The notes under the pieces: model-generated | The model's database searches: none | What the model was told of the DNA's origin: nothing | What the model saw: only the letters and a program-made list of their open reading frames with translations | NCBI GenBank assembly: GCA_010365215.1 | Contig: JAAFGT010000028.1 | Coordinates: 1 to 43,737, forward strand | Length of the DNA: 43,737 nt | Direction: 5' to 3' | DNA from: Acidipila sp. | Lineage (GTDB): Bacteria; Acidobacteriota; Terriglobia; Acidiferrales; UBA7541 | Part shown: piece after piece, positions 1 through 43,737 of the stretch | Layout of the letters: every line of letters starts with the position of its first letter | Position numbering within the stretch: the stretch's first letter is position 1 | Translations under genes and position numbers: made by a program

Positions 1-1980
1 AAGGACGATCCCGAAGTTCTCGAGTACCTGCAGGCGGAGAATGCATACGCCGCCGCGGTGATGAAGCCTACCGAGCCGTTGCAGGAAGCGCTCTATCAGG
101 AGATGCTCGGCCGCATCAAGCAGACCGATCTTTCCGTGCCTTATCGTCACGGGGACTTTTTCTACTATTCGCGCACCGAGGAAGGCAAGCAGTACGCGAT
201 CCGTTGCCGCCGCAAAGCAAATCCGCCGGGTCTTGAGTTTGATAATCCGCAGAGCGATGCCCCTGAGGAAGTTCTGATCGATGGCAATGAACTCGCGCGA
301 GAGCAGAAGTTTTTCTCGTTGGGCGCGCTGAGTGTCAGCGATGATGGGAACCTGCTGGCCTACTCCACCGACTTCACCGGGTTTCGCCAATACACGCTGT
401 GGATTAAAGACCTGCGCACCGGCGAGTTGCTGGCGGAGAAATTCGAAAAGACCGTTTCCGTAGAATGGGCGGCGGACAATCGAACGCTTTTCTACACGGT
501 AGAAGACGAAGCCAAGCGTTCTTACCGCATGTACCGCCACGCGCTCGGCGCGGAGCTCTCCGCCGACCAGCTCGTTTACGAAGAGAAGGACGAGAGATTC
601 CGCGTGGGCGTCTCCCGGTCGCGCAGCCTCTATTACCTTTTTCTCTCCTCCGAGAGCCACACCACCTCGGAGGTTCGTTACCTTCGCGCAGCGGAACCGC
701 GTGGCGAGTGGACCGTCGTAGCGGAGCGCCAACCCGACCACGAGTACGAGGTAGACCATCACGGTGATCACTTCTATATACGCAGCAACCGAACGGGCCG
801 CAACTTTGCGCTGTTCACCGCGCCGCTGGCAGATGCCGGTCCGCAGGGTTGGACGGAAATTCTGGCGCAACGCCCCGCGGTCATGCTCACCGGTATCGAT
901 ATGTTCGCTGGTCACATGGTGATTTCTGAACGCGAAGACGGTCTTCCCCAATTGCGCGTAACCGATCTCGCCAGCGGTGAATCTCATCGCGTATTGTTTC
1001 CCGAGCCGGCCTACTCTGCATCGCCCGGCGAGAATATGGAGTTTGAAACCGCGACGTTCCGCTTTCACTATCAGTCGCTGGTGACGCCGCCCAGCGTGTT
1101 TGATTATCACCTCCATTCGCGCGACAGGCTTTTGCGAAAGCAGACGGAGGTTCTGGGCGGGTACGATTGCGAGAACTATCGTAGCGAGCGGCTGCACGCC
1201 ACTGCCGCGGACGGCACGCGCATTCCGCTTTCCGTGGTCTACCGAAAGGACACTCCGCTCGACGCTACCGCACCCCTGCTGCTATCGGGATATGGCGCGT
1301 ACGGGCTGTCGCTTCCGGTTAGTTTTTCTTCGGCGCGGCTCAGCCTGCTGGACCGCGGGTTTGTGGTGGCTCTGGCGCACGTTCGCGGCGGAGGCGAGCT
1401 TGGAAAGTTCTGGCACGACCAGGGCCGCATGGCCGCCAAGCGCAATACCTTCACCGACTTTATTGCTGCTGCGGAATTTGTGCTGGGACGGAAATACACC
1501 GCCCGCGATCGGCTCATGATTTCGGGCGGCAGCGCCGGCGGCCTGCTCATCGGCGCCGTTCTGAACCTGCGCCCGGAGCTTTTTCGCGCGGCCGTGCTGC
1601 AGGTGCCGTTTGTGGATGTGCTCAACTCTATGCTCGATTCCAGCCTGCCGCTGACCGTAGGCGAATTCGAAGAGTGGGGCGACCCCCGCAATGCTGACGC
1701 TTACGCGGTGATGCGCTCGTACTGCCCGTACAGCAATCTCGCGCCTCGGGAATATCCCGCCATGCTGGTGAAGACGTCGCTGAATGACAGCCAGGTCATG
1801 TATTGGGAGCCGGCAAAATATACCGCCCGGCTGCGCACCCTCAAGACGGACTCGAATGCATTACTCTTCAAGACTAATCTTGCAGCCGGCCACGGCGGCG
1901 CTTCCGGGCGTTATGACTTCCTCCGCGAGGTGGCCCACGACTACGCTTTTCTGCTCCTTTGCGCAGGCATTCGCGCGTAG
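1..1980 (+). CDS. ptrB: Oligopeptidase B (S9A prolyl oligopeptidase family), 5'-truncated
   Basis: Serine peptidase that cleaves peptides after basic residues (family knowledge). The reading frame is open from base 1, so the start lies outside the window; a GTG at 58 is internal, because the codons before it already read like the family N-terminus (DPEVLEYLQAENAYA). The visible part is 659 residues: a beta-propeller half, then the alpha/beta-hydrolase half. The catalytic triad is visible: Ser in GGSAGG (codon 1531-1533), Asp in LNDSQ (1786-1788) and His in AGHGG (1891-1893). The family is usually about 680-710 residues, so few N-terminal residues should be missing. No signal peptide can be judged. 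The next gene starts 97 bases downstream. Confidence 0.93.
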   Translation, partial: KDDPEVLEYLQAENAYAAAVMKPTEPLQEALYQEMLGRIKQTDLSVPYRHGDFFYYSRTEEGKQYAIRCRRKANPPGLEFDNPQSDAPEEVLIDGNELAREQKFFSLGALSVSDDGNLLAYSTDFTGFRQYTLWIKDLRTGELLAEKFEKTVSVEWAADNRTLFYTVEDEAKRSYRMYRHALGAELSADQLVYEEKDERFRVGVSRSRSLYYLFLSSESHTTSEVRYLRAAEPRGEWTVVAERQPDHEYEVDHHGDHFYIRSNRTGRNFALFTAPLADAGPQGWTEILAQRPAVMLTGIDMFAGHMVISEREDGLPQLRVTDLASGESHRVLFPEPAYSASPGENMEFETATFRFHYQSLVTPPSVFDYHLHSRDRLLRKQTEVLGGYDCENYRSERLHATAADGTRIPLSVVYRKDTPLDATAPLLLSGYGAYGLSLPVSFSSARLSLLDRGFVVALAHVRGGGELGKFWHDQGRMAAKRNTFTDFIAAAEFVLGRKYTARDRLMISGGSAGGLLIGAVLNLRPELFRAAVLQVPFVDVLNSMLDSSLPLTVGEFEEWGDPRNADAYAVMRSYCPYSNLAPREYPAMLVKTSLNDSQVMYWEPAKYTARLRTLKTDSNALLFKTNLAAGHGGASGRYDFLREVAHDYAFLLLCAGIRA

Positions 1981-2077
1981 CGAAGGCCGATCGCGCGTAT
2001 TCGAGCACAGATTCCCGAAAAGGGACTTGCGTGAATCATTCTGTTTTGAAACAATCCAAATCGCAGCACCCCAGCCT

Positions 2078-2488
2078 ATGCCCAAAGAACGGCCCAAAGT
2101 AAATATCGGTCAGGTAATCCGGAGTTACCGGAGCGACCGTGGACTTTCCCAGGGCGATATCGAGCGTCGTACCGGCCTGCTGCGTTGCTATCTCTCTCGC
2201 GTGGAAAACGGACACACCGTGCCCTCGCTCGAGACGCTGGCAAAAATCGCCGAGGCGATGGAGATGAGCCTGGCGGATTTTTTCCCGACTCTGGAAACGC
2301 CGCGCGAGCGCGAGTCCAAAAAAGCTTTGGGCGAACTCTCACAGGATGAGTTGCGCTTCCTGGGTGAGATCAAACGTTACAGCTCGACGCTGACCGATGA
2401 GAACAAGCGCCTGGTATTGGCGATGATCCGCAAGATGGCCAGCGTTGCTACGGCGCGTAAGCCTGTTCCCCGACGTATCTCCTTCTAG
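2078..2488 (+). CDS. XRE-family helix-turn-helix transcriptional regulator
   Basis: 136-residue DNA-binding protein. An XRE/Cro-type HTH spans about residues 10-66 (IGQVIRSYRSDRGLSQ, then SRVENGHTVPSLETLAKIA), followed by a charged helical tail of about 60 residues with no sensor domain I recognise. The open frame extends upstream into ptrB, but that part is a shadow; ATG 2078 begins right at the family-like N-terminus (MPKERPKVNIGQ). There is no strong Shine-Dalgarno sequence. Target unknown; the adjacent secreted-protein gene is one candidate, but nothing in the sequence proves it. HTH assignment is sure, role is not. Confidence 0.85.
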   Translation: MPKERPKVNIGQVIRSYRSDRGLSQGDIERRTGLLRCYLSRVENGHTVPSLETLAKIAEAMEMSLADFFPTLETPRERESKKALGELSQDELRFLGEIKRYSSTLTDENKRLVLAMIRKMASVATARKPVPRRISF

Positions 2489-2557
2489 CTGCTTTACCTG
2501 CTGCTTAAACGCAACCTTTCTGCTGACGAATCCATCTCACTTATATAGGATGGTGTT

Positions 2558-2563
2558 TAGAAT
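2558..2563 (+). promoter_or_regulatory. Putative -10 element (TAGAAT) before the secreted-protein gene
   Basis: TAGAAT lies 25 bases before ATG 2589, in the AT-richest stretch of the 100-base gap, and is followed by a GAGG Shine-Dalgarno-like sequence. No good -35 is seen. The same hexamer recurs before several other genes here. Confidence 0.4.
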
Positions 2564-2588
2564 TAGTGATTTGTGAGGTGCGCCAGCG

Positions 2589-3704
2589 ATGAAAGCCTCA
2601 GCCGCCCTGCTCTCGGTAGTTGCGCTTCTGGCGTCACCCGCCATCGCTCAGCGTATGAGTTCGTCCACCGGCAATTCGACGTCCGGCGCGAACCATTCTG
2701 GCGGCGCGAGCCATACTTCCAGCGGGGGTTATTCTTCAGCTGGCAGTCATTCGTCCGCGGGAGCTTCGACTCGTGGATCATCGTCGTCCGTATCCGCCGC
2801 GTCCGGCGGATACGTTTCGTCTGGTCGTTACGTGGGCAGTCGAAGCGCAGGCACGGCAGGCAGTTCGCGTGCAGGTTCAGGCTCAGAATCACAGACCAAC
2901 TATTACGGTAGCGCTCCGTCGGTCGAATTTAGAACGGCCGGAGCGGGTGACGTCGCGCAGGCCGCTGCAAAGTACATGGCAACTAGATCGGTCTCGAATT
3001 CATTAGCGCCGCGCGGCATTGCGCCTCTTCCGTCCTCGAGTCATCGTGCTGCAAGTCTGATGGTAGCTGCTGGCGCCGCGCCTGTTGCAGGCCCGCATTC
3101 GCCGTACATCACCTCCCAACTGATAACTCCACAAGCCGGCATTTCCGGAAACGGCTCGTGGAACTGCGTGTCGTGGGAGGAGTGCGGTTTTTCGCGCGGA
3201 GGTTCGCGATGCTTCCACGACCGGTTTAACTGCTTCGGCGGCCCGTTCAGTAGTCCCTATGCGTTGCTGTACTACCGCGGTTACGGCCCGGGACTTTATA
3301 GCATGGGGTACGCGGGCTATGGAGAGACGGGAACCTCGACAGTGGCTCCTTACAACGAATCGCCAAACAACTCGCCAAACAACGAATCGCCAAACAACGA
3401 ACCGCCGAGCGCGCCGGGAACTTATGTGCCCAACGCGCTGACACCTTCCGAACCCGAGGCCGCGCCGGTCCCACGCTCTATTACGCTGCTTGCACTGAAG
3501 GACGGCACGATGTGCGGGGTCGTCGATTACTGGCTGGACCACGGCGTGCTGCACTACATCGCGTCTTATGGAGGCGAGAACAGCGTGCCGCTCCAGAGCG
3601 TGGACCTCGACAAAACTGTCGAGTTGAATTCACTGACGGGTATCGGGTTTGTATTGCGCAATTCTCGCGCGGTCCGACCGTCGGTGGTTCCTTCTCCGCA
3701 GTAG
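2589..3704 (+). CDS. Secreted Ser/Gly-rich hypothetical protein with C-terminal YGGENSVPL-type domain
   Basis: 371 residues, no enzymatic family recognised. A clear Sec signal peptide is present (residues 1-20, ending ASPAIA before Q). Residues 21-100 are low-complexity Ser/Gly/Tyr, like a flexible surface or linker region. A middle segment (about 200-220) carries four closely spaced Cys. Residues 256-272 are an Asn/Pro/Glu repeat (NESPN units). The last 75 residues form a compact predicted beta-rich domain with VVDYWLDHGVLHYIASYGGE and NSVPLQSVDL; I recall similar C-termini in secreted acidobacterial proteins, but cannot search. Probably exported or surface-exposed; function unknown. The start fits a GAGG sequence 11 bases upstream. 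Confidence 0.75.
   Translation: MKASAALLSVVALLASPAIAQRMSSSTGNSTSGANHSGGASHTSSGGYSSAGSHSSAGASTRGSSSSVSAASGGYVSSGRYVGSRSAGTAGSSRAGSGSESQTNYYGSAPSVEFRTAGAGDVAQAAAKYMATRSVSNSLAPRGIAPLPSSSHRAASLMVAAGAAPVAGPHSPYITSQLITPQAGISGNGSWNCVSWEECGFSRGGSRCFHDRFNCFGGPFSSPYALLYYRGYGPGLYSMGYAGYGETGTSTVAPYNESPNNSPNNESPNNEPPSAPGTYVPNALTPSEPEAAPVPRSITLLALKDGTMCGVVDYWLDHGVLHYIASYGGENSVPLQSVDLDKTVELNSLTGIGFVLRNSRAVRPSVVPSPQ
3354..3401 (+). repeat. Short tandem repeat encoding NESPN/NSPN units
   Basis: Units aacgaatcgccaaac, aactcgccaaac, aacgaatcgccaaac and a partial aacgaaccgcc follow each other inside the secreted-protein gene. All length changes are multiples of three, so the frame is kept. This is a likely site of copy-number variation in a linker. 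Confidence 0.85.
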
Positions 3705-3769
3705 CCGAAGTGTTCGATACTTTCTTTCGCTGCGAGTCTGACAAGAAATGCGCGCACTGAAATAAGCTG

Positions 3770-3789
3770 CGTGCCAGGGCGTGCCAGGG
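3770..3789 (+). repeat. 10-bp tandem duplication upstream of msrA
   Basis: cgtgccaggg occurs twice head-to-tail, ending 10 bases before the msrA ATG. The second copy supplies the nearest purine-rich sequence (agggag), so the duplication may affect the ribosome-binding region. Confidence 0.6.
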
Positions 3790-3799
3790 AGTCTTAGAG

Positions 3800-4492
3800 A
3801 TGAGCGATCAGGCCAAGCTACAGACGAGTTCCAATCGGTGGGGTTTCCTGCTCCGCGCGCTCGCTTTGCTCCCGCTGGTTGCGGCCGTGGCCTGTAGCAC
3901 CGTTCACGGACAGGTCCCGGAGTTTGCGGCGAAGCCTCAAGTCCCGGTAGCCAGAGGCGAACAGACCGCCGTATTCGCGGGCGGCTGCTTCTGGGGCGTC
4001 GACGCCGTGTTCAAGCATGTGAAGGGCGTTTCCAGCGTACTTTCGGGCTATGCCGGAGGGAATGCTGGGACGGCGCAGTACGAGACGGTCGGCAGCGGCT
4101 CGACGGGCCATGCCGAATCCGTCAAAGTTACCTTCGATCCCGCGCAGGTCTCTTACGCCCAACTGCTGCGGATTTTCTTTTCGGTGGCGCACGATCCCAC
4201 CGAGCTAAACCGCCAGGGACCTGACAGCGGGACGCAATACCGTTCGGCGATTTTTTACGTTAACGATGAACAGAAGCAGGTCGCGCAGGACTACATTGCA
4301 CAACTCGACCAGGCGAAAGTATTTTCCTCGCGTATCGTCACTGAAGTCACGCCTCTCAAAGGATTTTACCCCGCGGAGCAGTACCATCAGAATTTTCTGG
4401 CGCGCAATCCCACATACCCTTACATCGTCTTCAACGACTTGCCCAAGCTTCGGGCGCTGCAAAAGCAGTTTCCCGCGCAGTATAAGCAGTAA
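3800..4492 (+). CDS. msrA: Exported peptide-methionine (S)-S-oxide reductase MsrA
   Basis: Reduces S-methionine sulfoxide in proteins (family knowledge). 230 residues. The catalytic Cys63 lies in GGCFWG; the ESVKVTFDP, HDPTE and GTQYRSAIFY motifs are present. The first 38 residues are an added export signal: a basic start, a hydrophobic core (LLRALALLPLVAAVA) and Cys32 in a possible lipobox (AVAC), or signal-peptidase-I cleavage near HGQ. The enzyme is therefore probably periplasmic or membrane-anchored. Only these two Cys occur in the whole protein, so the C-terminal resolving Cys found in many MsrA is absent and recycling would need another thiol donor. It converges with the thioesterase gene, 55 bases away. 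Confidence 0.93.
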   Translation: MSDQAKLQTSSNRWGFLLRALALLPLVAAVACSTVHGQVPEFAAKPQVPVARGEQTAVFAGGCFWGVDAVFKHVKGVSSVLSGYAGGNAGTAQYETVGSGSTGHAESVKVTFDPAQVSYAQLLRIFFSVAHDPTELNRQGPDSGTQYRSAIFYVNDEQKQVAQDYIAQLDQAKVFSSRIVTEVTPLKGFYPAEQYHQNFLARNPTYPYIVFNDLPKLRALQKQFPAQYKQ

Positions 4493-4547
4493 TGAATCCG
4501 GGGGAGTTGAATCCAGCGGGATTTGGCGCCTGGATAAAGCTAGGTCG

Positions 4548-4943
4548 CTAAGCGCCGCTTGCCTTGATAAACCGTTTGGTATCCACGATGGCGCGGCCGA
4601 CGCGTCCGCGGCCCAGCACCACGTTGCCGTGCCGCGCTTCCACCTCAAAATAGAGGAAGCGTCCGTCGATTTTATCGAGTCGCGCCCAAGCGGTGACCGT
4701 TGAACCTTGCGGACAGGATTTCAGGTGGTCGATCTCGATGCGCGTCCCCAGGGTCATCATGCCTTCCGGTAGAGCGCATTCGACAGCGCGCGCCGCGGCA
4801 ATTTCCATCATTGCGATCATCGATGGCGTGGAAAGAATCGCGGGCAGGCTGGGGTTGTAGTGCGCGATGGTCCACTCGAACGGCACGACTTTTTCGAAGG
4901 TGGCTTCAAGACCGGAAGCAAGGGGGAGCTGCGGACTGCTCAA
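4548..4943 (-). CDS. FlK-like hotdog-fold acyl-CoA thioesterase
   Basis: 131 residues from a TTG start. The open frame extends to 5039, but that part overlaps the upstream flavoprotein gene. I choose TTG 4943 because it forms a TTGA overlap with that gene's stop (4940-4943), has GGAG 8 bases before it, and gives the family length. With this start, Thr39, Glu47 and His73 stand at the same spacing as the Thr42/Glu50/His76 triad of fluoroacetyl-CoA thioesterase FlK (constant offset of 3), which supports both start and family. The C-terminal half has the usual hotdog strands (GSTVTAWARL, FLYFEVEARHG). It probably hydrolyses a short acyl-CoA made or handled by the operon; the true substrate is unknown. 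Confidence 0.82.
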   Translation of the reverse strand: MSSPQLPLASGLEATFEKVVPFEWTIAHYNPSLPAILSTPSMIAMMEIAAARAVECALPEGMMTLGTRIEIDHLKSCPQGSTVTAWARLDKIDGRFLYFEVEARHGNVVLGRGRVGRAIVDTKRFIKASGA

Positions 4944-6124
4944 CGCAGCGTCTCCGACGCATTGGAAGGGCCCACGGGCACGCCGGCGGATAGAAAGCTC
5001 GCCAGAATTTCCGAGCAGGTCAGGCCCAGCGAAGACCACAGCCGCCTTTTCAGGCCGCGGTAATCCTGCGAGCCGCTGAAGAGGTCGCGCATCAACGCGC
5101 AGAACGTGGGGCTGCGGCGGATAAACTGAATCATCCGGGTGGTGACCGCGTCTCCCAGAAAATTGCCCGCAAAAAGCCGCCGCGCGATGCGTACTCCGAT
5201 TTCAAAATCAGCGGCAAATTCGCTGCGCACCCGCGCCGGATATTCTGACGGGCAGCCCTCTGCCAGCGAATCTGCCAGCAGGTGGCCGGAGCGCAACGCG
5301 TAATGCAGACCTTCGCCGGTCAACGGGTCCACCCAGGCTGCGGCATCGCCCACCAATGCCCAATTGGCGCCCATCACCTTGCGCCGGCGCAGAGTATCCG
5401 GACTCGGCGACGGCAGCACATGGCTATAGAAGCGCGCGCCTGACGTAGAGATGTTTTCCTCTTCCATAAAACGATGCAGATGATTTTTCATCACCAGCGT
5501 GGCGCCCGAGGAGAGCCGGCCGCAGATTCCTACCGAGAGATGGTCGGAGCGCGGAAACGACCAGAGATAGCCTTCAAATTTGGGCAGGAATTTTATGGTG
5601 ATGCTCTCCGCCGTCCTGGGAACAAAGTAACCCATGGTCTGTTCGAGATCTGCCGCCTTCAGCGGAGTTGTCCCCGGCAAAAGCGGATTGCGGGCGCCCG
5701 CCGCCAATACCACGAAATCCGCCGAATGTTCCCGGCCCGCGGCGGTCAACCGGATGCGTGCCAGGGAAGTATCGACCTGGGTCACTCGAGACTGCTCGAC
5801 GCGGCAGCCGGCCGCCGTGGCGCGGTCGAGCAACAGCCCGTTGAGCACCGCCCGGGAATAGATGGCGATGGGATGGTCGAGACGCAGCATGGCCCGCCGG
5901 CCGCCGGACGAAATCAGCTCGCATGCGCGAATGAGTTTTTTGGGGTGCGGGCCGTCAAGCAGGAATGGATAGGCGACCAGGGCCTTGTGCGTCAGCCCGC
6001 CGCCGCAGGGTTTTTCCCAAGCCAGGTGCTCGTCGAAAATGCTCACCTGGAAACCGGAGGATGCCAGGCGCTCTCCGCAGAGGGCGCCGGCAGGGCCTCC
6101 ACCGACGATGGCGATCTCTCTCAT
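4940..6124 (-). CDS. Geranylgeranyl-reductase-family FAD-dependent oxidoreductase
   Basis: 394 residues. The N-terminus has the dinucleotide-binding fold (IAIVGGGPAGALCGERLA, acidic end FDE at about 32) and the PCGGGLT segment typical of the geranylgeranyl reductase/halogenase-like flavoproteins. A second FAD motif (WALVGDAAAWVDPLTGEGL) lies near residues 250-270. Members reduce isoprenoid chains or oxidise aromatic and lipid substrates (family knowledge). No chlorophyll or archaeal lipid genes are nearby, so the substrate cannot be named. It lies between the membrane hydrolase (33-base gap) and the thioesterase (4-base overlap), which suggests a shared lipid or acyl pathway. Confidence 0.85.
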   Translation of the reverse strand: MREIAIVGGGPAGALCGERLASSGFQVSIFDEHLAWEKPCGGGLTHKALVAYPFLLDGPHPKKLIRACELISSGGRRAMLRLDHPIAIYSRAVLNGLLLDRATAAGCRVEQSRVTQVDTSLARIRLTAAGREHSADFVVLAAGARNPLLPGTTPLKAADLEQTMGYFVPRTAESITIKFLPKFEGYLWSFPRSDHLSVGICGRLSSGATLVMKNHLHRFMEEENISTSGARFYSHVLPSPSPDTLRRRKVMGANWALVGDAAAWVDPLTGEGLHYALRSGHLLADSLAEGCPSEYPARVRSEFAADFEIGVRIARRLFAGNFLGDAVTTRMIQFIRRSPTFCALMRDLFSGSQDYRGLKRRLWSSLGLTCSEILASFLSAGVPVGPSNASETLR

Positions 6125-6157
6125 GGATTAGGCAACCGAATCAGTTTCGCACGCGCC

Positions 6158-7675
6158 CTAGGTGAGCGGGAATGCCGCAGCGAGAAACCAAGCGCCGAGT
6201 ATAGCACTGAAAATCGCGGCGACTACCGCGGAGCCGCATCTGCGCCGCACCGCATCCGTTGCCAGTCGTTGTCCCGCGGAAAAAATTCCCAGGTAGACCA
6301 CGAAGAACAATACCAGCACGGCGCTGCTGAAGACGGCGAAGAGCGCATACGCTGCCGCGAACCAGACTATGAATCGCAGAAGAAGGTGCCAGCCGGATCG
6401 CGCGAGACGATTTGCAAATCTTAACTGTCCACTTGGACCCAAGGCCAGCTCTTCCGCCAGGCAATACGGCGCCAGCACAATCGCCAAAAACGGAAAGCGT
6501 TCCCAGCGGGCGGCGTTCATCCACCCGGCGGCGAGTTGCCAGTTGAGCCAGCCCCCGATGGCGAGAAACAATATCGGTGCCGCGGAAAGCATCCACCACG
6601 TATTCATCGGCGGAAGGGAAGTGCGTCTCCATTGTGGAGCAAGAAGCGCCAGTAAAACAGTGCCGGAAATGGCCAGCAGCGAAGCAAAATAATCGCCACT
6701 GTAGAGATGAAGCCTTTCAAACGGCACCCAGACCGCCAAAACGCCGATGCCCAGCAGGCTCGCGCACGTCCAGTATAAAAGCGCGGCCGGAAGACTTATG
6801 CCGACCGAAGTCTCCTGCGCACTTCGTATATCGCCAGCCCACGCGACGGCGCCGGCCGCGAGCGGAAACAAAAAGCACAAGCCCACGAGACCTGAAATGC
6901 TACCCACGAATCCCCGCCACGGCATCGCGTAATCGCTGCGCAGCGACGCGCCCATAGCCATCGCGGCCCATTGCGCTGTTTCACGGGTGGCTGCTTCATC
7001 AAATATCGTGCCGGTATGGGTTCGGCCCGCTAGCGGGAACGCGCGAAATGCTCGTCGCGCCATGAAATCCGCAGCCGTATCGCCCCGGCCGCGGCCCAAC
7101 TCCCTGAGCGTTTGTGCCATTTCGCGCATTGGCGGCACATCGAACTGCGGGCTGATAACCAGCAGATTCGCGGGGATTCCCCGGCGCAGAATTTCCGGCG
7201 CGGGAGCGACCGCAACGGTGGCGGCCACTTCGAAGCGGCTGCCCAGCAGCAGCGCGATGCCGCCGCCCATGGAATGCCCCACCAGCACGGTGCGCTGCAA
7301 ATCCAGATCGCCGTGCGCGGCGAGCGTCTTGATCACCGCGGCCGCGCAAGCTTCTGCCCGCGCGAAGGAGAACCGCGCGGTATTATTCCCGTGGCCCGGC
7401 GCGTCGAACAGAAATACGCGAAACCCCGCAGCGGCGAGGCGCTGACCCAGCGTGAGCATCACCACGCGGCTGGCGCCCAGTCCGTGGATCACCACCACCG
7501 AGCCATGCAGCGGGGGAGCAGTTGGCTCAAGTGCCACAACGGGCACGGCAGGGAAGTCGGCTCCGGTGTTAAGCAGGAAATAGCGCGACGGCCCGTGCGC
7601 TTCAGCCACCCAGTACGCGCCGATAACGAGAAGAGCAATCCCCACGGCCGCCAGTGGCCATTCGCGCCGCGTCAC
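6158..7675 (-). CDS. Alpha/beta hydrolase fused to a C-terminal multi-spanning membrane domain
   Basis: 505 residues from GTG 7675 (AGGAAG 5 bases upstream); the frame stays open to a GTG at 7741, but that start lacks a good ribosome site. One N-terminal membrane helix (about 6-24) is followed by a hydrolase domain with oxyanion HGLG near 60, DAPGHGNN near 90 and the nucleophile elbow GHSMGG (Ser135). From about residue 255 there are about seven hydrophobic segments, separated by short loops, with an LAEELALGP motif in one. The catalytic domain probably sits on one side of the membrane, tied to the helical domain. First gene of the operon with the flavoprotein and thioesterase; a role in lipid or ester turnover is inference. 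Confidence 0.8.
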   Translation of the reverse strand: MTRREWPLAAVGIALLVIGAYWVAEAHGPSRYFLLNTGADFPAVPVVALEPTAPPLHGSVVVIHGLGASRVVMLTLGQRLAAAGFRVFLFDAPGHGNNTARFSFARAEACAAAVIKTLAAHGDLDLQRTVLVGHSMGGGIALLLGSRFEVAATVAVAPAPEILRRGIPANLLVISPQFDVPPMREMAQTLRELGRGRGDTAADFMARRAFRAFPLAGRTHTGTIFDEAATRETAQWAAMAMGASLRSDYAMPWRGFVGSISGLVGLCFLFPLAAGAVAWAGDIRSAQETSVGISLPAALLYWTCASLLGIGVLAVWVPFERLHLYSGDYFASLLAISGTVLLALLAPQWRRTSLPPMNTWWMLSAAPILFLAIGGWLNWQLAAGWMNAARWERFPFLAIVLAPYCLAEELALGPSGQLRFANRLARSGWHLLLRFIVWFAAAYALFAVFSSAVLVLFFVVYLGIFSAGQRLATDAVRRRCGSAVVAAIFSAILGAWFLAAAFPLT

Positions 7676-7762
7676 AGCGGCTTCCTGGATAATTTTCGGG
7701 CTGGAATTATTCCGCGCGGCGTGGTCCCTCGCGCACTCCACGGTTCAACGATGCCTGCATGG

Positions 7763-7768
7763 TAGAAT
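7763..7768 (+). promoter_or_regulatory. Putative extended -10 element (TGGTAGAAT) for the rfaE2-mfd operon
   Basis: TAGAAT with an upstream TG at the extended -10 position (7760-7761). Transcription would start near 7775, downstream of ATG 7759, which argues that this ATG is not the rfaE2 start. No clear -35. Confidence 0.4.
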
Positions 7769-7812
7769 TGAAGTTTGCGTGGGGCTGCGGCCGCGCGCTG
7801 GGGGAAGCGGGC

Positions 7813-8289
7813 TTGGGCGTAGTCGTATCTCAAGAAGAATTGATTCTCCATGTTGCCGGCGCGAAACGCAACGGCCGCCGGGTTGTGTTCACCAACGGCT
7901 GCTTCGACCTGCTGCATCCCGGTCACATCCGGTGTCTCGAGCAGGCCCGCTCGCTGGGCGACCTGCTGGTCGTAGCCATCAACAGCGACGCGAGCGTGCG
8001 CCAGCTCAAGGGCGCACTGCGCCCGCTGGTGCCGCAAGAAGAGCGCGCCGAAATGCTCGCGTCTCTGGCTTGCGTCGATTACGTCACGATCTTCGACGCT
8101 TCCACTCCCCGCGAAATTATCTCCCGGTTGCTTCCCGGCGTGCTGGTGAAGGGCGGCGATTGGGGAGTGGATGAAATAGTCGGCCGGCAGGAGGTTGAGC
8201 AGGCCGGCGGACGCGTTGTCTCCATCCCGCTGGCCCCGGGCTATTCCACTTCCGCACTGATCGCGCGCATCCGGCAGCTGCCGCGATGA
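7813..8289 (+). CDS. rfaE2: D-glycero-beta-D-manno-heptose 1-phosphate adenylyltransferase
   Basis: Transfers AMP to heptose-1-phosphate to make ADP-heptose for LPS inner core (family knowledge). Nucleotidyltransferase motifs are clear: [13 protein letters not shown] (HxGH), INSDASV, and VKGGDW with a late GYSTSALI. The frame opens at ATG 7759, but the first 18 residues are not family-like and a -10 element overlaps them. TTG 7813, with GGGGGAAG just upstream, gives 158 residues, close to the stand-alone enzyme. This is the separate RfaE2 form; no kinase domain or kinase gene is in the window. Its stop overlaps the mfd start by 4 bases (ATGA). Confidence 0.88.
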
Positions 8290-11200
8290 TTCTTCCTATC
8301 GTTGCCGAGCTGCTTGGAGGGGTTGGCCGTTTGCCCGCTGTGGAAGGAGCCTTGGAAGCCCTCCGCCGCGGACTTCCGTGCGCCTCGCTGGCCGGACTGA
8401 CGGACACGGCCAAGACCCTCGTCGTGGCACACGCCTCGCGGTCGCTGGGCCGCCCGCTCATTTGGATAGTGGATTCCGACCGGCGCGCTGAAGAATTGTG
8501 CGAGCCGCTCACATATTTTCATCGCGCGCTCGGTGGCCGCGAGACGGAAAAAATCGTAGTTCTGCCCGCGCATGACGTTACACCGTGGCAGGAACGCTCG
8601 CCGCACCCGGAAATTTCCGAAGCGCGCGCCGTGGGACTCTGGCGGATGGCCACCGCGCAGGCGGCTGTGGTGCTGGTGCCGGTGGCGTCGGCGCTCTTGC
8701 GCGTCAGCTCTCCCGAATTTTACCAGGGCCTCGCTCGCACGCTCTCGCGCGACCAGGACGTGCCCAGCGAAGAACTTCTAGCTTTTCTCCTGGCCTCAGG
8801 CTACGAGCGCGTGGAGACCGTGGAGATGCCCGGCCAGTTTGCCATGCGCGGCGGCATCGTGGACGCCTATTCCCCGGAATCGCTGCGGCCGATTCGTATC
8901 GAACTGCTCAGCGATACGGTGGAATCGCTGCGCGAGTTCGATCCGGCCACGCAGCGTTCCACGCAGCCGGTGGAGCGCGCCACGCTGCTGCCGCTGGTCG
9001 AGCGGCCGCGCGACGCGGCATTGGTGGAGCGGCTCTATCAGGATGTGGCGCCGGAGGCAGGTGAAGAGCGCCGCCTGGCAGGGTGGGTGCCCGGATGGGA
9101 ATTTGGCGCCGCGCGTCTCGAGCCTTCCGTGAATATGCTGTTCGATCTTTCGCCCACGGCCACGCTGGTGCTGGACGAGCCGTCCACTTTGCGGGACGCT
9201 GCAAACGATTTTCAAAAGCGTCTCGCGGAGTCGTACCAGCGGTCTGTGAGCCGGAACGGAGAAAGTTTGACGGGGGAAACCCTGACCGGCGAAACCCTGA
9301 CTGGCCAAAACGGTAGTGATCCCTCCGTGTTCTATCTAAGCGCCGAGGAGTTCGATTCGTCGCTGGCCTCGCGGCCTCAATTGACGATCGAACATCTGGG
9401 TATGTCGGTGGCGCCTTCCGCTGTCGTCGCCACGCAGCCCACGGTGCATTACCACGGAGACATCGCCGCATTTCTCGCCGAAGCACGCAGCCGGGTTCAG
9501 GCGCGCGAGCCGGTCATCGTTTCCTCGGCCACACTCGGCGAGCTCGAACGCCTGGCCGATCTGTGCCGCGACTACGAACTGCCCTACCGCATAGGTGAAT
9601 ACGGCGACAGCTCCTCCGGCCGCCTGGCCGATGAATCCGCTGGTGGAGCAATGCCCGCAATCACTTTGATTCGCGCGCCTCTCGACCAGGGTGTCTCGTT
9701 CCCGGGGGCTCCGCTCACTATTTATGGCAACGCCGACCTGTTTGAAAGCGTGCATGCCACCGAACGCGCGCGCAAGCGCCCAAAACTGGCCGCGTTCACC
9801 AGCGACTTCAGCGATCTAAAGCCCGGCGACCACGTCGTGCACATGGACCACGGCATTGGGCGCTTCGAGGGTTTGCGCCAGGTGGATTCCGAAGGCGCTG
9901 CGACTGAGTTCATGCTGCTCTGCTACGCGGAGGATGCGCGACTGTACGTGCCGCTTTCGCGCATGGACCTGGTGCAGAAATACAACTCGCTTGGCGAGAC
10001 AGCCCCCACGCTCGACCGCCTGGGCGGCACCGCCTGGGTGGCGCGCAAAAAAAAGGTTGGCCGGTCGGTGGCCGACATGGCCGATCAATTGCTCAAACTT
10101 TATGCCGAACGCAAGACGGTGGGGGGCTTCGCATATTCCGCGGACTCCAACTGGCAGCGGGAATTTGAAGACGCTTTCGAGTTCGAGGAAACTGCGGACC
10201 AGCTTCGCGCCATCCAGGATGTAAAGCGCGACATGGAATCCGATCAACCCATGGACCGCCTGCTCTGCGGCGATGTGGGTTACGGCAAGACGGAGGTGGC
10301 CATGCGCGCCGCCTTCAAGGCGGTGTGCGATTCGCGACAGGTGGCGGTGCTCGCGCCCACTACCGTCCTGGCCTTTCAGCACTGGCAGACGTTTCGCTCT
10401 CGTTTCGCGGCCTTTCCAGCGCGCATCGAAATGATCAGCCGCTTCCGTACCGCGCGCGAACAGAAGAAAGTGCTCGAAGACACGGAAGCCGGGAAGGTGG
10501 ACGTGCTTATCGGCACGCATCGCCTGCTATCTAAGGATGTGAAATTCCACGATTTGGGCCTGTTGATCACCGACGAGGAACAGCGCTTCGGCGTGGCCCA
10601 CAAGGAACGAATCAAGGAGATGCGCAAGGACGTGGATGTGCTCACTCTCTCCGCCACCCCGATTCCCCGCACTCTGCATATGTCGCTCGCCGGGCTGCGC
10701 GATATGTCGCTGATCGAAACGCCGCCAAAAGACCGCCTGGCCATCCAGACGGTGGTGGCGCCATTCAGCGAAAGCCTGGTGCAGCGGGCCATTGACGAAG
10801 AGCTTTCGCGCGGCGGGCAGTCCTACTTCGTGCACAATCGCGTGGATTCAATATTTTCCATTGCCGCCATGATTCAGAAGCTGGTGCCGCGTGCGCGCGT
10901 GGTGGTGGGCCACGGCCAGATGGGCGAAGGGCAATTGGAAAAAGTGATGATGAAATTCGTTCGCCACGAGGCGGATGTGCTCGTCTCCACTACGATCATT
11001 GAGAACGGTCTGGACATCCCGCTCTGCAATACCATGGTCATCAATCGCGCCGACCGCATGGGTCTGGCCGAGTTATACCAGCTTCGCGGCCGCATCGGAC
11101 GCTCCACGCAGCGTGCGTATGCCTACTTGCTGGTGCCGCCCGACGTCACTCTTTCCGGCTTGGCGCGCGACCGCCTCGCCGCTCTCCGCCAGTTCAGCCA

Positions 11201-11801
11201 GCTGGGTGCCGGCTTCCGCATCGCCGCTCTTGACCTGGAAATGCGCGGCGCGGGAAACCTGCTGGGGCGCGAGCAGCATGGCCACATCGGCGCGGTGGGC
11301 TTCGACCTGTATTGCCAGATGCTCGAGCGCGCCGTGGCCGCGAAAAAAGGCGAGGCTGTCCCCTCCGAGCAGCGTGCCACGTTTAATCTGGGTCTGGACA
11401 TCCGCATTCCCGCCGAATACATCCCCAGCGAGAATCTTCGCCTCCAAACCTACAAGCGCATTGCCGCCGTGTCCACCGAGGCCGAAAGGGAAGAGATGCA
11501 GCGCGAGCTTACCGACCGCTTTGGCGCTCCTTCGCCGCCTGTGGTCAACCTGCTGGAGTACGCCGTTTTGAAGGCGCTTTGCGAGCATATTGGCGTGGCC
11601 TCGGTGGAGCGCCGCGCCGAGCACGTGGCGCTGCGCTTTCACAACAGCACCCCACTCCCGCCGGAGCGCCTTGTGAAGGTGGTGCGCGGGCGAAGAGACA
11701 TCCGGCTCGATCCGGGCGGCGTTTTGTGGCTGGAATGGCCGCGCGGCAGCAAGGACCCGCTCGAGGCCGTCAAGAGCGTGTTGCAGCAACTGCAAGCCTA
11801 G
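8286..11801 (+). CDS. mfd: Transcription-repair coupling factor Mfd
   Basis: 1171-residue ATPase that removes RNA polymerase stalled at lesions and recruits UvrA (family knowledge). Order: UvrB-like N-terminal region (about 1-400), CarD-like RNA-polymerase-interacting domain (about 505-570, [20 protein letters not shown]), then the RecG-like motor with Walker A GDVGYGKT (662-669), the DEEQ box (from 763), SATPIPRT and the QLRGRIGRS motif, and a C-terminal TRCF domain (from about 1020). The usual length is 1150-1170. A short [15 protein letters not shown] repeat (residues 327-341) sits in the N-terminal region. Translationally coupled to rfaE2 through ATGA. Confidence 0.97.
9264..9308 (+). repeat. 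15-bp x3 imperfect tandem repeat inside mfd (LTGE units)
   Basis: Three consecutive 15-base units read [15 protein letters not shown], flanked by Asn/Gly-rich residues (RNGE, NGSD). The frame is kept. It looks like a surface-loop expansion in the UvrB-like part. Confidence 0.8.
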
Positions 11802-11810
11802 AGATACACT
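11781..11810 (+). promoter_or_regulatory. Putative sigma70 promoter for surA within the end of mfd
   Basis: TTGCAG (11781-11786), an 18-base spacer and TACACT (11805-11810). Predicted start near 11817, 16 bases before the surA ATG, with AGAGGA as ribosome site. It would allow surA expression independent of mfd. Confidence 0.5.
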
Positions 11811-11832
11811 GGTTACTTACAGAGGACATCCG

Positions 11833-13104
11833 ATGAAATCCTTATGGATAGCCACATTCCTTTTAGTGGCGGCTAGTGGCTTGGCGGCACAAGATCAACC
11901 CGTGCAGCCACCGCCAGACCTAACGCTGGAAAAGCCCCAGGCCAAGCCCGAGCAGGAGCCGCCCGACGCGCCGGCGCCTGGTCTAACCCTGGAAAGGCCA
12001 ATAGCCAAGCCGGAAGAGAAAAAGCCGGGAAAGGCTTCGGAAAAGAAACGCGTGGTGGAGGAGATCGTCGCGCGCGTCAACAACGAGATCATCACGCTCT
12101 CCGACCTGGGTCGCGCGCGGGCCTCGGTGTCCGACGAAGTGCGTCAGGACTGCCAAAACTGCACGCCCGCGCAGATTGAAGTGGCCATCAAGGACAAACA
12201 GCAAAACCTGCTTCGCGATCTGATCGACCAGTCGCTGCTGGTGCAGAAGGGCAAAGACCTCAACCTCAACGTGGAACCTGACGTGGTCAAACAGATGGAC
12301 CGCGTGCGCCAGCAAAATAAGCTGAAGGATATGGACGAGCTGGACAACAAGCTGCGCGAGTCGGGGATCGTGCCGGAAGATTACAAGAGCCAGATCCGCA
12401 ATCAGATCCTTACGCAGGACGTCATCCGCCACGAAGTGGGCTCGCGCATCCTCACAGGCCGGGACGACATCAAGAAATATTACGAGCTGCACCAGAAAGA
12501 GTTCGTGCGCCCGGAGTCCGTCTTCCTCAGCGAGTTTTTTCTCAGCACCGAAAAAAAGTCCGAAGAGGAAATTCCCAAGATTGAAGTAAAGGCTAAAGCC
12601 TACCTGGAGAGAATAAAAAAGGGCGAGGACTTTGAGGAACTCGCCAAACGCTACTCGGAAGGCACCACCGCCAAGGAAGGCGGCTCGCTCGGCTCCTTCC
12701 AGCGCGGGCAGCTCTCCAAGGAAATCGAAGACCAGGTATTCAAACTGAAGCGCAACGAGATGACCGATGTCATCCGCACCAAGACGGGTTTCCTGATTCT
12801 AAAAGTAGACCAGAGTTTCGAGGCCGGCCAGCAGCCGCTCGAAAAGGTTGAGCCGGAAATTCAGAACCGCCTCTACTACGAAAAAATGCAGCCGCAACTG
12901 CGCCTCTACCTCGCCCATTTGCGCGAGGAGAGCTACGTAGTGGTTAAGCCTGGTTATGTGGATTCTGCCGCCGTGGCCAGCACTCCGATTATCGAGGCCG
13001 AGCCCTCCGCTGAAACTGGCAAGGGCGGCAAGAAGGACAAGAAAGATAAGAAGTCCAAAACGAAAGGCGCGCCCGTAGTGGCTTCCAAAAAAGACGCCGA
13101 ATGA
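11833..13104 (+). CDS. surA: SurA-like periplasmic chaperone / PpiC-type peptidyl-prolyl isomerase
   Basis: 423 residues. Signal peptide 1-19 (LLVAASGLAA before Q). A Pro/Lys/Glu-rich spacer follows, with a duplicated LTLE(K/R)PxAKPE unit. The SurA-type N-terminal domain begins near 75 (VEEIVARVNNEIITLSDL) and contains a CQNC pair. One parvulin/PpiC domain spans about 226-322 (EGGSLGSF, KTGFLILKV). The tail ends in a Lys/Asp-rich stretch (KGGKKDKKDKKSK). It should help fold outer-membrane proteins in the periplasm (family knowledge). Only one PpiC domain is present, against two in E. coli SurA. The stop overlaps the next gene by 4 bases. Confidence 0.88.
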   Translation: MKSLWIATFLLVAASGLAAQDQPVQPPPDLTLEKPQAKPEQEPPDAPAPGLTLERPIAKPEEKKPGKASEKKRVVEEIVARVNNEIITLSDLGRARASVSDEVRQDCQNCTPAQIEVAIKDKQQNLLRDLIDQSLLVQKGKDLNLNVEPDVVKQMDRVRQQNKLKDMDELDNKLRESGIVPEDYKSQIRNQILTQDVIRHEVGSRILTGRDDIKKYYELHQKEFVRPESVFLSEFFLSTEKKSEEEIPKIEVKAKAYLERIKKGEDFEELAKRYSEGTTAKEGGSLGSFQRGQLSKEIEDQVFKLKRNEMTDVIRTKTGFLILKVDQSFEAGQQPLEKVEPEIQNRLYYEKMQPQLRLYLAHLREESYVVVKPGYVDSAAVASTPIIEAEPSAETGKGGKKDKKDKKSKTKGAPVVASKKDAE

Positions 13105-14144
13105 AGTCCGCCTACATCGCCGATCTTTCCGCCGACCAGCCCGTGGTCACCTACTTTCTGGTGTTCAGTAAAGAAATTCGCAGCGCCGCCAGCGGAAATT
13201 CGTGGCTGCAGATGGAACTGGGAGATCGTACCGGCACGGTGGACGGCAAGATGTGGCGGGACTACGAGCAGCCCGCGGCGACTTTTGCCCGCGACGATGT
13301 CGTCAAGGTTCAGGGGCGCGTCAAGCTTTACCGCGGCAGGCTGGAAATCACCGTCGAGAAGATCCGCCGCGCCGAGCCGGAGGAGTACAAGCTGGAGGAT
13401 CTGATTCCGCACACTTCCGAAAACGTCGAGCAGCTTTTTTCAAGTGTGCAAGAGTGCGTAAAGGGTTTGACCAATCCCTGGCTGAAGCGCCTGCTGGAAG
13501 AAGTATTGGCGGACCCGGAAGTGTCCGGCCGGCTGCGTCGCGCCCCTGCCGCAAAGTCCATGCATCACGCTTACATGGGCGGGCTTTTGGAGCACGTGGC
13601 CAGCCTTTGCGGACTGTGCCACCTGATGTCCCGCCACTACACCGATGTGGATTGCGACCTGCTGATCACTGCGGCGATCCTGCACGACGTGGGTAAGCTC
13701 GACGAGCTGAGTTACGAGCGCGCCGTCTCCTACACCACTCCGGGGCAACTGCTCGGACATATTTTGATTGGCTACGAGATTGTTTCCCGCCGCATGGACG
13801 CCATAGAGGGTTTTCCTGTGGGACTCAAGACTCTAGTGCAGCACATGCTGGCCAGTCATCACGGCAAGCTTGAGTTCGGCTCGCCGAAGCTGCCGCAGTT
13901 CCGCGAGGCGGTTCTATTCAACTATCTCGATGAGCTGGATTCCCGCATGGGCGCCATGCAGCGCTCGCTCGCCTCATCGGAGGGAGAAGGCGATTGGACG
14001 GGACGCTCTCCAGCGCTCGAACGCCGCCTGCTTCGCGTGGAACGCTACCTGACCGGCTGCGCGCCGCAAACCGAGGCCGGGCATGGCGACGCGTCGCAGC
14101 AGTTGCGCTTCGACAAAGCGAAGCCGGTAACTTCCAAAGAGTGA
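13101..14144 (+). CDS. YhaM-like OB-fold/HD-domain 3'-5' exoribonuclease
   Basis: 347 residues. Residues 1-95 form an OB-fold nucleic-acid-binding domain (LGDRTGTVDGKMW, VVKVQGRVKLYRGRLEI). An HD domain follows, with metal-binding His in HHAYMGGLLEH (about 153-163) and the HD pair in LHDVGKLDEL (about 195). The same two-domain order is found in Bacillus YhaM, a 3'-5' exonuclease on RNA and DNA (family knowledge). The last 40 residues are polar and probably disordered. ATGA overlap with surA indicates co-translation. Nuclease activity is inferred; a different phosphodiesterase role is possible. Confidence 0.85.
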   Translation: MKSAYIADLSADQPVVTYFLVFSKEIRSAASGNSWLQMELGDRTGTVDGKMWRDYEQPAATFARDDVVKVQGRVKLYRGRLEITVEKIRRAEPEEYKLEDLIPHTSENVEQLFSSVQECVKGLTNPWLKRLLEEVLADPEVSGRLRRAPAAKSMHHAYMGGLLEHVASLCGLCHLMSRHYTDVDCDLLITAAILHDVGKLDELSYERAVSYTTPGQLLGHILIGYEIVSRRMDAIEGFPVGLKTLVQHMLASHHGKLEFGSPKLPQFREAVLFNYLDELDSRMGAMQRSLASSEGEGDWTGRSPALERRLLRVERYLTGCAPQTEAGHGDASQQLRFDKAKPVTSKE

Positions 14145-14154
14145 GAGGCGCAGC

Positions 14155-15150
14155 CTGTTCGAGCCACCTACATTTCCCGCGACCCTGACCATTCGCAATG
14201 TGGTGCTTCGTCCGGCCACGCTGCTGGCGCCCATGGCCGGCATCACCGATACCGTCTTCCGCCGCGTGATTCGCGGCTTGGGCGGTTGCGGCCTGATCAT
14301 GACCGAATTCACCAGCGCCGAATGCGTGGTGCGCGACTCGCGCCGCTCGCAGCGTTATCTTTTTTTTCAGGAAGACGAGCATCCCATCAGCGGCCAACTC
14401 TTCGGCGCGAATCCCGACTCTCTTGCGGAGGCGGCGCGCACCGTCCAAGAGCTGGGCTACGATCTGGTAGATATCAACTTGGGCTGCCCGGCGAAAAAAG
14501 TAGTGAAGTGCGGCGGGTCCGGTCTGCTGCGCGACCTGGCGCTGCTCGAAACGATCCTGCGCGCCGTGCGCGCGGCCGTCACCATTCCGCTCACCATCAA
14601 GATCCGCGCTGGGTGGGACGAAAAATCGATTGTCGCCACCGAGGTGGCGCGCATGGCGGAGGCCGTCGGCATTGAAGCCATTGCCGTGCACCCGCGCACG
14701 CGCATGCAGGGCCTCGAGGGTCGCGCTGACTGGAACATCATTCGCCAAGTTAAGCAGGCGGTGCGCATCCCGGTAATCGGCAACGGTGACATCCGATTCC
14801 CCGAAGATGCCGTGCGCATGGTCGCCGAAACGGGCTGCGATGCGGTGATGATCGGGCGAACCGCCGCCACCAATCCGTGGATCTTCCGCCAGCTCGAGCA
14901 GTATCTTCTCACCGGCGCGTTTGATCAACCCAGCGAATTGGACCGTTACGACCTGCTCTCCGGCTACTTCCGCAGCCTGGTCGCTGCGGAGCTGCCGGAT
15001 GCGCTGGGGAAGATGAAGCAGTTCTCCTGCTGGTTTACTCACGGCGTCCGCAACGGAGCTGAGTTGCGCCGCGGCGTACACGGTGCCCGTTGCACCACCG
15101 AAGTCCTCGATTACGTCGACAGTTTTTTCACGCGCTCCGTCGTCGCTTAA
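14155..15150 (+). CDS. dusB: tRNA-dihydrouridine synthase (DusB type)
   Basis: FMN enzyme that reduces uridines in the tRNA D-loop (family knowledge). Motifs: APMAGITD near the start, INLGCPAKKV with the likely catalytic Cys, IKIRAGWDE, HPRTRMQG and GNGDI. The first GTG (14200) leaves only 9 residues before APMAG, where E. coli DusB has 14. An upstream CTG at 14155 has GAGAGG 6 bases before it and keeps the family-like LTIRNVVLRP stretch, so I choose it; GTG 14200 remains an alternative. Last gene of the rfaE2 operon; converges with rsmI 15 bases away. Confidence 0.92.
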   Translation: MFEPPTFPATLTIRNVVLRPATLLAPMAGITDTVFRRVIRGLGGCGLIMTEFTSAECVVRDSRRSQRYLFFQEDEHPISGQLFGANPDSLAEAARTVQELGYDLVDINLGCPAKKVVKCGGSGLLRDLALLETILRAVRAAVTIPLTIKIRAGWDEKSIVATEVARMAEAVGIEAIAVHPRTRMQGLEGRADWNIIRQVKQAVRIPVIGNGDIRFPEDAVRMVAETGCDAVMIGRTAATNPWIFRQLEQYLLTGAFDQPSELDRYDLLSGYFRSLVAAELPDALGKMKQFSCWFTHGVRNGAELRRGVHGARCTTEVLDYVDSFFTRSVVA

Positions 15151-15165
15151 AATTCCCCGCAGTAT

Positions 15166-16020
15166 TCACGTGAGCAGCTGCTTGTACGCTTCGCGCCTGT
15201 TCAGGCCGCGCTCCCGTGCCGCCTGCTTGAGCGCCGACTTGCGGTCGAGTCCCTGCGCCTGTAGCTGCTCGACGCGAGTTGCCAGAGGCGTCTCTGCCGC
15301 AGCGGTTTGTGCCACCGCCTCATCACAGGGACCGATGAGCAGGGTAATCTCGCCTCGCGGGGCACGCTCGCGATAGCGCGCCGCTAATTCCGCGAGTGTG
15401 CCGCGCGCGAACTCTTCGTGTAGCTTGGTCAGCTCGCGCGCGACGACTGCCGGCCGCACGCCCAACAGCTCCGCCGCATCGGCCAGCGTGTCCGCCAGGC
15501 GGTGCGGCGCTTCGTAAAACACCATGGTGCGCGTTTCGGCGCGTAATCCTGCCAGTGCGCGGCGCCGTTCTCCAACCCGCGAGGGCAGAAAACCCAAAAA
15601 CAGAAATTCGTCGGAGGCCAGTCCTGCCGCACCCAGCGCCGCCACCGCCGCCGAAGGTCCGGGCACCGGCACCACCGGAATCCCGTGCGCGATGCACTCC
15701 GCCACCAGGCGATGCCCGGGATCGGACAGCACCGGCGTGCCGGCATCGCTCACCAGCGCAATGCTCGCGCCCTGTTTGAGCAGCGCGATTAACTCGATGG
15801 CGCGCTCCTGTTCGTTGTGTTCGTGATAGCTCAGCATGCGTTTGGCGATTTCATAGTGGGCCAGCAGCTTGTGCGTATGGCGGGTATCTTCGCAGGCAAT
15901 CAGGGTCACCTCGCGCAACACGCGCAGCGCGCGAAGCGTGATGTCTTCCAGATTGCCGATCGGCGTGGCCACCAGGTACAGGCCGGCCGCCAGCTTCGTT
16001 CCGCTCGGTGGTGCAGGCAT
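15166..16020 (-). CDS. rsmI: 16S rRNA (cytidine(1402)-2'-O)-methyltransferase RsmI
   Basis: 284 residues. Methylates the ribose of C1402 in 16S rRNA using SAM (family knowledge). Tetrapyrrole-methylase fold with LYLVATPIGNLEDITLRAL at the N-terminus, CEDTRHT, SDAGTPVLSDPG and VPVPGPSA, the usual RsmI landmarks, plus FYEAPHRL. The C-terminal 40 residues are the small helical domain. AGGAAA lies shortly before the ATG. Single gene, transcribed toward dusB. Confidence 0.96.
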   Translation of the reverse strand: MPAPPSGTKLAAGLYLVATPIGNLEDITLRALRVLREVTLIACEDTRHTHKLLAHYEIAKRMLSYHEHNEQERAIELIALLKQGASIALVSDAGTPVLSDPGHRLVAECIAHGIPVVPVPGPSAAVAALGAAGLASDEFLFLGFLPSRVGERRRALAGLRAETRTMVFYEAPHRLADTLADAAELLGVRPAVVARELTKLHEEFARGTLAELAARYRERAPRGEITLLIGPCDEAVAQTAAAETPLATRVEQLQAQGLDRKSALKQAARERGLNRREAYKQLLT

Positions 16021-16153
16021 GAAGTTTCCTGTGCTCTAGAATGCTGTCAGTCTTTTCGAATCTGGCCGATTTGTCGAACGTCTTTCCGTGTATCCCGCGA
16101 GCTGTAAGATTACGGGCCGGCGAGACAAGAGCTTCGGTTCTGTTGCGCCATGC

Positions 16154-16159
16154 TAGAAT
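16154..16159 (+). promoter_or_regulatory. Putative extended -10 element (TGCTAGAAT) for the FmdB-like gene
   Basis: TAGAAT with TG at the extended position (16151-16152). It lies 26 bases before GTG 16186, with GAGG between. Confidence 0.45.
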
Positions 16160-16185
16160 AATACGTTTTCGTGAGGTCTGTTCCC

Positions 16186-16590
16186 GTGCCCATGTACGAA
16201 TACCAGTGTCCGAAAGGCCATCGCTTCGAAAAGATCGAAAAATTCACTGCCGCGCCGGTACAAAAGTGCCCGCAATGCGGAGCGAAGGCGGAGCGCCAGA
16301 TTTCCCGGTCCGCAGTGAAGTTCAAGGGATCCGGCTGGTACGTTACCGACTACGGTGGGAAATCCGCGAGCGGCGAGAGCGCGAATACGGATAAAACCGC
16401 GCCCCCTGATTCGAGTGGCGATTCGACTTCCAAGACGGAATCGAAAGCGGATGCGAAGAACGACTCCAAAGAAGTTGCGAAGACGGACGCGAAGTCCGAA
16501 TCCAAGCCCGCCAGATCAGGTGATGGCAAGTCCGGCGACGGCAAATCTTCCTCGTCTAAGTCCAGATCTTCCTCGAAGGGCAAGGATTAA
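16186..16590 (+). CDS. FmdB-family zinc-ribbon protein with long polar tail
   Basis: 134 residues from GTG 16186 (GAGG 9 bases upstream); the ORF opens at 16171, but the family starts at MPMYEY. Residues 1-55 are the FmdB/CxxC regulatory domain: YEYQCPKGHRFE, then CPQCG. The first knuckle is C-x-x-G-H rather than CxxC, so a Cys/His ligand set is possible. The domain ends at GSGWYVTDY, typical of the family. Residues 65-134 are almost only Ser, Lys, Asp, Ala and Gly with KTDAK/KSES-like near-repeats, so disordered. Function is unknown even in the family; a small zinc-binding regulator is the usual description. Confidence 0.85.
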   Translation: MPMYEYQCPKGHRFEKIEKFTAAPVQKCPQCGAKAERQISRSAVKFKGSGWYVTDYGGKSASGESANTDKTAPPDSSGDSTSKTESKADAKNDSKEVAKTDAKSESKPARSGDGKSGDGKSSSSKSRSSSKGKD

Positions 16591-16635
16591 CTTTCATTCG
16601 CCCTCACGCTCGCGGGTCATTCTCTAACATCGCTC

Positions 16636-17529
16636 TTACAGGCTCAGACTCTTGAGGTAAGCTCGAAACTCTTCACCGAACTCTTCGTTTTTCAGCGCTA
16701 TTTCCACCGTGGCCTTCAGGAATCCGAGCTTGTCGCCGGCATCGTAACTACGCCCTTCGTAGCGGTAAGCCAACAGCCCTTGTTCCTTAGCCAGCAGCCG
16801 AAGCCCGTCGGTGAGCTGGATCTCACCGCCGCTGCCCACCGTGGTGCGCTCCAGACAACTGAAAATCTCCGGTGGCAGCACGTACCGCCCGGTGATGCCC
16901 AGATTCGATGGCGCATCTTCTTTTTTCGGCTTTTCCACCAGATTGCGCACGCGCAGCAAACGGTCGGAGGCGTGCGGTCCCGTTGCGGGTTCGCCGTCCA
17001 CCACCCCGTATAGATGGATCTGGTCCATCGCCACAGGCTCGACGGCGATGGCGCCAAGCCCGGTAGCGTCGTAGGCGTCCATCAGTTGACGCGTGGCCGA
17101 GGGCACCGCGTCAATAATCACATCGCCCAGCAGCACCGCGAACGGTTCATCGCCCACCAGTTCTTTCGCCGTCAACACCGCGTCACCCAGCCCCTTCGCT
17201 TCTTTCTGGCGGATGTAGCTGATGTGCACCATGTCGCTGATCTGGCGGATCATGTCGGCAAGTTGCGTTTTGCCTTTTTCCGCCAGGAACCGCTCCAGCT
17301 CGGGCGAGGCGTCAAAGTGGTCTTCGATGGCATTCTTGCCACGGCCCGTGACGATAATCACGTTTTCGATTCCGCTGGCCACGCACTCTTCCACCGCGTA
17401 CTGGATCAGCGGCTTATCTACCACCGGCAGCATTTCCTTGGGCTGCGCCTTGGTGGCGGGCAGAAAGCGCGTTCCCAGTCCCGCCGCGGGCAGGACGGCC
17501 TTTCTAACCGGCTTGCGATTCATGGTCAT
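16636..17529 (-). CDS. galU: UTP--glucose-1-phosphate uridylyltransferase
   Basis: 297 residues. Makes UDP-glucose for glycans and envelope polysaccharides (family knowledge). The N-terminal signature AVLPAAGLGTRFLPATKAQPKEMLP is split here only by my reading; the key elements are GLGTRFLP and PKEMLPVVDKP. Further motifs are VLLGDVIID and LVEKPKKEDAPSNL. ATG 17529 is used; ATG 17523 (MNRKP) is an equally good start. The stop is 45 bases from the FmdB gene end (convergent). Confidence 0.95.
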   Translation of the reverse strand: MTMNRKPVRKAVLPAAGLGTRFLPATKAQPKEMLPVVDKPLIQYAVEECVASGIENVIIVTGRGKNAIEDHFDASPELERFLAEKGKTQLADMIRQISDMVHISYIRQKEAKGLGDAVLTAKELVGDEPFAVLLGDVIIDAVPSATRQLMDAYDATGLGAIAVEPVAMDQIHLYGVVDGEPATGPHASDRLLRVRNLVEKPKKEDAPSNLGITGRYVLPPEIFSCLERTTVGSGGEIQLTDGLRLLAKEQGLLAYRYEGRSYDAGDKLGFLKATVEIALKNEEFGEEFRAYLKSLSL

Positions 17530-17582
17530 TCACACCCTCAATCGAAAATAGACGCGCCGAAAATAGATTCGCGCTCCTGTAT

Positions 17583-18485
17583 CTACTCGGCCAGCCTTTT
17601 CAGCCGCGGCGAAATCCGAATCTCCTCCACGACCTCGCGCACCTGCCCCGATTCCAGCCAGCCGTTCTCGGTCAGCACACGAATATCGTCGCCCAGTTCG
17701 GTGTGTTCAAACATCGGGTTCAGAACCTGCACGCGCTGCGTGGGCCGGGGCCATAGCTCGCTCGCGGGCCCGTCACTGGGTCTCCAGAAGGGCGCGGCAA
17801 TACCTTCCGGCAGCAACTTTGAGGAGTCGGCGAGCACCCATACGGGGCAGCCTGCTTCGCGCGCCCGCAGGTAGAGCATGCGCGTGCCGATTTTATTCAC
17901 GAAGGCATGGGAGAGCACGGCGTCAGCTCCCACCAGCACCGCGCGCGTGCCCTGCAATTGGCTCAGCATCCCGATATCGGTTGCCAATTTTATCTTCAAC
18001 CCTGCCTTGGAGAGCCGGGCTACGGAGACCAATCCTTCCATCCCCGGCCGGCATTCGCTGGTCAGCGTCGACGATATGCGCCGGCGTGCTCCAGTAACGG
18101 CGGCAACGACTGTGGAGCTGTAAGAAAAAATCGCTATCGGCCAGCGGTCCTCGCCATCGAGCTCGGCGCGGAACAGCTTGGCGATCCGCCGCTGCGCTCC
18201 TTCCAGCTGCTTGCGAAAAACTTTCACGGTACGCTCGAGCGCCGTGCCGGGCCGCCCGGTATCGGCGGCGAGGGCAACTTCATTCGCCAAACGCAGCAGC
18301 GGCGCCATCGAAGGCTGCAAGCGCAGCAGGCGCATCACTAGATCCTCAAGCTGCGCGTCGTCGGGGTCGGGATGCCGCGCAATCCACGCCTCTACCGCGG
18401 TCACTGCCTGCAAGGCAACTTGCGCCGCACCGGACGTGCGGTCGCGGGCAATCTTCCGGAACTCCTTGCTGAGCGGGATTGGCAC
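17583..18485 (-). CDS. eIF2B alpha/beta/delta-like (IF-2B family) protein
   Basis: 300 residues from GTG 18485. The helical N-terminal half is followed by the Rossmann-like IF-2B domain, with SYSSTV near 120, LVGADAVLSHAFVNKIGT near 195-212 and WVLADSSKL near 225. The superfamily holds archaeal ribose-1,5-bisphosphate isomerase, methylthioribose-1-phosphate isomerase and eIF2B regulatory subunits. Bacteria lack eIF2B, so a sugar-phosphate isomerase role is more likely, but I cannot assign one. It is divergent from tsaD, with 44 bases between. A TAGCAT sequence 7 bases before the GTG could be a -10 for a leaderless message. Confidence 0.78.
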   Translation of the reverse strand: MPIPLSKEFRKIARDRTSGAAQVALQAVTAVEAWIARHPDPDDAQLEDLVMRLLRLQPSMAPLLRLANEVALAADTGRPGTALERTVKVFRKQLEGAQRRIAKLFRAELDGEDRWPIAIFSYSSTVVAAVTGARRRISSTLTSECRPGMEGLVSVARLSKAGLKIKLATDIGMLSQLQGTRAVLVGADAVLSHAFVNKIGTRMLYLRAREAGCPVWVLADSSKLLPEGIAAPFWRPSDGPASELWPRPTQRVQVLNPMFEHTELGDDIRVLTENGWLESGQVREVVEEIRISPRLKRLAE

Positions 18486-18529
18486 GGACCGTATGCTAAC
18501 ATGGGAATTTCCGGGGGTCGAAAGCCGCT

Positions 18530-19690
18530 GTGTCCATCCGCATTCTGGGGATCGAATCGTCGTGCGACGAAACCGCCGCCGCTGTGGTAGCCGACGGCCG
18601 CGAAGTGCTCTCCAGCATCGTCGCCTCGCAGGTGGACATTCATCGTAAATATGGCGGGGTAGTGCCGGAACTGGCTTCGCGCGAACATCTGCGGCGGATC
18701 GTGCCCGTCGTGCGCGAAGCGCTTGGCGTCGCCGGCCTGGGCCTGGGTGATCTGGACGCCATCGGCGCCACGCGCGGCCCTGGGCTTATCGGGGCGCTAT
18801 TGGTTGGATTTACTTACGCGCAGGCGCTGGCCATGGCGCTCGGTAAACCGCTCGTAGCGGTCAATCACCTGGAGGGCCACGTCCACGCGGTTTTTCTCGA
18901 AGCGTACCGCCAGGGGCGTTATCCGGCTCTGCCCGCCATTTGTCTGATCGTCTCCGGCGGGCACACCGTCATCTATGGCGTGGCGGCAGCGAAGGAAAAT
19001 GGCTCAGCAAATAAGGGAGTAAGCAAAGGCATCGCTGCGGCCGTTCCTGAAGGCGTGCGTCTCGAGTACACCCGCATTGGCGCCAGCCGCGATGATGCCG
19101 CCGGCGAAGCCTACGATAAAGTGGCGCGCATGCTCGCCCTGGGTTATCCCGGCGGGCCGGTGATCGATCAACTGGCGCCCGGCGGCAATCCCGAGGCGCT
19201 CCGCTTCACTACTCCCAACATCCGCGGCAATCCGCTGGATTTCAGTTTTAGCGGCATCAAGTCCGCCGTGCTGCGGCATATCCGCCAGCACAACGAGATG
19301 GAAGCGGAGATTGCCGCGCGGCAGGAGGCCCTTGACGCCGGCCGGCGGAAGGTTGAAGATTTGCGGCCGTTGGTGAGCCCGGCCACGCTCGATCTGCTGG
19401 CCAGCTTTCAGCGCTCTGTGGTCACCGATCTGGTCACGCGCACGCTTGCCGCAGCGGATGAGCGATTCGCGGCGAGTGTGATGGTTTCGGGCGGCGTGGC
19501 TGCAAACCGCGAGCTTCGCGACACGTTCGAACGGGAAGGGCAGAAGCGCGGCATCGATGTGTTTTTTCCCAGCCGCGCGCTGTGCACCGACAATGCCGCC
19601 ATGATCGCTGCTGCGGCTTATCCCCGGCTGCTCCACGGCGAAATTGCTACCAGCGGAATCGACGCCACCGCAAATTTTCCTCTGGCTTAA
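18530..19690 (+). CDS. tsaD: tRNA N6-adenosine threonylcarbamoyltransferase TsaD
   Basis: Catalytic subunit that transfers the threonylcarbamoyl group to A37 of tRNA (t6A), working with TsaB, also in this window. 386 residues from GTG 18530. Motifs: ILGIESSCDETAAAVV, the metal-binding HLEGH, SGGHT, DDAAGEAYDKVA, FSFSGIKSA, SGGVAANRELR and CTDNAAMIA. The family is usually near 340 residues. The excess lies in two places: about 25 polar residues after SGGHTVIYG (about 152-176) and a longer helical stretch near 250-285 (EMEAEIAARQEALDAGRRK). Confidence 0.95.
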   Translation: MSIRILGIESSCDETAAAVVADGREVLSSIVASQVDIHRKYGGVVPELASREHLRRIVPVVREALGVAGLGLGDLDAIGATRGPGLIGALLVGFTYAQALAMALGKPLVAVNHLEGHVHAVFLEAYRQGRYPALPAICLIVSGGHTVIYGVAAAKENGSANKGVSKGIAAAVPEGVRLEYTRIGASRDDAAGEAYDKVARMLALGYPGGPVIDQLAPGGNPEALRFTTPNIRGNPLDFSFSGIKSAVLRHIRQHNEMEAEIAARQEALDAGRRKVEDLRPLVSPATLDLLASFQRSVVTDLVTRTLAAADERFAASVMVSGGVAANRELRDTFEREGQKRGIDVFFPSRALCTDNAAMIAAAAYPRLLHGEIATSGIDATANFPLA

Positions 19691-19773
19691 GATTCGCGAA
19701 CTTCCTTGATGTAGGCCGGCGCGTTTGTGCTTCGCATCCAAATTGGCCCTTCGCTCATGATGCCTGGTTCGAT

Positions 19774-19779
19774 TAGAAT
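19774..19779 (+). promoter_or_regulatory. Putative -10 element (TAGAAT) for the DinB-like gene
   Basis: It lies in the 144-base gap after tsaD, 56 bases before ATG 19835. No good -35. Confidence 0.35.
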
Positions 19780-19834
19780 GCTCGGCGTTCCGTAAATTTC
19801 CGTACCTATTGATGCGTAATCATAGGAGGAGCGA

Positions 19835-20371
19835 ATGGCGGAGACCCAGCAGGAATATAAGGCGCGAATTCTCGCCCACAGCCAGGGGCAGAACCCGATT
19901 AAAATTCAGGCGGCGACTCCGGATCGCCTGGAGAAACTCATTAAGGGCGTGCCGTCCAAGCGACTGTCGAAGCCTCCCGCGCCGGGGAAATGGTCGGTGA
20001 AGGAAATTCTTGCCCATCTCAGCGAAACGGAAATGGTGATCGCGTTTCGTATTCGCCTGATTCGCGGCGCGAACGGAACGCCCATTACGGCTTACGATCA
20101 AGACGTCTGGGCCGAGGCGGGAGATTACAAACGCCGTGACCCGAAAAAATCGCTGGCCCTCTTCCGCGCCGTGCGCGAGTCCAATGTATACGTCCTTAAA
20201 TCGCTCAAAGCTGCCGAGTGGAAGCAGCACGGGCTGCACAGCGAGCGCGGCCCCGAGTCGCTCGAAGTCATCGCCAGCATGATTGCCGGTCACGACGTTA
20301 ACCACATTCTCCAAATCGAGGCGATCCTCGGCGACCGAGGCAAGAGCAGGAAGAAGCCCGCGCGCAAATAA
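19835..20371 (+). CDS. DinB-superfamily protein (putative metal-dependent enzyme)
   Basis: 178 residues with a very strong ribosome site (AGGAGG, 5 bases before ATG). Four-helix DinB/YfiT-type fold: KWSVKEILAHLSETE near 55-70 gives the first metal His, and SMIAGHDVNHILQIE near 148-162 gives the two late His. Proteins of this fold are thiol-dependent S-transferases or unassigned (family knowledge). No substrate can be named. The end is Lys/Arg-rich. It lies 26 bases before hyuA, so the two may share a message. Confidence 0.82.
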   Translation: MAETQQEYKARILAHSQGQNPIKIQAATPDRLEKLIKGVPSKRLSKPPAPGKWSVKEILAHLSETEMVIAFRIRLIRGANGTPITAYDQDVWAEAGDYKRRDPKKSLALFRAVRESNVYVLKSLKAAEWKQHGLHSERGPESLEVIASMIAGHDVNHILQIEAILGDRGKSRKKPARK

Positions 20372-20397
20372 GCAGGGCCCGGCGCGGCAGTTCATTC

Positions 20398-22515
20398 GTG
20401 CGCATCGCCATCGATACCGGCGGAACTTTCACCGACGTGGTTTTTCTCGACCGCGGCCAGTTGCGCATTCTGAAAGTTTCCTCGACGCCGCAAAATCCCG
20501 AGCACGCCATTGGAAACGCGTTGCGCGCCCTGGCAGTGGCGCCCACTCGGGCTACCGGTCGTGCGCCCGATAGCGCGCCCAGTGGCGATCGCGATCCTTC
20601 CCCTCTCGAGCTTCTCTGCGGGACCACCGTCGGAACCAACGCGCTGCTGGAGCGTCGCGGCGGGCGCGTAACTCTGGTCACCACCGCGGGCTTCGAAGAT
20701 GTGCTGGCGATAGGCCGCCAGGCCCGTCCGCGTCTTTACGATTTCTTCGTGGAACGTCCCGAGCCGCTGGTGCCCTCGCGGCGCCGTCTGGGCCTTCGCG
20801 AACGCGTCGGATCGCAAGGCGAGGTCCTGCTCCGGCCGTCGCCCGGCGAGCTGGACCGCGTGACTCGGCTGGTGCGGCGCAGCGGCGCCGAAGCCGTTGC
20901 GGTGTGCCTGCTGTTTTCTTTTGCTAATTCCGCGCACGAGCGAGCCATTGCTGGAAAACTGCGCGCGCTCAAGATTCCCGTCTCTGTGTCACACGAAATT
21001 CTTCCTGAGTTCCGCGAATTCGAGCGCACCGCCACCACTGTGGTTAACGCCTACCTGGTGCCGGTGATGAGCCGGTACCTCGGTTCTATCGTCGGCGAGG
21101 TTTCCGCTTCCGCGTTCGGCGGCGGAACCGGATCCAGACAAAAATCCGCGAAGGTCGCGCCGCGAGTGCACATCATGCAGTCGAATGGCGGCGTGGTTTC
21201 CGCGACGCTTGCCGCGCGTGAGCCTGTGCGCACAATTCTCTCCGGTCCGGCCGGGGGAATTCTCGGCGCCAGGTATGTCGCGCGGCTGTCCGGATTTGAC
21301 CGCATCATCACTTTCGACATGGGTGGTACGTCCACCGACGTGGCGCTTATCGACGGGGAAGCGCGCACGTCGCACGAAGCGAGTGTCGCCGGCCTGCCCG
21401 TAGCCGTTCCGGTGCTGGACATTCACACCGTGGGCGCCGGTGGCGGCTCGATCGCCCGGTTCGATCTCGCCGGAGCCTTGCGCGTCGGGCCGGAAAGCGC
21501 CGGCGCCGATCCCGGGCCAATCTGCTACGGCCGCGGCGAGTTGCCGACCGTAACCGACGCGCAACTTCTTCTAGGGCGGATCGCAACGGAAGGTTTTCTT
21601 GGAGGCAAGTTCCCCCTTGATGAGGCTCGCACCCGCCAATTTACCGCGCGTGCGCTGTTGGCAGCGAAAGGCGCGATTCGATCGGTTGAGGCCTTTGCTC
21701 AGGGAATCGTCGAGGTGGCCAACGCCACCATGGAAAAGGCCATTCGCGTTATTTCTGTCGAGCGCGGCTACGATCCTGCAGATTACACGCTGGTGGCATT
21801 CGGCGGAGCGGGCGGCCTTCACGCCTGCGAGCTGGCCGCCGCACTCGGTGTGCGGCGCGTTCTGCTTCCCAAATTTCCCGGGGCGCTCTCTGCGCTCGGC
21901 ATCTTGCGCGCCGATTGGGTGAAGGAATTTTCGCAAACCGTGCGCCTGACGGGCTACTCCCCCACGAAGACGCAGGAAGAGTTGCGGCGCGCATTTCTCG
22001 TACTTGAACGTCGCGGCAAAGCTGAGATGGCAACCGAGGGCTTTTCCGGTGCGCAGATCAAAATCGCGCGCCTGCTCGACTGCCGTTATGTGGGACAGGG
22101 CTACGATCTCGAAGTGCCCGCGACTGAAAAGTTCGCGGCGGCTTTTCACCGCGCCCATCAACTGCGCTATGGCTACGCGGACCCGAAGCGCGCCGTGGAA
22201 ATTGTCAGCATCCGTGCGCGATTTACCGGCGTCACGCCGAAGATCGGGCTGCCGCGGGGAAGCATGGCACCCCCGTCCGCTCGCGGCGCGATCGATGCGG
22301 AGAGAAAGGTGTTCTGTGCCGGACGGCGGCTTTCCACTCCGTTTTACGAGCGCGCAAAGCTGCGACCGGGCAATCGTTTTGCGGGTCCCGCGGTGATTGT
22401 GGAATACGGCGCCACCACCTATCTTCCTTCCGGCTGGAGCGCTGCCGTCGATGCCTACGAGAATATTCTCTTCACGCCCGGGCGCAACGTGCGAAGTTCG
22501 GCGAGGTCAAAGTAA
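20398..22515 (+). CDS. hyuA: Hydantoinase/oxoprolinase family protein, subunit A
   Basis: 705 residues from GTG 20398. ASKHA-fold ATP-dependent amidohydrolase subunit acting on hydantoins, 5-oxoproline, or ketones in the related carboxylases. Motifs: IAIDTGGTFTDVVFLD at the start, GTTVGTNALLERRGG, ILSGPAGGILGARY and TFDMGGTSTDVALI near 300, VGAGGGSIA, then FGGAGGLHACELA. A Pro/Arg/Ser-rich stretch at about 50-65 (RATGRAPDSAPSGDRD) looks like a local insertion. Overlaps hyuB by one base (TAATG), so the subunits are co-translated. The exact substrate is not visible. Confidence 0.92.
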   Translation: MRIAIDTGGTFTDVVFLDRGQLRILKVSSTPQNPEHAIGNALRALAVAPTRATGRAPDSAPSGDRDPSPLELLCGTTVGTNALLERRGGRVTLVTTAGFEDVLAIGRQARPRLYDFFVERPEPLVPSRRRLGLRERVGSQGEVLLRPSPGELDRVTRLVRRSGAEAVAVCLLFSFANSAHERAIAGKLRALKIPVSVSHEILPEFREFERTATTVVNAYLVPVMSRYLGSIVGEVSASAFGGGTGSRQKSAKVAPRVHIMQSNGGVVSATLAAREPVRTILSGPAGGILGARYVARLSGFDRIITFDMGGTSTDVALIDGEARTSHEASVAGLPVAVPVLDIHTVGAGGGSIARFDLAGALRVGPESAGADPGPICYGRGELPTVTDAQLLLGRIATEGFLGGKFPLDEARTRQFTARALLAAKGAIRSVEAFAQGIVEVANATMEKAIRVISVERGYDPADYTLVAFGGAGGLHACELAAALGVRRVLLPKFPGALSALGILRADWVKEFSQTVRLTGYSPTKTQEELRRAFLVLERRGKAEMATEGFSGAQIKIARLLDCRYVGQGYDLEVPATEKFAAAFHRAHQLRYGYADPKRAVEIVSIRARFTGVTPKIGLPRGSMAPPSARGAIDAERKVFCAGRRLSTPFYERAKLRPGNRFAGPAVIVEYGATTYLPSGWSAAVDAYENILFTPGRNVRSSARSK

Positions 22516-24113
22516 TGTCCTTTGATCCCACCCGCCTGGAAATATTTAAGAATCTCTACCATTCCGTAGCCGAGGAGATGGGCGCAGCGCTGCGCCGCTC
22601 GGCCTTCTCGCCCAATATTAAAGAGCGCCGCGACTATTCCTGCGCGGTCTTCGACGCTAGCGGCCGTGTTCTAGCCATGGGTGACCACATGCCGGTGCAT
22701 CTTGGTTCTATGCCCATGTCCGTTGCCGCCGCGCTAGGCGCGCTCGAACTTGGGCCTGGCGATATTGCCATTCTCAACGACCCCTACGCCGGTGGCACTC
22801 ATCTTCCCGACCTGACGATGGTTATGCCCGTCTACGTGCGTGGTGCGCAACGCCCGGTTTTTTACATTTCCAGCCGCGCGCATCACGCGGACGTGGGCGG
22901 CACACAGGCCGGCTCGATGGGGCCGGCGCGCGAAATATTCGAGGAAGGCATTCGGGTTCCGCCGGTAAAGCTGTGCATTGGCGGCGGCATGGTGCGAGAC
23001 GTCCTGGCTCTGCTCCTGGCCAATGTGCGCACGCCCGCCGAGCGCGAAGGTGACTTGACCGCTCAGATCGCTTCCTGCCGCACCGGGGAGCGCCGCCTGC
23101 TGGAAATTCTCTCGCGCTACGGCCTGCGCGAAGCGCAATCCTACGGCCGTCATTTGCTCGACTACTCGGAGCGCATGATGCGCGCCACCTTGCGCGGCAT
23201 TCCCGCGGGCCGCTACCGTGGCGAAGATTTTCTGGACGATGACGGCTACGGCAGCGCGCCGTTGCGCATCGCGGTGGAAATTACCATTAGCGGTGGCACG
23301 GCGCGCGTGGATTTCTCCGGTTCTGCGCCGCAGTGCGCGGGCAGCGTGAACGCCGTCGCGGCGATCACCGAGTCTGCCGTGTTCTACGTTTTCCGTTGTC
23401 TGGTGAACGAGCAGGTGCCCGCCACCGCCGGCTTGATGCGCCCCATCCGCGTAATTGCGCCGCTGGGGACAATTGTCAATGCCCGGCCGCCCGCGGCCGT
23501 GGCTGGTGGGAACGTGGAAACTTCGCAGCGCATTGTAGACGCGCTGCTGCGCGCGCTGGCCCGGGCGATCCCGCGAAGAATTCCCGCGGCCAGCCAGGGG
23601 ACCATGAACAATTTCACTTTCGGCGGAAACGATCCGCGGCGCGGCGGCGCGTCAGGCGGCGCAGCCTTCGCCTACTACGAAACCATTGCCGGCGGCATGG
23701 GCGCGCGTCCCGGACGAGACGGCCTCAGCGGGATTCACAGCCACATGACCAACTCGCTGAATACTCCGGTGGAGGTACTCGAGCATGCCTTCCCAGTGCG
23801 TGTGTTGCGTTACGGGTTGCGGCCCCGCTCGGGCGGCAAGGGGCGCTGGCGCGGCGGTGATGGCATCGTCCGCGAAATCGAAATGCTGGCCGACGTGCAG
23901 GTCAGCCTGCTTTGTGATCGGCGAAAAATTCCACCGTATGGGCTGACGGGAGGCGAACCGGGTATGCGAGGGAAGAACGAGCTTCAACGCGCCGGCCGAT
24001 CAATGCCGCTGCCAGGGAAGTGCGCCTTCCGTGCGCAGCCCGGGGATGTAGTGAAAATCCAATCGCCGGGCGGCGGAGGCTGGGGTAAAAAGAGACGCGG
24101 GACACCCAAGTGA
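22515..24113 (+). CDS. hyuB: Hydantoinase/oxoprolinase family protein, subunit B
   Basis: 532 residues. Partner subunit of HyuA. Typical segments: the start FDPTRLEIFKNLYHSVAEEMG, the AFSPNIKERRDYSCAVFDA region, ILNDPYAGGTHLPDLTMV, SRAHHADVGG and the C-terminal GGxGxYRGG-like GGKGRWRGGDGIVREIE. The length fits the usual 510-590. It ends 16 bases before the convergent FAH-family gene. Together the two form one enzyme; the adjacent opposite-strand genes may act on its product (inference). Confidence 0.92.
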   Translation: MSFDPTRLEIFKNLYHSVAEEMGAALRRSAFSPNIKERRDYSCAVFDASGRVLAMGDHMPVHLGSMPMSVAAALGALELGPGDIAILNDPYAGGTHLPDLTMVMPVYVRGAQRPVFYISSRAHHADVGGTQAGSMGPAREIFEEGIRVPPVKLCIGGGMVRDVLALLLANVRTPAEREGDLTAQIASCRTGERRLLEILSRYGLREAQSYGRHLLDYSERMMRATLRGIPAGRYRGEDFLDDDGYGSAPLRIAVEITISGGTARVDFSGSAPQCAGSVNAVAAITESAVFYVFRCLVNEQVPATAGLMRPIRVIAPLGTIVNARPPAAVAGGNVETSQRIVDALLRALARAIPRRIPAASQGTMNNFTFGGNDPRRGGASGGAAFAYYETIAGGMGARPGRDGLSGIHSHMTNSLNTPVEVLEHAFPVRVLRYGLRPRSGGKGRWRGGDGIVREIEMLADVQVSLLCDRRKIPPYGLTGGEPGMRGKNELQRAGRSMPLPGKCAFRAQPGDVVKIQSPGGGGWGKKRRGTPK

Positions 24114-24129
24114 AACGCGGGTGACAGAA

Positions 24130-24846
24130 TTACGATGTTCCCATTCTTACGGAAATGGTATCGATCGGATCGAGCGTAAACACAACTTCTTCCCCCGCCT
24201 CGATCCACACAGGCGCCATGATGGAGCCGGCAATGATGATCTGCCCGGAGCGGAGAGTTTCTCCGAAAGCACAGAGCAGATCGGCCACGTGCCGGACCAA
24301 GCCGATCAGGTCGCCGGTCATCGCCTCGGGATCGGATGTGATGGCAACCTCGGCGCCATTTCGATGCAGGCGCCCAACAAGACCTGCCACCGCGCCCCTT
24401 GCCCTCGACTCATCCCGCAAACCCAGAATCACATTTCGCTGATTGATGTTGCCGCAAAGTGTTTCCTCGATGTCGAGCTGCGGGCGGGCTACGTCGGCCA
24501 ACTCGAGCGCCGGACCCAACGCGGCAATTGCGGCGCACGCTGCATCTTGATCACCTCCGCCGGGCAGATCTTTGCCCAGATAAATGGCAATCTCCGGCTC
24601 GACGAGCGGCTTCGTCCACTCCGCCGCAGACAGGGTTGTCCCGGAAGGGAGCTTTGCCCTATCGGATAGGTAGCCCACCAGCGGCCCGCTGATGCCCAGC
24701 CTCTTGAGCGCCGCGGGGGCGCCAAACGCAAGTTTCCACCCCAGAGGTTTTTCGCCCGCATCGAGTCGCGCTCGCCGCTGTGCGAGCTGCACCGCCATGC
24801 CGCGCGTCACCCGTGGGTCGTCCCAGACAGGAGTTATTTTTTCCAT
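24130..24846 (-). CDS. FAH-superfamily enzyme (2-keto-4-pentenoate hydratase-like)
   Basis: 238 residues. The catalytic region shows the acidic metal ligands of the fumarylacetoacetase/hydratase superfamily: WTKPLVEPEIAIYLGKDLP near 80 and GPALELADVARP near 115, followed by GNINQRNVILG. The late SGQIIIAGSIMAPVWIEAGE matches the family's GTP/GS...-like segment. Members hydrate or cleave 2-keto acids in catabolism. Third gene of a minus-strand operon with a cupin and a beta-hydroxyacid dehydrogenase. Confidence 0.82.
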   Translation of the reverse strand: MEKITPVWDDPRVTRGMAVQLAQRRARLDAGEKPLGWKLAFGAPAALKRLGISGPLVGYLSDRAKLPSGTTLSAAEWTKPLVEPEIAIYLGKDLPGGGDQDAACAAIAALGPALELADVARPQLDIEETLCGNINQRNVILGLRDESRARGAVAGLVGRLHRNGAEVAITSDPEAMTGDLIGLVRHVADLLCAFGETLRSGQIIIAGSIMAPVWIEAGEEVVFTLDPIDTISVRMGTS

Positions 24847-24864
24847 GCGTTTTTCAGGCGAGGG

Positions 24865-25266
24865 TCAGTGTTTGCCGGGAGGAAGTTCATAACCGGCGGC
24901 TTCCAGCGACCCCGCGCCACTCCAGCCCCAGACCAATACGACTTCGCCCGATGAAATATTATTGAATCCGTGCCAGTGTTCCCGCGGAGTGAAAATGACA
25001 TCGCCTTCGCCCGAAGGCTCTTCGCCATCATCGGTGTAGATGAGTCCGTGGCCTTTGAGCACCACCAGAAACTCATCGGCATGATGATGGCGGTGTTTTT
25101 CGTGCCGCGCGCCTGGCGGCAGCACGGTCCACCCCACTACCAGCTTGTCCGACCCCGCCGTTTTCTGGTCGATCAGGAATTGCACCTGCATATTGATCCA
25201 GCCGTCTGCCGGCGACAGTCCACCCTCGCGCGGCACCTTCGCCAATGTTGTGCGATACGGTTTCAT
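24865..25266 (-). CDS. Cupin-domain protein
   Basis: 133 residues, single cupin. First motif: HEKHRHHHADEFLVVLKGHG, with His and Glu metal ligands. Second motif: GDVIFTPREHWHGFNN, with the later His. Small cupins act as isomerases, dioxygenases or sugar-binding regulators; the sequence does not decide. The start overlaps the stop of the upstream dehydrogenase by 4 bases (ATGA), and the FAH gene starts 18 bases after its stop, so all three should be one transcript. Confidence 0.85.
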   Translation of the reverse strand: MKPYRTTLAKVPREGGLSPADGWINMQVQFLIDQKTAGSDKLVVGWTVLPPGARHEKHRHHHADEFLVVLKGHGLIYTDDGEEPSGEGDVIFTPREHWHGFNNISSGEVVLVWGWSGAGSLEAAGYELPPGKH

Positions 25267-26147
25267 TGCGGCATGCCTCCCAGGCGGCGATAGACGTCGT
25301 AAACGGTCACGAAATCGCGGTGATCGAGTCCCAGACCACGGCAGGCGTTCAGCATCTCGTTGGCGGCTGCTCCGAGCGGCATCGGCGAGCCGAGCTTGCG
25401 GCCCATGTCGAGCGCCAGCAGCATATCCTTCTGCTGCAGGCTGACGTTGCCGTATACGGGCGCCGGCGTGTCCCGGGGAAGAATCAGGGGAGCACGGTAA
25501 CTAATCACCGGAGACACCACCACGCTTTTCAGCATCGCATCCACGGCGACGGCGCGAGGAACGCCGCTTTTTTCCGCCAGCGCCACGGCCTCACAGAAGC
25601 CGACGATTTGCGTAACCAACGCGAGGTTGATCGCCACCTTCATCTTCACCGCCAGGCCGCTTTCGCCGATATAGGTGACCTTCGGCCCAATCGCCAGCAG
25701 CACAGGCTGTACGCGCTCGAACGCGCTCCTGTCGCCTCCCACCATGATCGAAGCGTTTCCCTGGATGATCGTCGCGGTGCTCCCGGAAATTGGTGCGTCG
25801 AGCATACTCAACCCGGCTCGCGCAAACTGCGCGGAGATCGCCATGCTCTCTGCCGGATCGATGGTGCTCATATCCAGGTAGACGGCGTCTTTGGGCAGGC
25901 CCGCAATGACCCCGTCCTCCCCCAGTGCCACGGACCTGACCGCTGCGGCGTCGGTAACTATGGAAAAGACAACTTCCGATTTCCGGGCGACTTCGCGCGG
26001 CGTGTCTCCCCACATCATGCCCAGCTTAAGCAGAGCCTCGCCTTTGGAACGGCTTCGATTCCAGCCTGTGACCGTATGCCCCGCGGCCGTGAGGCGCGGC
26101 ACGATAATCGAGCCCATGTCTCCCAGACCCAGAAATCCGACCTTCAC
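25263..26147 (-). CDS. NAD(P)-dependent beta-hydroxyacid dehydrogenase (3-hydroxyisobutyrate dehydrogenase family)
   Basis: 294 residues. N-terminal nucleotide-binding motif GFLGLGDMGSIIVPRL and WNRSRSK; Asn-Arg after beta2 suggests NADP preference. DAPISGSTA gives the substrate-binding segment. The catalytic Lys lies in KMKVAINLAL near 170, and the helical C-terminal domain follows (LQQKDMLLALDMG). Members oxidise 3-hydroxyisobutyrate, tartronate semialdehyde or similar compounds. First gene of the three-gene operon; substrate unassigned. Confidence 0.88.
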   Translation of the reverse strand: MKVGFLGLGDMGSIIVPRLTAAGHTVTGWNRSRSKGEALLKLGMMWGDTPREVARKSEVVFSIVTDAAAVRSVALGEDGVIAGLPKDAVYLDMSTIDPAESMAISAQFARAGLSMLDAPISGSTATIIQGNASIMVGGDRSAFERVQPVLLAIGPKVTYIGESGLAVKMKVAINLALVTQIVGFCEAVALAEKSGVPRAVAVDAMLKSVVVSPVISYRAPLILPRDTPAPVYGNVSLQQKDMLLALDMGRKLGSPMPLGAAANEMLNACRGLGLDHRDFVTVYDVYRRLGGMPQ

Positions 26148-26361
26148 CGGGCACCTCCTGCCACAGGGACTGAACTTGGAAGCGAAATCTTAACAAGCGC
26201 ATCGGAGGCAGTCAAAAAGGGGGGTAGTTTCCGAGTGAATATAGCGAAGTTGCGAAATGCGGCACAGCGGTTAGCCTGGCAGCCGATACCGTGTAGTTAA
26301 AAATACAAATCGCTACGTCCGTCTCATACGCAAGGCGTGTTCAGTGGGGAGGTAACTAAAC

Positions 26362-26886
26362 TCAGTCTACAAACTTTTCTGCGGCTGGCGGCAGCGCAAG
26401 CTTTGCTTTGGCCAGCGCCTTGGAGATGCTGTCCTCGGCAATCTGTTCGGAGGCGTTCCGCGCCGTGGCCAGCTCGCTGATGAGCAGATGCCTGGCACGC
26501 TCGAGCATTTTCTTTTCGCGGAAGGATAGCGGTTTGGTGCGGGAGAGCGAAACCAGGCTTTTCAGAACGGTGGCGACTTCGTAAAGCGATCCCGTGCGCA
26601 TACGCTCGGAATTTTCTTTGAAGCGATGTTTCCAGTCGTGGTGGCTGCCGCACTTGGTGGTCTCGAGATATTCGAGCACCTTGCCGGCTTCCATCGAGCG
26701 GATCACCGGCCGCAGACCCACCGCCTCGATATTCGAATGCGGCACCATCACCCGCAGTCCACTGGCAGCTACCCGCAACATGTAGAATCTTTCGCTGCGC
26801 CCCTCCACTGCTCCATAACTTATCTGCTCGATAATACCCACGCCGTGGTTCGGATAGACCACTTTATCGCCGAGCTTGAAGTCCAT
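26362..26886 (-). CDS. carD: CarD/CdnL-type RNA polymerase-binding regulator
   Basis: 174 residues. The N-terminal Tudor-like domain (FKLGDKVVYPNHGVGIIEQI) binds the RNA polymerase beta subunit, and the helical C-terminal domain contacts promoter DNA and stabilises open complexes (known from mycobacteria and myxobacteria). Residues 60-160 are helical and basic, with KHRFKENSERMRTG. AGGGGG lies 10 bases before the ATG. Monocistronic, with its own good promoter. The same polymerase-binding fold occurs in Mfd at about 9798-10000 in this window. Confidence 0.93.
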   Translation of the reverse strand: MDFKLGDKVVYPNHGVGIIEQISYGAVEGRSERFYMLRVAASGLRVMVPHSNIEAVGLRPVIRSMEAGKVLEYLETTKCGSHHDWKHRFKENSERMRTGSLYEVATVLKSLVSLSRTKPLSFREKKMLERARHLLISELATARNASEQIAEDSISKALAKAKLALPPAAEKFVD

Positions 26887-26916
26887 GTGAAGGGAACCCC
26901 CTAGGGTGTCTAATTC

Positions 26917-26945
26917 AGTGTACGGAAGAGCACACTAGAGGTCAA
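26917..26945 (-). promoter_or_regulatory. Sigma70-type promoter of carD
   Basis: On the minus strand: TTGACC (26945-26940), a 17-base spacer and TACACT (26922-26917). Start predicted near 26910, giving a leader of about 23 bases. It is the best consensus match I saw in the window. Confidence 0.65.
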
Positions 26946-27084
26946 GGAAACGATGAAAAGAACCTTAGAAGCGATTTAGGCGAAGGGAAGGCGAATCGCA
27001 GCGTAACTGTATATTTTTGTTAGGCCTACTACCCATTTTTTGCGGTTACGGGCATCGCTGCGAACACCTCGCCCCGCCGCATGT

Positions 27085-27090
27085 TACGAT
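27085..27090 (+). promoter_or_regulatory. Putative -10 element (TACGAT) directly before the ABC exporter gene
   Basis: It ends 6 bases before ATG 27097, so transcription would begin at about the start codon and the message could be leaderless. No -35 match. Confidence 0.35.
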
Positions 27091-27096
27091 AGTTGG

Positions 27097-28989
27097 ATGC
27101 CCCCCGGAGTTAAACCCCCCAAGCCCGTTGGTGCCGAGCGCATGCGGAAACTCTGGCCCGAAATCTGGGCGCTGGTCAAGCCCCGCCGTGGCCTGCTCGC
27201 CGCGGGATTTGTACTGATGGTGGTGAATCGAGTCTCCGGACTGGTGCTGCCCTACTCTTCGAAATACCTTTTCGACGACATTCTCGGTAAACATCACAAG
27301 GAACTGCTGCTGCCCCTGGTCCTGGTCATTCTAGGGGCTACCGCAATCCAGGGAATCTCCTCCTATGCGCTGACGCAACTGCTCTCCAAGGCAGCGCAAC
27401 GGTTGATCGCTGAATTGCGCCGTCAGGTACAGGAGCACATCGGGCGGCTGTCGCTGGCTTACTACGATGCCAACAAGACGGGCGCGCTGGTCTCGCGCAT
27501 CATGAGCGACGTGGAAGGCGTGCGCAACCTGATCGGCACGGGGCTGGTGGAATTCGCCGGCGGACTGCTGACCGCCTGCCTGGCCCTGGTGGTCCTGTTC
27601 CGCATCAGCGTACAGATGACGGCCATCGCCTTGGGGTTTTTGATGGTCCTGGCCTACGCGCTCAATAAAGCATTCGGCACGATCCGGCCGCTGTTCCGCG
27701 CGCGGCCCAAAATCAACGCTGAAGTTACCGGGCGGCTGACTGAATCATTGGGGGGCGTGCGCGTAGTCAAGGGCTACCACGCCGAAGCGCGCGAGGCGCA
27801 GGTTTTCTCCGCCGGCGTCCAGCGCCTGCTCGATAACGTGCTCAAGAGCCTGACGGCGATGTCGCTGATGGGACTCTCCTCCTCGGCCATGATCGGGATC
27901 GTCAGCGCCGCGGTGATGTACGTCGGAGCCGGTCAGATTTTTGCCGGGGTCATGACCCTCGGCACTTTCGTCACCTACACGTTGTTTCTCGGTCTCTTGG
28001 TAGCGCCGGTATTTCAGATTGTGGGCATCGGCACGCAGATCACCGAAGCGCTGGCCGGTCTGGAACGCACCCGCGAGGTTTTGAATGAACGTCCCGAGGA
28101 CGAAGATCCGCGGCGCACGGTAACGCCCGGGGCCATTCGCGGTGATGTGGTGTTCGACCATGTGGACTTTTCTTACCAGCCGGGGAAGCCGGTTCTAAAC
28201 GACATCACTTTTCGCGCGGCGCCGGGAACGGTGACCGCGCTGGTTGGTCCTTCGGGAGCAGGAAAGTCCACGATCATCGGGCTTATTGCGGCCTTTTATG
28301 TGCCCAGCAGCGGAAAGATACTTCTCGACGGGGTGGATCTGTCTACTATGAAACTGAGCGCCTATCGCACGGCGATCGGCGTTGTGCTTCAAGAGACGTT
28401 TCTGTTCGACGGCACCATCCGTGAAAATGTCGCGTTTTCGCATCCTGATGCCCCCGAGGAGCAGATCCTTGCGGCCTGCCGCATCGCCCGCGTGGACGAA
28501 TTCGCCGAAGGCTTCGAGAAACGCTACGACACCGTGGTTGGCGAGCGTGGCGTAAAGCTGTCGGGAGGGCAGCGCCAGCGCGTCTCCATCGCCCGCGCAA
28601 TCCTCGCCGATCCACGCATCTTGATTCTCGACGAAGCCACTTCCAGCCTCGATTCCGAATCCGAGGCGCTGATCCAGCAGGGTCTGAGTTACCTTATGCG
28701 CGGCCGGACTACCTTCGTGATTGCGCATCGCCTTTCCACCATCCGTCGCGCCGATCAGATTCTGGTGATCGAAGCCGGGCGCGTGATCGAACGCGGCACT
28801 CACCAGTCGCTCTATGCTGCCGGGGGACGCTATTTCGATCTCTACACCAAGCAGCACGGGCTGGAAACGAATCTGTTTTTAGCGCCCGGCGAAGGCGGCG
28901 GAGAGACGGACGCAGCGCCGGAGGCAGCAGTTCCCGGAGGTGGGCGGGAACCGGACCCGCTGCGCATTATCAGCGGCCGTGAAAGTTGA
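27097..28989 (+). CDS. MsbA-like ABC exporter (fused membrane and ATPase domains)
   Basis: 630 residues from ATG 27097; the frame opens at 27040, but those 19 residues are not family-like. Six-helix exporter domain at about 35-320 (RRGLLAAGFVLMVVNRVSG onward), then the ATPase: Walker A GPSGAGKST (from 384), LSGGQRQRVSIARAIL (from 488), Walker B ILILDEATSSLD (about 508) and the switch AHRLST. It probably works as a homodimer that flips lipid A-core or another lipid, although drug export by the same family cannot be excluded. The last 40 residues are Gly/Pro/Glu-rich. tsaB follows after 81 bases. Confidence 0.88.
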   Translation: MPPGVKPPKPVGAERMRKLWPEIWALVKPRRGLLAAGFVLMVVNRVSGLVLPYSSKYLFDDILGKHHKELLLPLVLVILGATAIQGISSYALTQLLSKAAQRLIAELRRQVQEHIGRLSLAYYDANKTGALVSRIMSDVEGVRNLIGTGLVEFAGGLLTACLALVVLFRISVQMTAIALGFLMVLAYALNKAFGTIRPLFRARPKINAEVTGRLTESLGGVRVVKGYHAEAREAQVFSAGVQRLLDNVLKSLTAMSLMGLSSSAMIGIVSAAVMYVGAGQIFAGVMTLGTFVTYTLFLGLLVAPVFQIVGIGTQITEALAGLERTREVLNERPEDEDPRRTVTPGAIRGDVVFDHVDFSYQPGKPVLNDITFRAAPGTVTALVGPSGAGKSTIIGLIAAFYVPSSGKILLDGVDLSTMKLSAYRTAIGVVLQETFLFDGTIRENVAFSHPDAPEEQILAACRIARVDEFAEGFEKRYDTVVGERGVKLSGGQRQRVSIARAILADPRILILDEATSSLDSESEALIQQGLSYLMRGRTTFVIAHRLSTIRRADQILVIEAGRVIERGTHQSLYAAGGRYFDLYTKQHGLETNLFLAPGEGGGETDAAPEAAVPGGGREPDPLRIISGRES

Positions 28990-29058
28990 TGGAATATCTG
29001 CCGTAGCTTGCCCCAAATCCCTTTGCCTGCCCGCCGCCGAGATAGCCCGTCGCTGAGA

Positions 29059-29064
29059 TAGAAT
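29059..29064 (+). promoter_or_regulatory. Putative -10 element (TAGAAT) for tsaB, leaderless spacing
   Basis: It ends 6 bases before GTG 29071, so the predicted transcript would start at the start codon. No ribosome site is seen before the GTG. Confidence 0.45.
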
Positions 29065-29070
29065 ATCCGC

Positions 29071-29766
29071 GTGCTGGTCCTGGCCATCGATACCGCTTCT
29101 CCGCATGGCAGTGTCGCCGCGCTGCGGGACGGTGAACTGCTCGATGTAGTTTCCAATGATGCGGGCGACACCCATTCCCTGCGGTTCTTTGGGCAGATGG
29201 AGAAGTTACTTCGCGAACAGAACCTGGCTATGCCGCAGTTCGACGTCTATGCCGTCAACGCCGGCCCTGGTTCTTTCACCGGCGTGCGCGTTGGATTGAC
29301 CGCTGTAAAGGCCTGGGCCGAAGTTTACGGCAAACCGGTAGCTGCGCTGAGCGGGCTCGAGGCGGTGGCTGTTCAGGCGCCGGCCACTGCGCGTCTGCTT
29401 GCTGCCGTCACCGATGCGCGGCGCGGCCAGCTCTACGCCGGACTCTACCAACGTGAAGGCGGCATATTGCGGCCCCGCGGCGAAGACACCGTAATGGCGC
29501 CCGCTGACTGCTTTGCATACCTCGCCGGCCAGGCTCGCGGTGAAGGTATCTGCTTTGCGACCCCCGCGCTGGATTGGCTGGCGCCGTTGCTTGCTGCTTC
29601 CCAGTTTCACGACGCCCAGGTTGTCGCCGTCTCCGAGGTTCTCGCTCCGTCCATCGGGCGCCTCGGCCTGGAACGCGCGCTGGCCGGGGAGACGCTGGAT
29701 GCACTCAGTCTCGACGCGCACTATGTGCGCTGCAGCGATGCCGAAGTTTTTGGTAAAGCGAAGTGA
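29071..29766 (+). CDS. tsaB: tRNA threonylcarbamoyladenosine biosynthesis protein TsaB
   Basis: 231 residues from GTG 29071. Non-catalytic ASKHA partner that dimerises with TsaD to make t6A at A37 of ANN-reading tRNAs (family knowledge). LVLAIDTASPHGSVA at the start, NAGPGSFTGVRVGLTAVKA near 72, and the YAGLY strand. The metal site of TsaD is absent, as expected. The stop overlaps the next start by 4 bases (GTGA), the common tsaB-rimI pairing. Confidence 0.95.
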   Translation: MLVLAIDTASPHGSVAALRDGELLDVVSNDAGDTHSLRFFGQMEKLLREQNLAMPQFDVYAVNAGPGSFTGVRVGLTAVKAWAEVYGKPVAALSGLEAVAVQAPATARLLAAVTDARRGQLYAGLYQREGGILRPRGEDTVMAPADCFAYLAGQARGEGICFATPALDWLAPLLAASQFHDAQVVAVSEVLAPSIGRLGLERALAGETLDALSLDAHYVRCSDAEVFGKAK

Positions 29767-30221
29767 ATTCTCCGGCTGTGCGAATTGTAGCGCGAAGGAT
29801 CACTCCCGCCGACGTTCCGGCTGTGCTGGCTCTTCAGGCGCGTTCCTCAGAGGCCTCGCAATGGTCCGCCGAGGGATGTACGCGCGCTGCCGCAGGCGAA
29901 TATCCGGCGTGGGTGGCAGGTGTGGGGGATGGCATACACGGTTTTTTGGTTATGCGCACCGCGGCCGATGAGTCCGAGATACTTAACCTGGCCGTGGAGC
30001 CGGAACGCCGCAGGCAGGGAATTGCTTCCGCGCTTTTGGCGGCAGCGCTTGTGGCTGCTCGCGCGGCCGGTGCCAAGAGCGTTTACCTGGAAGTGCGTGA
30101 GTCCAACGCGGTGGCGATCGCGTTTTACCGGAGCAGTGGTTTCGAACCCACCGGCCGGCGCGCGCGCTACTACCAAGACCCACCCGAAGCAGCCGTGGTG
30201 ATGAGCCAGGCGCTTTTTTAG
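29763..30221 (+). CDS. rimI: RimI-like GNAT N-acetyltransferase
   Basis: 152 residues from GTG 29763, inside the tsaB stop. Acetyl-CoA-binding core: LNLAVEPERRRQGIASALL (motif A, R-R-x-G-I/A), then YLEVRESNAVAIAFYRSSGFEPTGRRARYY. It is predicted to acetylate the N-terminus of ribosomal protein S18 or others (family knowledge); the target is inferred from the tsaB neighbourhood only. 150 bases of non-coding DNA follow. Confidence 0.88.
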   Translation: MNSPAVRIVARRITPADVPAVLALQARSSEASQWSAEGCTRAAAGEYPAWVAGVGDGIHGFLVMRTAADESEILNLAVEPERRRQGIASALLAAALVAARAAGAKSVYLEVRESNAVAIAFYRSSGFEPTGRRARYYQDPPEAAVVMSQALF

Positions 30222-30324
30222 GATATTTGTCCGCCTCCTATGCACATGGCTGAGGGCTAACTACGGCTTCCACTACCCGGCCCACCTGACGCGTGAAAAT
30301 TATTGCTGCGCGGTTTCTGCTATG

Positions 30325-30346
30325 TTACATTTCGATTGTTATGTAA
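30325..30346. repeat. Inverted repeat TTACAT-N10-ATGTAA upstream of the DUF465 gene
   Basis: Perfect 6-base arms with a 10-base spacer in an AT-rich stretch, 26-47 bases before ATG 30372. TATG-containing -10-like sequences overlap both arms (tgctatgtt, tgttatgta). It could be an operator; no regulator is known. Confidence 0.3.
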
Positions 30347-30371
30347 ATCCGCGTCTATCCGGAGGGAACCG

Positions 30372-30611
30372 ATGTCCACCTCGCCCGAGGAACTCCGCGC
30401 ACACCTGCTGGCCAGCAATGATGAGTACCAGCGCCTGGCCAGGGAACACTCGCAGTATGAAATGCAGCTCGAGCAACTGGTCAACTCCCCGTACTTCAAC
30501 TCCGAAGACCTGATTCTTCAAATAGAGCTCAAAAAAATGAAATTGCGGCTGAAGGATCAGATGGAACGCATCGTCCTACGACATCAGAAGAATCATTCGG
30601 TTCGGGTGTAA
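30372..30611 (+). CDS. YdcH/DUF465-family small coiled-coil protein
   Basis: 79 residues from ATG 30372 (GGAGGG 6 bases upstream); the frame is open from 30303, but the family begins here. Helical throughout: ELRAHLLASNDEYQRLAREH, QYEMQLEQLVNSPYF, then LQIELKKMKLRLKDQMERI, the characteristic two-helix DUF465 pattern. The function is unknown in the family. It is short, acidic/basic mixed and probably cytoplasmic. Independent of its neighbours by spacing. Confidence 0.85.
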   Translation: MSTSPEELRAHLLASNDEYQRLAREHSQYEMQLEQLVNSPYFNSEDLILQIELKKMKLRLKDQMERIVLRHQKNHSVRV

Positions 30612-30640
30612 AGAACGTCTCGCCCTTCCGCCATCTGGCG

Positions 30641-30646
30641 TAGAAT
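30641..30646 (+). promoter_or_regulatory. Putative -10 element (TAGAAT) for psd-pssA-asd-like-lptE-holA
   Basis: Located 19 bases before GTG 30666, with a purine-rich AGGG...GGGGA leader between. No clear -35. Confidence 0.45.
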
Positions 30647-30665
30647 AACGTGAGGGTGTGGGGAT

Positions 30666-31295
30666 GTGCCCTCTCGATGCGCGATGGTTTCTGACGGTTA
30701 CAAGTTTGCCGCCCCGCCGCTTGTGCTTGGCCTTCTGGCGTTGGTGCCCGGTTGGCACTGGCTGGCCGGCATACTGCTGTTCCTGGGAATTTTTGTACTC
30801 TACTTTTTTCGCGATCCCGATCGAGTGGCCCCTGCTTCTCCGGACGCGGTGGTTTCACCCGCCGACGGCCGCGTAGTGGAAATCGTTGAGGAATCCCTGG
30901 AGGGCGCGCCCGGACGCCGCATCAGCATTTTCCTTTCCGTCTGGGACGTTCACGTGAACCGCTCGCCGGTGGCCGGCACCATCCGTCGCGTGGACTACAA
31001 GCCGGGAAAGTTCTATGCCGCACTGCGCGCTCGCGCATCGCTAGAAAACGAACAGAACATCATTCGCGTTTCCACTCCGCACGGAGACATGGTCTTCAAA
31101 CAAATTGCCGGTTGGATCGCGCGCCGCGTGCTCTGCTGGAAGGCAGTGGGTGACACGGTTCAGCTTGGCGAGCGTATCGGCATGATACGCTTCGGCTCGC
31201 GCACGGATGTGTGGCTCCCGCTTGCCGCCGAGATTGTCGTCAAGCGCGGCGACAGTGTGCGCGGCGGGGTTACCTTACTGGCGAGATGGAAATGA
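30666..31295 (+). CDS. psd: Phosphatidylserine decarboxylase (short form)
   Basis: 209 residues from GTG 30666. Converts phosphatidylserine to phosphatidylethanolamine with a pyruvoyl cofactor made by self-cleavage (family knowledge). Two N-terminal hydrophobic stretches (LVLGLLALVPGW, ILLFLGIFVLYFF) before FRDPDR anchor it to the membrane. SPADGRV and the DVHVNRSP motif are present. The cleavage site is Gly177-Ser178 in IRFGSR. This is the about 210-residue Psd class, without the long N-terminal region of E. coli Psd. The stop overlaps the pssA start (ATGA), placing both steps of PE synthesis in one operon. Confidence 0.93.
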   Translation: MPSRCAMVSDGYKFAAPPLVLGLLALVPGWHWLAGILLFLGIFVLYFFRDPDRVAPASPDAVVSPADGRVVEIVEESLEGAPGRRISIFLSVWDVHVNRSPVAGTIRRVDYKPGKFYAALRARASLENEQNIIRVSTPHGDMVFKQIAGWIARRVLCWKAVGDTVQLGERIGMIRFGSRTDVWLPLAAEIVVKRGDSVRGGVTLLARWK

Positions 31296-32089
31296 AAAAT
31301 TATCCGTCATCGAAAGGTCTGGGACTGCGCCGTGGCGTCTACCTGCTGCCCAGCCTGTTGACTGTGGGCAATCTGCTGTGCGGTTACTACGCCATCTTCG
31401 TCACCTACAAAGGCGGAGCTCGGGAGTTTGACCACGCCGCAATTGCCATCGGTATTGCCAGTCTGTTCGACGCGCTCGACGGCCGCGTAGCGCGCGTCAC
31501 CGGCTCCAATTCCGAATTCGGCAAACAACTCGACTCGCTGGCCGACATCATCAGTTTTGGCGTAGCTCCCGCGTTCCTGGCCTACGTGTGGGGGCTGCAG
31601 ACCATTACCCAGAGCGTGGGACTGCCGCATCACACCGTGCAGATCGGCTGGCTGGTGACGCTCGGATTCGTGATCTGCTGCGCCTGGAGGCTGGCGCGAT
31701 TCAATATTCAGGGCATGATGCCGGCTTCCGGGATGCGTTACTTCGTGGGTATGCCGTGCCCCGCCGCGGCGGCCCAGGTCGCTGCTGTCGTGCACTTTGA
31801 AAAAACGCCTCTGGACGACTGGCGCTGGGCATTCGTCTGGCTGGTGGTCATCGCTATTCTTGCGGCCCTGATGGTTAGCCGGCTCCGCTTCTACAGCTTT
31901 AAGGACCTGGGCTGGCAGATGCCGCAGCCTTCGCTGGTGGTAGTTCTGATGGCTCTATTTATCGGCGCCATCGTGTGGTATTCGGAAGAGGTGCTTCTGC
32001 TGATCGCCACGCTCTACACCCTGTCCGGGCTGGTGCTCTGGCTGACTCGTGCTGCGCGCCGCCGGCGTCCCGCTGCGCGCACCGCCTGA
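31292..32089 (+). CDS. pssA: CDP-diacylglycerol--serine O-phosphatidyltransferase
   Basis: 265 residues from ATG 31292. The frame opens at 31211 inside psd, but ATGA at 31292-31295 marks the likely start; ATG 31286 is a second choice. CDP-alcohol phosphatidyltransferase motif: FDALDGRVARVTGSNSEFGK then LDSLAD, with all Asp residues. About seven membrane helices follow (LTVGNLLCGYYAIF, LVTLGFVICCAW, then LVVVLMALFIGAIVW and others). It makes the phosphatidylserine that Psd decarboxylates. The C-terminus is Arg-rich. Confidence 0.94.
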   Translation: MKNYPSSKGLGLRRGVYLLPSLLTVGNLLCGYYAIFVTYKGGAREFDHAAIAIGIASLFDALDGRVARVTGSNSEFGKQLDSLADIISFGVAPAFLAYVWGLQTITQSVGLPHHTVQIGWLVTLGFVICCAWRLARFNIQGMMPASGMRYFVGMPCPAAAAQVAAVVHFEKTPLDDWRWAFVWLVVIAILAALMVSRLRFYSFKDLGWQMPQPSLVVVLMALFIGAIVWYSEEVLLLIATLYTLSGLVLWLTRAARRRRPAARTA

Positions 32090-32098
32090 GTCCTTCGA

Positions 32099-33121
32099 AT
32101 GCCTCCTTTAAACGGCCAGCCACTCCGCATCGGTATTGTCGGAGCATCCACTCTCCGCGGTAAAGAGATCGCGCAGATTCTCGACGAGCGCCCCCTGCCC
32201 GTTCCCGTCGCCGGCATCCGTCTTTTCGATGACCTCAGCCTGGCAGGAACGCTGACCGTGGCGGCGGGTGAGCCGGTGGTGGTGCAGACTCTGAATGAAG
32301 ACAGCCTGCGCGGATTGCACCTGGTCTTTTTCGCCTGCGATGAATCCTTCAGCGCGATCCATTGGGCCGCCGCCCAGGCCGCAGGCGCGGTGGTTATTGA
32401 TCTATCCGGCGCTGTGGCCACACTCGATTCAGCCGCGATTTCCATCCCCACCCTCAACGGCGCCCATTCAGAATCGAGCTTGTCTTCCGCTAAGCTGTTT
32501 TACTCCCCGGGCGCTGCGACCATTGTTGCGTGCACGCTAGCCCAAGGACTTCGCGAGCTGCGCGCCCGGCGTATCGCAGCGGTATTTTTTCAGCCGGTCT
32601 CCGAGCTGGGATTGGCAGGAATTGAGGAGCTGGAGAGCCAGACGGCAAAGCTGCTTTCGTTCCAGCCCTTTTCGCGCGAGGTGTTTGACACGCAAGTGGC
32701 TTTCAATCTGCTGGATCACTACGGACAATTGAGCCGCGCGCGTCTGGAGGATGTCCGCAACGCTACCGCGCGTGATGTGCGCGCCTTTTTGCGCGGCGCG
32801 CAGCCGCTCCCCGCCGTGCAGGTGGTTCATGCGCCGGTATTTTATTCACTGGCGTTCAGTATTTTCGTCGAGCTCCAACAGGCCGGCACTCCCGAGGCGC
32901 TGGGCCGGGCGCTCGCTGCGGTTGGAGTGAGCATCCCCTCGGCGGAGGATCCGCCGACCACTAATCTGACTGTAGCCGGTTCTCATGGCGTGACCATCGG
33001 TTCCATTCGGCGCGATCCCAATGTCGACTCGGGCTATTGGCTGTGGGGCGCGGTGGACAACATCCGCCTGGCCGCCGATAATGCCGTGCGCATCGCGGAG
33101 AAAATCATTGAACGTATCTGA
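32099..33121 (+). CDS. Aspartate-semialdehyde dehydrogenase-like protein lacking catalytic residues (USG-1-like)
   Basis: 340 residues. The N-terminal Rossmann domain (RIGIVGASTLRGKEIAQIL) and the C-terminal dimerisation domain of ASADH are recognisable. Where active enzymes have NPNC, this protein reads SPGA (136-139), so the nucleophilic Cys is Ala139. Where they have a G-H-S/T catalytic His after RxPVF, it reads HAPVFYSL, with Leu251 at the His position and no Arg. E. coli USG-1 is a known non-catalytic paralogue; this looks like the same kind. It lies between pssA and lptE with gaps of 9 and 7 bases. A structural or regulatory role is inference; it should not be called Asd. Confidence 0.8.
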   Translation: MPPLNGQPLRIGIVGASTLRGKEIAQILDERPLPVPVAGIRLFDDLSLAGTLTVAAGEPVVVQTLNEDSLRGLHLVFFACDESFSAIHWAAAQAAGAVVIDLSGAVATLDSAAISIPTLNGAHSESSLSSAKLFYSPGAATIVACTLAQGLRELRARRIAAVFFQPVSELGLAGIEELESQTAKLLSFQPFSREVFDTQVAFNLLDHYGQLSRARLEDVRNATARDVRAFLRGAQPLPAVQVVHAPVFYSLAFSIFVELQQAGTPEALGRALAAVGVSIPSAEDPPTTNLTVAGSHGVTIGSIRRDPNVDSGYWLWGAVDNIRLAADNAVRIAEKIIERI

Positions 33122-33128
33122 GCGAGCC

Positions 33129-33158
33129 ATGCGTGCAAGCTTCATGCGTGCAAGGTTC
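33129..33158 (+). repeat. 15-bp tandem duplication at the lptE start
   Basis: atgcgtgcaagcttc is followed by atgcgtgcaaggttc (14 of 15 identical), giving MRASF-MRARF and two in-frame ATG starts. Either ATG could be used. Confidence 0.75.
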
Positions 33159-33680
33159 GCTGCATCTGGCGCTTGTTGGCTCGTGGTGTTTCTCTGTCTC
33201 GCAGGATCAGCCTGCGGCTATCACGTCGCTGGGCGCGGCAACGCTTTGCCGGCGGAGTGGAAATCCATCGCCGTTCCCGCGCTGACCAACCGCACTACGA
33301 CATATCGTATCGAGCAGCGCCTTACCGAGGCTGTAGTTCACGAGCTGCTCGCTCGCACTCATTACCGCGTTGTTGCCGAAGAGAAGTCCGCGGATGCCGT
33401 TCTTCGCGGCGAAGTCACTTCCATTGAAAGCAGCGCCTTGCTGTTTGATACGGTCACCAATCGCGCCACGACCATGCTGGTGAACGTGCGGCTCTCGGTG
33501 AGACTGGTAGACTCGGCCTCGCAGAAAATCGTCTACGAAAATAGCGATTTTCTTTTCCGAGAGGAGTACGACATCTCCACCGACATTCCCAGCTTCTTTG
33601 AAGAGCAGGGCCCTGCGCTCGACCGGTTGTCACGCGATTTTGCCGGCGCGCTGGTCTCCACCCTGCTGGAGAACTTCTAA
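33129..33680 (+). CDS. lptE: LPS-assembly lipoprotein LptE
   Basis: 183 residues from ATG 33129; the longer frame from 33021 lies inside the previous gene. Lipoprotein signal: MRASFMRARFAAS, hydrophobic CWLVVFLCLA, lipobox AGSAC, then GYHVAGRG, the typical LptE start. The body has SIAVPALTNRTTTYRIEQRLTEAV and IVYENSDFLFREEYDI, matching the family's alpha/beta fold. It would sit in the outer-membrane inner leaflet and plug LptD, the LPS translocon (family knowledge); lptD is not in this window. The stop overlaps holA (TAATG), as in many genomes. Confidence 0.87.
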   Translation: MRASFMRARFAASGACWLVVFLCLAGSACGYHVAGRGNALPAEWKSIAVPALTNRTTTYRIEQRLTEAVVHELLARTHYRVVAEEKSADAVLRGEVTSIESSALLFDTVTNRATTMLVNVRLSVRLVDSASQKIVYENSDFLFREEYDISTDIPSFFEEQGPALDRLSRDFAGALVSTLLENF

Positions 33681-34750
33681 TGCCGGAGCTCGAGCTTTCC
33701 CGTTTGCTGGCGCAGCTCGCAAAAAACACGCCGCCGGTGATCGTCCTTCTGGGCGAGGACTCTTACCTGCGCGATGCCTGCCGCAAACGCATCATCGAGG
33801 AAAACGTCCCGGTGGCGGCGCGTCTGTGGGCCGTGAACCGCTATTCCTTGCGCGACCAGACACTTGAGGAGATTCTTCAGCACGCGCAGACCGTGCCTAT
33901 GCTTGCGTCCCGCCAGGTGATTCTTATCGCCGACGCCGAGCGCCTGGAAAAGCTTCCGGAGGATTCGCGCGAGAAGGCGGTGGCCGATCTCACCGCGTAT
34001 CTCGCCGATCCTGCTCCGTTCACCGTGCTGGTTCTCGAAGCCGGCAAACTCGACGAACGCATGAAGCTGACGAAAGTGCTGCGTGAGAAAGCTGCCACCG
34101 TCCGTGTGAGCATGGATGACGTAAATACGAGCAAAAAAATCGAGTTTGCCGCGACTCTGGCGGGGCAGATGGCGGCAGATTCGGGCGTTTCCATCGATCC
34201 CGAGGCCGCCGAGCAGCTTGCCGATTGTCTTGATGGGGCCCTCGCTCAAATTCGCACTGAGGTCGAAAAGCTTGCTGTTTGGGTTGGAGCATCCGGAACA
34301 ATTAAAATCGCCGATGTGCAGGCTCTGGTGGTTTCCGCGAAGAAGTATTCCGTCTGGCAGCTTGCCGAGCTGCTGGTGTCCGGCGAACGTTCCCGTGCAC
34401 TTTTATTTCTCGATAGCGTGCTGCGCGACGGCGAGGAGCCGGCCGGTATTGTCGGCGCTCTGGCGTGGATGTACCGCAAGCTGATCGAGGCTCAGGAGTT
34501 GCCGCCTCAGACCAACAAATTTCAGGCCGCCGGGCGCCTGCGCATGCGCCCCGATACGGCAGAGCTTGCCATCCGCCAGTCGCGAGCCATTCCGCGGTGG
34601 CGCCTTTTAGCCGGGATTGAGGCGCTCTGCGGCGCTGACGACACTCTCAAGTCCGGACGCGCGGCCAACCCCAGAGCGGTGATGGAGTTTCTGGTCATGG
34701 GCCTGACGGCTACGTCCGCAGCCAAGCCTCGGCCCGGAACTTCGAGTTGA
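33680..34750 (+). CDS. holA: DNA polymerase III subunit delta
   Basis: 356 residues. Clamp-loader subunit that opens the beta clamp (family knowledge). AAA-like fold without a functional Walker A: VIVLLGEDSYLRDACRKRII near 16, then VPMLASRQVILIADAERL near 72, the helical lid and the C-terminal collar domain (YSVWQLAELLVSGERSRAL, IVGALAWMYRKLIEAQ). It shares one base with the lptE stop. Last gene of the psd operon; 262 bases without a gene follow. Confidence 0.93.
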   Translation: MPELELSRLLAQLAKNTPPVIVLLGEDSYLRDACRKRIIEENVPVAARLWAVNRYSLRDQTLEEILQHAQTVPMLASRQVILIADAERLEKLPEDSREKAVADLTAYLADPAPFTVLVLEAGKLDERMKLTKVLREKAATVRVSMDDVNTSKKIEFAATLAGQMAADSGVSIDPEAAEQLADCLDGALAQIRTEVEKLAVWVGASGTIKIADVQALVVSAKKYSVWQLAELLVSGERSRALLFLDSVLRDGEEPAGIVGALAWMYRKLIEAQELPPQTNKFQAAGRLRMRPDTAELAIRQSRAIPRWRLLAGIEALCGADDTLKSGRAANPRAVMEFLVMGLTATSAAKPRPGTSS

Positions 34751-34890
34751 AGTAGCAGTCTCCCTGCCCACGAGATTTCTCCGGCGTTAACCACCTGAGC
34801 CTGCCTTTCTAGCTACTTTTCCACTGCTTTACTGGCTAAGCTTCGCGACCGCTTCAGCCGATGGACTAATCAAGGGACTACCGCATGCGG

Positions 34891-34971
34891 AGCGCGTCCG
34901 CATGTGGCGTGCGTCCGCATGTGGCGTCGTCCGGATGAGACGTGCGTCCCCATGAGACGTGCGTCGTCGCG
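34891..34971. repeat. Imperfect 16-17 bp tandem repeat in the gap before the hybrid kinases
   Basis: Units based on cgtgcgtccgcatgtgg at about 34895-34907 (partial), 34908-34924, 34925-34940, 34941-34957 and 34958-34971 (partial); internal changes are gcatgtgg to gatgaga or catgaga. The 262-base gap 34751-35012 holds no gene I can support; the repeat ends about 40 bases before the kinase start. It may be a binding array or leader element, but the sequence alone cannot say. Confidence 0.65.
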
Positions 34972-35012
34972 CGCGCGAGGCCGGGTCTCGAGAGTCAGGA
35001 GAGTTGGGCTGA

Positions 35013-38000
35013 ATGCACGAGAAAATGAGCGAGCGGCCGCCACAGACGATGGAGATTCTCCGCCATATTCCGGCGGTGTCTTATTTTTTCCTACTCGTGC
35101 TGATCCTGGCTAGCGCGGGCTGGTTCTTCACGTCGCTAAGGTTCTCGCGGCTGGAGATCGAATCACGGGAGACGAATGCTGTTGAGCTGGCCGCGAAACA
35201 CATCAGCGCGGATCTTAAGGCTGTGATCAGCGATCTCAAGCTTCTTTCGGAAACGGTGGTCCTTGAAGACTATTTTGACCACCCCGACGAGCCCCACCGA
35301 AGAAAAGTGGATGCCTCGTTACTGCGCTGGAACAGCGCGAAAATTAATTATTTCGAGTTGCGATACCTGGACCTGAAAGGCCAGGAAATATCGCGCGCGG
35401 ACCGGTTTTCGGGCCCCCCTCGCATCGTGCCGGTGGCCGAGCACCGGAATAGCGGAGACCGGCTTTACGTAGTCCGCACCCTGGCCAGCGCCAGAGGGGA
35501 AGTCGTGGCTTCGGCCTTCGATCTTTGGCGCGATAGGGACGCAATCAGACAACCTCCGACGCCCACCCTCAGGATGTGTACCGCCCTATACGATCGGCAT
35601 GATCAACTGAAGGGAATATTGACGATTAACTACGACGGACAACGCATTCTCGAAGCGTTGCGTGCCGACACGCTAAGTTCCGAAGGACGGCTTCAACTCG
35701 TTAATGCCGACGGTTATTGGCTGAAGGGCCCCACCCCTGGTGACGAGTGGGGCTTTCAACTTCCCGGGAGGAAAGATCGCACCTTCCCGCGCAAGTATCC
35801 GCTGGTATGGGCCACGATCTCCACCGTCGAATCCGGGGTCCTCTATTCGCCGAAGGGATTTTTTGCATTCCGCACAGTATCTCCGCTGCCCGCCAACGAG
35901 GAACAGCTTTACAACCCTTCGAGGTACGCCCCTTCTACTTCCAAGGCAGATTTTTCCTATCCGTGGAAGATCGTGTCCGTGGTCCCGGCTGCGATCCTCG
36001 ATGCGCAGGCGAAAAAGCTGAGGACGCAATTGGCCGCAGTGGATTCGCTGGCGCTGATTCTGATCTTCGCCGTGTCCTGGTTCACCGCCCACAGCCGCGT
36101 AAAACAAGGGCGCGCCTTGATGGCCATGAAGCAGCAGGCCGAACTGCTCAACTTGACGCGAGATGCCATCATCGTTCGCGACCTCAATCACACCATCCTG
36201 TCGTGGAGTCACGGCGCCGAGAAAATGTACGGTTGGACGGAGGATTACGCTATTGGGCGGAACTACCTTGAGCTTCTCAACCCTCGTAGCCCGGTAGGAT
36301 GGGACCAGGTCTTTCTTATGCTGCTCTCGAAGCAACTGTGGTCCGGAGAAGTGGTTTCGGTCCGAAAGGACGGCAGCGAGATCACAACTCTGAACCGCCT
36401 GACTCTGGGGAAAGTCGCGCCTGGAGTTCCTGCCGCCATTCTCAATATCGCCACGGACATCACCGATCGCAAACGGGCGGAGAAAGAGCTGGAGTCGGCC
36501 AAAGAGGCGGCCGAAGCGGCCAGCCGCGCCAAGAGCGAATTCCTGGCGGTGATGAGCCACGAGATCCGCACGCCGATGAACGGGGTCATCGGCATGGCCG
36601 GACTTCTTCTGGATACGCCACTAAGCACCGAGCAGCGCGAATACGCCGAGACTGTGCGGCATTCCGCCGACGCGTTGCTCACCATCATCAATGACATCCT
36701 CGATTTCTCGAAGATTGAAGCGGGCAAGATGTCCATCGAACCGATCCCCTGCGATTTGCGCAACGCCGTCGAGGAAGTAGCCGAGTTGATGGCGGCAAAA
36801 GCTCGAGAGAAGGGACTGGACTTGATTCTGCGTTACTCGCCGGACGCGCCTCGCCGCGTAATCGCCGACCCTGGACGCATCCGGCAGATCCTGATCAACC
36901 TGGCCGGTAATTCCATCAAGTTCACTTCCCAAGGCCACGTCTACATCAGCGTCGAATGTGAATCGATTCTCGAAGAACAAGCGCAATTACGCTTTTCCGT
37001 GGAAGACACCGGTATCGGAATTCCCGCCGATAAGCTCGGCACCATATTCGAGCGCTTCACCCAAGCCGACGCTTCCACCACGCGCCGGTTTGGCGGCACC
37101 GGTCTGGGGCTGGCCATTTCAAAACAGCTGACCGAGCTGATGGGCGGGTCCATGGGTGTGGAGAGCCGCGCGGGCCACGGTTCAAAATTCTGGATTACTT
37201 TGCCTCTGACTGTGGACCGCTCGCCGGAGGTGGACGCTCTGCCGAAGTCAGACCTCTCCGGCGTCCGGGTTCTCGGTGTGGACGACAACCCCACCAATCT
37301 CTTTGTCCTCCGCGAACAGCTGAATAGCTGGGGAATGCGGAACGACATGTCCAGCTCCGCTGAAGACGCTTTATGTCTGCTGCGTGCGGCTCGCGCCGCA
37401 GACGATCCCTACCAGATTGCCGTCCTCGACCAGCAGATGCCGGATATGGACGGCGAGACTCTCGCCCGGACCATCAAAGCCGACCCGGAACTACGAGACA
37501 CCGCCCTGGTCATGCTCACCTCGATGGGCATGCGTGGCGATGCCACGAGAATGCGCGAGGCGGGTTTCGACGCCTATCTGGTGAAGCCCGCTCGGCAGGC
37601 ACAGTTGTTCGACACGCTGGGCATGGTGTGGGCCGCACGAGCGCACACAGCATCGCGGGAGCTAGTCACCGGTCACACGTTCTTGGGGACGCGCGCCGCA
37701 CACCCCATGGCTTCGTCGATCGCCGGCTCTTCAAGTTCGGCTGCCTGTCCGGCAGCGGTCCGCGGCAGGATTCTCGTCGTGGAAGATAACAGCGTGAATC
37801 AAAAAGTGGCCACGCGCCTTCTCGAAAAAATGTCTTATCGCGCCGATGTGGCTGCCGATGGCAGCGAAGCCCTACGAATGATTGAGTTATTGCCCTACGA
37901 CGTGGTGCTTATGGACTGCCAAATGCCGGTCATGGACGGTTATGAGGCGACGCGCGAAATCCGCAGTCGTGAAGCCAACGGGACCCACCGCGTCATCATC

Positions 38001-38171
38001 GCCATGACCGCGAATGCCATGCATGGCGATCGCGAACGCTGCATCGCGGCGGGCATGGATGATTACATCAGCAAACCAATTCGCGCTCCCGAGCTTGCCG
38101 CGCTGCTGGACCTGTATGTGCGCAAGCTCGTGCCGGTAAAAGTTGCGGAACGCGCGGACGCCACCAAGTGA
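35013..38171 (+). CDS. Hybrid sensor histidine kinase (periplasmic sensor, PAS, HisKA, HATPase, two REC)
   Basis: 1052 residues from ATG 35013 (AGGAG upstream). Order: TM1 about 23-44, a periplasmic sensor of about 300 residues (Cache-like by size and by its [12 protein letters not shown] strand), TM2 about 343-361, PAS about 378-480, HisKA with His516 in [12 protein letters not shown], and HATPase about 610-730 ([25 protein letters not shown]). REC1 is at about 747-865 with Asp806 ([11 protein letters not shown]), and REC2 at about 916-1035 with Asp968 ([11 protein letters not shown]). All phosphorylation residues are intact. No Hpt domain or output domain is present. It overlaps the next kinase by 4 bases (GTGA). 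Confidence 0.93.
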
Positions 38172-40894
38172 AATTGCGCACACGAACGCTGCTCGTCGTC
38201 GGCCTGTCCCTGGCAGGTCTGATTGCAATTCTGTACTCGGTGGCGCGACTTTCTATACAGCGCAGTTTTGCAGCCCTGGAGGCGGACGACACCAGGCAGA
38301 ACCTGGCGCGCGCCAGCGCTGTGCTGGCTGACGATCTCTCCAGCCTCGACCAGACCGCCAGTGATTACGCCGCCTGGGACGATACCGTTGAATTTGTGGC
38401 CGGCAAGAAGCCGACGTTTCCGGTCAGCGAGTTCCCCGACGAGTGGTTTCCGCGCCTGCGGATCGACTTCGTAATGATTTTCGATGCTCATGGACGGCAG
38501 ATATTTAACAAGGGCTACGACAAGACGGCGGGAAAAGAGGCGGAAATTCCGGGCGGTCTCCGCGCGCACCTGGCGCCCGGCTCCCTGCTTTTGCGCCCCG
38601 CGGACCCGGGAAGCAGGGTGCTGGGGATCGTGCTGCTCACCTCCGGCCTGGCGCTGATCGATTCTCAGCCGATTCTCGACAGCAAAAGCCGCGGACCGAG
38701 TCACGGAACGTTTGTGATGGGGCGCAAATTAGACGCCGCGGAAATCGCCCGCCTAGCTGAAATTGCCCACCTCCTGTTGACGGTGCACCGCCTCGATACC
38801 CCCGGGTTGCCGGGAGAGGTCGAATCCGCGCGTTCCGCGCTCTCGCCGTCCTCGCCAACCTTTCTGCGGCCGCTCAATTCCCAGGATGTCGCCGGATATG
38901 GATTGCTTCAGGACATCTACGGAAAAAACGATTTGATTGTGCGGGCGGTGATGCCTCGAAAAATCGTCCAGCAGGGCGAAAGGACGCTGTTTCATTTCCT
39001 GGTGGCCTTGCTGATGGCGGGATTCGTGTCCGGGCTGGTGACCGTGCTTCTGATGGAAACGCTGGTTCAGTCGAGGGTGATCCGGCTGAGCGCCAGCGTG
39101 GCCGCGATCGGCGCCAGCAGCGACCTCTCCGCGCGGGTGCCGCAGGAGGGAAGCGACGAAATTGCCGGGCTGGGCGCAGCGATAAACCGCTTGTTAGAGG
39201 CGCTCGAAAAATCGCGCCACGAGCTTCACCAGGCAAAGGAGGCCGCAGAATCCGCCAGCAGCGCCAAAGGTGAATTCCTGGCGGTGATGAGCCACGAGAT
39301 TCGCACGCCCATGAATGGCGTGATCGGCATGGCCGGTCTGCTGCTGGACACTCCACTCAATTCGGAACAGCGTCAATACGCGCAGACGCTTCGCGACTCC
39401 GCCGACACGCTGCTGAATATCATCAATGACATTCTGGACTTCTCGAAAATTGAAGCGCGCCGCATCAGTCTTGAATATATTCCTTTCGACCTTCGCCTGG
39501 CCGTGGAAGACACCGTGGATCTGCTGATGATCAAGTCCGCCGAAAAAAATATCGAGCTGATTTTGCGCTACGCCCAGGACGTGCCGGCGCGTGTGATCGG
39601 GGACCCCGGCCGCATACGGCAGGTTTTGATGAACCTTCTGGGGAACGCTATCAAGTTCACGGAGCACGGCCATGTCCTGCTGGCTGTCGAGAGGGAGAAG
39701 CAGACCGGCGGCAACAGAATTCGTTTCACCGTCGAAGATACGGGAATCGGCATTGCCACCGACAAACTCGATCACATTTTCGAGCAGTTCACGCAAAGCG
39801 ATTCCTCTACCACGCGCCGATACGGCGGCACCGGCCTGGGCTTGGCCATCTCCAAACAGCTTACCGAGTTAATGGGTGGATCGATCGGTGTGCGCAGCCG
39901 GCCCGGTGAAGGTTCGTCGTTTTGGATTGCCTTGCCGCTGGCGCTCGATCCCCGTCCTGCTATTGTGCCGCTGCCGAAGGGCGACCTCACCGGTGTACGT
40001 ATTTTGGCGGTCGACGATAATGCCAACAATCGTTTGGTCCTGAGCGAGCAGCTGGCCAGTTGGGGACTGCGCTACGACATCTGCGGCAGCGGTGCCGAGG
40101 GTCTGGCGCTCATGCGCGCCGCTCGCGCCGCCGGCGAACCCGTGGATATCGCGATCCTGGATCAGCAAATGCCGGTGATGGAAGGAGAAGCGCTGGGCCG
40201 CGCCATCAAGGCCGACCCCAGTCTGAAGGAAACGATCATCTTGATGCTCACATCCACAGGAGTTCGCGGGGATGCCAGCCGCGCCAGGGATGCCGGGTTT
40301 GCCGCCTACCTCACCAAGCCGGTACGCCAAACCGTGTTATTTGATTCGCTGGCAACTGTCTGGGCGGCGCGCGCGCAGGAGGGAACCGCGCCACTGGTCA
40401 CCCGGCATACGCTTGGTGAGTCCAGTGCTGCCGCAGATATCTCCACGGGGTCGGGCAATGCGGATCGCCTCCTGCAAGGGCGCGTGCTCGTTGTCGAAGA
40501 CAATGCGGTGAACCAGAAAGTGGCCTCGCGCCTTCTGGAAAAACTTGGCTTACGGGTGGATGTGGCCGCGAACGGCAGCGAGGCCGTGGAAATGATCGAA
40601 ATTCTGCCCTACGACGTGGTGATGATGGATTGCCAGATGCCGGTTATGGACGGCTTCGAAGCTACGCGAGAGATACGTCGCCGCGAAGCGCAGGGCGGGA
40701 CGCATCGTGTGATCGTTGCCATGACCGCCAACGCCATGCAGGGCGACCGCGAGCGCTGCCTGGCCGCGGGTATGGACGATTATCTCAGTAAGCCGATCCG
40801 CATACCGGAGCTCGCTCACCTGCTCGGGCGGTATCTCAAGAGATCGGTGCCTGAGAACGCCCGCGAGGCGAGGCAAATCGTGATCAGCGGATGA
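38168..40894 (+). CDS. Hybrid sensor histidine kinase (CHASE4-like sensor, HAMP, HisKA, HATPase, two REC)
   Basis: 908 residues from GTG 38168 inside the previous stop; no separate ribosome site, so translationally coupled. TM1 about 7-29, a CHASE4-like periplasmic domain starting with [21 protein letters not shown]2 about 276-298, HAMP, and HisKA with His376. HATPase is about 470-592 ([15 protein letters not shown]). REC1 is about 606-725 with Asp665 ([12 protein letters not shown]), and REC2 about 770-890 with Asp821 ([11 protein letters not shown]). From the HisKA onward it is nearly the same protein as its neighbour, but the sensor is unrelated and the PAS is missing. A duplicated core with a swapped input is the simplest reading. 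Confidence 0.93.
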
Positions 40895-40911
40895 TTCGGG
40901 GAGTTGACTGC

Positions 40912-41217
40912 TCAGGCCTTCGCGGGCCGGCGAAGCTTGTGCACGGCCAGTGTCATCCGCGACTTGTAGCGGTTACCGGTGTTTTCTTTCAGCGCGCCCA
41001 AACGGATGGCGTTATCAATCGCCGCCATGGTGGGGGAGACCAGCTTTTCCGCCGCGGAAACATCGCCGCCCGCCAGCGTGGCGCGCATCTTCTTGATCGC
41101 TGTGCGCACGCGCGATCGGTTGGCCCGGTTCACTTCTGTGCGGTGAATCGTCTGCCGGATGCGCTTGAGCACCGACTTTTTCTTCTTCTTCTGTTTCCTA
41201 GCTGCACCCTGGGCCAT
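40912..41217 (-). CDS. rpsT: 30S ribosomal protein S20
   Basis: 101 residues, very basic. KKKKKSVLKRIRQTIHRTEVN, then RVRTAIKKMRATLAGGD and the C-terminal KENTGNRYKSRMTLAVHKL fit S20, which binds 16S rRNA. The family is usually 85-90 residues; the N-terminal Lys run and a short C-terminal extension explain the rest. AAGGAG lies just before the ATG. Divergent from the AAA ATPase gene, with 70 bases between. No terminator with a T-run at its 3' end. Confidence 0.95.
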   Translation of the reverse strand: MAQGAARKQKKKKKSVLKRIRQTIHRTEVNRANRSRVRTAIKKMRATLAGGDVSAAEKLVSPTMAAIDNAIRLGALKENTGNRYKSRMTLAVHKLRRPAKA

Positions 41218-41287
41218 TCATAACTCCTTCTCATCTTGCGGCAAACTTAGTAGAGTATCGGACGGTCGAAGGGATGTCAATTTGGTT

Positions 41288-42790
<1,503 letters not shown>

Positions 42791-42865
42791 CCGTCGCGCG
42801 CCTCGTCACCGAGCCGCCTCGCCGCGCGCTTACCTGCTACTCTTACCTGCTGTTTTCACCGAGTT

Positions 42866-42893
42866 TTGACGCCCGCGGGATTTCAAGTACTCT
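42866..42893 (+). promoter_or_regulatory. Putative promoter of the TPM-domain gene with overlapping inverted repeat
   Basis: TTGACG (42866-42871), a 16-base spacer and TACTCT (42888-42893). The perfect inverted repeat TTCAAG-TACT-CTTGAA (42882-42897) covers the -10, so a bound protein could block it. It lies about 30 bases before ATG 42924. Confidence 0.42.
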
Positions 42894-42923
42894 TGAACGT
42901 CAATTCTTTTCGTGCGTGAGTAG

Positions 42924-43737
42924 ATGCCGACCCTTTCCAGCGCAACACAATACTTTCACTGCCGGCGCGAATGCCGGCGCCAGCAGGTGAGCAAGCCCCT
43001 GCTGGGCTTGGCCGCAGTGTTCTTTCTGCTGTTCGCATGGCCCGCCCTCGCGGAAAAGGTCGAGAGTCTTCAGCCCCATGGCTATGTAAACGATTTCGCC
43101 GGCGCCCTCGACTCCCAAACTGCGGCGCGGCTCACCGCGATCTGCCAGGAAGTCGACCAGAAAGCTCAGGCGCAGATCGCCGTGGTCACCGTGCATACTC
43201 TCGACGGGATGGAAGCGCAGCCGTTCGCGACGCGATTGAACGAGCGTTGGAAAGTGGGCTACAAGGGCAGCGATCGCGGCGCCATCATCCTGCTGGCGGT
43301 CGATGATCATAAGTACTGGTTTGAAGTCGGCTATGGACTCGAGCCCATTCTGCCCGACGGCAAAGTTGGCGGTTTCGGGCGCGAAATGGTCCCGCTGCTT
43401 CGCCGGGGTGACACCAACGGCGCCGTGCTTTTAGCCACTTCGCGCGTCGCGGAAGTAATTGCGACGGAGCGCGGAATTCACCTGGATTCACTCGTCGCCA
43501 CGCCACGCGATGTCCAGCGTGCACCCGCACAATCGAGTCGCGAATACAATTCGAATTCCGGCTTCTTATTGCTCAAACTGTTGATAATCGTTGTCCTTTT
43601 GGTAGTCCGGCTTATTTATCGGGGTATCTTCGGTGGGCGTCGACGCAGCCCTTGGTTTGGTGGGTGGTATGGCGGCGGTTTTGGCGGTGGCGGCAGTTTT
43701 GGTGGCGGTGGTGGCGGTGGAGGATTCGGCGGGTTTG
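42924..43737 (+). CDS. TPM-domain membrane protein (YgcG-like), 3'-truncated
   Basis: The frame runs from ATG 42924 off the end of the window (271 residues visible); a GTG at 42987 is an alternative start. A hydrophobic signal or anchor (LLGLAAVFFLLFAWPALA) is followed by the TPM domain: PHGYVNDFAGALDSQTAARL, AQIAVVTVHTLDGMEAQPFA, and WKVGYKGSDRGAIILLAVDD. A second membrane helix (LLLKLLIIVVLLVVRLI) and a long Gly/Phe-rich tail (GGWYGGGFGGGGS) fit the family exactly. Such proteins are exported phosphatase-like or assembly factors of unknown substrate. The Gly-rich tail is cut off by the window edge. Confidence 0.88.
   Translation, partial: MPTLSSATQYFHCRRECRRQQVSKPLLGLAAVFFLLFAWPALAEKVESLQPHGYVNDFAGALDSQTAARLTAICQEVDQKAQAQIAVVTVHTLDGMEAQPFATRLNERWKVGYKGSDRGAIILLAVDDHKYWFEVGYGLEPILPDGKVGGFGREMVPLLRRGDTNGAVLLATSRVAEVIATERGIHLDSLVATPRDVQRAPAQSSREYNSNSGFLLLKLLIIVVLLVVRLIYRGIFGGRRRSPWFGGWYGGGFGGGGSFGGGGGGGGFGGF

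Follow-up and report, generated by a model that had tools for sequence, protein, structure and literature searches.

The window, the whole stretch of DNA analysed here, comprises 43,737 nucleotides of contig JAAFGT010000028.1 from an Acidipila sp. assembly (GCA_010365215.1), whose 91 contigs total 4.1 Mb. One of its gene clusters has the order tsaB, rimI, DUF465, psd, pssA, asdL, lptE, holA. The name asdL is used here for a gene whose product has the aspartate-semialdehyde dehydrogenase (Asd, or ASADH) fold and lacks the ASADH active site. The genes of the cluster and the altered motifs within asdL are as follows.

29071–30221, plus strand: tsaB-like and rimI-like genes, recurrent upstream neighbours (PF00814, PF00583)
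30372–30611, plus strand: DUF465 small protein, recurrent upstream neighbour (PF04325)
30666–31295, plus strand: psd, phosphatidylserine decarboxylase (PF02666; NF003678, 226.2 bits, cut-off 225)
31292–32089, plus strand: pssA, CDP-diacylglycerol-serine O-phosphatidyltransferase (PF01066; TIGR00473, 116.3 bits, cut-off 107)
32099–33121, plus strand: asdL, 340 aa Asd-fold protein without the ASADH active site (open reading frame, translation, Pfam, AlphaFold2 model, PDB matches)
32141–32161, plus strand: degenerate NADP G-G-G motif of AsdL, G15-A-S-T18-L-R-G21, with Thr for the middle Gly (alignment)
32504–32515, plus strand: S136-P137-G138-A139 of AsdL replacing the NPNC catalytic loop, with Ala139 at Cys135 (alignment with E. 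coli Asd, Usg and relatives)
32603–32605, plus strand: Glu169 of AsdL at ASADH Gly166 of the T-QA-SG-G motif (alignment)
32828–32851, plus strand: H244...Y249-S-L251 of AsdL replacing Arg267...Arg272-Cys-His274 (alignment)
33129–33680, plus strand: lptE-like gene (PF04390, scanned from 33117; start read from the sequence)
33680–34750, plus strand: holA, DNA polymerase III delta subunit (PF06144; TIGR01128, 190.6 bits, cut-off 80)

The asdL gene starts 9 nt behind pssA and ends 7 nt ahead of the lptE-like gene, between the two genes where a sequence-only reading of the locus had placed it. The lptE-like gene has no NCBIfam match at 1e-8. The asdL frame is intact, with an ATG start, 340 codons for amino acids, and a TGA stop. 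Its product belongs to the ASADH superfamily by both Pfam domains, Semialdhyde_dh (48.4 bits) and Semialdhyde_dhC (56.4 bits), each with a gathering cut-off of 26. The AlphaFold2 model, built on a 42-row alignment, has a mean pLDDT of 87.5 and a pTM of 0.88, and falls below a pLDDT of 50 at residues 198–200. Its whole-chain matches are ASADH structures, with Foldseek as well as with VIA-align. The top VIA-align match by Z is 2hjs, the P. aeruginosa USG-1 homologue (Z 37.2, rmsd 2.2 Å, 323 residues), which is also the top PDB match by sequence (E 7.2e-28), and the true ASADH 2gz1_A reaches Z 37.1 (rmsd 2.2 Å, 320 residues). The domain architecture of ASADH is retained, and so is the fold, as the sequence-only reading had claimed.

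The active site is another matter. Residues were mapped on one MAFFT alignment of 179 rows. Relative to E. coli Asd, the catalytic Cys135 of the NPNC loop is Ala139 and the acid-base His274 is Leu251. The residues to which PMC3276109 gives substrate and phosphate roles, Arg267, Glu241, Lys244, and Arg102, are replaced by His244, Val219, Ala222, and Ala107, respectively. Arg272, nearer to His274 than Arg267, is Tyr249. The available part of PMC9385607 names two ASADH motifs, G-G-G and T-QA-SG-G, and AsdL deviates from both. The middle Gly of the NADP motif (Gly11) is Thr18, so that G15-T18-G21 stands for G-G-G, and in the second motif Gln165 is kept while Gly166 is Glu169, which gives SE-G for SG-G. 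The SPGA loop, the Leu at the His position, and the loss of a neighbouring Arg had all been noticed before, and the alignment agrees on each; the changes at Gly11, Arg102, Glu241, Lys244, and Gly166 are additional, and so is the finding that the family is conserved in other Acidobacteriota.

In the available portion of a mutational study of H. influenzae ASADH (PMC3276109), single substitutions at the Cys, the His, two Arg, the Glu, and the Lys leave <0.01% to 3.3% activity, and the mutant R267L has 9.5%. When the mutant table in that portion is compared with the alignment, window AsdL lacks all six residues whose mutation cripples the enzyme. The earlier observation of a lost active site is therefore, on this alignment, right but understated. 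That AsdL is still an active ASADH whose catalytic Cys has moved has next to no probability, because Cys145, though close to the loop, lies six residues past the catalytic column, that column holds Cys in just 22 of 161 relatives, and the Arg, Glu, Lys, and His partners of the catalytic Cys are lost as well. No column from 128 to 152 has Cys in more than 22/161 relatives. The shifted alignment with Cys145 in the active site and an intact His, which the sequence-only reading had named as its own possible refutation, is therefore rejected.

The source genome has three matches to PF02774, namely an archaeal-type asd, argC, and asdL. The archaeal-type gene scores 442.6 bits against TIGR00978 (cut-off 301.2) and adjoins an aspartokinase-like gene, and argC scores 373.7 bits against TIGR01850 and adjoins an argB-like gene; both neighbours were recognised by eye. 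AsdL is thus not the asd of the genome. A true asd elsewhere had been suggested as a check and is present, and together with the loss of six activity-critical residues (PMC3276109, in the portion available) it gives good support to the earlier statement that AsdL cannot be an ASADH. ArgC (N-acetyl-gamma-glutamyl-phosphate reductase) is of the same superfamily, but AsdL scores 16.8 bits against TIGR01850 (cut-off 233.6), and the genome has its own argC. The asd of this genome (L045) is archaeal-type; other genomes of its class, in families f7 and f8, have bacterial-type asd genes with NPNC (L100, L102, L103), and L100 passes TIGR01296.

Bacterial-type Asd (TIGR01296 / PRK14874; structures 2qz9 and 2gz1) resembles AsdL in its whole-chain fold, both Pfam domains, and similar length, and it shares the conserved Asp101, Glu177, Ser168, and Asp320. 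In contrast, window AsdL lacks Cys135, His274, Arg267, Glu241, Arg102, Lys244, and the middle NADP Gly of that type, has SE-G for SG-G, and is encoded beside psd-pssA. It also misses the ASADH equivalog cut-offs, with 99.9 against 324.2 bits for TIGR01296 and 120.8 against 223 for NF011456. All other NCBIfam cut-offs are missed too, the best score being 151.8 against 284, and the same holds for six relatives (L025, L049, L157, L160, L166, L170). The expectation that automated pipelines would probably mislabel AsdL is thus not shown by these models. Annotation by homology or domain only would assign the protein to lysine/methionine metabolism, very probably in error. By its sequence, AsdL is very probably a descendant of the ASADH superfamily, nearest to bacterial-type Asd and repurposed with a new role.

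Relatives of AsdL were collected in several ways. A protein search with window AsdL matched 53 of 61 genomes (the window genome and 60 relatives). A contig scan with short patterns gave 44 loci, among which were a true Asd from Clostridiales and a record with a Betaproteobacteria label. An AsdL profile search of 297 Acidobacteriota genomes matched 150, some of them through true Asd or weak matches, and left 147 without a match. Loci that were fetched and read as AsdL come from 98/297 genomes, a lower bound, as the fetched loci cover part of the 150 matched genomes. The set counted below holds 161 AsdL sequences after removal of near-copies (six rows at least 97% identical to a kept row) and of fragments shorter than 270–280 aa. 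The counts also exclude E. coli Asd and Usg, the asd of the source genome, and nine true-Asd rows. True-Asd rows were told apart by the Cys of NPNC/SPDC, a division against which trees were afterwards compared.

Cys is absent from the catalytic column in all 161 relatives, where Pro (105) and Ala (37) prevail. It is likewise absent in 20 further loci picked for a weak or yet unread match, so that the overall count is 0/181 and the loss is more than a chance event. True Asd rows in the same alignment have the Cys in 10/10, but nine of them were first recognised by that Cys; the later trees agree with the split. Only a few AsdL rows keep Arg267 (6/161), Glu241 (5/161), or Arg102 (5/161), and the His274 column holds His in 67/161. 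The Lys244 column has Lys in 4 and Arg in 102 of the 161 rows. The middle NADP Gly is kept in 1/161 rows, being Ser (101) or Thr (53) in 154/161, and in 10/10 true Asd rows. The Gly166 column, Gly in 10/10 true Asd rows, is Glu in 119 and Asp in 14 AsdL rows. The true Asd rows keep the Cys, both Arg, the Glu, and the Gly in 10/10, and the His in nine.

The most conserved AsdL columns are Phe248 (161/161), followed by Asp101, Glu177, Gln181, Leu186, and Phe202 (98–99%). Asp101, Glu177, Ser168, and Asp320 are among the most conserved polar residues and are common to 10/10 true Asd rows, and Gln181 also occurs in 6/10. Glu58 (94%) and Gln199 (95%) are found in just 3/10 and 4/10 true Asd rows. 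This pattern fits a kept fold and a putative dimer surface, with a few residues of AsdL's own. As read in these alignments, AsdL is a conserved family and clade of Acidobacteriota and not a single odd gene.

A few members of the collection stand out. One AsdL copy (L003 and L090) has a 402 aa frame that matches almost end to end and is about 60 residues longer than in relatives; it was left out of the structure alignment. L011 (CAJCHZ010000089.1), the record labelled Betaproteobacteria, has the full tsaB-rimI-DUF465-psd-pssA-asdL-lptE-holA order and a typical AsdL, and is probably a mislabelled or mis-binned Acidobacteriota contig. A selenocysteine reading of TGA in G005 and G017 was rejected: frames of 334 and 337 aa cover the whole match without an inner stop, and the flagged TGA is therefore the end of the match.

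The AsdL clade is under purifying selection. Among 103 computable pairs of 123 at 72–97% identity, which share rows and are not independent, dN/dS has a median of 0.092 and a maximum of 0.39. Catalytic residues lost, fold kept, and purifying selection are the marks of an ASADH-type pseudoenzyme, and AsdL shows all three in its sequence and model. The lost active site, the absence of the gene in some relatives, and one copy with an in-frame stop could suggest a decaying pseudogene, but the window copy has an intact frame, and this, the clade's conservation among Acidobacteriota, and the low median dN/dS speak so strongly against decay that this explanation is rejected as practically excluded. 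The copy with the stop is L227 (G079; 4790–5800, minus strand), in which the AsdL frame is split by a TGA and still adjoins psd-pssA; either the gene is broken there or the stop is an error of sequencing.

Proteobacteria are already known to have Asd paralogues whose catalytic column is not Cys, the USG-1 (Usg) proteins, and the sequence-only reading had proposed an alignment with them. USG-1 shares the Asd fold without that Cys, and 2hjs is the top PDB match by sequence and by Z, but its Z is tied with that of the true ASADH 2gz1. The Cys column is Ala in 2hjs as it is in window AsdL, and in 2hjs the residue just before it is a Cys. In contrast, the NADP G-G-G motif is intact in Usg and 2hjs, including the middle Gly that AsdL has lost, and E. 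coli usg lies between pdxB and truA while asdL lies beside pssA. E. coli Usg passes NF005957 and NF004224 (683.5 and 289.3 bits), which AsdL misses with 94.9 against 273 and 151.8 against 284. We know of no function assigned to USG-1. In the available part of a paper on the Salmonella usg operon, usg is named a putative aspartate-semialdehyde dehydrogenase (PMC6358828).

In a mixture-model tree of 85 rows, which took in 70 of the 161 AsdL rows, these 70 form one group with support 100/100, away from E. coli Usg and P. aeruginosa USG-1. E. coli Usg and V. cholerae Asd2 are paired there at 81/83 only, and P. aeruginosa USG-1 stands apart. FastTree separates all 161 AsdL rows from 14 others with support 100, and does the same for all 181 rows, with a program warning of long branches. 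Membership in USG-1 is rejected on the separate tree group, with two USG-1 sequences in the trees, and on the two missed cut-offs, and is very unlikely; on these trees USG-1 is a look-alike only. The evidence that AsdL lost the ASADH Cys independently of USG-1 is good but, with two USG-1 rows, not exhaustive. What appears new is a phylum-wide, operon-linked variant that is separate in the trees. No description of the family was found in the open-licence PMC literature, a limit that makes this weak evidence of novelty.

The gene order in relatives was judged by profile matches to frames and not by annotation. Of the 160 loci with room for an upstream gene, 146 have pssA immediately before asdL. 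lptE comes after asdL in 86/158, so the link to lptE that is striking in the window is shared by only part of the relatives. The pssA count missed 14 loci; three of these (L026, L040, L211) show pssA just upstream on inspection, and 11 are without it. In 20 later loci, chosen by sequence match alone, pssA is upstream in 19, and the last one is cut by the contig end; 14 of these 20 AsdL copies are at most 40% identical to the closest kept row. Downstream, some loci have MsbA-like exporters (three were scanned, with 516–584 bits against TIGR02203, below the cut-off of 602), and L161 has lolCE-lolD-like genes that score 354.0 and 277.5 bits, below the cut-offs of 362.45 and 307.75. Other genes after asdL are not envelope genes, such as YicC (L164), an alanine symporter (L185), a peroxiredoxin-like gene (L166), and frames without a Pfam match. 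Among the last kind are frames of about 260–295 aa, such as L161:4068–4850 on the minus strand and those of 275–295 aa in L162, L177, L190, and L097. The L161 frame has a secreted, coiled-coil look by eye and precedes the lolCE-lolD-like genes.

The 11 loci without pssA have DUF465 just upstream in 10 and an ABC exporter-like frame downstream in 7. Together with another two genomes of genus g143, whose asdL loci were outside the fetched set, their genomes make a group of 13: all have a CDP-alcohol transferase, eight have a Psd match, and five have none. Two genomes, G038 (L197) and G043 (L202), have psd-pssA-lptE-holA, in which lptE follows pssA without an intervening gene. These are natural empty sites for asdL, and a more sensitive profile gave only weak partial AsdL matches in both genomes; AsdL is therefore dispensable there. 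Psd is found in 276/297 Acidobacteriota genomes, and many Psd genomes do without an AsdL-profile match (147/297 have none). Because Psd is near-universal, its co-occurrence with AsdL adds no support to a link with lipid synthesis.

The replaced columns of the old active site are not random. Numbered as in window AsdL, the recurrent residues among the 161 rows are His138 (101), Pro139 (105), Glu169 (119), Arg222 (102), Gln244 (113), and His249 (104). The most frequent combination (45/161) is the full His-Pro-Glu-Arg-Gln-His set joined by either His or Tyr at 251. None of these residues is invariant. The 44 rows nearest to window AsdL have mostly Ser138 (27), Ala139 (28), Glu169 (42), Gln244 (29), and Tyr249 (34), and are divided between Arg222 (18) and Ala222 (17). 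Window AsdL reads G-A-E-A-H-Y-L over 138, 139, 169, 222, 244, 249, and 251. As aligned, the nearest relatives of the window protein lack part of the recurring set. A re-specified site was probably present in the phylum and then altered again in these relatives.

The loss of the Cys, Arg, Glu, and NADP Gly, the single tree group, the low dN/dS, and the true asd elsewhere support a role other than ASADH. A link to lipids is supported by the pssA-adjacent order, lptE, the MsbA-like and lolCE-lolD-like neighbours, and the short spacing on both sides of asdL. We tentatively favour, at a little under an even chance, the reading that AsdL is a non-ASADH regulatory or scaffolding partner in phosphatidylethanolamine/envelope-lipid synthesis. 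The scaffold, regulator, or new ligand-binding role that the sequence-only reading had suggested is thus a reasonable possibility. ASADH activity would have been lost early in Acidobacteriota, or AsdL would have entered the phylum already changed, and the protein would then have been kept in a role tied to envelope-lipid synthesis. The lost site and the gene order are observed; beyond them, we infer a protein that still dimerises and whose rebuilt site accommodates either some other small ligand or a partner protein. Such binding may let AsdL regulate or scaffold PssA/Psd, or alternatively balance phosphatidylethanolamine synthesis against lipopolysaccharide and lipoprotein export. In the nearest relatives of the window protein, catalysis is less likely than scaffolding or the binding of a partner, given that the rebuilt pocket is further altered there. 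A simple serine or aspartate sensor reusing the old amino-acid site is unlikely, because the residues at Glu241 and Arg267, which hold the amino acid substrate in ASADH according to the available portion of PMC3276109, are gone. Against the lipid-linked reading stand the 11 loci without pssA, the absence of AsdL from G038 and G043, the split frame of L227, and the non-lipid genes in the cluster. The five AsdL genomes without Psd and the near-universality of Psd speak against a link that is obligate.

A more specific form of the favoured role is rather unlikely. In Acidobacteriota, AsdL could serve phosphatidylethanolamine synthesis as a sensor or an allosteric subunit, with the rebuilt site (His-Pro-Glu-Arg-Gln-His) binding a lipid-pathway metabolite and the dimer relaying the signal to PssA or to the adjoining lipopolysaccharide/lipoprotein export genes. 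If so, AsdL would couple inner-membrane and outer-membrane lipid supply.

It is also possible, if doubtful, that AsdL is a new enzyme whose rebuilt site (His138, Pro139, Glu169, Arg222, Gln244, His249) catalyses another reaction, perhaps on a lipid precursor. The recurrence of these residues in 101–119 of the 161 rows and the nearly invariant Glu58 and Gln199, less common in true Asd, would suit an enzyme. The absence of any invariant residue in the rebuilt pocket speaks against a strict new catalytic mechanism, as do the Ser138/Ala139/Tyr249 of most of the nearest rows and the divergent residues of window AsdL itself. Asp101, Glu177, Ser168, and Asp320 require no new chemistry, being common to all true Asd rows.

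Equally unlikely is a pssA neighbourhood without functional meaning, in which AsdL has an unrelated role and the genes belong to an ancient cluster that is gradually coming apart. The cluster also holds tsaB, rimI, DUF465, and holA, five AsdL genomes lack Psd, and the near-universal Psd does not track AsdL. As tsaB, rimI, and holA are not lipid genes and some downstream genes are not envelope genes, the order could be due in part to long-standing vertical linkage. The pssA-asdL pair, however, persists while the downstream neighbours vary, and it persists even in very diverged copies.

Acidobacteriota are abundant in soils. To our knowledge, the way in which bacteria keep phospholipid and outer-membrane supply in balance is still debated, with few tests made in this phylum. 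For that question AsdL offers one named, conserved, and testable gene. For the ASADH superfamily, it would be a loss of the catalytic Cys that is independent of USG-1 on these trees and is accompanied by a recognisably rebuilt pocket. A further gene of the cluster deserves mention: DUF465 (30372–30611 in the window) precedes psd, or immediately precedes asdL, at many Acidobacteriota loci, and its product may be a partner of AsdL.
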